Shown here: positions 1 through 44,641 of the stretch, in pieces
How the letters are laid out: every line of letters begins with the position of its first letter
Numbering within the stretch: position 1 is the stretch's first letter
Assembly (NCBI GenBank): GCA_017649485.1
Contig: JAGCGS010000001.1
Span: 1-44,641, forward strand
Length of the DNA: 44,641 nucleotides
Direction: 5' to 3'
DNA from: Bacteroidaceae bacterium
Lineage (GTDB): Bacteria; Bacteroidota; Bacteroidia; Bacteroidales; Bacteroidaceae
Notes under the pieces: model-generated
What the model was told of the DNA's origin: nothing
The model's input: only the letters and a program-made list of their open reading frames with translations
Databases searched by the model: none
Translations under genes and position numbers: made by a program

Positions 1-53
1 AGTGATTTAACCATTCAATTAATTGACTAATTATTCTCAATATTAATACTAAC

Positions 54-78
54 AAGCAGGGGGACCCACCCTGCTTTT
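54..78 (+). terminator. Rho-independent terminator
   Basis: An 8-bp perfect stem (54-61 with 69-76) with a 7-nt loop is followed by a short T run. It probably ends a transcript entering from the left of the window. It lies directly upstream of the incomplete propeller gene, so that gene would need its own promoter, and none is obvious. Confidence 0.8.
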
Positions 79-98
79 GTTATGAATGTACTAGTTAT

Positions 99-983
99 TT
101 GCTTAATGTGCTTTTTTTTGAGGAGGTTCTAACTAGTAGATTCGCATATATAAAAATTGCAGGTGATTTTTTGCTTGTTTCTGATTTGCGTTCTTCTGAC
201 AAACTTATTCATTTGTATTATAAGAAAACTTATAAATACTGCGGTAGTACTGGTGATTTAGGGCAAGGCCCTGGCGAAATAGCATCAATAGGTCCGATAG
301 CATATGATGATATTAATTGTTTGCTTTATGTATTGGATTATGGTTCCATGAATGTGTATAGCTTCAACATAAAAAAAGCGATTTCAGATGCAGATTACTT
401 GCCAGAGATAAAATGTAAAATAGATAAGAATTCTTATCCCATTGACTTTGCTTATGTTAATGATACGTTATGTTATGGGGCATTCTCTATCCCTAAGGGG
501 AATGATGTTCAAGATATATCTGGGAAATGGAATATGCTAACAGGCGATGTAATCATACATAAGCAGGAGTATCCAGGTTTAAAAGTTGAACGTGTAGTCT
601 CTGATTATTCATTGAAAAACAAACTGATAGTGGAGTGTAGTACTCGATATGATTTAATGAGCATTTTTAATGAGGATTTGTCTTTGAAGCATAGAATTTA
701 TGGACCTAATTGGAATAAGAATGGTGATTATAAATCACATTTTAAAAGTGTAGTGTTCTATAAAGATTATATCATAGCTTCGTATGATGGGACAAAATAC
801 GAAGAATATAATAAGCCTAAAGTCTGTCATGTGTTTGACTTGGATGGTAATTATATCAAAACCCTTGATGTTGGGTATAGAATCTGGCGCATGAGTGTGG
901 ACGAAGATAATGACCGTCTGTTTTTTACTTTTGATGACGAGATACAGTTCGGCTATCTGGACTTGAAAGGGATATTAGACTAA
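99..983 (+). CDS. BF3164-like six-bladed beta-propeller protein, N-terminally incomplete
   Basis: This 294-residue frame has the signature of Bacteroidales six-bladed propeller lipoproteins (BF3164-like/TolB-like family). Near residues 53-60 it carries the D-L-G-Q-G-P-G-E turn, followed by alternating beta-rich segments to the C-terminus GILD. Family members normally begin with a lipoprotein signal peptide and a further strand, both missing here. The only start in this frame is TTG at 99. An ATG at 82 opens a hydrophobic peptide in another frame that stops at 130, and the two frames would join if the T8 run at 112-119 had one more T. The gene is AT-rich like the next gene. I read it as truncated or frameshifted. 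Family call is fairly sure; whether it is expressed is uncertain. Confidence 0.65.
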   Translation: MLNVLFFEEVLTSRFAYIKIAGDFLLVSDLRSSDKLIHLYYKKTYKYCGSTGDLGQGPGEIASIGPIAYDDINCLLYVLDYGSMNVYSFNIKKAISDADYLPEIKCKIDKNSYPIDFAYVNDTLCYGAFSIPKGNDVQDISGKWNMLTGDVIIHKQEYPGLKVERVVSDYSLKNKLIVECSTRYDLMSIFNEDLSLKHRIYGPNWNKNGDYKSHFKSVVFYKDYIIASYDGTKYEEYNKPKVCHVFDLDGNYIKTLDVGYRIWRMSVDEDNDRLFFTFDDEIQFGYLDLKGILD

Positions 984-1124
984 GAATAGGAATTGAAGAA
1001 GTGGCTTGGCATACTGGTGAACATTGTGTTCTATGGGAGCTTGGCGGTGGTAGGATATCTGCTGCTGCAAATATTTCTCTTAGTGTCGTTTAAGGTGCCA
1101 ACCAATTCTATGTTGCCTGAATGA
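971..1124 (+). repeat. Direct repeat copy A (propeller end plus lepB start)
   Basis: This stretch matches 3942-4092. It starts with the last codons of the propeller gene, runs through a short spacer, and continues into the first 43 codons of a lepB-like frame. In the lepB part I count about 17 differences in 129 bases by eye. The two copies flank the C10 protease and serpin genes. Confidence 0.85.
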
Positions 1125-1130
1125 TGCCGT
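993..1130 (+). pseudogene. Signal peptidase I fragment (decayed lepB copy)
   Basis: A TTG at 993 opens 43 codons that parallel the start of the intact lepB at 3964. The membrane segment and the catalytic-serine box P-T-N-S-M are kept. Against the intact copy one base is missing, so GAAATGATG reads GAATGATG, and the frame stops at 1122-1124. Homology fades just after 1130. Most changes are synonymous or conservative, so the copy was probably once functional and diverged before it was broken. The catalytic lysine and box E regions are absent, so no active enzyme can be made. Confidence 0.85.
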
Positions 1131-1197
1131 GGCTTTATTATCTTTCGATGGAGTTATTCTTATCGGCTATTTTGACTTGGATAAAGTGTTGGATTGA
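1129..1197 (+). pseudogene. C-terminal remnant of a second beta-propeller gene
   Basis: Read from 1129, the frame gives about 22 codons ending D-L-D-K-V-L-D-stop at 1197. This is clearly related to the end of the propeller gene at 99-983 (D-L-K-G-I-L-D-stop), including the preceding F-D and G-Y motifs. It abuts the lepB fragment with no spacer, so the join is a deletion scar. It implies that a second propeller gene once stood here. Confidence 0.75.
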
Positions 1198-1226
1198 TAT
1201 TAGTAACAATTAAAAAAATATGAATT

Positions 1227-2627
1227 ATGAATAAAAAGTTTTTTTCAATTACTGTGTTGTCATTAATTTGCTTCTTTTCTTGCATCTCTTGTACAAATGA
1301 AGAAGATTATTCAATTGTTCAGGAAGGCCATACAAGATTAGAAGTTGCTACCTTCAATGTAAATGTTCTTGATGACATCCAGAAGTACGTAAACTATAGA
1401 ATGGCTGAAAGTGCAGATACAAGAAGTCTGCAAAATATTTGTTATGAACCCTATACAATTGCTGGTGATACGGCACTATATATTGTTAACTATGCCGATG
1501 GATGGGATGTTATGTCAACAGACCAACGTACTCCTATGGTTATGATGTCTTCTGATTCTGGCCATTTGGATGGAAGGAACCTTCCATATCCTCTAAGAGC
1601 TTATATAGGTAGTATAGCAAACGAAATACATCAACTGAAACAGATAGAGAATGTTAATAATGTTATTCATCCTGAGTGGCTAAAAATGCCTTCAAAAGAG
1701 GATTTGCACGACACGGAAAAAGAAGGGAACACCAGAGACGGATTGGAACCAGGTGTGGGCTATTGGGAACTGCTATATTCGATAACTGTCGGTACTCCTA
1801 CTGTTACTGAGTCTCCAAAAATGACAAGTACCTCATGGGATCAAGAAGATCCTTGGAATTATTATATTCCGTATGCAGCTGATAGTGCTTATTATGTAGG
1901 ACCAGCAGGATGTGGCGCAGTTGCTTCTGCTCAATATCTTTATTATCTCCATTCAAAATATGGAGTTCCTACTTCAGCTGTAACCTCAGCAACAATTAAT
2001 AATGCAAATACCCACACTTTCACTTTCTCAAACAAAACAACTACAGCTTGGAACAATATGGCATTAAATGGAAATGGTACGACTAATGCAAAGAGAAAAT
2101 CTGCCATGTTAATAGCATATTCAGCTGACAGAATAGGAACCCAATACTATAAGGATGGTGCATATTCATCATTTAATAATGATATTTCTTTCATTAATTC
2201 AGAGACAGGTTATCACTTTTATTCCGCAAATTATGATTATAACTACGTGATAAATCAATTGCTTAATAATAAAGCTGTTTTAATGAGAGCTGAAGATACT
2301 TCAACATCGGATGGTCATGTTTTTATTGCAGATAGGATAATAACAACGAATACTACATATTGTGATTATTATGGATGGGTTGGAACGACTAGTACAGGTG
2401 AAAGCGCAAATTACATTGATGAAAGCAATGGTCATATTATCGGGTATAAAATTAAGAAACAAGAGATTGTGACTCGGACAACATATAGTTACAAAATGAA
2501 TTGGGGCTGGGGTGGAGATAATGATAATGTGGTTTGCAATCCATATAGTATAAATGACTGGTTTGTCACGATGAGTGATGGGCAGCAGTATCATTTTAAC
2601 AGTGGTCGCAAAATGGCGAGACAATAA
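1227..2627 (+). CDS. Exported C10 family (streptopain-type) cysteine protease
   Basis: The 466-residue protein starts with a signal peptide and possible lipobox Cys22. A SpeB/streptopain-type propeptide region follows around residues 80-115 (the Y-I-V-N-Y-A-D-G-W stretch). The papain-fold catalytic domain has nucleophile Cys229 in G-P-A-G-C-G-A, general base His364 in D-G-H-V-F, and the N-W-G-W-G-G box at 425-430 typical of family C10. All catalytic elements are present, so an active zymogen is expected at the cell surface or outside. The Cys motif lacks the usual G-C-V-A-T form. The next gene, 94 nt away, encodes a serpin. Related enzymes include Prevotella interpain and Bacteroides Bfp/Btp proteases; the substrate here is unknown. 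The gene is clearly AT-richer than the housekeeping part of the window, suggesting transfer. Confidence 0.9.
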   Translation: MNKKFFSITVLSLICFFSCISCTNEEDYSIVQEGHTRLEVATFNVNVLDDIQKYVNYRMAESADTRSLQNICYEPYTIAGDTALYIVNYADGWDVMSTDQRTPMVMMSSDSGHLDGRNLPYPLRAYIGSIANEIHQLKQIENVNNVIHPEWLKMPSKEDLHDTEKEGNTRDGLEPGVGYWELLYSITVGTPTVTESPKMTSTSWDQEDPWNYYIPYAADSAYYVGPAGCGAVASAQYLYYLHSKYGVPTSAVTSATINNANTHTFTFSNKTTTAWNNMALNGNGTTNAKRKSAMLIAYSADRIGTQYYKDGAYSSFNNDISFINSETGYHFYSANYDYNYVINQLLNNKAVLMRAEDTSTSDGHVFIADRIITTNTTYCDYYGWVGTTSTGESANYIDESNGHIIGYKIKKQEIVTRTTYSYKMNWGWGGDNDNVVCNPYSINDWFVTMSDGQQYHFNSGRKMARQ

Positions 2628-2721
2628 TAACTTATAGATTTATCACTTTTTCGTGCAATGTTTTCATGTTTCTGTATTTTATGGGAGTAAGAGATGTAGA
2701 AAAAATTAAACATGATGAATT

Positions 2722-3936
2722 ATGAAAAAGGTATTATTATTTCTGTTAGCAGTAGCTTTGTACGGTTGTGGTGACGAAGAGCAAATTGCCAATACGAGGA
2801 ATGAGGCAGAACCCATTGAACTCAATGGGGAGCAGATGGAGATTAATTCAAGCTTGCAATCTTTCTCCTGGGAATTCTTTTCACAAGTTTATCGCGGCAA
2901 GGGTGACGGGAATAATATAATCGTGTCGCCCATTAGTTTGGAAATGAATCTTGGTATGTTGCTTATCGGACTGACAGGAAACAGTAAGCAAGAATTGTTG
3001 AAGGTCATGCATCTGCAAGGGCATGATACCAATGACATAGACTTGTTCTTCAAGAGAATGATGGAGGGGATACAAAGGACTGATAAGCAGACCACTTTCA
3101 ATAGTGCCAATTCTTTTTGGTTTGATGAGAAATACAGGGTGGCAAAAGACTTCAGCTCTGTTATCAAAAATAACTATGGTGCTGAAGTCGGAAGTGTTGA
3201 TTTTGCCGACATCAAGGCCAAGGACACCATAAACAAGTGGTGTGCTCAGCAGACCAATCAGCGTATTCTCCAGATTGTCAATGACACAAATCCAGACATG
3301 CTGTTCTATCTTATCAATGCCATCTATTTTGACTCTACCTGGGAAAAGCCTTTTGAGAAAGGTGATTATGAAATATTTACTTATGAAAATGGAACCCAAG
3401 ACAAGATCAGGATGATGGAGAAGAAGGGTAACTGGCTTTTTTCAGAGCGTGATTCATATATGATTTGCAGTATGCCATATACCAACGGCTCTTTCAGTAT
3501 GTTGCTGATTTTGCCAAAGGTGGGATATGATGTAAAAGATGTAATGGCTAATTTAGAAGTTGAGGATTTGTTGCTGAGTAGGATGTATAATACCGATGTT
3601 CATGTCTGGATGCCTGAGTTTCAATGTGTTTATCCTATCAATGACATCTACGCAAAACTCATGGATATGAATCCAAACTTTGTGTTGAATGCCAATGAGA
3701 TGGATATGTTTGATGAAGCAATAAAGGGTGATGTGTATATAGCTCAGAAAAACTACATCAAAGTGGATGAGCGGGGAACTGAAGCTGCCACAGTTACTTA
3801 TACCGGGATGGAGGCTACTGCTCCTCCAGCTTTTGAGCGGAAGTATGTTGAGATGCATTTCGACCATCCCTTCCTTTACAGTATTATAGAAACAAGTACC
3901 AACTGCCCTTTGTTTATCGGATATCATGGCAATTGA
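2722..3936 (+). CDS. Serpin-family protease inhibitor, lipoprotein
   Basis: The 404-residue protein has a short signal peptide with lipobox L-Y-G-Cys16 and then a full-length serpin fold. The hinge of the reactive-centre loop is of inhibitory type: Glu350 (P17), Gly352, Thr353 and Glu354-Ala-Ala, with small residues following. Counting 17 residues from Glu350 puts P1 at Thr366, but the exact scissile bond cannot be fixed by eye. The conserved H-P-F-L-Y strand comes later. It is the downstream neighbour of the C10 protease, and both genes share the same bases around their starts (ATGAATTATGAA). Bacterial serpins such as Tannerella miropin inhibit several protease classes. Whether this one protects the producer from its own protease or blocks host enzymes is inference. 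Confidence 0.93.
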   Translation: MKKVLLFLLAVALYGCGDEEQIANTRNEAEPIELNGEQMEINSSLQSFSWEFFSQVYRGKGDGNNIIVSPISLEMNLGMLLIGLTGNSKQELLKVMHLQGHDTNDIDLFFKRMMEGIQRTDKQTTFNSANSFWFDEKYRVAKDFSSVIKNNYGAEVGSVDFADIKAKDTINKWCAQQTNQRILQIVNDTNPDMLFYLINAIYFDSTWEKPFEKGDYEIFTYENGTQDKIRMMEKKGNWLFSERDSYMICSMPYTNGSFSMLLILPKVGYDVKDVMANLEVEDLLLSRMYNTDVHVWMPEFQCVYPINDIYAKLMDMNPNFVLNANEMDMFDEAIKGDVYIAQKNYIKVDERGTEAATVTYTGMEATAPPAFERKYVEMHFDHPFLYSIIETSTNCPLFIGYHGN

Positions 3937-3941
3937 GGTAT

Positions 3942-4092
3942 GATATTAGACTGAGGAGATGAATTGAAGAAATGCCTCAACATACTGGTGAACTTAGTGT
4001 TCTATGGGTGCCTGGCAGTGGTGGGGTATCTGCTGCTGCAAGTATTTCTCTTGGTATCGTTTAAGGTGCCGACCAATTCTATGGTGCCTGAA
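3942..4092 (+). repeat. Direct repeat copy B (propeller end plus lepB start)
   Basis: This is the second copy of the 971-1124 repeat. The first ten bases equal the end of the propeller gene, although here they follow a serpin, so they are an orphan tail of a lost propeller gene. The rest is the 5' end of the intact lepB. Confidence 0.85.
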
Positions 4093-4842
4093 ATGATGCC
4101 GGGAGATTTTATTTTGGTTGAGAAGCTCAGCATGGGACCGAGGCTGTTTGATGTGTTCAAGGCCACAAGATTAGAGGAGGTTGAGATTCATCGCCTGCCA
4201 GGACTGAGGGGCATCAGGCGGAATGATGTGGTGGTGTTTAACTTTCCCTACGAGTATGGGCGATGGGACAGCATAAGGTTTCATGTGATGAAATACTATA
4301 CGAAACGCTGCATCGGACTGCCTGGTGATACCATCAGTATAAGGAACGGATTGTATCAGATAGCTGGCGAGAAAGGGGAAATAGAAAAACGTTCACAACA
4401 GATGGAGTTGGCTCTGTTCTCAGACAGCATACTCTCGGAGAGGTTTCCTGACCCTGTGTATCCAGAGGCATCGGCAGGTGTAGGCATGGGTTGGACACTG
4501 AAGGAGTTTGGTCCCCTGCCCATTCCCAAGCGCGGGCAAAAAGTGAGGATGGACAGCACAGCCTGGAAACTCTATCACCAGTTGGTGGAATGGGAGCAGA
4601 AGAGGAAGCTGACGGTTGATGACCAGGGAGTGGTGAGGATGGGAGGGGATGCCATTCAGGAATACACCTTTACCCATGACTATTACTTCATGGCTGGCGA
4701 CAATGCCGTCAGCTCCATCGATTCCCGCTTCTGGGGCTTGGTGCCAGATGACTATATCGTGGGCAGGGTTTGGCGCATCTGGAAGTCGGTTGACAGCAAA
4801 GGCAAAGTGAGGTGGGATAGGGTCTTTAAGAAGGTGAACTGA
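3964..4842 (+). CDS. lepB: Signal peptidase I (S26A)
   Basis: The 292-residue enzyme cleaves signal peptides at the outer face of the inner membrane. An N-terminal membrane segment (about 8-32) is followed by catalytic Ser39 in P-T-N-S-M, catalytic Lys114 in K-R-C-I-G-L-P-G-D, and box E near the C-terminus (G-D-N-A-V-S-S-I-D-S-R). The start is TTG at 3964 with GAGGAG just upstream. The ATG at 3959 hits a stop at once and no ATG lies in frame nearby. It follows an exported protease and its inhibitor and may be a dedicated extra peptidase rather than the main housekeeping enzyme. A broken paralogue of its 5' end lies at 993-1130. Confidence 0.93.
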   Translation: MKKCLNILVNLVFYGCLAVVGYLLLQVFLLVSFKVPTNSMVPEMMPGDFILVEKLSMGPRLFDVFKATRLEEVEIHRLPGLRGIRRNDVVVFNFPYEYGRWDSIRFHVMKYYTKRCIGLPGDTISIRNGLYQIAGEKGEIEKRSQQMELALFSDSILSERFPDPVYPEASAGVGMGWTLKEFGPLPIPKRGQKVRMDSTAWKLYHQLVEWEQKRKLTVDDQGVVRMGGDAIQEYTFTHDYYFMAGDNAVSSIDSRFWGLVPDDYIVGRVWRIWKSVDSKGKVRWDRVFKKVN

Positions 4843-4889
4843 AGCAATAATTATATTTTGATTATATTGCCAATGGCAGTTAAGCTGAG

Positions 4890-5333
4890 ATGAAGATTGT
4901 GATTATAGAAAATGAGGATATGGCTTCCAGCTTGCGCAAAGCTTTGGGAGACAGGGCTGCGGATTTAAATGACCTTGGCGTTGAGGGCAAACATGCTCAG
5001 GAGATAGCCCGCCAGGAACCTGATGTGATACTGATGGATGAGCATATCAGGTTAGGCTCCTTCACCTTTATGCCAGACTGCATGAGGCTTGAGCGCGAAG
5101 GCCAGACGATTCGTCTCTCTAAATATCAGAACAAGCTGCTCTGCCTGCTTTGCGCATGTATGGACATTACGGTTACTCGTGATGAGATCCATCGCATGCT
5201 TTGGCCCGATATTATTGTCATCGACCAGTCTGTCAACAATCTCATCTTTCAGCTTCGCAAACTCCTCCAAGTTGATAGCCACATCCGAATTGAGAATATC
5301 AGAGGTGTAGGCTATCGGCTCTGTGTAGAGTGA
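4890..5333 (+). CDS. OmpR-type winged-helix regulator with a half-length receiver domain
   Basis: The protein has 147 residues. Residues 1-51 look like the first half of a response-regulator receiver: beta1 with an acidic cluster, then a helix and L-M-D50-E at the phosphoacceptor position. Residue 53 then runs straight into a complete OmpR/PhoB winged-helix domain ending in R-G-V-G-Y-R-L. About 60 residues covering beta4 to alpha5 are missing in frame. Such a protein cannot fold as a normal phospho-switch, so it may bind DNA constitutively or be a relic. The gene lies 47 nt after lepB and could regulate the protease cassette, but no histidine kinase is nearby. The DNA-binding call is sure; the role is inferred. 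Confidence 0.8.
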   Translation: MKIVIIENEDMASSLRKALGDRAADLNDLGVEGKHAQEIARQEPDVILMDEHIRLGSFTFMPDCMRLEREGQTIRLSKYQNKLLCLLCACMDITVTRDEIHRMLWPDIIVIDQSVNNLIFQLRKLLQVDSHIRIENIRGVGYRLCVE

Positions 5334-5443
5334 AATTGATGAAAAAAACAGAATTGCGTGTTTTTTGCCTACACAGCCTACACTATGGCTGGAAACGCTG
5401 TGTTCATGGGCGTTTGCGGGGCGTTTGCGGGGTGTAGGCAGGC

Positions 5444-5469
5444 GTGTAGGCGGTGTAGGCCGCCTACAC
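5444..5469. repeat. 10-bp stem-loop built from GTGTAGGC motifs
   Basis: GTGTAGGCGG at 5444-5453 pairs perfectly with 5460-5469 across a 6-nt loop. The segment 5444-5460 can instead pair with 5367-5383 (17 positions, one mismatch), so two exclusive folds exist. Confidence 0.75.
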
Positions 5470-5495
5470 TGATTAGTCACCTTATTATGCCCAAT

Positions 5496-5536
5496 CTTTT
5501 ACTTGAAGCTGATGCCTTGCTTACTTCAAGTAAAAG
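5496..5536. repeat. 13-bp stem-loop, first of a set of spaced repeats
   Basis: CTTTTACTTGAAG at 5496-5508 pairs perfectly with 5524-5536 across a 15-nt loop. The right arm belongs to a repeat of form TTAC-TTCAAGTAAAAG at 5521-5536, which recurs in altered form at 5604-5620 and 5626-5642. It could terminate the transcript from the regulator gene, but no T run follows. Confidence 0.7.
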
Positions 5537-5669
5537 GCTCGATTACTTGAACTAATCAATCTACTTCAAGCGGGCTTCACAATTCTCTCGAGAATTTAAG
5601 CTCTTACTCCAAGTAAAAGCACCGCTTACCTCCAGTAAAAGCATCTCTTACCTGCGCTATGTTCTTACT

Positions 5670-5747
5670 CTCCCCCTTGTTAAGGGGGAGTACTCCGAAA
5701 CTGCCCCTAACTCCTCCCCTATATAGGGGAGGGGGACCGCTTGCGGT
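5670..5747. repeat. Three adjacent G/C-rich palindromes
   Basis: Perfect inverted repeats lie at 5670-5690 (9-bp stem, GTT loop), 5713-5732 (10-bp arms, no loop) and 5736-5747 (ACCGC-TT-GCGGT). The polypurine/polypyrimidine composition differs sharply from the AT-rich genes to the left. They look like dispersed intergenic repeats rather than a single terminator. Confidence 0.7.
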
Positions 5748-5794
5748 GGAGGAGTATTATCAGTAACAGCATCGCTTAACGGCGGCTGAAGAAG

Positions 5795-5834
5795 CATCAG
5801 GCGGCACCTGATGACCAGCCAGGCGGCACCTGAT
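5795..5834. repeat. Tandem hairpins around GGCGGCACC
   Basis: CATCAGG (5795-5801) pairs with CCTGATG (5807-5813) around CGGCA. The same core with its right arm is repeated at 5820-5834. The pair lies just inside the right inverted repeat of the 5361-5854 block. Confidence 0.65.
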
Positions 5835-5888
5835 GGATTAGTGTAGGCAAAAATGAAGCGAAAATTATTTTTTCGAGTTTTTCTCGTG

Positions 5889-6227
5889 TTACCTCCTGTC
5901 GCCCAGCTGCTTCTTGGCTGCTTCAGCAGCATCGTCGATGGCCTGGTTAGCGGCATCCTTGGCAGCGTTGGTAACTTCATTTGCCTTGTCAACAGCAGCC
6001 TTCTTCAAGTCTTCGCCTGCTTGCTTGGCAGCTTCTTTTACAGACTCCAGTCCCTCAGCTGCCTTGTTGGCAACCTCCTCGGCAGCTTTGGCAGCTGCAG
6101 CAGAGATAGAATCCTGCCTGGTCATTTCTTTCTTAACTGGTTCTTCACTCTTGGCATTACCATTACCTCCGCATGATGCGAGAGATACAGCTATGAAAGC
6201 TGCAACAAAAAACATAATCTTTTTCAT
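5889..6227 (-). CDS. Small Ala/Lys/Glu-rich helical lipoprotein
   Basis: This 112-residue protein starts at the ATG ending at 6227; an upstream in-frame ATG at 6272 would put 15 extra residues before the signal peptide. The signal peptide ends in a good lipobox, L-A-S-Cys19. The remainder, from about residue 35, is almost entirely amphipathic helix rich in A, K, E and D with about 11-residue periodicity. It resembles YtxH/LEA-like or apolipoprotein-like proteins. It is expected as a periplasmic lipid-anchored coil, perhaps linked to envelope stability. No catalytic motif is present. It is divergently oriented to mtaB. Function unknown. Confidence 0.8.
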   Translation of the reverse strand: MKKIMFFVAAFIAVSLASCGGNGNAKSEEPVKKEMTRQDSISAAAAKAAEEVANKAAEGLESVKEAAKQAGEDLKKAAVDKANEVTNAAKDAANQAIDDAAEAAKKQLGDRR

Positions 6228-6321
6228 TTCCTTTTGCTTTAAAATCGTACAAACTATTAAAAACGGTGGCAAAGTTAGCCAGAAATACTATATGTTGTTC
6301 AATAAACAACAAAAAAATTCT

Positions 6322-6329
6322 TACCTTTG
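6322..6329 (+). promoter_or_regulatory. Bacteroidota -7 box of mtaB
   Basis: TACCTTTG fits the TAnnTTTG consensus and lies 19 nt before the mtaB start codon. The -33 element is weak; the nearest TTG is at 6295-6297, spaced slightly too far. The position supports ATG 6349 as the start rather than any upstream codon. Confidence 0.6.
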
Positions 6330-6348
6330 CAGTCAGATAAAGCATGCT

Positions 6349-7668
6349 ATGACAGATAACCAGGTTTTTCAAGATAAGAAAGCGGTTTACTACACCTTGG
6401 GCTGTAAACTCAACTTCTCAGAAACGGCTACCATCAACAAAATGTTGCAGGAGGCAGGTATCCGTGATGCTCGCAGGGGCGAAGAAGCCGATGTGTGTGT
6501 TGTGAACACCTGCTCAGTTACCGAGGTGGCCGACCGCAAATGCCGACAGGCCATTCACCGCCTGCACAAGCAGCATCCCCATGCTTTCATGGTGGTTATG
6601 GGGTGCTATGCACAGCTGAAACCCCAGGTGGTTGCAAGCATCCCCGGCGTTGATATAGTCTTGGGAGCGGAACAGAAGAAAGACTTGCTTAAGTACTTGG
6701 GAGACCTATCAAAGCGTGCTGAAGGAGGTGAGGCATTTACTTCTGAGCTGAAGGATATCCGTTCGTTTTCTCCTTCTTGCTCAAGGGGCAACAGAACCCG
6801 CTATTTCCTGAAAGTGCAAGATGGCTGCAACTATTTCTGTACTTATTGTACAATACCCTTTGCCCGCGGACGGAGCCGCAACGGAAGCATAGCTTCATTG
6901 GTGAACGACGCGAGGAAAGCTGCTGCCGAAGGCGGAAAGGAAATTGTCATCACCGGCGTGAATATCGGAGATTTCGGTCAGACCACAGGCGAGACTTTTC
7001 TTGACTTGCTCAAGGCATTAGATGGGGTGGAGGGTATAGAACGTTACCGCATTTCATCTATTGAGCCTGATTTGCTGACAGATGAGGTCATCGACTTTGT
7101 GGCTCATTCCAAGCACTTTATGCCTCACTTCCATATCCCCTTGCAATCAGGATGCGACGAAGTGCTGCGTTTGATGCACAGACACTATGACAGGGCTTTG
7201 TTTGCCCATAAGATTGAGCAGATTAAAACGCTGATGCCTCATGCTTTTATTGGCGTTGATGTGATGGTGGGTACACGTGGTGAAACTGAGGAATATTTTG
7301 AGGATTCTTATCAGTTTATCAAGGGTTTGGATGTGACACAGCTGCATGTGTTCAGCTATTCTGAACGACCAGGTACTAAGGCACTTCAGATAGATTATGT
7401 GGTGCCTCCTCAGGTAAAGCACGAGCGAAGTCAGCGTCTGCTTGATTTATCTGATGTAAAAACACAAGCTTTTTACCAAAGGTATGCGGGTAAGGAGATG
7501 CCTGTCTTGTTGGAGAAATCTAAAGCTGGGCATCCTATGCATGGGTTCACACCTAATTATATACGCGTGGAGGTAGAGAACCGTCCAGAGCTGGACAATC
7601 ACATTGTGGTGGTTCGATTAGGGGAGATAAATGAAGCTGGCGATGCTTTGAAAGGAGATTTGCTATGA
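6349..7668 (+). CDS. mtaB: tRNA t6A37 methylthiotransferase (radical SAM)
   Basis: The 439-residue enzyme adds a methylthio group to t6A at position 37 of tRNAs reading ANN codons, giving ms2t6A. The N-terminal UPF0004 domain has the three cluster ligands Cys19, Cys55 and Cys86. The radical SAM domain has C-x3-C-x2-C at Cys160, Cys164 and Cys167. A short C-terminal TRAM-like region follows. The frame is open far upstream across the opposite-strand lipoprotein gene, but the promoter box and homology place the start at ATG 6349. The stop overlaps the next gene by 4 nt (ATGA), so it heads a three-gene operon. MtaB is chosen over MiaB or RimO from its length and cysteine spacing. Confidence 0.93.
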   Translation: MTDNQVFQDKKAVYYTLGCKLNFSETATINKMLQEAGIRDARRGEEADVCVVNTCSVTEVADRKCRQAIHRLHKQHPHAFMVVMGCYAQLKPQVVASIPGVDIVLGAEQKKDLLKYLGDLSKRAEGGEAFTSELKDIRSFSPSCSRGNRTRYFLKVQDGCNYFCTYCTIPFARGRSRNGSIASLVNDARKAAAEGGKEIVITGVNIGDFGQTTGETFLDLLKALDGVEGIERYRISSIEPDLLTDEVIDFVAHSKHFMPHFHIPLQSGCDEVLRLMHRHYDRALFAHKIEQIKTLMPHAFIGVDVMVGTRGETEEYFEDSYQFIKGLDVTQLHVFSYSERPGTKALQIDYVVPPQVKHERSQRLLDLSDVKTQAFYQRYAGKEMPVLLEKSKAGHPMHGFTPNYIRVEVENRPELDNHIVVVRLGEINEAGDALKGDLL

Positions 7669-8546
7669 AAAGATTGAGCTATTGGTTTACTTATTTAGGT
7701 ATGCATCTGTTGGCTCTGTTGCCATTCAATATCCTTTATCTATTATCAGATTGCCTGTATGTAATTCTTCGCCATGTTGTAGGCTATCGCAAAAAGGTAG
7801 TGCGTGCCAATTTATTTAACTCTTTCCCTGAGAAAACAGAAGCTGAGTTGAAGGAAATTGAGCGTAAATTCTACCACTACATTTGTGACTATCTGGTAGA
7901 AGAAGTTAAGATGGCCCGTCTTTCTTCTGAGGAGATTAAGCTTCGCATGAGCTTTGATAACTTTGAAGTGTTTATGGAAAGGGCAAAGCGAGGTGATAAC
8001 ATTGCCTTATTGATACCCCATTATGGTAATTTCGAGTGGCTCATCAACATCAAGTTGCTGGTACCGCAAGAATATCCTATTCTGCATATTTACAAACCTT
8101 TGCACAATCCCTATATAGATGGGATGTTAAAACAGATAAGGACTCAATATGGAGGCGTCAATGTGGCGAAACATGACACCGTGCGCACACTTGTAAAGAT
8201 GCATAAGGATGGCACTCGATTTGGAGTAGGTTTCATTACTGACCAGAGTCCCAATAAGACAGAGGCAAAGTATTGGACAACCTTCCTCCATCAGGATACA
8301 GTTTTTATGGATGGAGCAGAAAAACTGGCTAAAATGCTTGATATGTGCGTGCTGTATGCTGATATCCACCGTGTTCGAAGAGGCTATTGTAGTGTACATT
8401 TCGATGTGATAACAGACCATCCTAAGGATACAAATGACGGAGAGATTACTGAGGCTTTTGTAAGGAAGTTAGAGCAAACCATCCATCGCGATCCGCCCTA
8501 TTGGTTCTGGAGTCATAAACGATGGAAAATTAAGAGAAATGTCTAA
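7665..8546 (+). CDS. Lysophospholipid/lipid A acyltransferase (HtrB/LpxL family)
   Basis: The 293-residue inner-membrane enzyme transfers a secondary acyl chain to lipid A or a related lipid. An N-terminal hydrophobic segment (about 10-35) anchors it. The catalytic HX4E box is His119-Y-G-N-F-Glu124, and a second conserved block D-Q-S-P-N-K follows about 75 residues later. It overlaps mtaB by 4 nt and the next gene by 8 nt, so translation is probably coupled. The preference of Bacteroidales enzymes for amino-acyl lipids or lipid A cannot be read from the sequence. Confidence 0.9.
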   Translation: MKRLSYWFTYLGMHLLALLPFNILYLLSDCLYVILRHVVGYRKKVVRANLFNSFPEKTEAELKEIERKFYHYICDYLVEEVKMARLSSEEIKLRMSFDNFEVFMERAKRGDNIALLIPHYGNFEWLINIKLLVPQEYPILHIYKPLHNPYIDGMLKQIRTQYGGVNVAKHDTVRTLVKMHKDGTRFGVGFITDQSPNKTEAKYWTTFLHQDTVFMDGAEKLAKMLDMCVLYADIHRVRRGYCSVHFDVITDHPKDTNDGEITEAFVRKLEQTIHRDPPYWFWSHKRWKIKRNV

Positions 8547-9552
8547 GGTCGCAATAGTGATATTAACTTGGAATGGAAGCCAGATGCTTCGTTCGTTCTT
8601 GCCCTCTGTGCTGCAGCATAGCCAGGACGAGGCTGATATCTATGTGGCTGACAATGGCTCTGAAGATGATACCCTGCAAGTGTTGGCATCTGATTTCTTT
8701 TCTGTAAAGGTCATCAAGTTCGAGAAGAATTATGGCTTTGCTGAGGGCTACAACCGTGCATTACTACAAGTGGAGGCCGACTATGTAGTTCTTCTCAATT
8801 CTGATGTGGAAGTCACAGAACATTGGCTAACTCCCTTAATCACCTTTATGGATGCCCATCCAGAGGTAGCTGCTTGCCAACCCAAGATTCGCAGTTATCG
8901 GAACAAGAGTCTTTTTGAGTATGCAGGAGCTGCAGGTGGTTTCATAGACCGTTATGGCTATCCTTTCTGCCGAGGTCGTATTTTCAATACGATAGAGGCA
9001 GATGAAGGACAATATAACAATTCGTTACAGGTATTCTGGGCAACAGGTGCCTGCCTTTTCATCCGTTTGAAGGATTATCGTGAGGCTGGTGGTTTGGACA
9101 ATCGTTTCTTTGCACACATGGAGGAAATAGACCTTTGTTGGCGTCTTAATGCCCGAGGCAGAGAAGTGTGGTGTATCCCTCAGAGTGAGGTTTATCATGT
9201 TGGAGCGGCTACCTTGAAGCGAGAGAACCCCCGCAAGACCTTTCTCAATTTCCGCAATAACCTTTTGATGCTCTATAAGAATTTGCCAGACAATGAGTTG
9301 CATCATGTCATGTGGAGGCGTTATTTCCTCGACTACTTGGCAGCATTATCTTTCTTCCTGAAAGGACAGTTCCCTAATGCCAAAGCTGTGTTTGAGGCTC
9401 GCAAGGCCTATCATCATCTTCGTCCCGATTTCTTCATTACTCGCAATCTCAACATGTTGGCAAGAGTAGAAAAGCCTGCTCATGAGAGATGGGTAAAAAG
9501 CATCCTATGGGCATACTATGTTCAAGCAAAACATATTTTTTCTAAGTTGTGA
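8539..9552 (+). CDS. Family 2 glycosyltransferase
   Basis: The 337-residue protein has a GT-A fold. The N-terminal V-A-I-V-I-L-T-W-N nucleotide-binding strand comes first, then V-A-D-N-G-S and the D-x-D-like L-N-S-D-V near residue 90. The middle carries the rhamnosyltransferase-type A-T-G-A-C-L-F-I-R and the E-E-I-D-L-C-W-R block. No transmembrane segment is evident except perhaps near the C-terminus. It overlaps the acyltransferase gene by 8 nt and likely acts in surface glycan synthesis at the cytoplasmic face. Donor and acceptor are unknown. Confidence 0.9.
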   Translation: MSKVAIVILTWNGSQMLRSFLPSVLQHSQDEADIYVADNGSEDDTLQVLASDFFSVKVIKFEKNYGFAEGYNRALLQVEADYVVLLNSDVEVTEHWLTPLITFMDAHPEVAACQPKIRSYRNKSLFEYAGAAGGFIDRYGYPFCRGRIFNTIEADEGQYNNSLQVFWATGACLFIRLKDYREAGGLDNRFFAHMEEIDLCWRLNARGREVWCIPQSEVYHVGAATLKRENPRKTFLNFRNNLLMLYKNLPDNELHHVMWRRYFLDYLAALSFFLKGQFPNAKAVFEARKAYHHLRPDFFITRNLNMLARVEKPAHERWVKSILWAYYVQAKHIFSKL

Positions 9553-9555
9553 AAG

Positions 9556-9571
9556 ACGGTATTTATACCGT
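9556..9571. terminator. Possible bidirectional terminator between convergent genes
   Basis: ACGGTA at 9556-9561 pairs with TACCGT at 9566-9571 around a TTTA loop, in the 28-nt gap between the glycosyltransferase and folB stops. No T run follows on either strand, so termination is only suggested by position. Confidence 0.35.
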
Positions 9572-9580
9572 AGATAAGAG

Positions 9581-9937
9581 TTAAGGAACAATCAGGTGTA
9601 TAGCTGCACTGTGGATATCTGCCCCCATTGGAGGATTAAGTTTCTCCAAAAGAAGATCTACAGAAAGTAGGGTGGGAAAGTCTTTTAAAAGGTGCTGGGC
9701 AATGCGACCCGCAACATGTTCCAGAAGGTTGGAGCGTTGCTGCATCTCGAATCGCACTACTTCATACACCTTAGCATAGTTCACTGTATCAGCCACATCA
9801 TCTGATTGCATTGCTTGGGTAATATCCACCTCGAGGGTAAGGTTGACAACAAATTCATTGCCTACCACGGATTCTTGGGGAAGAAGACCGTGGTAAGCAA
9901 AGAAATGCATGTCTTTCAATATGATTTCACTCTTCAT
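9581..9937 (-). CDS. folB: Dihydroneopterin aldolase
   Basis: The 118-residue enzyme converts 7,8-dihydroneopterin to 6-hydroxymethyl-dihydropterin in folate synthesis. Length and motifs are typical: the N-terminal F-F-A-Y-H-G-L-L-P-Q-E with the conserved Tyr, a central N-Y-A-K-V-Y-E, L-L-E-H-V-A with the active Glu region, and the C-terminal K-L-N-P-P basic motif. It lies 5 nt downstream of malQ in the same direction, so the two are probably co-transcribed despite unrelated functions. Confidence 0.93.
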   Translation of the reverse strand: MKSEIILKDMHFFAYHGLLPQESVVGNEFVVNLTLEVDITQAMQSDDVADTVNYAKVYEVVRFEMQQRSNLLEHVAGRIAQHLLKDFPTLLSVDLLLEKLNPPMGADIHSAAIHLIVP

Positions 9938-9942
9938 GAATG

Positions 9943-12636
9943 TCAGTCTCTACCTGTGTTTTCAATCATGCTGACAATCTTGTTGTTCAGCGTATCGGCA
10001 TTCATCAGAGCTTCCAAGGTGAGGTGCATACGATAGCGCCAGTAATGCTTCACGATGGCAGGGATGTTGATTCGTTCATCCTGTCCGTCAGGTAAGCGTA
10101 CATCACCATCTATGGACAACCAATCCTGCAACGATGGAACACAGAGCATAGAATTGCCTCGCAAGTGGGCATCCAGAATCATTTCGCAGATTTCCGGGGT
10201 AGCCGTAGAAGGTGAGAAGCCCTTAATGCCCATAGCCAGGTTGTAGTAGCGTTGGGTAGTTTTTGGATCCTCTTCCCACCAACCACGTAAGGTGGACATG
10301 TCATGTGTAGAGATGGTACATACAGAACGATAAGGATAATGGGCGGGGTTGCCAAATTCTGTACCCAATTCCTTTGGCATACGCTGGATCTCCAAGGAAA
10401 GGATACGCAAATCGTTCATAACAGAAGGTACACAATCAGGAATCATACCCAAGTCCTCGCCACATACCAACATGTTGGTACACTGAGTAAGCTGAGGTAA
10501 TTTCTTCATGGCTTGCTCTCGCCAGAACTCATTGTGACGCTGGTAGTAATAATGGTTGTAGAGGTTTGTAAACGCCTTCTTGTCAGCCTCGCTCAGCGTT
10601 TGGAAAATATAGTCGTTCTGAACACTGATACGTGGATGGAAACGATTGGTATCGTGACGGTCACGCAGGAATAACACATCGCTGATGAGGCTATACAGAC
10701 CCTCACGAATCTTTACGCTCACCTGATCTGTCTTACCCGTGAAGTAAGCTTCCACCTGTTTCTGTGTGGCAAACTCAGGCTTCATGTCGTAAACCTCGTA
10801 AGTGTCAGTTGCCTTGAGGAATGTTTGCTTAACATAATCAGTATGCTCTCCAAAGATATCCTTAAGGAAACGCTCGTGGATGTATGATTTCGTGAAGAAC
10901 TCTTCGTTGAATTGTAAACCAAAACTCTCAATTTCTTGACGAGTCATTGGCAACGAAGGAACAAACTGGCCAAGCAATCCGTGAACGGCGTGGCTCGGCA
11001 TTTCCCAGATGCGGAAGAAACCTAAGATGTGATCAATGCGATATGCATCGAAATACTCGCTCATCTTGCGGAATCGCTTCATCCACCAAGCATAGTTGTC
11101 TTTCTCCATCACATCCCAGTTATAGGTCGGGAAGCCCCAGTTCTGACCGTTTACTGAAAAGTCATCAGGTGGAGCACCAGCTTGTCCGTTAAGATTAAAA
11201 TAATAAGGTTCAGTCCAGGCTTCCACGCTGTTGCGACTGATGCCGATAGGGATATCGCCTTTCAAAACAACACCTTGCTTACGGGCATGATGGCTGGCAG
11301 AAGCCAACTGGCGATCGAGATGATATTGAATGAAATAATAGATGGCTATTTCAGAGAATATCTCGCTGTCAGGATTACAGAGTTTGGAAATCTCTTGTGC
11401 ATTATACTCTTGGTACATTGGCCATTCCCGGAAATTAGGAGTGCCGTATTTATCGCGCAGATAACTGAAAGCAGCATAAGGTATCAGCCAATTCTGGTTG
11501 TTCATGAAAAACGTGCCAAAATCACGTGTCCGCATGGTAGCCTCACCATCCTGTTTGAACAGTAGTTTAAAGAACTTCCACTTGGCTTCATTCACAGCCT
11601 CATAGTCTATTTGTGGTAACTTGTTCAATTTTTCTCTCAGTCTTTCGAAGCCATTATGCTGCTTGACATCCTTCAATTCTCCCATCTGTCGCAGGTCGGC
11701 GTACATGGGATGAATGGCGTAGATGGAGATGCTGTTGTAAGGATAAGAGTCTGTCCAGGTCTTTGTGATCGTAGTATCGTAGATAGGTAAAATCTGTACC
11801 ATCTTCTGATGAGTTTTGGCGGCCCAGTCAATCATCAACTTCAAGTCACCGAAGTCACCCACACCAAAACTGCCCTCAGAGCGGAGTGAGAACACTGGTA
11901 CAGCTACACCAGCTCCTTTCCATGAAGTAAGGTTAAATGCAGCATAGCGGTCGCCATACACCACAGTTTCTTTCTCCTCAAGCTCAGGTTTCGCCAGGAA
12001 ACGGTTAGGATGTTCTTCCCATCCTAAGAATTGCTTAGTCTTGACATCAAGGAGTACAAACTTATACTCGATGGGGAATTGCAGCTTGTTTGCATCTACC
12101 TCCAATTGCCATTCTGGGTAATAGGTGTCGCTCATGATCATAGCTTGCTCAGGGTTCCAGTTGCCAAACACTTGCTGGTTGCCGCAAACTGCCAGACGAA
12201 TGTTGGGCTTTGTGGGGAGATAAGCCTTAATGACGATGCCTTGTGCAGGAGTAGGCAATCCTTGACTACGCTTGTTATGTGCAGTCCATGCCTCGGTAAA
12301 CGCAGATGAAAACATAAAGCTGTTCTCAGGCAGGTCCTTCCAACTATCCATCAAGGTATAGATCTTGCCTTTCAGGTTATGTGCATGCAAAATCCTTGGG
12401 AATGCATGCCATTCCTCGCGAACGATTTCTATACCGCGGCTAATCAGGTAGTGATACTTGATGAGCTTAGTGGAACTTACTTTTACTTCAATCTCGGCAG
12501 ACCATCTGATTCCGTCTGTCGTAGAGAGGGCGATGGCCTGTTCGATGTTGCCATTGCCCAGTTCGGGCATATTGCCCACCACTTTTACTTCTTCGCCCCA
12601 GTGGGTGCGGTATTCGATGTTAAATCTTAGTTTCAT
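9943..12636 (-). CDS. malQ: 4-alpha-glucanotransferase with two CBM20 domains
   Basis: The 897-residue GH77 enzyme rearranges maltodextrins in glycogen and starch metabolism. Two starch-binding CBM20-like domains occupy about 1-110 and 125-240. The GH77 barrel follows, with nucleophile Asp in Y-R-I-D-H, acid/base Glu in G-E-D-L-G and the third carboxylate in S-T-H-D-M. The long form with tandem CBM20 resembles plant DPE2 and is usual in Bacteroidales. I start at ATG 12636 (M-K-L-R-F-N-I-E-Y); the TTG at 12645 adds three residues and sits in an inverted-repeat arm. A 12-bp inverted repeat brackets the upstream region. Confidence 0.94.
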   Translation of the reverse strand: MKLRFNIEYRTHWGEEVKVVGNMPELGNGNIEQAIALSTTDGIRWSAEIEVKVSSTKLIKYHYLISRGIEIVREEWHAFPRILHAHNLKGKIYTLMDSWKDLPENSFMFSSAFTEAWTAHNKRSQGLPTPAQGIVIKAYLPTKPNIRLAVCGNQQVFGNWNPEQAMIMSDTYYPEWQLEVDANKLQFPIEYKFVLLDVKTKQFLGWEEHPNRFLAKPELEEKETVVYGDRYAAFNLTSWKGAGVAVPVFSLRSEGSFGVGDFGDLKLMIDWAAKTHQKMVQILPIYDTTITKTWTDSYPYNSISIYAIHPMYADLRQMGELKDVKQHNGFERLREKLNKLPQIDYEAVNEAKWKFFKLLFKQDGEATMRTRDFGTFFMNNQNWLIPYAAFSYLRDKYGTPNFREWPMYQEYNAQEISKLCNPDSEIFSEIAIYYFIQYHLDRQLASASHHARKQGVVLKGDIPIGISRNSVEAWTEPYYFNLNGQAGAPPDDFSVNGQNWGFPTYNWDVMEKDNYAWWMKRFRKMSEYFDAYRIDHILGFFRIWEMPSHAVHGLLGQFVPSLPMTRQEIESFGLQFNEEFFTKSYIHERFLKDIFGEHTDYVKQTFLKATDTYEVYDMKPEFATQKQVEAYFTGKTDQVSVKIREGLYSLISDVLFLRDRHDTNRFHPRISVQNDYIFQTLSEADKKAFTNLYNHYYYQRHNEFWREQAMKKLPQLTQCTNMLVCGEDLGMIPDCVPSVMNDLRILSLEIQRMPKELGTEFGNPAHYPYRSVCTISTHDMSTLRGWWEEDPKTTQRYYNLAMGIKGFSPSTATPEICEMILDAHLRGNSMLCVPSLQDWLSIDGDVRLPDGQDERINIPAIVKHYWRYRMHLTLEALMNADTLNNKIVSMIENTGRD

Positions 12637-12642
12637 AAAAAA

Positions 12643-12702
12643 CAATAGCTACAATTGATTATGCAATTATATTAATTTTTTTGCAAAATCTTGTAGCTAT
12701 TG
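12643..12702. promoter_or_regulatory. 12-bp inverted repeat upstream of malQ
   Basis: CAATAGCTACAA at 12643-12654 and its exact reverse complement at 12691-12702 enclose 36 nt. The inner arm ends 7 nt before the malQ ATG. It could be a regulator-binding pair, an RNA stem masking the malQ start, or a terminator for nrdJ, whose stop lies 47 nt further right. Confidence 0.5.
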
Positions 12703-12748
12703 CTAATATATTTTACAGAAAAGTAAAAAAAGGTCGATTATGGGTGGG

Positions 12749-15295
12749 TTATCCGCATCTGGAAGCTCCACAAGTGGTGCAAATCAGGCACCCTTCTTGG
12801 TACACCAGCGTCTCATTGCCACAGTTTGGGCACATTTGTCCTTTGGCTGCTGTGCCATCTGCGATGTACTTCTTCAAGGCTCTTTCCACGCCGTTCTTCC
12901 AGGTGTTGATGTTTTCGCTGTCTAATTCCAACTGACCTACCAAGCGGATTACACGATCGATAGGCATACGGTAGCGCAATACACTGGAGATAAGCTTGGC
13001 ATAGTTCCAATACTCCTTGTTGAACTTTTCTGAGAGTCCTTCAATGGTGACCTTATAGCCTCGCTTGTTCTCAAATTGGAAATCGTAGCGTTTGTTACCG
13101 TTCTCATCTACATTCTTGATGATGTGGCCTCTTGAGATGGTCTTGGGCAACATGATACCCTCGTCGTCGTCGAGCACACCTGTAAAGATTTCATAAGGAT
13201 AGCCATCGAGCAAGCCAACAAAAGCCACCCATTTCTCCTTGTTGTTTTGGAAACGCACCACATCAGCCTCCAATATCTTGGGACGAACCTCCACTACAGT
13301 AGGTTGGATGCAAGGTACAGGTTCTTTTTTCTCCTCTTTCTTTTCTTTCTTGGTGGAGAGCAGCACCCCTGCACGGGAACCATCGCGATAAACGGTGCAT
13401 CCCTTACATCCGCAACGCCAAGCTTCCACATACAAGCGATCTACCAATGCCTCATCCACGTTGTTGGGCAGGTTGATTGTGACGCTGATGCTGTGATCAA
13501 CCCATTGTTGGATGCGACCTTGCATCTTTACTTTCATTAACCAATCGATATCGTTGGAGGTCGCTTTGTAATAAGGAGACTTCTCCATCAAGGTGTCTAA
13601 CTCATCTTGTGTATAACGCTTGTCTAAGTCGTAGCCATTAACTTTCATCCAAGTCTTAAACTTGGGATGGAACACAGTATATTCTTCAAAAGCGTCGCCT
13701 GATTCATCTACAAAGTCAACATGCACATTTGTATCGTTGGCATTGACCTTGCGACGACGTTTATAGACAGGCATGAACACTGGCTCGATGCCAGATGATG
13801 TTTGCGTCATCAAACTGGTGGTGCCTGTTGGAGCGATAGTCAGACAAGCGATGTTGCGACGGCCATATTGCTTCATATCGGCATATAGGACTGGGTCTGC
13901 CTCAGCCAAGCGTTTAACGAATGGATTATTCTCCTCGCGTTTGTAGTCGTATATTTCGAATGCTCCACGTTCTTTCGCCATCTCGATAGACGAACGGTAG
14001 GCACTTAGCGCAAGTGTTTTTTGTACTTGCACAGAGAATTCGGTAGCCTCTTCAGTACCATAACGTAATCCCAAAGCTGCAATCATATCACCCTCTGCTG
14101 TGATGCCCACGCCTGTACGACGACCCATACCACTCTTCTTGTATATCTTTTGCCATAGTTCCAACTCCGTATGCTTTACCTCTTCGTCCTCTGGGTCTGT
14201 CTCAACCTTCTGTAGAATCAGTTCAATTTTCTCCAGTTCAAGGTCTATAATATCATCCATAATACGTTGTGCCAACTGTACATGGTTCTTGAATAGTTCA
14301 AAATCAAAGTATGCGTCTTTGGTAAAAGGATTAATGACGTATGAATATAAATTGATGGCCAGCAAACGGCAAGAGTCGTAAGGACACAGAGGTATCTCAC
14401 CACAAGGATTGGTTGCTACCGTGCGGAAGCCCAAGTCGGCATAACAGTCAGGGATGGATTCACGTAAGATGGTATCCCAGAACAATACGCCAGGCTCTGC
14501 TGACTTCCATGCATTGTGCACAATCTTTTTCCACAAGGCATTGGCATCAATTTCTTTTTTTACCTTTGGGGCGTTGCTGTCAATGGGATATTGTTGGATA
14601 TAAGGCTTGCCCTTAATGGCTGCTTGCATGAAATCATCGTCTATCTTGACAGATACGTTGGCACCTGTTACCTTGCCTTCCGTCATTTTTGCATCTATAA
14701 AAGCCTCCGCATCTGGGTGCTTAATGGCTACTGTCAGCATCAAGGCACCACGACGGCCATCTTGAGCCACCTCACGGGTAGAGTTGGAATAACGTTCCAT
14801 AAAAGGCACCAAGCCTGTTGATGTCAAGGCTGAGTTCTTTACAGGTGAGCCTTTTGGACGGATGTGTGAAAGGTCATGTCCCACGCCACCACGTCGTTTC
14901 ATCAACTGAACCTGCTCTTCGTCAATCTTAAAGATAGCACCATAAGAGTCAGCTTCGCCATCAATACCAACTACGAAGCAGTTTGAAAGAGATGCAATTT
15001 GGAAGTCATTTCCTATGCCTGTCATCGGACTACCTTGTGGTACGATATACTTGAAATGATCCATCAGATCATACAACTCTTGTGCACTGAGGGGATTGGG
15101 ATACTTTGACTCAATACGAGCCAGTTCGTTGGCTATTCGCCAATGCATATCTTCAGGAGATTTCTCGTAGATATTTCCAAAAGAATCTTTCACGGCATAC
15201 TTGTTTACCCAAACCCGGGCGGCAAGTTCGTCTCCTTCGAAGTATTTCAATGACGCTTCGAAAGCTTGATCGTAGGTATAAGTTTGTTTCTCCAC
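12749..15295 (-). CDS. nrdJ: Adenosylcobalamin-dependent (class II) ribonucleotide reductase
   Basis: The 848-residue enzyme makes deoxyribonucleotides using coenzyme B12 and needs no oxygen. The ten-stranded barrel domain includes N-P-C-G-E (active-site Cys and Glu) and A-P-T-G-T-T-S for phosphate binding. Near residues 600-630 it has C-G-C-K-G-C. A linker rich in K and E leads to a C-terminal region with C-P-N-C ... C-L-I-C-T-T-C, the redox/zinc tail. It follows dnaA by 26 nt in the same direction, so both are probably on one transcript. No cobalamin riboswitch is visible in that gap. Confidence 0.93.
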   Translation of the reverse strand: MEKQTYTYDQAFEASLKYFEGDELAARVWVNKYAVKDSFGNIYEKSPEDMHWRIANELARIESKYPNPLSAQELYDLMDHFKYIVPQGSPMTGIGNDFQIASLSNCFVVGIDGEADSYGAIFKIDEEQVQLMKRRGGVGHDLSHIRPKGSPVKNSALTSTGLVPFMERYSNSTREVAQDGRRGALMLTVAIKHPDAEAFIDAKMTEGKVTGANVSVKIDDDFMQAAIKGKPYIQQYPIDSNAPKVKKEIDANALWKKIVHNAWKSAEPGVLFWDTILRESIPDCYADLGFRTVATNPCGEIPLCPYDSCRLLAINLYSYVINPFTKDAYFDFELFKNHVQLAQRIMDDIIDLELEKIELILQKVETDPEDEEVKHTELELWQKIYKKSGMGRRTGVGITAEGDMIAALGLRYGTEEATEFSVQVQKTLALSAYRSSIEMAKERGAFEIYDYKREENNPFVKRLAEADPVLYADMKQYGRRNIACLTIAPTGTTSLMTQTSSGIEPVFMPVYKRRRKVNANDTNVHVDFVDESGDAFEEYTVFHPKFKTWMKVNGYDLDKRYTQDELDTLMEKSPYYKATSNDIDWLMKVKMQGRIQQWVDHSISVTINLPNNVDEALVDRLYVEAWRCGCKGCTVYRDGSRAGVLLSTKKEKKEEKKEPVPCIQPTVVEVRPKILEADVVRFQNNKEKWVAFVGLLDGYPYEIFTGVLDDDEGIMLPKTISRGHIIKNVDENGNKRYDFQFENKRGYKVTIEGLSEKFNKEYWNYAKLISSVLRYRMPIDRVIRLVGQLELDSENINTWKNGVERALKKYIADGTAAKGQMCPNCGNETLVYQEGCLICTTCGASRCG

Positions 15296-15321
15296 GGTAT
15301 AAGCTTAGAAATATATATGTG

Positions 15322-16710
15322 TTACTTGTTTTTCAATGCGATGCGGATTTCTTCCAATTCTTCATGGAAGTTCTTGTCCACTTCTTCTTGCTCTTTGATG
15401 ATCTTGAAGGCATGTAGAACTGTAGCATGGTCTCTGTTGCCGATAAGCTTACCAATGCGGGCGGTAGAGAAGTCTGTGTTGTCCTTAGCCAGGAACATGG
15501 CAATCTGTCGAGCCTGTACAACCTCCCTTTTGCGTGATTTTGTATGAATAGTCGCAACATCCATCCCATAGTGCTTGCATACAGTTTCAATAATATCGTC
15601 AATAGTGATAATCTTCTCTTCGGCATAGGTGAACTTCTGCACAGTCTTTCGTGCCAGCTCCATGTCTATTTCTTTATTAAATATAGTGGCCTGTGCCATC
15701 ATGGAGATGGCGATGCCTTCCAAATCTCTTACGCTTCCTGAAACATGTTCTGCTACAAATTCGATCACGTTCTCAGGGAATTGCCAACCGTCACGTTGCA
15801 CCTTACTACGCAAGATTTCTTTTCGTAAATCGAAAGAAGGTGATTCCAACTCGGCCACCATGCCCCACTTGAAACGGGTGATTAGACGATCCTCTAATCC
15901 TTGCAGTAGCATGGGAGCTCTGTCGGCCGTCATCACCAGCTGCTTGCCGTTCTGATGTAGTTGGTTGAATATATAGAAAAATGTGTTTTGTGTCTTGGTG
16001 CTACCTGCAAACTCTTGGATGTCGTCGATAATCAGCACATCAATTGTCTGGTAGAAATTGATAAAATCATTCAAAGTGTTGTTTCTCACAGAGTCTGTAT
16101 ATTGCACCTTAAACAAATGGGCAGATACATATAGCACGCGTGCTGACGGATTCAGCTCTTTTACCTTCAGTCCAATGGCATTGACCAGGTGAGTCTTACC
16201 CACACCAGAGTCTCCATAAATAAAGAAAGGGTTGAAAGTCTTGCCAGGATTCTTAGCAACAGCATTAGCTACACTACGTGCCAACTTGTTACTCATACCC
16301 TCAATGAATGTTTCAAAGTTGCATTCTGGATTCAAGTGAGGGTCAAGATCTGTTATCGGCATCTGTGGCAGGTCTTTCTTGACAACAGATTTGGGTGGCT
16401 GGGGTAGAATAGGGCGGTGGATAGACTTATAATCAACGGTGCCATGTTCGTCCTGCACTACCATAACTTGGTACTCCAGGTCTGTTCCCTCACCGAAATA
16501 TCTGTACAGTACCTTTTGCATTAGGTCGATGAACCGATCTTCCAAAATTTCATAGAAATACTGGCTCGGAACACTGATGTGCAAGGTGTTATTCTCATAA
16601 CTCAATGGTACAATTGGAGCAAACCACGTTTGGAAAATCTGTTCGCTGACATTATCCTTGATGGTTTGCAAGCATTTTGACCATCGAGCGGCAAAATCTA
16701 TGCGCTGCAT
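15322..16710 (-). CDS. dnaA: Chromosomal replication initiator DnaA
   Basis: The 462-residue AAA+ protein melts the origin. Domain I includes the W-F-A-P-I-V-P-L block, Walker A is G-D-S-G-V-G-K-T, Walker B is L-I-I-D-D-I, and the domain IV signature is N-R-D-H-A-T-V. The start is ATG 16710 (M-Q-R-I-D-F), which matches the usual N-terminal length in the order. In-frame ATGs at 16731 and 16734 are possible. An upstream in-frame start at 16764 lies before the promoter box at 16753-16760 and is excluded. It is followed by nrdJ. I see no DnaA-box cluster beside it, so it probably does not mark the origin. Confidence 0.95.
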
Positions 16711-16752
16711 GATATGTACACCTTGATTCATCATTTGCTTCTTTTGCGTGTA

Positions 16753-16784
16753 CAAAGTTGGCAATCTTTTTCGAAAGAAACAAA
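16753..16784 (-). promoter_or_regulatory. dnaA promoter
   Basis: On the minus strand TTTG (16781-16784) is followed after 20 nt by CAACTTTG (16753-16760), one base off TAnnTTTG. Transcription would begin near 16745, just upstream of the dnaA start. This decides against the longer reading frame. Confidence 0.6.
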
Positions 16785-17046
16785 TGGTTTTTTTTCGTGG
16801 AAAAATGGAGTAGGTTACAAGTTACTGTATTTCAATAAAAAAAGTTTTAGGTGCTCGTTACGTCCTTTATTTATCACTTGCTTATTTGCAACGTGCTGTT
16901 TGTTAGGTCTTTCTAAAAACTATTCAAAATAACGACATCTTCTTCTCTTGCTTTTTGATGAACTTCCACTATCGCTTAATACAAGCTAATTTCCGCATGC
17001 TTCCATTATGGTCAACGGAAATGATTTTATTTAGATAAAATCTAAA
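16785..17046. other. AT-rich spacer between dnaA promoter and mlaD-like gene
   Basis: No gene is seen. No TTATCCACA-like DnaA box is visible on either strand. At the right end two overlapping AT stem-loops compete: 17023-17042 (8-bp stem, TTAG loop) and 17029-17047 (8-bp stem, AAA loop). They follow the stop of the mlaD-like gene and may end its transcript. Confidence 0.5.
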
Positions 17047-17952
17047 TTAAGGGGTTTGTGCCTTATCTTTTTTGCCGAAAACGGAGAAGTGAACATAGCG
17101 TTTCGGGTGATTTTGCAGGTCTTGCAATAGGTTAGCTGCATTGGCTGCAGTCTGGTTCAAATTGTTATAAAGTGAAGGGTCATTCAGGAGCAGTCCAACA
17201 GTGTTGTCATTGCGTTCCAGCTTGGCTGTGATTTGCTGCACATTGGCCAAAGTCTCGTCCACCTTGCTCATGGTAGCAGCATAATCTATTTGCTTGAGGT
17301 TGCCACTGATTGCGGCAAAATTGTCACCTATTTCATTAAGTTTGCCAGTAAGTTGAGGGATATCGTCACGCATCAAACGCTCCAGCTGGCGACTGTTATT
17401 GTTGAGGCTTGCCGTAAGGTTTTCAATGTTATGCAAGGTGGCAGGTATAGCTGGATCGGCAAGTAATGTATTTAGAGATGCCATGATAGAGTCAAGCTTA
17501 GGTAGCATCTTCTCTAACGTTGGTATCATAGCAGCCGCCTTTCCCAGTGCTCCTGCATTTACACTACCGATGATGGTATCGCCTACATTCATACGTTCAC
17601 GAGGATTGTTAGCTAATAATAGATTCAGCTTCACAGCTCCCAAAAGGTCGGACTGTAGCTCTGCCGTCGTGCCCTTGGGGATGCGCAGGGATGGATCTAC
17701 GTCAATTTCTGCCACCACATTGCCAGGGTGATCATAATCATATTGCAGAGTATTCACGATACCCACTTTGAAACCATCGGCAAATACAGGACTCGATTTT
17801 ACCAGTCCGTTGATGTCTTCAAATTGCACATAGAAATAGCTGCTTGATTTGAAAAGGCTGATGCCTTTGAGGTAGTTGATACCATATATTAATAAGAACA
17901 GTGCGATGATGCCTGCTATTCCTATCTTAACTTCCCTATTAAAACCTTTCAT
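17047..17952 (-). CDS. MlaD/MCE-domain lipid transport protein
   Basis: The 301-residue protein has one N-terminal membrane segment (about 8-27). An MCE domain follows (about 38-115: D-I-N-G-L, then V-F-A-D-G-F-K-V-G-I-V, and G-A-V-K-L-N), and then a long helical region. This is the architecture of MlaD, the substrate-binding ring of a periplasmic phospholipid transporter. It lies 18 nt downstream of the amidase gene. The ATPase and permease (MlaF/E) are not in this window. Role in outer-membrane lipid balance is inferred from the family. Confidence 0.9.
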   Translation of the reverse strand: MKGFNREVKIGIAGIIALFLLIYGINYLKGISLFKSSSYFYVQFEDINGLVKSSPVFADGFKVGIVNTLQYDYDHPGNVVAEIDVDPSLRIPKGTTAELQSDLLGAVKLNLLLANNPRERMNVGDTIIGSVNAGALGKAAAMIPTLEKMLPKLDSIMASLNTLLADPAIPATLHNIENLTASLNNNSRQLERLMRDDIPQLTGKLNEIGDNFAAISGNLKQIDYAATMSKVDETLANVQQITAKLERNDNTVGLLLNDPSLYNNLNQTAANAANLLQDLQNHPKRYVHFSVFGKKDKAQTP

Positions 17953-17970
17953 ATTGTCTAAGTTTTCTGA

Positions 17971-19176
17971 TTATTTGTTTCTGTTTCTTTTAAATTCATT
18001 AATGGCTTCATTCACGTTCACCTTCTTGTCTTGCTTGAATGCAATAATGAAGGCATCCTTGAACTTGGCGGTCACCTCTTTCAGCTTGCTTCTCACTGCA
18101 TTGTAATCGTTTGAAGCACCATAGGTATATTTATATGTACCATTTTCAACATAATAATCTACAGGGCTGAGCCCTTTTAGTCGTTTGTCTTTTTCGTTCA
18201 GTTTGGTTGTTGATAGCAAGAATTGAATCTTGAACACTGGGGCATCAGAAGGGGTAACGACAGCTTTGACTGGTTGCTCCTTGACGGGTGTGGGTTTAAT
18301 GGTTTGTTCTTGTTGTCCCTTAGAAGATGTCGGTTTAACATTAGCAATAGGTTTTACCTCTTCGCTATCATTGACTACAGGGGCGGAAGCATTGGTAGCA
18401 TTCTGCTCGCGAGCCATCTGCTCAGTCTTATACGCCAAGAACGCATTAAAAATACTCTTTGCCATTGACGAACTGCCTTCTGCACTATTCAGGTATTGCT
18501 CTTCGGCGGGAGTGGAAATAAAGCCTAACTCCACCAATACACTTGGCATGGAAGTGGCTCGCAATACCAAAAAGCCCGCCTGATGTACTCCACTATCTAT
18601 ACGCTTGCTGTTGCTTTTGAATTGCTGTTGAATTTGAGAGGCAAAGTGAACGCTCTGTGACATAAACTGGTCTTGCATGAACTCGAAGATTATGTAAGAC
18701 TCAGCAGAGTTAGGGTCAAAGCCTGCATAACGAGTCTTATAATCATCCTCATAAAGAATTACCGCATTCTCTCGTTTTGCCACTTCCAGATTCGCTTCAC
18801 TTCGTGCCAAACCAAGTGTCCATGTAGAGGCACCCCGAGCTGTATGGTTGTTGGCGAGGGCATTAGTATGTACAGAGATAAATAGGTCGGCTTTTGCCTC
18901 GTTGGCTATTTCTGCACGTCGGTTCAAGTTCACAAACACATCTGTCTTTCGAGTGTAGACTACTTTCACATCGTTGCACTGGTCTTCTATCAGCTTGCCC
19001 AATTTTAACGCCACCGACAGGTTGATGTTCTTTTCTTTCGCGGTTTTGCCAACAGCACCAGAGTCATGTCCTCCATGTCCTGCATCAATCACTACTATAA
19101 AGTCTCTTGCCGAAGTCGTTAAACAAACACTCCACAGCAAGATTGCCAATCCTAATATGTGTTTAAAATAGGCCAT
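17971..19176 (-). CDS. N-acetylmuramoyl-L-alanine amidase (Amidase_3) with C-terminal SPOR-like domain
   Basis: The 401-residue exported enzyme cleaves the amide bond between MurNAc and the stem peptide during cell separation. A signal peptide (1-23) is followed by the zinc amidase domain: D-A-G-H-G-G-H-D-S-G (first ligand His), R-R-A-E-I-A-N, I-S-V-H-T-N-A (second His) and V-L-V-E-L-G-F-I-S (catalytic Glu). A linker rich in P, K, T and V (about 255-310) leads to a SPOR-like end (about 310-385). Upstream is a -7 box at 19193-19200. It heads a two-gene unit with the MlaD-like gene. Confidence 0.93.
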   Translation of the reverse strand: MAYFKHILGLAILLWSVCLTTSARDFIVVIDAGHGGHDSGAVGKTAKEKNINLSVALKLGKLIEDQCNDVKVVYTRKTDVFVNLNRRAEIANEAKADLFISVHTNALANNHTARGASTWTLGLARSEANLEVAKRENAVILYEDDYKTRYAGFDPNSAESYIIFEFMQDQFMSQSVHFASQIQQQFKSNSKRIDSGVHQAGFLVLRATSMPSVLVELGFISTPAEEQYLNSAEGSSSMAKSIFNAFLAYKTEQMAREQNATNASAPVVNDSEEVKPIANVKPTSSKGQQEQTIKPTPVKEQPVKAVVTPSDAPVFKIQFLLSTTKLNEKDKRLKGLSPVDYYVENGTYKYTYGASNDYNAVRSKLKEVTAKFKDAFIIAFKQDKKVNVNEAINEFKRNRNK

Positions 19177-19192
19177 ATCTTCAATTTCTCTG

Positions 19193-19200
19193 CAAATTTA
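19193..19200 (-). promoter_or_regulatory. -7 box of the amidase gene
   Basis: The minus strand reads TAAATTTG, matching TAnnTTTG, 16 nt before the amidase ATG. No good -33 element is visible. Confidence 0.45.
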
Positions 19201-19254
19201 ATTCAAAATTCCTGAAAACATGTCTGTCTGCATAGGTTTTAAGCATAACATTTG

Positions 19255-19262
19255 TAATTTTG
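19255..19262 (+). promoter_or_regulatory. -7 box of the HD-hydrolase gene
   Basis: TAATTTTG matches TAnnTTTG and ends 18 nt before the ATG at 19281. It forms a divergent pair with the amidase box at 19193-19200. Confidence 0.5.
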
Positions 19263-19280
19263 CACAAAAATTAAGATAAT

Positions 19281-19829
19281 ATGGACACAAAATCGTTTCC
19301 TTACGCCATTATATTTAAGTATTATCCGGATGAGAACCAACTAAGGAGTATTCTGCTCACCCACAGTGAACGTGTAGCTCGCAAGGCTTTGCAAGTTGCA
19401 GATGCCCACCCTGAATTACAGTTGGATCGCCAATTTTTAGTCGAAGCTTCTTTATTGCACGACATCGGTATTTTCCGCTGTGATGCTCCAAGTATTCATT
19501 GCTTCGGTACATATCCTTACATTTGTCATGGTTATTTAGGTGCTGAGCTGATGCGCATAGAGGGGTTCAAACGGCACGCATTAGTTTGTGAGCGACATAC
19601 AGGAGCTGGTTTGTCGTTGGCACAAATTGAATCAAGAAACCTCCCAGTACCCCATCGCGACATGCTACCTGTTAGTATGGAGGAGCAAGTAATATGCTTT
19701 GCAGATAAGTTTTTTTCCAAAACTCGTCTGGAGGAAGAAAAAACTGTGGAAATGGCTCGTAAAAGCTTGCAAAAGTTTGGTGAAGACGGGTTGGTAAGGT
19801 TTGACCGCTGGTGCCAGATGTTCCTTTAA
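19281..19829 (+). CDS. HD-domain metal-dependent phosphohydrolase
   Basis: The 182-residue cytoplasmic protein has an HD fold: His28 in T-H-S-E-R-V-A, the His60-Asp61 pair in L-L-H-D-I-G, a later C-E-R-H motif and F-A-D-K-F-F supplying the last Asp. These are complete metal ligands for a nucleotide or phosphomonoester hydrolase. Substrate is unknown. It is transcribed away from the amidase and ends 99 nt before lptD. Confidence 0.88.
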   Translation: MDTKSFPYAIIFKYYPDENQLRSILLTHSERVARKALQVADAHPELQLDRQFLVEASLLHDIGIFRCDAPSIHCFGTYPYICHGYLGAELMRIEGFKRHALVCERHTGAGLSLAQIESRNLPVPHRDMLPVSMEEQVICFADKFFSKTRLEEEKTVEMARKSLQKFGEDGLVRFDRWCQMFL

Positions 19830-19874
19830 GAACTAAAAAACCGTTAAATGTGTGAGATTTATTCTTTTTATTAC

Positions 19875-19882
19875 TAATTTTG
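19875..19882 (+). promoter_or_regulatory. -7 box of lptD
   Basis: TAATTTTG matches TAnnTTTG and lies 46 nt before the TTG start at 19929. No clear -33 element is seen. Confidence 0.45.
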
Positions 19883-19928
19883 TAGGTTTATTGGCTGATA
19901 GTAGTCAAAAGAATTATTAGTTAAGTAG

Positions 19929-22649
19929 TTGAGAAATAGAGTTATTATAGGGATTTTGGCGATGCTTGCGCTTGTTTTCTGTTCATTGGATGCAAGCGCA
20001 CAAAGGCGTCGTAACACCAGGGTTACCCCCTTGACGGACGAGGCTTTGTCTCGCTCTTTACCTTCCGACTCTATTGCTTCTGACACCTTGGCATTGGATT
20101 CGGTGCCTCAACGGCAAGAAACCATTACGGCTCCTGTGGATTTTGAGGCGAGTGACTCCATTGTCTTCACCCAAAACGGATTCGCCCATTTGTATGGCGA
20201 AAGTAAGGTTACTTATGAACAAATTAATTTGGCTGCAGATGTTATTTCCATGAATATTGACAGTACTACTGTTTTTGCCTATGGTAGGGAAGACTCTTTG
20301 GGTACTGTCAAGGGTAAACCTGTATTCACGGAAGGAGATACCCCATACGAGACCAATCAGATACGTTATAACTTCAATAGTAAGAAAGGTGTAATCAGCA
20401 ACATCGTTACCCAACAGGGCGAGGGATATGTGATAGGAAACAATGCTAAAAAGGGTGCCAATGATGAAATTTACCTCAAGCAAGGTATTTATACCACTTG
20501 TGACAACCATGAGCATCCACATTTTTATATGCAGATGACATACGCTAAGGTGCGTCCCAAGAAAAACGTGGTGACAGGTCCTGCTTATTTGGTTGTGGAG
20601 GATGTGCCCCTACCTATTGCTGTACCATTCTTCTTTTTCCCGTTCAACAGCAGTTATTCTTCTGGTATCTTGATGCCTACTTATATGGATGATTCCAATC
20701 GAGGTTTTGGCTTGACCAATGGTGGCTATTATTTCGCCATCAGTGACAAAATGGATTTGGCTTTACGTGGCGACATCTTTACTAAGGGTTCCTGGAGGGT
20801 TGATGCTTCTACTAACTATGTAAAGAGATATAGATATTCAGGTAATTTTCAGGCTAACTATCAGGTGACTAAGATGGGCGATAAAGGTTTGCCTGATTAT
20901 TCCGAAGCCAAGGACTTTAAGATTGTATGGTCGCATCGCCAAGATCCAAAGGCCAGCCCCAATACCACTTTCACTGCCAGTGTAAACTTCTCTACAAGCA
21001 GTTATGAAAAAACTAACATCGGCAACTTATACAATGCTCAGGCTATGGCACAGAACACCAAGACTTCAAGTGTCAGTTATTCACGTAATTTCCCTGACCA
21101 GAAGTTGAATATCTCACTGTCAACTAACATTGCCCAGACCACACGAGATTCTTCCATTTCCATTACCTTGCCTGATGTGAACATTGCTCTTTCCACCATC
21201 TTCCCTTTTAAGCGTAAAGTGGCAGTAGGTAATGAGCGGTGGTATGAGAAAATCTCCATGCGATACAGTGGACGATTCTCTGCTAGCATTAATACAAAGG
21301 ATGATTTGATATTTAAGAAGAGCTATATCAAGGATTGGCGTAATGGCATGAAACATGAGATACCTGTCAGTGCTACCTTCCAGGTACTGAAATACTTCAA
21401 TGTCACACCGTCTTTCAATTATACGGAACGTTGGTACTTTAAAAAGATTAAAAAAGATTGGGATCCTGTGAACCAGCAAGTGGTGAATACTGATACCATT
21501 TATGGTTTCCATCGTGTATATGATTATTCAGGAAGCCTGAGTGTAAACACTAAGATCTATGGCATGTATCAGCCTATGTTCATGAAGAAGAAGCAGATAC
21601 AGATTCGTCACATTATTACTCCCGAGGTGTCAGTGAGTGCTACTCCAGATTTTGGTTCTTCTCGCTACGGTTATTACAATAGTTATATTCGTCGCGACCT
21701 CAATGGTGCTCCAAGAGATACAGTTACTTACAATATGTATGAAGGATCTTTGTTCGGTGTACCAAGTCAAGGAAAGAGTGGTGTTGTGAACTTCCGCCTG
21801 AGTAATAACTTGGAAATGAAGTATCGCGATAAGAATGACTCCATTCATAAAGTGAGCTTGATTGACGAATTGGGCTTTGGCATTTCTTATAACTTTGCCG
21901 CTGAGCAGAAACCATGGAGTGACCTCTCTATGAATTTGCGAATGAAACTTACCAAAAGCTATACCTTCAGTATGAGTACCTCTTTTGCCACATACGCTTA
22001 TGAGTTCGATAAAAATGGCAATGTAGTTGTAGGTAATCGCACCGAATGGTCTTATGGCAGATTCGGCCGCTTCCAAGGTTATGGCACTTCTTTCAATTAT
22101 ACGCTCAACAATGAGACAATCAAGAAGTTGTTCAGCAAAAAGGAGAAGAATAAGGAAGAGAAGAATGGTGATGAGAATAATTCCGTTGGTGATAATTCTC
22201 CCGATCGTGATGAAGTTCAACCACAACAGAAGCGTAAAGTACAGGCAGCTACCGATGATGAGGGCTATCAGAAGCCTAATATCCAGTGGTCTGTCAACCT
22301 CAGCACTGGTTTCAATATCCGTGAGGATCGTTCCAAGCCTATCAATAAACGCACCATGCGCTATCCTTATAAGGTTAGCTTGAATGCGTTGAATATCAAT
22401 GGTAACTTGAAACTGACCAATAAGTGGGTGATGAATTTCAATACGGGTTACGACTTTGAGACTAAAAAGGTAGTTCAGACATCTTTTAATATCAGTCGTG
22501 ACTTGCACTGTTTCACTATGACGGCAGCTATTTCACCTTTTGGCCAGTACAAGTACTATAACTTTACGATTCGTGCTACAGCCAGGATTCTGCAAGACCT
22601 TAAGTGGGATCAGCGTAGCCAGACGCAGAGTAATATCAGGTGGTACTAA
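19929..22649 (+). CDS. lptD: LPS assembly outer-membrane protein LptD (OstA-like)
   Basis: The 906-residue protein inserts LPS/LOS into the outer leaflet. A signal peptide ends near A-S-A-Q. An OstA/LptA-like beta-jellyroll follows (about 55-160, with F-A-H-L-Y-G-E-S-K-V-T-Y), then a long beta-barrel ending in an aromatic residue (W-Y). A charged low-complexity insert (K/E/N-rich, about 735-775) is probably an extracellular or periplasmic loop. The start is TTG 19929; the next ATG at 19962 would leave too short a signal peptide. It converges with ung. Confidence 0.9.
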   Translation: MRNRVIIGILAMLALVFCSLDASAQRRRNTRVTPLTDEALSRSLPSDSIASDTLALDSVPQRQETITAPVDFEASDSIVFTQNGFAHLYGESKVTYEQINLAADVISMNIDSTTVFAYGREDSLGTVKGKPVFTEGDTPYETNQIRYNFNSKKGVISNIVTQQGEGYVIGNNAKKGANDEIYLKQGIYTTCDNHEHPHFYMQMTYAKVRPKKNVVTGPAYLVVEDVPLPIAVPFFFFPFNSSYSSGILMPTYMDDSNRGFGLTNGGYYFAISDKMDLALRGDIFTKGSWRVDASTNYVKRYRYSGNFQANYQVTKMGDKGLPDYSEAKDFKIVWSHRQDPKASPNTTFTASVNFSTSSYEKTNIGNLYNAQAMAQNTKTSSVSYSRNFPDQKLNISLSTNIAQTTRDSSISITLPDVNIALSTIFPFKRKVAVGNERWYEKISMRYSGRFSASINTKDDLIFKKSYIKDWRNGMKHEIPVSATFQVLKYFNVTPSFNYTERWYFKKIKKDWDPVNQQVVNTDTIYGFHRVYDYSGSLSVNTKIYGMYQPMFMKKKQIQIRHIITPEVSVSATPDFGSSRYGYYNSYIRRDLNGAPRDTVTYNMYEGSLFGVPSQGKSGVVNFRLSNNLEMKYRDKNDSIHKVSLIDELGFGISYNFAAEQKPWSDLSMNLRMKLTKSYTFSMSTSFATYAYEFDKNGNVVVGNRTEWSYGRFGRFQGYGTSFNYTLNNETIKKLFSKKEKNKEEKNGDENNSVGDNSPDRDEVQPQQKRKVQAATDDEGYQKPNIQWSVNLSTGFNIREDRSKPINKRTMRYPYKVSLNALNINGNLKLTNKWVMNFNTGYDFETKKVVQTSFNISRDLHCFTMTAAISPFGQYKYYNFTIRATARILQDLKWDQRSQTQSNIRWY

Positions 22650-22662
22650 AATTTTGATTTAA

Positions 22663-23325
22663 TCACCAAATTATCGGCTCTTGACCATATTGTTTCAAGT
22701 AGCTGTTAGCCAAACTGAAATGATGATTGCCAAAGAAACCCCTGTAAGCTGACAGGGGAGATGGATGGGCAGAGGTTAGTACCAGGTGCTTTTGCCGGTT
22801 GATGAAGGCTCCCTTCTTCTGTGCATAACTACCCCATAAGATAAATACCAAATGCTCTTTTTCTGCATCTAAAGTACGAATCACAGCATCTGTAAAAGTT
22901 TCCCACCCTTTGTTCTGATGAGAACCTGCCTGATGCTCTCGCACAGTCAGAGTGGCGTTGAGCAATAATACCCCTTGTTGAGCCCAGCGAGTCAGGTTAC
23001 CGCTTTGTGGAATTGGTGCTCCTGTGTCATCATGTATCTCCTTAAAGATATTCACTAAAGAAGGAGGAAACTGTACACCGTCGTTTACAGAGAAGCACAG
23101 TCCGTGAGCCTGTCCAGGCTCATGATATGGGTCTTGTCCTATCAACACCACTTTCACCTTATCGAAAGGACATAAATTAAAAGCATTGAATATCAGCTTG
23201 CCTGGTGGATAAATGCGATAGTGTTGGTATTCTGAACGCACAAAGTCGGTCAGCTGCTCAAAATATGGCTTGTCAAACTCTGTTTGCAACCTCACCTTCC
23301 AACTTTCTTCAATCTGTACATTCAT
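22663..23325 (-). CDS. ung: Uracil-DNA glycosylase
   Basis: The 220-residue family 1 enzyme removes uracil from DNA. Catalytic Asp65 lies in G-Q-D-P-Y-H, and the C-terminal box H-P-S-P-L-S begins at His187. I start at M-N-V-Q-I-E-E (23325); a start at 23370 would add 15 residues encoded partly by the tRNA gene and is rejected. It follows tRNA-Arg by 26 nt on the same strand and is probably transcribed from the tRNA promoter. Confidence 0.95.
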
Positions 23326-23351
23326 ACCAAATCTTACATATAAATAAGGTG

Positions 23352-23425
23352 TGACCCGGGCGGGATTCAAACCCGCGACCTTCAGAACCGGAATCTGACG
23401 CTCTATTCAGCTAAGCTACCAGGCC
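23352..23425 (-). tRNA. tRNA-Arg (anticodon CCG)
   Basis: The minus strand folds as a complete 74-nt cloverleaf. The acceptor stem GGCCTGG pairs with CCGGGTC. The anticodon stem TCAGA/TCTGA carries loop TTCCGGT, so the anticodon is CCG (reads CGG). The T arm is GCGGG/CCCGC with loop TTTGAAT. CCA is not encoded. No integrase or repeat of the 3' end is visible, so it does not look like a used attachment site. Confidence 0.95.
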
Positions 23426-23438
23426 TTGTTTCGTGCTA

Positions 23439-23470
23439 CAAAAGTAGATAAAATGTTTTCATTCACCAAA
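23439..23470 (-). promoter_or_regulatory. Promoter of tRNA-Arg and probably ung
   Basis: On the minus strand TTTG (23467-23470), a 20-nt spacer and TACTTTTG (23439-23446) match both Bacteroidota promoter elements. The tRNA starts 14 nt downstream. Confidence 0.75.
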
Positions 23471-23546
23471 TCTTTGTCGTAATAAAACTCTTTTCAGTCC
23501 TTTGATATAATGATATTTTGAGCGTAATTTTGGAAAAAATAGCTGC

Positions 23547-23570
23547 ATTTTGTCAAATAATTGCCAAAAT
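23547..23570. promoter_or_regulatory. Operator-like dyad upstream of asnA
   Basis: A 24-bp dyad has two 12-nt halves of form ATTTTGNCAANT that match at 10 of 12 positions. It ends 26 nt before the asnA -7 box, a position where a regulator could act on that promoter. Confidence 0.4.
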
Positions 23571-23595
23571 ATGCATCATCTATCAGTATAATTTG

Positions 23596-23603
23596 TATCT
23601 TTG
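23596..23603 (+). promoter_or_regulatory. -7 box of asnA
   Basis: TATCTTTG matches TAnnTTTG and lies 32 nt before the asnA ATG. The -33 region has no TTTG at the expected spacing, which suggests an activator-dependent promoter. Confidence 0.55.
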
Positions 23604-23635
23604 CCTCGCAATTTTAAAAATGACAGAAAAGAAAG

Positions 23636-24673
23636 ATGAGTTATTTTATAAGACCTAACAACTATCGCCCTTTGCTGGATATGAGGCAGACTGAGCAGGG
23701 TATCAAGCAGATCAAGGACTTTTTCCAGGTAAACCTTTCTTCAGAACTTCATTTGAGACGTGTAACGGCTCCTTTGTTTGTGCTGAAGGGTATGGGTATC
23801 AACGATGATCTGAATGGTGTCGAGCATGCAGTGTCTTTCCCCATCAAGGATTTGGGAGGCGCACAGGCAGAGGTTGTGCACTCGTTGGCAAAGTGGAAAC
23901 GCCTGACATTGGCAGAGTATAACATTGAACCTGACTATGGCATCTACACGGATATGAACGCTATCCGAGCAGATGAGGAACTGGGTAACCTGCACTCGCT
24001 ATATGTGGATCAGTGGGACTGGGAACGAGTGATTACACCTGAGGAGCATAATGTTGAGTTCCTCAAGGAAGTAGTGACTCGTATCTATGCTGCTATGCGT
24101 CGAACAGAGTATATGGTTTTTGAGAACTATCCTTCTATTAAACCTTTACTCCCTAAAAAATTGCACTTTATCCATGCAGAGGAATTGCGCCAGCTCTATC
24201 CAGACATGACACCCAAGGAGCGTGAGAATGCCATCACGAAGAAGTTTGGCGCTGTATTTATCATCGGTATTGGCTGTAAGTTGGGCGATGGGAAGCCGCA
24301 TGACGGTAGAGCTCCTGATTACGATGACTACTCTTCTCCCGGTTTGAATGACTTGCCAGGACTCAATGGTGATCTGTTGTTGTGGAACTGTGTATTGCAA
24401 TGTGCATTCGAAATATCTTCTATGGGTATCCGCGTAAACAAGGAGGTGATGCTCAAGCAATTGAAAGAGGCCAGACAGGAAGAGCGCAAGGACCTCTATT
24501 TCCACAAGAAGCTTCTTGCAGGCGAACTGCCTCTATCAATTGGTGGTGGTATTGGCCAGTCGCGACTCTGTATGTACTATCTGCGCAAAGCCCATGTGGG
24601 AGAGATACAAGCCAGCATCTGGCCAGACGAAATGAGGGTGGAGTGTGCCAAGGAAAACATTCACCTGATATAA
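23636..24673 (+). CDS. asnA: Aspartate-ammonia ligase (asparagine synthetase A)
   Basis: The 345-residue cytoplasmic enzyme makes asparagine from aspartate, ammonia and ATP, using a class II aminoacyl-tRNA-synthetase-like core. Recognisable blocks include V-D-Q-W-D-W-E, the W-P-D-E-M motif near the C-terminus and the G-G-G-I-G-Q-S-R ATP-binding motif. Length equals the Bacteroidales norm. The start M-S-Y-F-I-R is preceded by A-rich sequence. Confidence 0.94.
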   Translation: MSYFIRPNNYRPLLDMRQTEQGIKQIKDFFQVNLSSELHLRRVTAPLFVLKGMGINDDLNGVEHAVSFPIKDLGGAQAEVVHSLAKWKRLTLAEYNIEPDYGIYTDMNAIRADEELGNLHSLYVDQWDWERVITPEEHNVEFLKEVVTRIYAAMRRTEYMVFENYPSIKPLLPKKLHFIHAEELRQLYPDMTPKERENAITKKFGAVFIIGIGCKLGDGKPHDGRAPDYDDYSSPGLNDLPGLNGDLLLWNCVLQCAFEISSMGIRVNKEVMLKQLKEARQEERKDLYFHKKLLAGELPLSIGGGIGQSRLCMYYLRKAHVGEIQASIWPDEMRVECAKENIHLI

Positions 24674-24691
24674 TAATAATATCTGAATAAC

Positions 24692-27031
24692 ATGAAAAAA
24701 CACATCGCAGTCATTGTTTTATTGCTGCTTACCTGGGCCTTCAATATGAAGGCTCAGACTATTTGGAATGCTACCCATCTGGCTCAAGTGAAGGCGCAAA
24801 TCCAACAATCCGACGTTCCAGCTTACCAGAATGCCTATTTTCAGCTGCTTCAGGAGGCAGAAGAAATTTTAAGCATACAGCCTCCCTCCGTGATGGAGAA
24901 AGAACGCATAGCTGCCAGTGGCGATAAGCATGATTATTTGAGTCTGGCACGCTATTACTGGCCTGATGTCACTAAACCAGATGGATTACCTTACGTCAAC
25001 CGAGATGGAGTGACGAACCCGGAGATAGAACGTTTGGATCGTCCGAAACTTTCTACGATGGCTGATGGTGTGGTTACACTCTCGTTAGCTTGGTATTTTA
25101 GCGGTGAGGCAAGGTATGCGCAGAAAGCGGTTGAGATGCTTAGAGTGTGGTTCATCAACAAAGACACCCGCATGAATCCCCATTTGAATTATGCCCAGAT
25201 AGTACCAGGTGTCAATGGCAACAAAGGCCGATGCTATGGACTCATAGATGCTTATTCTTTTGTGGAGATGCTGGATGCTGTACAGCTCTTGGAATCATCG
25301 GAATATTTTACATCTAAAGATAACCGGTCGCTAAAAGATTGGTTCTCCAAATTCCTCAACTGGATGCTCGTTAGCGAGCAAGGCATAGAGGAGAGTCGCC
25401 AAGCCAACAACCATTCTATTGCCTATGATGTGCAGGTGATGGCTTACGCCCATTATGTAGGCAATAAGCAGGCGAGGGATGATTGCCTGCGCCGTTTCTA
25501 TGAACAGCGCATGTTGAAGCAGATTGATACAGATGGTTCTCAGCCTCAGGAGTTAAGACGTACTTTGGCTTTTGGATATTCACAATATAACCTTTCTCAC
25601 ATCATTGATGTATTCCAAATAGCCCGCCATGTTGATATGGCTTCCACTCTTAATCCTCATCTCCCTCTGTTGGAGAAAGCTGCAGATTACCTGTCAGCTT
25701 ATCTTGGTAAAGAGGTAGTGGAATGGCCTTTTCAGCAAATCAGCGAGTGGGACTACAAGCAGAATGAACTTTCAAAAGACCTCTATCGACTCTATCTGTT
25801 GCACCCTGAACGTAATGACTATCTGCAACTGTCAAAGGACAACCTGATGAAGCGTTTCACAGATCGTTTCTTTTTGTTGTATTATACCCCCGATGAGACT
25901 GACAATGCCTTTGCCCAAGCTGATGTGCAACTGCGTTATCTCCTACAGCAAACAGATCAGGCTCGAAAAGACATCTCCGATAAGACAAAGCTCATGCCTC
26001 GTAGTATGGAGATTGATGGCTCCCTTCGTTTGGTGGGCATAGGCGATTGGTGTTCAGGTTTCTTCCCTGGTGAGTTGTGGCAGATGTGGCAATACTCACA
26101 TGATCCTTTTTGGCGTGAGCAGGCTGTGTCTAATACCTGGAAGCTGGAAGACTTGAAGTGGAACAACAGCAGTCACGATTTGGGATTCATGGTATATAAC
26201 TCATTCGGCAAAGCTTATGAGTTCTCAGGTGAGCGTTCCTATAAAGATGTAGTGATTCAAGCTGCCAAGACTTTGGCTACTCGATATGATGAGCAGGTGG
26301 GCTGCATTCGTTCATGGAGTTGGGGTACACCAGACCGTTGGCAGTTTGCAGTGATTATCGACAATATGATGAATCTTGAATTGCTTTTTGAGGCCTCCTT
26401 GCTCACTGGTGACAGACGCTATTACAACATAGCGGTGAGTCACGCCAACCAGACCTTGAAGAATCATTTCAGAGAAGATAACTCTTCCTATCATGTAGTG
26501 GATTACAACCCTGCCGATGGTAGCGTAATCAAACGCATTACTTTCCAAGGTATAGCCGACGAATCGGTATGGAGCCGAGGTCAGTCGTGGGGCTTATATG
26601 GCTTTACCATGTGCTATCGATATACACATGATAAGCGTTATTTGGAACAGGCACAAGAGATAGCACGTTTCTTCTTCTCACAAAAGGACTTGCCTGCCGA
26701 CCTGATTCCTTATTGGGATATGCGCGACCCAGTCATTGCTACCCAGCCAGCAGATGTGCCCCGTGATGCTTCTGCAGCTGCGGTTTTTGCTTCCGGACTC
26801 TATGAGTTGGCTACTTATGTGGATGAGGCTGATGCCCAAGCCTATCGTCGGTTGGCAGATGGCATACTGAACTCACTTACGGCTCATTATCAGCCCAAAG
26901 CCAGAACATCCCAGGGTTTTTTGTTGCTGCATTCAACAGGCAATTTCCCTTCACATGATGAGATTGATGTTCCCATCGTCTATGCGGACTATTATTACCT
27001 TGAAGCATTAGCCCGAAGGAGTAGGAGGTAA
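24692..27031 (+). CDS. Secreted fusion: alginate-lyase-like domain plus GH88 unsaturated glucuronyl hydrolase
   Basis: The 779-residue exported protein joins two (alpha/alpha) toroid enzymes. A signal peptide (1-21) precedes an alginate-lyase-superfamily domain (about 30-390) with the catalytic N-N-H triplet at Asn239, Asn240 and His241, and a Y-S-Q-Y motif at 296-299. Residues about 430-775 form a GH88 domain. Asp496 (H-D-L-G-F) and Asp557 (I-D-N-M-M-N) are 61 residues apart, the same spacing as the catalytic Asp88 and Asp149 of Bacillus GL1 hydrolase. One chain could cut a uronate polysaccharide by elimination and then remove the unsaturated uronate. Substrate (alginate, glucuronan or other) is unknown. 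No SusCD pair is adjacent, which is unusual. Confidence 0.88.
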   Translation: MKKHIAVIVLLLLTWAFNMKAQTIWNATHLAQVKAQIQQSDVPAYQNAYFQLLQEAEEILSIQPPSVMEKERIAASGDKHDYLSLARYYWPDVTKPDGLPYVNRDGVTNPEIERLDRPKLSTMADGVVTLSLAWYFSGEARYAQKAVEMLRVWFINKDTRMNPHLNYAQIVPGVNGNKGRCYGLIDAYSFVEMLDAVQLLESSEYFTSKDNRSLKDWFSKFLNWMLVSEQGIEESRQANNHSIAYDVQVMAYAHYVGNKQARDDCLRRFYEQRMLKQIDTDGSQPQELRRTLAFGYSQYNLSHIIDVFQIARHVDMASTLNPHLPLLEKAADYLSAYLGKEVVEWPFQQISEWDYKQNELSKDLYRLYLLHPERNDYLQLSKDNLMKRFTDRFFLLYYTPDETDNAFAQADVQLRYLLQQTDQARKDISDKTKLMPRSMEIDGSLRLVGIGDWCSGFFPGELWQMWQYSHDPFWREQAVSNTWKLEDLKWNNSSHDLGFMVYNSFGKAYEFSGERSYKDVVIQAAKTLATRYDEQVGCIRSWSWGTPDRWQFAVIIDNMMNLELLFEASLLTGDRRYYNIAVSHANQTLKNHFREDNSSYHVVDYNPADGSVIKRITFQGIADESVWSRGQSWGLYGFTMCYRYTHDKRYLEQAQEIARFFFSQKDLPADLIPYWDMRDPVIATQPADVPRDASAAAVFASGLYELATYVDEADAQAYRRLADGILNSLTAHYQPKARTSQGFLLLHSTGNFPSHDEIDVPIVYADYYYLEALARRSRR

Positions 27032-27179
27032 TTAGCTGTTTTATTAACTATACCTAATACATTCACGTCATACTATCTTTTATCCACTGGTATAGATGCA
27101 CAAAACCAGGTTGTATGCGTGTCGCCATTACATCGTATGTGTAAAACAATTACTCAATAAAGGGAAGGGCGTTACATCT

Positions 27180-27914
27180 TTATAAGAAGTAAGCATAAAA
27201 CTCTTCCCATCCGTCGCAGAATGCCTGCATGGAGGGGTAGAGCAGGTTGGCACCTGCATCCAAGAGAACGGAGTCCTTTAAAGGCCCGGTATTGACGGCA
27301 ACGGTGAATATTCCAGCTGCTACTCCTGCCTGAACGCCAATGGGGGCGTTCTCAATGACGATGGCTTCGTTTGCCTTGACACCAGCCTTCTTGAGCCCCA
27401 TCAGATAAGGTTCAGGATTGGGCTTCCCATATTTTACATCATAGGCTGTTACCATCTTGTCGCGGTCAAACATGCCAGGATAGTCTCTTTCGAAGCGGGC
27501 AAAAAGGGTATGTTGCCCAGAGCCTGTCACCAAAACGGGCGTTATGCCTGTAGCCTTCAGCTTCTCCAACAACTCCCATGCTCCAGGCATACGCGCAGGG
27601 TCTGGATGTTTGGCAAACTCATTACACTTGTCAAGGTATATCTCGTCAATCAACTCCTTGGAGGCATCCTTGCCATATACTTGGTTGTATATCAAGTTGA
27701 TGGTACTCATACCTGTGCGGCCCTCGTTCATAAAGGCCACTTCAAGAGTCATAGGTAAACCATACTTCGCCATTGATGTTACCCACGCATCAGCATGATA
27801 AGGCATAGAGTCAAACAACACCCCATCCATATCAAAGAGTACTGCCTTGAGATGGATAAAAGAATGCCCGCTACCTTGCAGATAGCGGGCAATAGCTGTC
27901 TCTATCCTGTTCAT
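27180..27914 (-). CDS. HAD-superfamily phosphatase/phosphoglucomutase-like
   Basis: The 244-residue protein has motif [10 protein letters not shown], a C1 helical cap, motif II V-T-G-S, motif III K-P-N-P-E-P-Y and motif IV with E-N-A-P-I-G-V. It resembles beta-phosphoglucomutase or sugar-phosphatase relatives. The start overlaps the pgi stop by 4 nt, so it is translated with pgi and probably acts on a hexose phosphate. Specific substrate is not readable. Confidence 0.88.
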
Positions 27915-29254
27915 CCGTTCAGACGAGCTTGGATAGCCTTTGACTCTGCCTCATAGCCAGGCTTGTTCAGCAGAGCGAACATGTTCTTCTTGTATGCCTC
28001 TACACCAGGCTGGTTGAATGGGTTCACATCTAAGATGTAGCCACTGATACCGCAAGCCACCTCGAAGAAGTAGAGCAACTGACCAATGCACTCCTCGCAC
28101 AGGCATGGGATGACGATACGGATGTTAGGTACACCACCATCCACATGTGCCAATTGGGTACCCAACTCAGCCATCTTGTTCACTTCATCAACACGCTTGC
28201 CAGCCAAGAAGTTCAGACCGTCCAGGTTCTCCTCGTCGAATGGGAATTCTACTTTGTAATTCACTTTATCTACAGAAAGCACGGTCTCGAAGATACTGCG
28301 CTCACCTTCCTGAATCCACTGACCCATAGAGTGCAGGTCGGTAGTCAAATCTACAGATGCAGGATAGATGCCCAGATTGTCTTTACCTTCAGACTCTCCA
28401 TAGAGTTGCTTCCACCATTCGCTTACGAAGTGCAGCTTCGGACAGAAGTTGGCCATGATTTCAATCTTCTTGCCATGACGATAGAGCTCGTTGCGAACAG
28501 CAGCATACTGCATAGCGATGTTCTCATCGAAAGGTACGTCAGCTCCAGTAACCTTCTCCATTTCAACAGCACCTGCCACCAGCTTCTCGATGTCGAAACC
28601 AGCGGTGGCGATTGGCAGTAAACCAACAGGAGTGAGCACTGAGAAGCGACCACCTACATTGTCAGGAATTACGTATGACTTATAACCTTCCTTATCGGCT
28701 GTTACGCGAGCAGCACCTTTCTTGGCATCAGTGATAGCCACAATCACCTTCTTGGCAATTACTTTACCACGCTCGTCCTCGCACTGCTTCTTCAGCAGAC
28801 GGAATGCCAAAGCTGTCTCAGTGGTGGTGCCTGATTTTGAGATGTTGATTACACCAAAGCGCTTGCCCTTTACATATTCGGTCAACTCATAGAGATAGTC
28901 CTCGCTGATGTTGTTGCCGGCAAACAGGATCACAGGGTTCTCTTTCTTCTCCTGTAACCATGCGAAGCTATTAGACAAAGCCTCGATTACGGCGCGTGCA
29001 CCCAGGTAGCTACCACCGATGCCAGCCACCACCACCACGTCGCAATTCTCACGCAGAACCTGAGCAGTAGCATTCAGGTCGGCTAAGTCAGCCTTACTGA
29101 TAGAAGATGGCAGGTGCAACCAACCTAAGAAGTCGTTGCCTTTGCCAGTACCGTTCTCCAATGCCTCACGAGCAGCTTTAGCCTTAGCTGCATAGCCATA
29201 GACATTCTCCTTGGATACAAATCCGAAAGTCTTTTCAATGTTTAAAGTAATCAT
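27911..29254 (-). CDS. pgi: Glucose-6-phosphate isomerase
   Basis: The 447-residue glycolytic enzyme is of the short bacterial type. It shows [10 protein letters not shown] for phosphate binding, [14 protein letters not shown], and Q-W-I-Q-E-G-E near the active site. It lies 15 nt downstream of gpsA and overlaps the HAD gene. The order lysS-gpsA-pgi is common in Bacteroidales. Confidence 0.95.
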
Positions 29255-29269
29255 GTTTCAATAATTATT

Positions 29270-30280
29270 TTAATTAAATTTCTTTGTCAGTTCTTTTAGT
29301 TCCCTACGGGCATTAGCTTTCTCATAGAGAATACGATATACAGCGTCAAGAATGGGCATGTCCACCTTGTATCGCTCGTTGATTTCACTGATGCACTTCG
29401 TGCCGTAATAACCTTCCACCACCATCTCCATTTCTACCTGTGCTGCTTTTACCGAATATCCTCTGCCAATCATGGCGCCAAATACACGATTGCGGCTGAA
29501 GTTCGAGTAGCTGGTCACTAACAGGTCGCCCAAATAAGCTGAATCAGCCACGTTTCTCATGCCTGGCGATATCGCGCTCAAGAACCTATGCATCTCGCGG
29601 ATGGCATTGGATATCAGTACTGCATGGAAATTGTCTCCATATTTCTGACCATAATAAATGCCTGCGCAAATGGCATAGATGTTCTTCAATACAGCTCCAT
29701 ACTCAATACCAATTGTGTCATGGCTCACCGAAGTCAATACATAGTGGTTCGCTATTTTCTCCGCCAAACAAGCAGCCTTTTCCTTATCTTTACCGGCAAT
29801 GGTCAGGTAAGTCAGTCGCTCCAGGGCTATCTCCTCTGCATGACTGGGACCGCTCACTACCAGTATGTCCTCTTCAGGCATATTATAATACTCATGAAAA
29901 TATTCCGTGATAGTCATATTTTCATCGGGTACAATACCCTTAGTAGCACTCAGTAACACCTTACCTTTTAAATCTGTCGTCAGTTTTTGCAGGTGACTTT
30001 TCAGATATGGTGAAGGAATCGCCAGCACCAAAATGTCAGACTGTTCCACTGTCTGGTTGATGTCAGAAGAGAAGTGGATACGACTCACATCAAACGTCAC
30101 ATCGGTAAGGTAGGCGGGGTTATGTCCCAGCTCTATAAACTCCTCAATGCGGTCTTCACGACGCATATACCAATTGATTTCCTGTTCTTTCTCCAAGAAA
30201 ATCTTGGCAATGGCTGTGGCCCAGCTTCCACCCCCAAAGATGGCAATTCGTTTTTCCTTTATTGAATCTTGCTCTGCCAT
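29270..30280 (-). CDS. gpsA: NAD(P)-dependent glycerol-3-phosphate dehydrogenase
   Basis: The 336-residue enzyme makes glycerol 3-phosphate for phospholipids. The N-terminal Rossmann motif is F-G-G-G-S-W-A-T-A. A-T-K-G-I and G-P-S-H-A-E-E follow, then the catalytic lysine region A-V-L-K-N. Its start lies 22 nt inside the lysS 3' end, so it is translationally linked to lysS. Confidence 0.95.
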   Translation of the reverse strand: MAEQDSIKEKRIAIFGGGSWATAIAKIFLEKEQEINWYMRREDRIEEFIELGHNPAYLTDVTFDVSRIHFSSDINQTVEQSDILVLAIPSPYLKSHLQKLTTDLKGKVLLSATKGIVPDENMTITEYFHEYYNMPEEDILVVSGPSHAEEIALERLTYLTIAGKDKEKAACLAEKIANHYVLTSVSHDTIGIEYGAVLKNIYAICAGIYYGQKYGDNFHAVLISNAIREMHRFLSAISPGMRNVADSAYLGDLLVTSYSNFSRNRVFGAMIGRGYSVKAAQVEMEMVVEGYYGTKCISEINERYKVDMPILDAVYRILYEKANARRELKELTKKFN

Positions 30281-31986
30281 TCAGTCACTTCCGCCACTGT
30301 TGGGTTCTTCAGTTCCAGTTTATATTTTTTGTTCACACCACAGATATCCATATGTAGCTTCTGCGGGTTCACGTCTTTCATGTCACTTATGAGGTTATAG
30401 CCAGCCTTCTGAATCACAGGCACCCAATCCTCACTGATGCCCAAAGCTACATATTTTTCCACACTGTCCTTGGGAGTCACTTTTTCTGGTCGCATCTGAG
30501 GGAACAGTAATACTTCCTGGATGAAGGTCTTGCCTGTCATCAGCATCACCAGACGGTCGATGCCGATACCGATGCCTGATGTGGGAGGCATACCATATTG
30601 CAATGCGCGCAGGAAGTCCTGGTCGATAATCATCGCCTCGTCATCACCCTTGGCAGCCAATCGCATCTGCTCTTTGAAACGCTCCTCCTGGTCAATCGGG
30701 TCGTTCAGCTCAGAGTATGCGTTGGCCAGCTCCTTGCCGTTCACCATCAGCTCAAAGCGCTCGGTCAGCTCGGGATTGCTGCGATGACGCTTGCACAGCG
30801 GCGACATCTCGATAGGATAGTCGGTGATGAAGGTAGGCTGAATGAAAGTACCCTCGCAGAACTCGCCAAACAGCTCGTCTATCAGCTTGCCCTTGCCCAT
30901 GGTCTCATCCACTTCCATGCCCTTGCTCAGGCAGAAGGCACGAATTTCCTCCTCGCTCTTGCCGTCACAATCGAAGCCTGTTTTCTCCTTGATAGCTTCC
31001 AAGATAGGCAGTCGGCGATAAGGAGCCTTAAAGCTCACGATGTTACCGTCAATTTCACGCTCTGTTGAACCATTCACGGCAATGCAAATAGTCTCCAACA
31101 GCTTCTCTGTGAAGCCCATCATCCAGTTGTAATCCTTATATTGCACATACAACTCCATGCAGGTAAACTCGGGGTTGTGGTTACGATCCATACCCTCGTT
31201 TCTGAAGTTCTTGCCAATTTCATATACACCCTCGAAGCCACCTACTATCAGTCGCTTCAGATACAGCTCTGTGGCAATGCGCATGTACATATCCAAGTCT
31301 AATGCGTTGAAATGCGTCATGAACGGACGGGCTGATGCGCCACCAGGAATAGATTGCAGGGTAGGGGTTTCCACCTCAGTATATCCTGCTTCGTCAAGCA
31401 CCTGGCGCATAGTCTTCAATACTATGGCGCGCTTCAGGAAAGTATCTTTCACACCCTCATTCACTACCAGATCCACATAACGCTGACGATAGCGCAACTC
31501 TGGGTCATCAAACTTGTCGTAAGCCACACCATCTTTATACTTCACGATAGGCAGAGGCTTCAAGCTCTTGGAGAGTAGTGTGAACTTCTGGGCATGTACG
31601 GAAATCTCACCCATTTGGGTGCGGAACACAAAGCCCTCGATGCCGATAAAGTCGCCAATATCGAGCAACTTCTTGAAAACTACGTTATAGAGGTCTTTAT
31701 TATCTTCTGGACAAATGTCGTCACGTGTGATATAAACTTGGATGCGTCCTTTTGAATCCTGCAGTTCGATGAACGAAGCCTTGCCCATGATGCGTTGACT
31801 CATCATACGTCCTGCTATGGACACTTGTCGTGGCTCATCTTCATCCTTAAACTCGGCTCTGATGTCAGTAGAGAAAGCGTTAGTTTCATACGCAGCTGCG
31901 GGATAAGGGTTAATCCCCATTTTTCGAAGCTCTTCCAAGCTATTGCGACGGATAATCTCCTGTTCGCTCAATTCCAAAATATTCAT
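30259..31986 (-). CDS. lysS: Lysyl-tRNA synthetase, class II
   Basis: The 575-residue enzyme has an N-terminal OB fold (about 55-150) and class II motifs. Motif 2 includes F-R-N-E-G and N-P-E-F-T; motif 3 is G-I-G-I-D-R-L-V-M. A C-terminal extension of about 70 residues follows the catalytic core, as in other Bacteroidales. It heads the lysS-gpsA-pgi-HAD operon from the promoter box at 32007-32014. Confidence 0.96.
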   Translation of the reverse strand: MNILELSEQEIIRRNSLEELRKMGINPYPAAAYETNAFSTDIRAEFKDEDEPRQVSIAGRMMSQRIMGKASFIELQDSKGRIQVYITRDDICPEDNKDLYNVVFKKLLDIGDFIGIEGFVFRTQMGEISVHAQKFTLLSKSLKPLPIVKYKDGVAYDKFDDPELRYRQRYVDLVVNEGVKDTFLKRAIVLKTMRQVLDEAGYTEVETPTLQSIPGGASARPFMTHFNALDLDMYMRIATELYLKRLIVGGFEGVYEIGKNFRNEGMDRNHNPEFTCMELYVQYKDYNWMMGFTEKLLETICIAVNGSTEREIDGNIVSFKAPYRRLPILEAIKEKTGFDCDGKSEEEIRAFCLSKGMEVDETMGKGKLIDELFGEFCEGTFIQPTFITDYPIEMSPLCKRHRSNPELTERFELMVNGKELANAYSELNDPIDQEERFKEQMRLAAKGDDEAMIIDQDFLRALQYGMPPTSGIGIGIDRLVMLMTGKTFIQEVLLFPQMRPEKVTPKDSVEKYVALGISEDWVPVIQKAGYNLISDMKDVNPQKLHMDICGVNKKYKLELKNPTVAEVTEWQSKIQ

Positions 31987-32006
31987 ATTAATTCAAATTT
32001 GCGGTG

Positions 32007-32014
32007 CAAAGGTA
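32007..32014 (-). promoter_or_regulatory. -7 box of lysS operon
   Basis: The minus strand reads TACCTTTG, 20 nt before the lysS ATG. It faces the MATE box at 32058-32065 across 43 nt, so the two promoters share their upstream DNA. Confidence 0.6.
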
Positions 32015-32057
32015 CGGAAAAAAATCGAGATAGCCTTATTTTCTAAACTAAAATGCG

Positions 32058-32065
32058 TAACTTTG
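32058..32065 (+). promoter_or_regulatory. -7 box of the MATE gene; decides its start
   Basis: TAACTTTG matches TAnnTTTG exactly. It lies inside the longest reading frame, after its ATG at 32053, so translation must begin downstream at ATG 32089. Confidence 0.6.
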
Positions 32066-32088
32066 CGCCTGTAAAACTGAATATTGAT

Positions 32089-33447
32089 ATGTCTCAACAA
32101 AGAGTTCCAACCGCATTGGGTACGGAAAAAATCAGTAAGTTGCTGATGCAGTATGCCATCCCGTCTATCATCGCTATGACAGCCTCGTCATTGTACAATA
32201 TGGTGGATAGCATCTTTATCGGTCAGGGTGTGGGTGCAATGGCTATCTCAGGCATCGCAATTACTTTCCCCCTGATGAATATTACAGCTGCTTTCGGCTC
32301 GTTGGTAGGTGTGGGTGCTTCCACGTTAACATCCGTGAAACTGGGGCAGCGCGATTATGACACAGCTCGCCGGGTATTAGGTAATGTGTTTGTGCTCAAC
32401 ATCTTATTAGGTGCCATGCTCACTTTGGTAACTTTGCCTTTGCTCAACCCCATTCTCTACTTCTTTGGAGCCAGCGACAACACTTTGCCATACGCTCGCG
32501 ATTACATGCAGATCATCCTTATAGGCAATATCATTACCCATCTGTATTTCGGTCTGAATGCCTTGTTGCGTTCTTCAGGCCATCCAGAGAAGGCCATGTA
32601 TGCCACTATTGGAACGGTATTGGTGAACACCATCCTCGACCCTATCTTCATTTTTGGATTGGATATGGGCATCCGAGGCGCTGCTATTGCTACTGTCATT
32701 GCCCAGTCTTTGGCTTTGATGTGGCAAATCAAGCTGTTCAGCAATAAAAATGAATTGCTTCATTTCCAAAAGGGTATTTTTAAGTTGAAGAAGCGGATTG
32801 TGTTCGACTCGTTGGCGATAGGACTTTCCCCTTTCTTGATGAACCTGGCTTCATGCGTGGTGGTGATTCTGATAAACAACGCTTTGGTGACGCATGGAGG
32901 CGATTATGCCATTGGTGCTTACGGCTTGGTAAACCGCTTGGTATTTGTGTCAATCATGGTGGTAATGGGTTTCAATCAAGGTATGCAACCTATAGCTGGC
33001 TACAACTATGGTGCCCGTCGTTACGATCGTGTAACGCAGGTATTTAAGCTCACCGTGATGTGGGCTACGGGTGTTACCACCTTTGCCACCATCCTCTGTA
33101 TGGGCATCCCTGATATTCTGGTGCGGATTTTTACTACCGATGAGGAGCTGATTCGCATCTCTGTCAAGGCGATGCGTATCATCCTGTTGGTCTTCCCTGT
33201 TGTGGGCTTCCAGATGGTTACGGGTAATTTCTTCCAAAGTATCGGTATGGCAAGCAAAGCCATCTTCTTGTCTTTGACTCGCCAACTGATTTTCCTTTTG
33301 CCCTGCATCCTTATTCTGCCTCATTATTTTGGAGAGAATGGCGTGTGGTACAGCATGCCAATATCTGATGCCATTGCTACGATCGTTGCAGCCATCATGC
33401 TTTGGCAACAGTTTCAGATATTTAAAAAACAACAAGTTGATCAATAG
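32089..33447 (+). CDS. MATE-family multidrug efflux transporter
   Basis: The 452-residue inner-membrane protein has 12 predicted hydrophobic helices in two homologous halves and exports drugs or metabolites with Na+ or H+. Typical sequences include the N-terminal P-S-I-I-A-M-T, the D-S-I-F-I-G-Q-G-V-G motif and G-F-N-Q-G-M-Q-P-I-A-G-Y-N-Y-G-A in the second half. The ATG at 32053 lies upstream of the promoter -7 box, so I use 32089 (M-S-Q-Q-R-V-P). Substrate unknown. Confidence 0.93.
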   Translation: MSQQRVPTALGTEKISKLLMQYAIPSIIAMTASSLYNMVDSIFIGQGVGAMAISGIAITFPLMNITAAFGSLVGVGASTLTSVKLGQRDYDTARRVLGNVFVLNILLGAMLTLVTLPLLNPILYFFGASDNTLPYARDYMQIILIGNIITHLYFGLNALLRSSGHPEKAMYATIGTVLVNTILDPIFIFGLDMGIRGAAIATVIAQSLALMWQIKLFSNKNELLHFQKGIFKLKKRIVFDSLAIGLSPFLMNLASCVVVILINNALVTHGGDYAIGAYGLVNRLVFVSIMVVMGFNQGMQPIAGYNYGARRYDRVTQVFKLTVMWATGVTTFATILCMGIPDILVRIFTTDEELIRISVKAMRIILLVFPVVGFQMVTGNFFQSIGMASKAIFLSLTRQLIFLLPCILILPHYFGENGVWYSMPISDAIATIVAAIMLWQQFQIFKKQQVDQ

Positions 33448-33490
33448 TCACTTATCGGAGCAGGAGCGCAGTACTGAGCTTGCTCAAGAA

Positions 33491-33512
33491 ATGCCGAGCG
33501 TGAGCGATTTAT
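33491..33512. repeat. Dispersed 22-bp repeat, copy 1 (inverted relative to copy 2)
   Basis: This 22-bp segment is the exact reverse complement of 39997-40018, and weaker similarity continues leftward to about 33455. It fills much of the 92-nt gap between the MATE gene and the kinase-like gene. Confidence 0.8.
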
Positions 33513-33539
33513 TTAATGGTAAATAAAAAAGGAAAAAAT

Positions 33540-34169
33540 ATGTCAGAAAAATTTGTAATCAACGTTGGTCGCCAATTAGGCAGTGGTGGGCGAGAGATAT
33601 CGTCAGAATTGGCGAAACGCCTCGACATCTCTTATTATGACAAAGAGTTATTAAACGTAGCATCTGAAGAGAGTGGTTTGTGCAAGGAGTTTTTTGAGAA
33701 AGCTGATGAACAAGCCTCTCAACCTCTCACAGGTGGGTTGTTTGGTATGCGCTTCCCCTTCGGTGGCAATTCAGCTATGAATACCATGAACTATCTTAGC
33801 AACGATGCACTCTTCCAGATTCAGAGTGATGCCATTCGCAAACTGGCTGAGGAACGTTCTTGCCTGTTCATTGGTCGTTGTGCCGATTATATTTTGCGTG
33901 ACTATCCTCGCTGTGTCAACATCTTCATCTCAGCTTCCTTGCCTTTCCGCATTGAGCGTATAGCTCGCATAGAGAACATCAGTCCTGCCAAGGCTGAAGA
34001 GAAGATCATCCATGTAGAGAAGCGTCGTGCCGAGTTTTACAACTACTACAGCAACAAGCGCTGGGGAGCTGCTGAGAGCTATCACCTCTGCATCGACTCC
34101 TCCGTACTTGGCATCGGCAAAACCACCGATTTTATCGAGCAGTTTGTTCGAGCAAAATTAGCACTATAG
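33540..34169 (+). CDS. Cytidylate-kinase-like protein
   Basis: The 209-residue protein belongs to the Cytidylate_kin2 family. A P-loop G-R-Q-L-G-S-G-G spans residues 10-17, followed by Y-Y-D-K-E-L-L as in CMP kinase, and later R-C-A-D-Y-I-L and R-A-E-F-Y-N-Y-Y. The start is ATG 33540, preceded by AAGGA; an ATG at 33516 would add eight lysine-rich residues. It is expected to phosphorylate a nucleotide, but the family is poorly studied and a second canonical cmk may exist elsewhere. Confidence 0.85.
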   Translation: MSEKFVINVGRQLGSGGREISSELAKRLDISYYDKELLNVASEESGLCKEFFEKADEQASQPLTGGLFGMRFPFGGNSAMNTMNYLSNDALFQIQSDAIRKLAEERSCLFIGRCADYILRDYPRCVNIFISASLPFRIERIARIENISPAKAEEKIIHVEKRRAEFYNYYSNKRWGAAESYHLCIDSSVLGIGKTTDFIEQFVRAKLAL

Positions 34170-34215
34170 CGTACATTCACTGATACAAATCTGAGGGCGA
34201 TATTGTCGATGTAAT

Positions 34216-34761
34216 ATGGACAGACGAACTCCAGAACAGATACACCTGAATATGTCCGCCATACATTCCAAGGATACCAAGCCGGAGATGGTGGTGAGGA
34301 AGTATTTGTGGAGGTGTGGGTTTAGGTATAGATTGAGCCATAAGAGGTTGCCTGGAAGACCGGATCTTGTGCTGACGAAATACAGGACTTGCATCTTTGT
34401 GAATGGGTGCTTCTGGCATGGACACAATATTTCTTTTGACCATAAATCATTGGACATTGAGAATTCGGCATGTTGCAAGATTCCTAAGACTAATCGGGAG
34501 TTTTGGGTAAAGAAGATAACCAGGAACCAAGAACGTGACTTGGAGGTGAAGCAGAAGCTGAATGCTATGGGGTGGAACTGCATCACGATTTGGGAATGTG
34601 AGCTGAAACCCACCAAACGTGAAGCTACTTTGCAATCGCTTGCATTCACACTGAATGAGATCTTCCTGCAGAACTACCGTGTAAAGCCGTTTGACGAACA
34701 AGAACCCCTGCATTTAGTGGCAGCTGAGCCCAAATCGGACTATGACGACAGTTCGCAATAA
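34216..34761 (+). CDS. vsr: Very short patch repair endonuclease
   Basis: The 181-residue protein matches Vsr, which nicks DNA at T:G mismatches formed by deamination of 5-methylcytosine. The S-K-D-T-K-P-E signature is at about 18-24. Asp50 lies in R-P-D-L-V, and His68 and His70 in F-V-N-G-C-F-W-H-G-H match the metal/active-site positions 51, 69 and 71 of the E. coli enzyme. A later I-W-E-C-E-L is conserved. The tail beyond about residue 150 is longer than in E. coli. No cytosine methyltransferase is encoded in this window, so it is an orphan here. Confidence 0.93.
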   Translation: MDRRTPEQIHLNMSAIHSKDTKPEMVVRKYLWRCGFRYRLSHKRLPGRPDLVLTKYRTCIFVNGCFWHGHNISFDHKSLDIENSACCKIPKTNREFWVKKITRNQERDLEVKQKLNAMGWNCITIWECELKPTKREATLQSLAFTLNEIFLQNYRVKPFDEQEPLHLVAAEPKSDYDDSSQ

Positions 34762-34774
34762 GCAAACCGTCGCC

Positions 34775-35290
34775 TTATCTCACCACCTTCCAAATATTCA
34801 ACCTGACGGTGTTAGGCTCAGAAGGAGCGGGACCGCAGACGAAAATGGCGTTGTTCAGCCAGGCGTATGGACTGTCCTCGGGTGCCTCGAACTTGGGCGC
34901 GGTGAGGAAATAGAAACCCTGCTCGCCCATGCTGAAGATGCCGCTGTTACGCACGTGGATATACACGCCGTCGTCGGTCTTGATGCTGTAGATGGCCTCC
35001 AACTCAGTACGCTGGTTCTTGCCAACAGTCTTCTGGTACTGATAGTCAGCACCACCGGGGATAATGGTACCCTTGAGCTTGGGACCTTCGAAGATGCCGC
35101 CAGTGATGGGTATCACCACACGCTTGCCGTGAGGCACTTCGCCCACCACATATTCTGGCTCCAAAGTAACATACAGCTGCATCACATATTCTAATTTGGG
35201 GGTGTCTGCCTCAGTGGGGGGAACAATCTGTTGAGCCCTCATAGTCAATGCCGACAAAGCGGCAAACAATACAAAACAAATCCTTTTCAT
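34775..35290 (-). CDS. Exported DUF3237 protein
   Basis: The 171-residue protein has a signal peptide (1-19). A DUF3237 beta-barrel-like domain follows: G-G-I-F-E-G-P-K-L-K-G, then I-P-G-G-A-D-Y-Q, L-E-A-I-Y-S-I-K-T-D-D-G, and a C-terminal Y-A-W-L-N-N-A-I-F-V. DUF3237 has no established reaction. It is the last gene of a minus-strand operon with an esterase and an arginine deiminase (24-nt gap) and converges with vsr. Location is probably periplasmic. Confidence 0.85.
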   Translation of the reverse strand: MKRICFVLFAALSALTMRAQQIVPPTEADTPKLEYVMQLYVTLEPEYVVGEVPHGKRVVIPITGGIFEGPKLKGTIIPGGADYQYQKTVGKNQRTELEAIYSIKTDDGVYIHVRNSGIFSMGEQGFYFLTAPKFEAPEDSPYAWLNNAIFVCGPAPSEPNTVRLNIWKVVR

Positions 35291-35314
35291 GTTGCTTATT
35301 TTAATGTGATAAAA

Positions 35315-36649
35315 TCATTTTTCCCTCGTCATCACCTGTGTCATGCAATGAGCCGCCCCATAGCCATCGATGAGGCTTTCCAGCGGAATCCACTCCACCT
35401 TCACGCCAGCTTTGTCGAACCGTTCCTGCAAAACCTGCGATTGACCTGCCACTGCCATGATGTGGCGTGGGGCGATGGTCAGGAAATTGTTGGCATAGTG
35501 CATCTCGTCATCATAGTCGATGGGGATGATGTCAAAGCCCCTCTCTTGCAGGTAATCCACAAAGGAGATATCCTCGTTTATCAAGGCATACTGCTTGGAA
35601 CCTTTTGCTCTTGCATAGATATCGCAGGTGTCATATTCGGGGTCACCTGGTTGCGCCGACAGTCGGCTGGTCACCATCGTACAAAGGTCTTTGTCGATGA
35701 TGTTGAAGTGTGTGTCGAGGTGCATCTGCATCTGCCACAGCTTATGGTCCTTCACCACCACGATCGTATCGTGACCAAAGGCATCGGCATCCATCATCTG
35801 CGTGATACCCTGTATGTTGGTGCGCATACCCATGCCGATGAAAGACACTGTGCCAGCTGGGATATAGTCGCCACCTTCCAGCCGTCCCTCACCACTGATT
35901 TCCAGGATGATGTCCTTGCCAAGGTACTCGTAGCAAAGCTTGATGATGTCAATCTCAGGGGCTCGCTGACTGGAGTTCATATTGCAGATGATATGACCCT
36001 GCGGTGTGGTAATACTCTGGTCGCGGGTGAAATATAGGTTCATCAGCGGGCGGTTGAGATATTCCGCCTCATAACCGGTGTTGTTATCCGTCCTGTGCAG
36101 CTTCACAATAGGTTGAAACAACAGACATCGGATCAAGTCGCTGCGGTTCATCTCTTGGATGATCTCCTGACGGTATTCCTCTGTTGCCTGAGCACTCTCG
36201 TCTTCAATTTCGGAGATGTCGTAAACCAGCACCTTGTCAACCAGCGTCCGCAGCTTCTCTATCTCCACCTTTTCTAATATCTCCATCACGGTGTGCACCT
36301 CGATGCCGTTCTTTTGCAGCATCTCGATGTAATGCTTGTGCTCATCAGCCGCCTTGTCCACATCGAAATAATGCTCAAAGAGGCCTGCTGTGGGGTGGAT
36401 CACTCCGTCGAACAGCTCCTCGCCAGGGGTGTGCATCAAGATGGAGCCAGCCCTTGCCCATTCGGATACAGGGTAGGCCCATTCCTTTACCTCTGCAGGC
36501 TTGTCAGGGGTGGCAGGCGTATTGTGATGCTGTCCGCTACCTGCATGTCTGCCAGGCTCTAACACCAATACTTCATCATCGTCGCATGATGAAAATGTTG
36601 CCAGCAGACAGCAAGATAGTAGCAGCCAAAGGAAGGATTTCCTTTTCAT
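35315..36649 (-). CDS. Lipoprotein arginine deiminase (ADI family)
   Basis: The 444-residue protein has a lipoprotein signal peptide (F-S-S-Cys22). An amidinotransferase-fold domain of arginine deiminase type follows. Active-site elements are in order: Y-F-T-R-D (substrate Asp), E-G-G-D-Y, His310 and Asp312 in M-H-L-D-T, and nucleophile Cys435 in G-A-A-H-C-M-T. The enzyme would turn arginine into citrulline and ammonia. Classical ADI is cytoplasmic and feeds carbamate kinase; this one is exported and no arcB or arcC is nearby, so its role may be arginine depletion, acid defence or action on another guanidine substrate. It lies 3 nt after the esterase gene. Confidence 0.88.
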   Translation of the reverse strand: MKRKSFLWLLLSCCLLATFSSCDDDEVLVLEPGRHAGSGQHHNTPATPDKPAEVKEWAYPVSEWARAGSILMHTPGEELFDGVIHPTAGLFEHYFDVDKAADEHKHYIEMLQKNGIEVHTVMEILEKVEIEKLRTLVDKVLVYDISEIEDESAQATEEYRQEIIQEMNRSDLIRCLLFQPIVKLHRTDNNTGYEAEYLNRPLMNLYFTRDQSITTPQGHIICNMNSSQRAPEIDIIKLCYEYLGKDIILEISGEGRLEGGDYIPAGTVSFIGMGMRTNIQGITQMMDADAFGHDTIVVVKDHKLWQMQMHLDTHFNIIDKDLCTMVTSRLSAQPGDPEYDTCDIYARAKGSKQYALINEDISFVDYLQERGFDIIPIDYDDEMHYANNFLTIAPRHIMAVAGQSQVLQERFDKAGVKVEWIPLESLIDGYGAAHCMTQVMTREK

Positions 36650-36652
36650 TGT

Positions 36653-37498
36653 TTATCTGATAAGAGTCCTGGATAAGAACTCTACAGCGATGTTGGTGGC
36701 GCGCTCCATGTCCTTCATAAAGCCATGATCTTCGCCATGCAGGATATATAGCTCGGCATTGTTGGTCTGCTCGGTATAGCGCACGCCATAGGTGTAAGGC
36801 ACCACTTTGTCGCCTGTGCCATGAATCACACAGAGGGCACCCCTGTAGTTAGCTGCCGTCTCATAGATAGGCAGGCTGAAAGCGGTACGGATATATTCAG
36901 TACCCAGTTTCTGACGGCCTCCCATCAGCTCAATATAGTCGCCCTGCAGGTTCAAAGGGTCGTAGCTTGAGCCAAACGTACTGCCACGGATGGCATCATC
37001 CCTCAGCACAGCGGCAGGAGCCATCAGGACAGCTGCCTTGATCTCGGCACCCAGCTTACCAGCCACCATACTTGCCACCACGCCTCCTTGTGAGTGACCC
37101 AGTACGGAAACGGTACTTACATAGCGCAGGTCGCGCACATATTCATATACTTTCAGGGCATCCTCAATCTCATTGGGCACAGTGTGCTGCCAGAACTCAC
37201 CCTCGCTCTCTCCGTGACCGTTGAAGTCGAAGCGGATGCTGGCAATACCTTGTCTTTCAAGCTTGTCGGCAATAATCTCCAACATAGCCTTTTGTCCGCC
37301 TCTGCCATCCTTGCTGCCTCCGAATCCGTGCATCAGGATCACCATCGGAATCTGCTCGTCAGGAGCTGTGGCTGGTTTTTGGATTACTGCTGCCAGTTTA
37401 CCTTTACTTCCGTCAATCGTCAGTTTCGTAGTCTCTGCCTTTGCAGAAACGCTTGTCAGCAACATGGCTGACAAAATCAGTGTAAATAATTTCCTCAT
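36653..37498 (-). CDS. Exported alpha/beta hydrolase, feruloyl-esterase-like
   Basis: The 281-residue protein has a signal peptide (1-22). Its alpha/beta-hydrolase core has oxyanion motif M-H-G-F-G-G, the R-F-D-F-N-G-H-G-E-S block, nucleophile Ser in G-H-S-Q-G-G, catalytic Asp in G-T-G-D-K-V-V-P and His in G-E-D-H-G-F. The pattern fits small cinnamoyl/feruloyl esterases such as Butyrivibrio Est1E. It is first in the operon from the promoter at 37521-37551. Specificity is inferred from similarity of motifs only. Confidence 0.85.
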   Translation of the reverse strand: MRKLFTLILSAMLLTSVSAKAETTKLTIDGSKGKLAAVIQKPATAPDEQIPMVILMHGFGGSKDGRGGQKAMLEIIADKLERQGIASIRFDFNGHGESEGEFWQHTVPNEIEDALKVYEYVRDLRYVSTVSVLGHSQGGVVASMVAGKLGAEIKAAVLMAPAAVLRDDAIRGSTFGSSYDPLNLQGDYIELMGGRQKLGTEYIRTAFSLPIYETAANYRGALCVIHGTGDKVVPYTYGVRYTEQTNNAELYILHGEDHGFMKDMERATNIAVEFLSRTLIR

Positions 37499-37520
37499 AG
37501 TTATAAACTTTATTTCTTTG

Positions 37521-37551
37521 CAAAGATACTATTTTTATTTCATTTAGCCAA
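37521..37551 (-). promoter_or_regulatory. Promoter of esterase-deiminase-DUF3237 operon
   Basis: On the minus strand TTG (37549-37551), a 20-nt spacer and TATCTTTG (37521-37528) match the Bacteroidota consensus. The start codon follows 22 nt downstream of the -7 box. Confidence 0.7.
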
Positions 37552-37708
37552 TACTCTCCCGCTGGTTTTTTGGCGGATGAAGCTTGCCCCATTGTTGTTG
37601 TTCCCCTCGTTCACTCGGATTCCCACTGAGTTGCGATTTTGGCAATATGGGTAGCAAGGGGGCTTGCCCCCTTGTTTCTGCGGGTGCTATCCAATACTCC
37701 GAAAAATA
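37552..37708. other. Non-coding gap between divergent promoters
   Basis: No gene is seen. A perfect hairpin lies at 37655-37674 (CAAGGGGGC pairing with GCCCCCTTG, TT loop). The stretch around 37605-37622 resembles the CTCGTTCGTTCGGATT sequence at 40056-40071 and looks like a decayed copy of that repeat family. Confidence 0.55.
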
Positions 37709-37739
37709 TTTGGCTTTACTGAATATTTTTGTAACTTTG
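37709..37739 (+). promoter_or_regulatory. Promoter of the tannase-like gene
   Basis: TTTG (37709-37712), a 19-nt spacer and TAACTTTG (37732-37739) give a near-ideal Bacteroidota promoter. The leader to the ATG at 37825 is about 80 nt and contains AACTAAC repeated three times (about 37785-37806). Confidence 0.8.
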
Positions 37740-37824
37740 CAAATTATGTGTTTTGTTGGCGAACATAGAGGATTGACTTGCCCGACTAACAAACTAACAA
37801 ACTAACGAACTCGAAATAGTGACT

Positions 37825-39942
37825 ATGAGAAAACTTAGATTTGCTATACTGCTGATGGCAGTGATGCTGGCTGGCACAGCCTGTGCTGCCGGGGTGAAAA
37901 ACCTCAAAGGTAAGAAACTGGATTTCGTCTGTGCCGATACGGTGTTCAAGAACCCCTTTATTGATGTGGATAAAACCATTACCGAGCCGGTGAAATGCCG
38001 CTACATACACGGTGGTTTTGACGACGGTACCCGTTTCTCCTTCTATTATCCCCTGAACAAAGAAGATTTCACTGGCAGATTCTTCCAGTATGTCACGCCT
38101 TTGCCCGACAGTGAGACATCCGCGCAGAACTATTATGCGGCAAGTCCTATAGGATTCAGCATTTCTCATGGCGCTTATTTCGTGGAGACCAATGAGGGAG
38201 GAGCGATGGATCATAACGACCCATCGACTGTGCGCGAGGCTACAATTGGAGCTTATCGCGCCAATGCAGCCTGTGCCGAGCTCTCGCGCCATATAGCCAA
38301 ATTGCTTTACGACTGCGACCGTCCTTACGGCTATTGCTTTGGTGGAAGCGGTGGGGCATACAGGACTACAGGAAGTATGGAAGCTACCGTAGGCGTGTGG
38401 GACGGTGCCGTGCCGTTTGTGCTTGGCTCTCCGCAGGCTATCCCTAATGTGTTTGGTGTGAGGATGAATGCCCTGCGTGTGCTGAGAGACAAGATGGAGG
38501 ATATCGTGGATGCCATGCGTCCGGGAGGAAGCGGTGACCCCTATGCCACCTTGAATGCCGAGCAGCGCCAGGTGCTGAAAGAAGCCACCAGCATGGGGTT
38601 CCCCATCAAGTCGTGGTATGGCTGGAAAGGGATGGATGCCCACGGGTTTACGGTGCTATATAGGAGTATCATCAGGATGGATCCCTCTTATTTTAAGGAA
38701 GATTTCTGGAACAAGCCGGGCTACTTGGGCTATGACAATCCGGCATCGCTTCAGCGTGACCATGTGCAAGTGAAAGCTGTTATACAACGTGCCATCGGAC
38801 AATTGGAGGCTGAACGCTTAGGCGTGGTGGAGCCAATCTCAGAAGCCGACAGGGGAAGTGCCGACAGAGCTTGGGCAAGCATGGGAACGGGTGTGAAGGA
38901 GAAGCCTGTGGCATTCGAGATTGATCAGGAGGTAGAGATGAACACCTTGGGAGGTGAGCTGATGATCCTGTCAGGAGAAGCCAATGGGCAGCAGCTGCAA
39001 ATTGTCAGTACCAAGGGCAAGTATGTGATATTGGCAGCTATTAACGACCAGCAGCTGCTGGCTAAGGTGCGCGAGGGTGATCAGGTGCAGGTGGACAACA
39101 GCGACTGGCTGGCCTCAGAGACTTACTACCGTCACCAGATGCCTACCAAGGATTATTATGCCTGGAACCAGTTCCGCAGTTTCAACGACCTGCCAATCTA
39201 TCCACAGCGTCCGATGCTGTTAGGTCCGATCATCACACAAAGCGCTTCAGGCATATTGCCTACGGGCAAGATTCATGGCAAAATGATTGTCTGCTGCTCT
39301 GTATGGGACAGAGAGGCTTATCCTTGGCAGGGTGATTGGTATCGTACTAAGGTGACAGAGTATTTGGGTAACGCAACCGATGACAACTTCCGCCTGTGGT
39401 ACACCGACCGCAGTACGCATGGAGGCGAGGATGATCCTACTGAGGTGGTGGATTATACCACTGTGCTCTATCAGGCTCTGCTTGATGTGAGCGACTGGGT
39501 GGAGAGAGGAATAGCCCCGTCAAAGACCTCTGACTATAGGATTGAGGATGCTCAGGTACTGCTTAACACCAACGGCAGGGAGCGTGGCGCCATCCAGCCT
39601 GTGCCATACGTCACTGCGGATGGCAAGGAGCGTGCGGAGGTGAGACCAGGCGAGAAGGTGACGCTTCATGTGACTGTTGATGTGCCTAAGGGAACTGGCA
39701 AGATAACAAGAGCCGAGTGGTGCTTTGACGGCTCTGGCAACTTCTCTCAGCCTGTGGATTTGAGTGATGCAAAGTTCAGTGCCAATGGTGAGCATGTGGA
39801 ATTTGACACCTCTGTAAGCTACAATCAGGCAGGAACCTACTTCCCCACTGTAAAAGTGTATTCAGAGCGTAACGGCGATGCCCAGACACCCTATACTTGC
39901 ATCCCCAACTTAGGAAAAGTCAGGATTGTAGTAACAAACTAA
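37825..39942 (+). CDS. Large secreted alpha/beta-hydrolase-like protein (tannase-like) with C-terminal Ig-like domain
   Basis: The 705-residue exported protein (signal peptide about 1-24) is one I recognise only loosely. The G-Y-C-F-G-G-S-G-G-A-Y stretch around Ser175 looks like a nucleophile elbow of tannase/feruloyl-esterase-like hydrolases, and R-S-T-H-G-G near residue 534 could supply the histidine. Residues about 590-705 look like a beta-sandwich (PKD/Ig-like) that ends close to the C-terminus. The start is ATG 37825; a GTG at 37819 is less likely. It is divergent from an operon with a feruloyl-esterase-like enzyme, so both may act on ester-decorated plant glycans. Function is tentative. 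Confidence 0.7.
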   Translation: MRKLRFAILLMAVMLAGTACAAGVKNLKGKKLDFVCADTVFKNPFIDVDKTITEPVKCRYIHGGFDDGTRFSFYYPLNKEDFTGRFFQYVTPLPDSETSAQNYYAASPIGFSISHGAYFVETNEGGAMDHNDPSTVREATIGAYRANAACAELSRHIAKLLYDCDRPYGYCFGGSGGAYRTTGSMEATVGVWDGAVPFVLGSPQAIPNVFGVRMNALRVLRDKMEDIVDAMRPGGSGDPYATLNAEQRQVLKEATSMGFPIKSWYGWKGMDAHGFTVLYRSIIRMDPSYFKEDFWNKPGYLGYDNPASLQRDHVQVKAVIQRAIGQLEAERLGVVEPISEADRGSADRAWASMGTGVKEKPVAFEIDQEVEMNTLGGELMILSGEANGQQLQIVSTKGKYVILAAINDQQLLAKVREGDQVQVDNSDWLASETYYRHQMPTKDYYAWNQFRSFNDLPIYPQRPMLLGPIITQSASGILPTGKIHGKMIVCCSVWDREAYPWQGDWYRTKVTEYLGNATDDNFRLWYTDRSTHGGEDDPTEVVDYTTVLYQALLDVSDWVERGIAPSKTSDYRIEDAQVLLNTNGRERGAIQPVPYVTADGKERAEVRPGEKVTLHVTVDVPKGTGKITRAEWCFDGSGNFSQPVDLSDAKFSANGEHVEFDTSVSYNQAGTYFPTVKVYSERNGDAQTPYTCIPNLGKVRIVVTN

Positions 39943-39996
39943 CAAACCTAAACCGTTTCTTTCATTGCAAAAGAAACCCCGTTCGTTCGGATTTAG

Positions 39997-40018
39997 ATAA
40001 ATCGCTCACGCTCGGCAT
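39997..40018. repeat. Dispersed 22-bp repeat, copy 2
   Basis: This is the exact reverse complement of 33491-33512, with similarity fading rightward to about 40055. It lies at the left edge of the stem-loop cluster. Confidence 0.8.
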
Positions 40019-40061
40019 AGTTCAAGCAAGCTTGACTCTGCTCTCGCTTACTCGCCTCGTT

Positions 40062-40253
40062 CGTTCGGATTTGTAATCCGAACGTATTGAATATGAGCAT
40101 TTGTAATGCGATATAATATATATTTCGGATTGCAAATCCTAATACTCGATGTGGTCGGATTGCAAATCCGACCGAACAGGAGGAAAATATTATTATCGGA
40201 TTGCAAATCCTAATACTCGATGCGGTCGGATTGCAAATCCGACCGAACGGAGG
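40062..40253. repeat. Cluster of six related stem-loops with a 71-bp tandem repeat
   Basis: The 334-nt gap between convergent genes (39943-40276) holds no gene. Hairpins with core ATT-NNN-AAT occur at 40062-40084 (10-bp stem), 40097-40109, 40127-40139, 40153-40173 (9-bp stem), 40198-40210 and 40224-40244 (9-bp stem). The loops are TGT in the first two and GCA in the others. Segment 40125-40183 is repeated at 40196-40253 with period 71 and few changes. The pattern resembles REP-type elements. Confidence 0.85.
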
Positions 40254-40276
40254 TCAACTTCTATGTTATTGCCTTA

Positions 40277-41317
40277 TTATTTGCATTCAGCCCGAAGGTC
40301 TTCGAGAGCTTTATACTCAGCCGGATCAAACTTCACGACAGGGGCGATGGTCATTCTGGCGGCATTGCCAAGTCTTTTCTCGAGAAGTTTATATTCTGTG
40401 TATTGAGAAAGGATCAACTCCTTTGCGTCGTCTGTCAGTGGAAAGTCTTGCTCTAAGCCCGACTCTCGAATCATAACCCTACTTCTGGATGCAACGGAAA
40501 GTTCAACATGCAGCTGTACATAACAAATGATGTCGAAATAATCCTCTGGTGGGAAAGCGTCTTTTACCGACTCAAGGAAATGTCCGGTCGGGGTATCGTC
40601 CAAATAACCATTCTTGATGGAGTCAAGTAAATTCATCTGTTTGTCGAGTCCAGTGTCGAGCCAGCTATGAATCATTTCAACATCGTAGAAGTAGATCCAA
40701 ACTAACAGTCCTCCCATAGTGGCGAAAACGAGAACGAACTGCATGAGTGGATTGAAATGGAACGTATTGTGACAGACGTGGAGTATGGGTGCTGCCATCA
40801 GTAGAGAAAAGGTCATGACGATATCACTTTTTTTGACACTTAATCGGGAGCGGGAGCGCATGATCAGACGGGTACCCAACATAAGGCTTGCTGCGACGAT
40901 GGCGCTGCAACCCATGTGAATAAGTGCCACTTCCAAACTGCGGAAGAGTACGGTGCCGATGCTCATTCCATCGCCCAGCAACAAATAGAACAGGTTTTCA
41001 AGGATGGAGAACCCACCGCCTACGGCTGCACCGCAGATGACGCTGTCAATGAAGAATACGATCTTCTTTCGGGTAGCTAACCAAAGGAGCGGGATTGCCT
41101 TGATGATCTCTTCCAGGACAGGATTGAAGTAATCAGACTGGTTCTCGCTGAGGATCAGCCCTGTCAACTGGAAAAGGCCGAAGCAGACCAATGCCGCCAC
41201 CATACCGCACAGTACCTGCAAAAAGAGGTTCTTTACGCTGATGAGCGAGAAATTGTCGATCTTATATACTGCAAAAATGTAGATGACAATGGGGAGAAGA
41301 GCTGCGACAAATAGCAT
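40277..41317 (-). CDS. PrsW-family intramembrane metalloprotease
   Basis: The 346-residue protein has about seven hydrophobic helices in residues 1-215 and a soluble C-terminal part. PrsW motifs are present: Glu69-Glu70 in N-P-V-L-E-E, Glu107 in F-S-I-L-E-N, His134 in A-L-I-H-M-G, and His180/His183 in H-V-C-H-N. PrsW cleaves anti-sigma factors in Bacillus; the substrate here is unknown. Its ATG overlaps the stop of the upstream gene by one base (TAATG), so the two are translationally coupled. No anti-sigma factor is encoded nearby. The C-terminal about 130 residues carry no motif I know. Confidence 0.88.
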   Translation of the reverse strand: MLFVAALLPIVIYIFAVYKIDNFSLISVKNLFLQVLCGMVAALVCFGLFQLTGLILSENQSDYFNPVLEEIIKAIPLLWLATRKKIVFFIDSVICGAAVGGGFSILENLFYLLLGDGMSIGTVLFRSLEVALIHMGCSAIVAASLMLGTRLIMRSRSRLSVKKSDIVMTFSLLMAAPILHVCHNTFHFNPLMQFVLVFATMGGLLVWIYFYDVEMIHSWLDTGLDKQMNLLDSIKNGYLDDTPTGHFLESVKDAFPPEDYFDIICYVQLHVELSVASRSRVMIRESGLEQDFPLTDDAKELILSQYTEYKLLEKRLGNAARMTIAPVVKFDPAEYKALEDLRAECK

Positions 41318-44313
41318 TACAATAATTTGAGTGAGATCATAAATTCATTGTTTCCACGTTTACCACTGTCGAATCCTGATGGCGCAAACAGATGGCCATA
41401 ACCAATAGACAGTGTTGTCTTGAGATAATTCAGGATCACCAGTTCAGTGGTCAGCTGAATACCTGCGCTGTAGTACATCTTGTGTGATGTATGGGGATTC
41501 CAAGCTGAGAGTCCCGTTCCGAAGAGTGAGCACTGGATCCACGTCGGATAGCAGAACAGGGCACCGAAGTTGTTGAGTCGGATTGGACGCAGGTTGAGCT
41601 CTGCCGTTGCCTTGGCAAAGGAGTGTGCCGGGATAGCATCGGTGTTGGCACCTGGCATTGCCAAAGTCGTACGATATTGGAAGGCATTCCTGTTGTCAAC
41701 ATAGTTATTGCGGAAGCCACCGAAATAGGTATTGCCAAACACTGAATCTTCATTTCCGAAGTTGTGGCCTGCTGCCGTACGGAGCCAGAATGAGGTGTTT
41801 CTGTCAATGGGAAACAGTGTGCCAAAGTCAGCAGAAGCCTCTATAGAGGGATAGACCCGTCCACCAGCCAGATAGCCGTAGCCTTCTAAGCCTAACTCGT
41901 AGCCCTGTTCCTTCATCACACCACCCAATGAGGTGCGGGTCTTTGACCATTTTCTATAAATCGACGCAGTTTGCATTGATCTGACATCTTGCACCTCAAT
42001 TTCCTGATACAACGGCAACGCATCCATGTCGTGGTAGGTAGCCACCGAGAAGCCCCATGATTTTTCAATTGGCGAGACCATCGTGTTGGAGTAGTCGTAG
42101 GCCAACTGCACCAAGAAGCCCTTACGGCTTTTTCGCATCGGGCCGAAAAGGTCGTAGAAGTCCATATGGTTCCAGGCGGCCTTGAGGGTCCAGAAATAGT
42201 ATTTCCAGTCAAAGTCAATGTGGAATTTATTCTTCCAATCGTTGTTACTCCATGGCGAGAGACCGAGCGACAGTTTCATGCTGCTCAGTCCCACGGGGTC
42301 ATTCACGTTAAAGCGATAGCCTAACACAGGGGTCATGTGATTCCAAGCTTTGGAATCGGTAAAACCACTGATGATAGGATAGGCTCCTGCGAATTTCATC
42401 TCTTTAAAGACGTTGTAGGACGTGATGTTGTTATACACATCGCCAAAGTCTGTTTGGGGCAGTGGGTTTTTAAGCAGACCTACACTCTCCATCGCCTCCT
42501 TATTATTCTCATAGGCGAGCTGTCCGTAGAGATTTACGGCATTGGCATCTTTCACCACCTGACGCGAGAGTGTGACAGGTTGGAGGCCATCGCGCACAAA
42601 CTGAAGTGCCACCAACTGACCAGGTGCTGTCTCCAATGGTGCAAAGAGGCCGATGTCGGTATTGGTGAGCATCTCCATCTCGCGTGTCTCTAAGTTGATT
42701 TGCCAGAGGTTGGAGACACCAGTATAGTAAGAGCTACCAATCAGGTACTTGTCATCGAGAGAGAAACGGAACTGTCCTAAGTTGCTGTCTTCCCAAGTGA
42801 CTAATTCTATAGGCTTGAAGATGGCTTTGGCCAGTTCTTTGGTATTGAACAGCAGGAGCGTATGCTCACCGTTGTCTCCCTGACGGGTGAGTGACAACCA
42901 AGTGCCATCGTGACTCACATCCACATCAAAAACGCTCACACCAAATGGGAAGGCATAGATTACCTCAGGATTCTCCAAATCGCTATCCAAGCGTACAATC
43001 GACTGTGTACCGCCGTTGGAGAACAAACCGTAGAGACAGTCGTGGGTATTGTCATACACAATATTGTTGATACGCTGGAACGTCTTTTTCTTCACTACCT
43101 TCTTCTTCTGGATGTCATAGATCTCCAAGCCACGCATCTTCGCGTTGTTCGATGTATAGATGAGGCGTTGCCCCTTGCTATCAAGTGCAACATAAGCAGG
43201 GTCATAGAGCTGGATGCCGTAGATGTCGTTCAGCCTTCTCTGCTTGCCTGTCTGCAGGTCGATCTCCGTCATGTGCGCAAAGTCGCCGGGGGCGTTCATG
43301 GCGGCATAGGCCTTTTGGGTGGCAGGGTCATAGACGAGTGGTGACACCGAGCCCAGTGGTTCTTTGGTTAGTGGCTTGATTTCTGTGATGGGATATTGGC
43401 GGATGGCGGCAAGGTTCTCTTCCTGATGCTGCTTCTCGTCTTCCTTCCAGTCGTTCCATACTTTTCTGATTGATTGCCCATAGACCTTCTTGAACTGTTT
43501 GCCGAAAAAGGTGCGGCTGTCAGCCGTTCTGTTGTAGAACTGGATCATCTTCTCGTAGCCGTAGGTCTTGGTGAGGTAGTTCACAAAACGGGTACCATAG
43601 AGATAGGCGTTGGCACCCACCTGGAAGTCCATCGTAGAACCTTCCGTTTCCAGGCCTACCACTGAGTAGAGCTTGTCACCCCCGTCGATAATACTGCGGA
43701 AATACATCTCGTCATAGCCACCTAAGGCACGTCCGACACCACCGCCGAGCCAGGTTTCCATAAAACAGGCAATACCCTCGTGGTACCAACGGGGAGCATA
43801 CCAACGGGGTACGCTCAGATAGCTCCATAGGGCTGAGATGGGCTGGGAATTGTCGGTGCCCACTTTCGTACCGAAGAAGCGGCGCCAGTTCAGGTCCCTT
43901 TTGTTGTACTTGTCAGTCATTACGATGTGCGTGTACTCATGCTTGAACAACTGGCGGTATCGTTCACTCGATGGATTGATGTAATACGACATGTTCAACG
44001 GAGCCATGCCGATCTGTATAAGAGAACGCGGTAATGGCGTAGCACCGCCATTACCGTCGTCTTCCCAGTCTGTCAATAACAGCAGGGGTGCTTCTGGCCG
44101 ATAGATGGAATCAGTGGTCCATATCTGCTGATGAAGCGCTTTGCCGTTCTGGTACATACGTATCATGTGAGGGATGTAGCGCGAGAGGTTCTTATCAAAG
44201 AACACCAGCGTGGCTTCGTCCGTCTTATACTGGTAATAGGTCTGGTTCTGCCCCCTGGATATACAGGGGATCAGCAACAACAGAAGAGCAGAAATCCAGA
44301 TACGTAGGTACAT
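41317..44313 (-). CDS. Outer-membrane gluzincin peptidase with propeller and C-terminal beta-barrel
   Basis: The 998-residue exported protein (signal peptide 1-21) has three parts. An N-terminal zinc peptidase-MA-like domain carries His125-Glu126-Y-T-His129 and the distal ligand Glu179 in W-Y-H-E-G. A TolB/WD40-like propeller occupies about 300-600. A beta-rich C-terminal part (about 640-998) has the alternating pattern of an outer-membrane barrel and ends in K-L-L. The zinc ligands have correct gluzincin spacing, so activity is plausible. It lies 17 nt downstream of a hexapeptide-repeat gene and is coupled to a PrsW protease gene. Substrate and side of the membrane are unknown. Confidence 0.85.
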   Translation of the reverse strand: MYLRIWISALLLLLIPCISRGQNQTYYQYKTDEATLVFFDKNLSRYIPHMIRMYQNGKALHQQIWTTDSIYRPEAPLLLLTDWEDDGNGGATPLPRSLIQIGMAPLNMSYYINPSSERYRQLFKHEYTHIVMTDKYNKRDLNWRRFFGTKVGTDNSQPISALWSYLSVPRWYAPRWYHEGIACFMETWLGGGVGRALGGYDEMYFRSIIDGGDKLYSVVGLETEGSTMDFQVGANAYLYGTRFVNYLTKTYGYEKMIQFYNRTADSRTFFGKQFKKVYGQSIRKVWNDWKEDEKQHQEENLAAIRQYPITEIKPLTKEPLGSVSPLVYDPATQKAYAAMNAPGDFAHMTEIDLQTGKQRRLNDIYGIQLYDPAYVALDSKGQRLIYTSNNAKMRGLEIYDIQKKKVVKKKTFQRINNIVYDNTHDCLYGLFSNGGTQSIVRLDSDLENPEVIYAFPFGVSVFDVDVSHDGTWLSLTRQGDNGEHTLLLFNTKELAKAIFKPIELVTWEDSNLGQFRFSLDDKYLIGSSYYTGVSNLWQINLETREMEMLTNTDIGLFAPLETAPGQLVALQFVRDGLQPVTLSRQVVKDANAVNLYGQLAYENNKEAMESVGLLKNPLPQTDFGDVYNNITSYNVFKEMKFAGAYPIISGFTDSKAWNHMTPVLGYRFNVNDPVGLSSMKLSLGLSPWSNNDWKNKFHIDFDWKYYFWTLKAAWNHMDFYDLFGPMRKSRKGFLVQLAYDYSNTMVSPIEKSWGFSVATYHDMDALPLYQEIEVQDVRSMQTASIYRKWSKTRTSLGGVMKEQGYELGLEGYGYLAGGRVYPSIEASADFGTLFPIDRNTSFWLRTAAGHNFGNEDSVFGNTYFGGFRNNYVDNRNAFQYRTTLAMPGANTDAIPAHSFAKATAELNLRPIRLNNFGALFCYPTWIQCSLFGTGLSAWNPHTSHKMYYSAGIQLTTELVILNYLKTTLSIGYGHLFAPSGFDSGKRGNNEFMISLKLL

Positions 44314-44330
44314 AATTATTAAATTGAGTT

Positions 44331-44641
44331 TTAATTGAGGCCGCCTTTCAACTCTAACTTTGCACTGTTGCCAGCTGCTGCTGTCTGATTGATTACCTCA
44401 TTGATTCTTTGACCGAGACTGAAATTTTGGTTCTGATTCAGAACTGTTTTATTGACATTACCCATTGCTTTGTCGTAAGCATCCATAACCTTGGTGATGC
44501 TACCCATCTTCGCAATACTGTTCATCGCCTGGGTATTGCTCATCGCTTGAACATTGTTCATCGCCTGGGTATTGCTCATCGCTTGAACATTGTTCATCGC
44601 CTGGGTATTGCTCATCGCTTGAACATTGTTCATCGCCTGGG
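44331..44641 (-). CDS. Hexapeptide-repeat protein, 5' end outside window
   Basis: The frame is open to the window edge, so the N-terminus is missing; at least 102 residues are visible. The first part is a tandem repeat of M-N-N-V-Q-A / M-S-N-T-Q-A hexapeptides. It decays through M-N-S-I-A-K and M-G-S-I-T-K into a unique C-terminal region (about 60 residues, N/Q-rich, ending L-K-G-G-L-N). I do not recognise the family. The stop is 17 nt upstream of the gluzincin-barrel gene, so it is probably first in that operon. Confidence 0.7.
   Translation of the reverse strand, partial: QAMNNVQAMSNTQAMNNVQAMSNTQAMNNVQAMSNTQAMNSIAKMGSITKVMDAYDKAMGNVNKTVLNQNQNFSLGQRINEVINQTAAAGNSAKLELKGGLN
44523..44641. 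repeat. 36-bp coding tandem repeat
   Basis: Three exact 36-bp copies (44523-44558, 44559-44594, 44595-44630) and 11 nt of a fourth run off the window. Each copy is two related 18-bp units that encode one hexapeptide each on the minus strand. Perfect identity suggests recent expansion. Confidence 0.95.

What the first reader, a model, noticed from the sequence alone, without database searches (positions are those of the whole stretch)
971..4100. Protease-serpin pair inserted in a collapsed propeller-lepB tandem array
Seen: the end of the propeller gene plus the first 43 codons of lepB occur at 971-1124 and again at 3942-4092, and a second propeller C-terminus survives at 1129-1197. The serpin is followed by an orphan propeller tail. 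Inferred: a repeated unit of propeller plus signal peptidase once existed here. It lost most of one unit and gained a C10 protease and a serpin between the copies. Repeats of this kind let the cassette expand or be lost by recombination.
Basis: partly seen in the sequence, partly recalled or inferred. Interest (0 to 1): 0.72.

Follow-up and report, generated by a model that had tools for sequence, protein, structure and literature searches.

The report
Recombination scar beside protease-serpin gene pair
In a gut bacterium of the Bacteroidaceae, a protease gene and a protease-inhibitor gene sit between two copies of the start of a signal peptidase gene, one dead and one alive, and comparison with related species shows that this spot is a worn recombination scar in a family of shuffled gene cassettes.

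Summary
The repeat is real: 971-1129 matches 3942-4101 at 86%. The lepB 5' end occurs five times in this genome. The scar (43 dead lepB codons plus a propeller C-terminus) is shared by two relatives, G013 and G006, at 83-95% identity, so it is old and no assembly artefact. G006 shows the inferred ancestry best: propeller-lepB, two propellers, scar, C10 remnant, serpin, propeller tail, second lepB.

New: the order is permuted relative to G013. Window 97-1013 is G013's propeller-lepB start (2 mismatches) and 1083-2806 its scar-C10-serpin start (2 mismatches), against a 78-82% background. They join in reverse order through a hybrid lepB start, as in a tandem-duplication or circle joint. This joint lies near a contig end and could be a chimera.

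The array unit appears to be an NVEALA leader peptide plus propeller, with lepB nearby. A 566-base tract identical between G000 and G013 begins within the NVEALA codons.

The tail behind the serpin is only about 13 bases, and no uninterrupted array was seen.

The parts
1..96 (.). Contig tip without convincing counterpart in G000 (elsewhere), G013, G006 or G029; holds a terminator-like hairpin 54-76
   Evidence: (best outside match E 0.4)
97..983 (+). 5'-truncated TolB-like propeller ('propB', ORF 99-983); near-identical to G013 propB, which in G013 lies downstream of the serpin
   Evidence: PF15869, 27.6 bits, under its cut-off 29.2; 2 mismatches in 97-1013
971..1128 (+). Scar: propeller end plus dead lepB 5' end, 43 codons (993-1124); hybrid of G013 lepB start (left) and G013 scar (right), switch between 1065 and 1079
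1129..1197 (+). Second propeller C-terminus fused behind the dead lepB start; shared with G013 and G006
1227..2627 (+). C10 cysteine peptidase, 466 aa, Cys229 and His364 conserved; lipoprotein-like N-terminus (judged by eye)
   Evidence: (PF01640 E 9.6e-16)
2722..3936 (+). Serpin, 404 aa, lipoprotein-like N-terminus (judged by eye); first 85 bases belong to the G013-like tract, the rest is diverged
   Evidence: (PF00079 E 3.2e-75)
2807..2807 (.). First mismatch after the tract near-identical to G013 (1083-2806); identity is about 85% from here on
3942..3955 (+). Remnant of a propeller end (last few codons) before lepB; same joint in G006
3964..4842 (+). Intact lepB-type signal peptidase I, 292 aa; paralogues on C56 (intact) and C41 (broken), 5' fragments on C57 and in the scar
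4890..5333 (+). ORF with a winged-helix response-regulator output domain; the lepB-regulator block recurs on C41 (89%)

Best explanation
The locus is the recombination-scarred edge of a family of NVEALA-peptide/propeller cassettes with lepB-type signal peptidase genes. An old deletion joined lepB codon ~43-50 to a propeller tail and left a dead lepB start. The C10-serpin pair lies between that scar and a live lepB in three species. Short lepB starts (120-160 nt, 83-96% alike within this genome) act as homology patches. Inferred: in a G013-like donor a crossover between the scar and the live lepB start made a tandem-duplication or circle joint (propeller - hybrid lepB start - C10 - serpin), and a piece of about 2.7 kb with this joint recombined into the resident serpin of this lineage, ending at 2806/2807. 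C10 and serpin are probably surface lipoproteins, a protease and an inhibitor that guards the cell or tunes proteolysis; this functional pairing is inferred.
For: Repeat at 86%; five lepB 5' copies in the own genome. The same scar joint occurs in G013 and G006; the G006 scar still reads in frame as a lepB-propeller fusion, while in window and G013 the frame is closed. Window 97-1013 has 2 mismatches to G013 propB-lepB, 1083-2806 has 2 to G013 scar-C10; five bases in 1014-1082 differ from both G013 copies (P about 1e-7 against the flanking rate, a test chosen after seeing the data). Six background segments are 78-82% identical between G000 and G013. Order is permuted relative to G013. Serpin debris on C19 is 93-94% like this serpin and 82-85% like that of G013, so the lineage probably once had a second copy. 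G013 and G006 serpins are 94.1% identical against a 73-79% background, pointing to a second exchange.
Against: The permuted joint, the 2806/2807 boundary and the unmatched 1-96 all lie in the first 2.8 kb of the contig, where misassembly is likeliest. G013 is a metagenome bin (by its inferred record) and G000 (82.6% complete, 69 contigs) looks like one. No uninterrupted tandem propeller-lepB array was found. The short 5' piece of the C19 debris is 90% like G006, so its source is not certain. No read data were available.
Confidence: 0.68

Rival explanations
1. The scar is real and old, but the window's first 2.8 kb is an assembly chimera: reads of a G013-like organism were joined to this genome in the serpin, and its two lepB starts were collapsed, giving a false permuted order.
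For: All three odd joints (96/97, about 1070, 2806/2807) lie at the contig end. Within 1-5400 identity to G013 is near-perfect only there.
Against: The two G013 lepB starts share exact runs of at most 28 bases, short for a collapse. The hybrid has five bases found in neither G013 copy. A 566-base identical tract also occurs on another contig, C56, which favours real exchange, although bin mixing could add both.
Confidence: 0.25
2. No array collapse: the C10-serpin pair simply inserted between a propeller and lepB, duplicating a little target sequence.
For: In G013 the order propeller - peptide - scar - C10 - serpin - peptide - propeller - lepB can be read as an insertion.
Against: The scar joins lepB to a propeller tail, which an insertion with target duplication would not make. 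The duplicated ends are 86% alike, not identical. G006 has two full lepB genes around it, and another fused lepB start exists in G000 (C57, to a GmrSD-like gene).
Confidence: 0.07
3. The pair travels on a mobile element (integrative element, phage or plasmid), as some B. fragilis C10 genes do.
For: Two of four B. fragilis 638R C10 genes lie on a conjugative-transposon-like and a prophage-like insertion (PMC2873492, abstract and passages). C10 is rare in the genus: 7 of 158 genomes at E 1e-10.
Against: No match of window 1-5400 in 72,556 plasmid or 50,697 phage records. No viral-contig locus confirmed for C10 or propeller. I recognised no integrase or transposase by eye among the ORFs listed around the pair in the window, G013 and G006; not every ORF was domain-searched.
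Confidence: 0.05

Closest known systems
bfp-bfi C10 protease/inhibitor gene pairs of Bacteroides fragilis; SpeB-Spi of Streptococcus (PMC2873492, abstract and passages seen)
   Same: A C10 protease gene beside a protease-inhibitor gene on one strand.
   Different: The neighbour is a serpin, not a staphostatin-like or Spi-like protein; no conjugative element or prophage was recognised; inhibition of this protease by this serpin is untested.
Miropin, serpin of Tannerella forsythia (PDB 5ncs best match)
   Same: Bacteroidota serpin and best solved relative; a review says that miropin also inhibits gingipain K and a calpain-like peptidase (PMC8201313, passages seen), which are cysteine peptidases (recall).
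   Different: Different loop sequence; no adjacent C10 gene is known to me for miropin (recall).
NVEALA peptides (PF14055) and TolB-like/6-bladed propeller lipoproteins
   Same: Of two G013 peptides one scores over the PF14055 cut-off (34.6) and one just under it (26.6 against 27); propA is in PF15869 and PF17170, propB just under the PF15869 cut-off.
   Different: No function in print found: 0 papers hold 'NVEALA'; of 5 papers holding 'PF14055' four concern Plasmodium by title or abstract and one is on enzyme profiles (texts not opened). The window's contig C33 has no PF14055 match and the window no motif ORF.

Membership tests
Peptidase C10 (SpeB/interpain type) | Match to the family profile | tested here: met
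   PF01640 59 bits, cut-off 26; a single-sequence PDB search found nothing at E 0.001, the 4-sequence profile found streptopain and interpain A
Peptidase C10 (SpeB/interpain type) | Catalytic Cys and His in the right places | tested here: met
   Cys229 and His364 invariant in 4 aligned homologues; profile aligns them with the GC and GHAF stretches of streptopain; which residues are catalytic is recalled
Peptidase C10 (SpeB/interpain type) | N-terminal Spi-like propeptide | tested here: inconclusive
   PF13734 22.8 bits, below cut-off 25; the profile also aligns with the zymogen's N-terminal part
Serpin | Full-length serpin domain with loop hinge | tested here: met
   PF00079 254 bits over 44-400; hinge GTEAATV aligned with miropin GTEAAAV
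Serpin | Inhibits a protease by loop insertion | not testable with these tools
   needs protein assay
Signal peptidase I | Family profile over cut-off | tested here: met
   PF10502 101 bits, TIGR02227 100.5 bits
Signal peptidase I | Ser-Lys catalytic dyad | not tested
   a PTNSM serine motif is visible (motif recalled); the lysine was not mapped
C10 protease with dedicated adjacent inhibitor (bfp-bfi type) | Adjacent staphostatin-like or Spi-like inhibitor gene | tested here: not met
   the adjacent gene is a serpin
C10 protease with dedicated adjacent inhibitor (bfp-bfi type) | Co-transcription and inhibition | not testable with these tools
   same strand, 94-base gap
   G006: propeller-lepB1, two propellers, scar, C10 remnant, serpin, tail, lepB2; the second unit is interrupted and an uninterrupted array was not seen

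The most novel reading that the evidence does not exclude
The array is a polymorphic secreted-peptide system. Each NVEALA gene encodes a conserved leader ending in NVEALA and a variable core with a C-x6/7-C loop, paired with its own propeller lipoprotein (receptor or immunity partner) and matured by lepB. Core-propeller cassettes and the C10-serpin pair are swapped between species by crossovers in the conserved leader and lepB-start sequences.
Probability: 0.2. Interest if true: 0.8.

Novelty: new variant of a known kind. Interest (0 to 1): 0.5.

Why it matters
It shows a gene-shuffling site at base resolution: a dead gene start shared by three species, a hybrid joint, and tracts near-identical between species that otherwise differ by about 20% in the segments compared. 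It also places a C10 protease beside a serpin, and points to a common uncharacterised peptide-propeller family (PF14055 matches in 82 of 158 genus genomes) whose conserved-leader, variable-core layout can be tested.

Tried and rejected
Mobile-element origin: plasmid and phage DNA searches gave nothing; two viral-contig scans gave 1 and 4 pattern matches, none confirmed. Chance or low-complexity repeat: rejected by E 1.6e-49. Scar as assembly artefact: rejected, it recurs in G013 and G006. Wider spread of the lepB start: the family search found 7 of 301 genomes at E 0.001, own genome included, the other six weak, but only two candidates per genome were scored; in the genus search five per genome were scored, so misses mean less than they seem. 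A general C10-serpin link: rejected. Of 7 C10-bearing genomes, G000 and G013 have intact neighbours, G006 an intact serpin with a C10 remnant, and G029 only an 18-residue serpin-like end downstream; G027, G420 and G025 showed no serpin in the 16-17 kb taken, although each has a serpin elsewhere. Serpins as such are common: 61 of 158 genus genomes. G419 has a 76% serpin and no C10 match, but its serpin starts under 200 bases from the contig end, so its neighbour cannot be judged. Papers; passages seen only of PMC2873492 and PMC8201313. Structure prediction was not used; it would not decide the question.
Full report
The observation. Window 971-1121 and 3942-4092 are 86% identical without gaps; blastn gives 160 columns, 86.25%, E 1.6e-49. 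The first copy is the end of a propeller gene plus a lepB start that stops after 43 codons, followed by a second propeller C-terminus ending at 1197. The second copy opens an intact signal peptidase I gene. Between them lie an intact C10 peptidase ORF and an intact serpin ORF. The tail behind the serpin is only about 13 bases of propeller end.

The own genome. The 227-base scar query finds five places: the window twice, C57, C56 and C41. With the lepB protein the same loci appear, plus a distant lepB on C19. C56 carries an intact lepB, C41 a broken one. On C57 the first 63 or so lepB codons run in frame into a GmrSD-like gene, giving a 541-aa ORF. A further propeller-tail/lepB-start fragment lies on C56 near 41.1 kb. 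On C19 a propeller piece, a serpin piece (residues 99-119) and the serpin end (349-404) are fused; the serpin parts are 93-94% identical to the window serpin, 82-85% to G013 and 85-90% to G006. I read this as a second serpin copy that was gained and then lost.

Relatives. Of 158 genus genomes (own included), five match the scar query at E 0.001: G000, G013, G006, G029 and, by 28 bases only, G070; none of the 93 more complete genomes does (five candidates scored per genome; one search scored up to eight in 99 of them with the same result). G013 is probably the sheep-rumen bin RGIG6796: contig length 168,433 and layout agree between and locus L055; this identification is an inference. G013 reads propA, NVEALA peptide, scar, C10, serpin, NVEALA peptide, propB, lepB, then an HlyD-like and an RND-like gene (these two named by eye). 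G006 reads propeller, lepB1, propA-like, propeller, scar, C10 remnant, serpin, propeller tail, lepB2. G029 has propeller-lepB at two places without the pair. The scar joint is the same in window, G013 and G006; in G006 the fused frame is still open, in window and G013 it is not. So the scar is older than the split of these species or has moved between them, and it is not an assembly error.

Mosaic. Six orthologous segments downstream are 78-82% identical between G000 and G013, and 73-80% among the relatives. Against this, window 97-1013 has 2 mismatches to G013 propB-lepB and 1083-2806 has 2 to G013 scar-C10-serpin start; beyond 2807 identity is about 85%. In G013 these two blocks occur in the opposite order. 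They meet in the window inside a lepB start whose left part follows G013's live lepB and whose right part follows G013's scar, with the switch between 1065 and 1079; five bases in 1014-1082 differ from both, against four in the 2,641 flanking bases (P about 1e-7, test chosen afterwards). This is what a crossover between the two lepB starts of a G013-like locus gives, as a tandem duplication or a circle, plus some further change in the repeat. A bare collapse of G013 reads would have to use an exact run of at most 28 bases and would not make the five private bases. Still, the joint lies 1.07 kb from the contig end and 1-96 matches nothing convincing in four genomes, so I keep a chimera at about one in four. 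G013 and G006 serpins are 94.1% identical against a 73-79% background, which points to a second exchange.

What the array is. Upstream of many propellers lies a short gene of the NVEALA family, PF14055: 10 matches in G000 at E 0.1, 9 over the cut-off, all on C41, C56 and C57. At that loose limit 3 of 14 control genomes also ring, 1 over the cut-off; at E 1e-5 one does, Bacteroides ihuae. I took 17 distinct peptides by a motif search in the loci of G000, G013, G006 and G029; two over-cut-off matches are not among them. The leaders are on average 56% identical in protein, the cores 20%; 17 of 17 cores contain two cysteines 6 or 7 residues apart, but 5 of the 17 have more than two cysteines, where this says less. 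In 25 loci of other Bacteroidota (L056-L080), 18 such ORFs were found; 17 of 18 have a loop of 6-8 residues, but only 6 of 18 have a propeller match within 600 bases downstream, so the pairing is looser or less detectable there. A tract of 566 identical bases between G013 and G000 C56 starts within the NVEALA codons and covers the core plus the first part of propA. So cassette exchange seems to use conserved leaders as it uses lepB starts.

Named loci. 15 of 80 have a propeller match within the fetched flanks (up to 8 kb), 3 of 80 have more than one lepB match, and 1 of 80 (L055, taken to be G013 itself) has C10 and serpin.

Function. C10 has conserved Cys229 and His364 and, by eye, a lipoprotein-like N-terminus; the serpin is closest among solved structures to miropin. 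In B. fragilis two C10 genes stand beside, and are co-transcribed with, staphostatin-like inhibitor genes (PMC2873492, abstract and passages); miropin is reported to inhibit gingipain K and a calpain-like peptidase as well as serine proteases (PMC8201313, passages). A surface protease with a serpin that guards the cell or tunes proteolysis is thus plausible. Against a strict pair: in G006 C10 has decayed while the serpin ORF is intact, and G419 has the serpin but no C10 match in its genome, itself only 78% complete. Shown: anatomy, identities, scar conservation, mosaic. Inferred: order of events, circle or duplication, function.

Verdict. The details change: the scar is old and shared, the window's order is a permuted derivative, and the repeating cassette looks like NVEALA peptide plus propeller.

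Noticed in passing
L006:650-2275 (G000:C57, minus strand): In-frame fusion of about 63 lepB codons to a GmrSD-like restriction gene (541 aa ORF).
   Followed up: partly
L041:5827-6392 and L007:11357-11922: 566 bases identical between G013 and G000 C56, starting inside the NVEALA codons, against an ~80% background.
   Followed up: partly
L041, L042, L006, L007, L008, L043, L044: NVEALA leader peptides with variable cores holding a C-x6/7-C spacing, many of them upstream of propeller genes; PF14055 occurs in 82 of 158 genus genomes.
   Followed up: partly
L046:384-660 (G000:C19, minus strand): Fused debris of a propeller and two serpin pieces at a contig end, next to a TPR gene.
   Followed up: yes
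L139:7037-7762 and 6559-6774 (G029): A C10 homologue (56%) is followed by a 241-aa ORF without a Pfam match and then by an 18-residue serpin-like end.
   Followed up: no
window 5498-5660: Four imperfect 36-base repeats (CTTACT..AAGTAA type) behind the regulator gene.
   Followed up: no
window 3964-5341 and L008:5916-7292: lepB and a response-regulator output domain form a block repeated on C33 and C41 at 89%.
   Followed up: no
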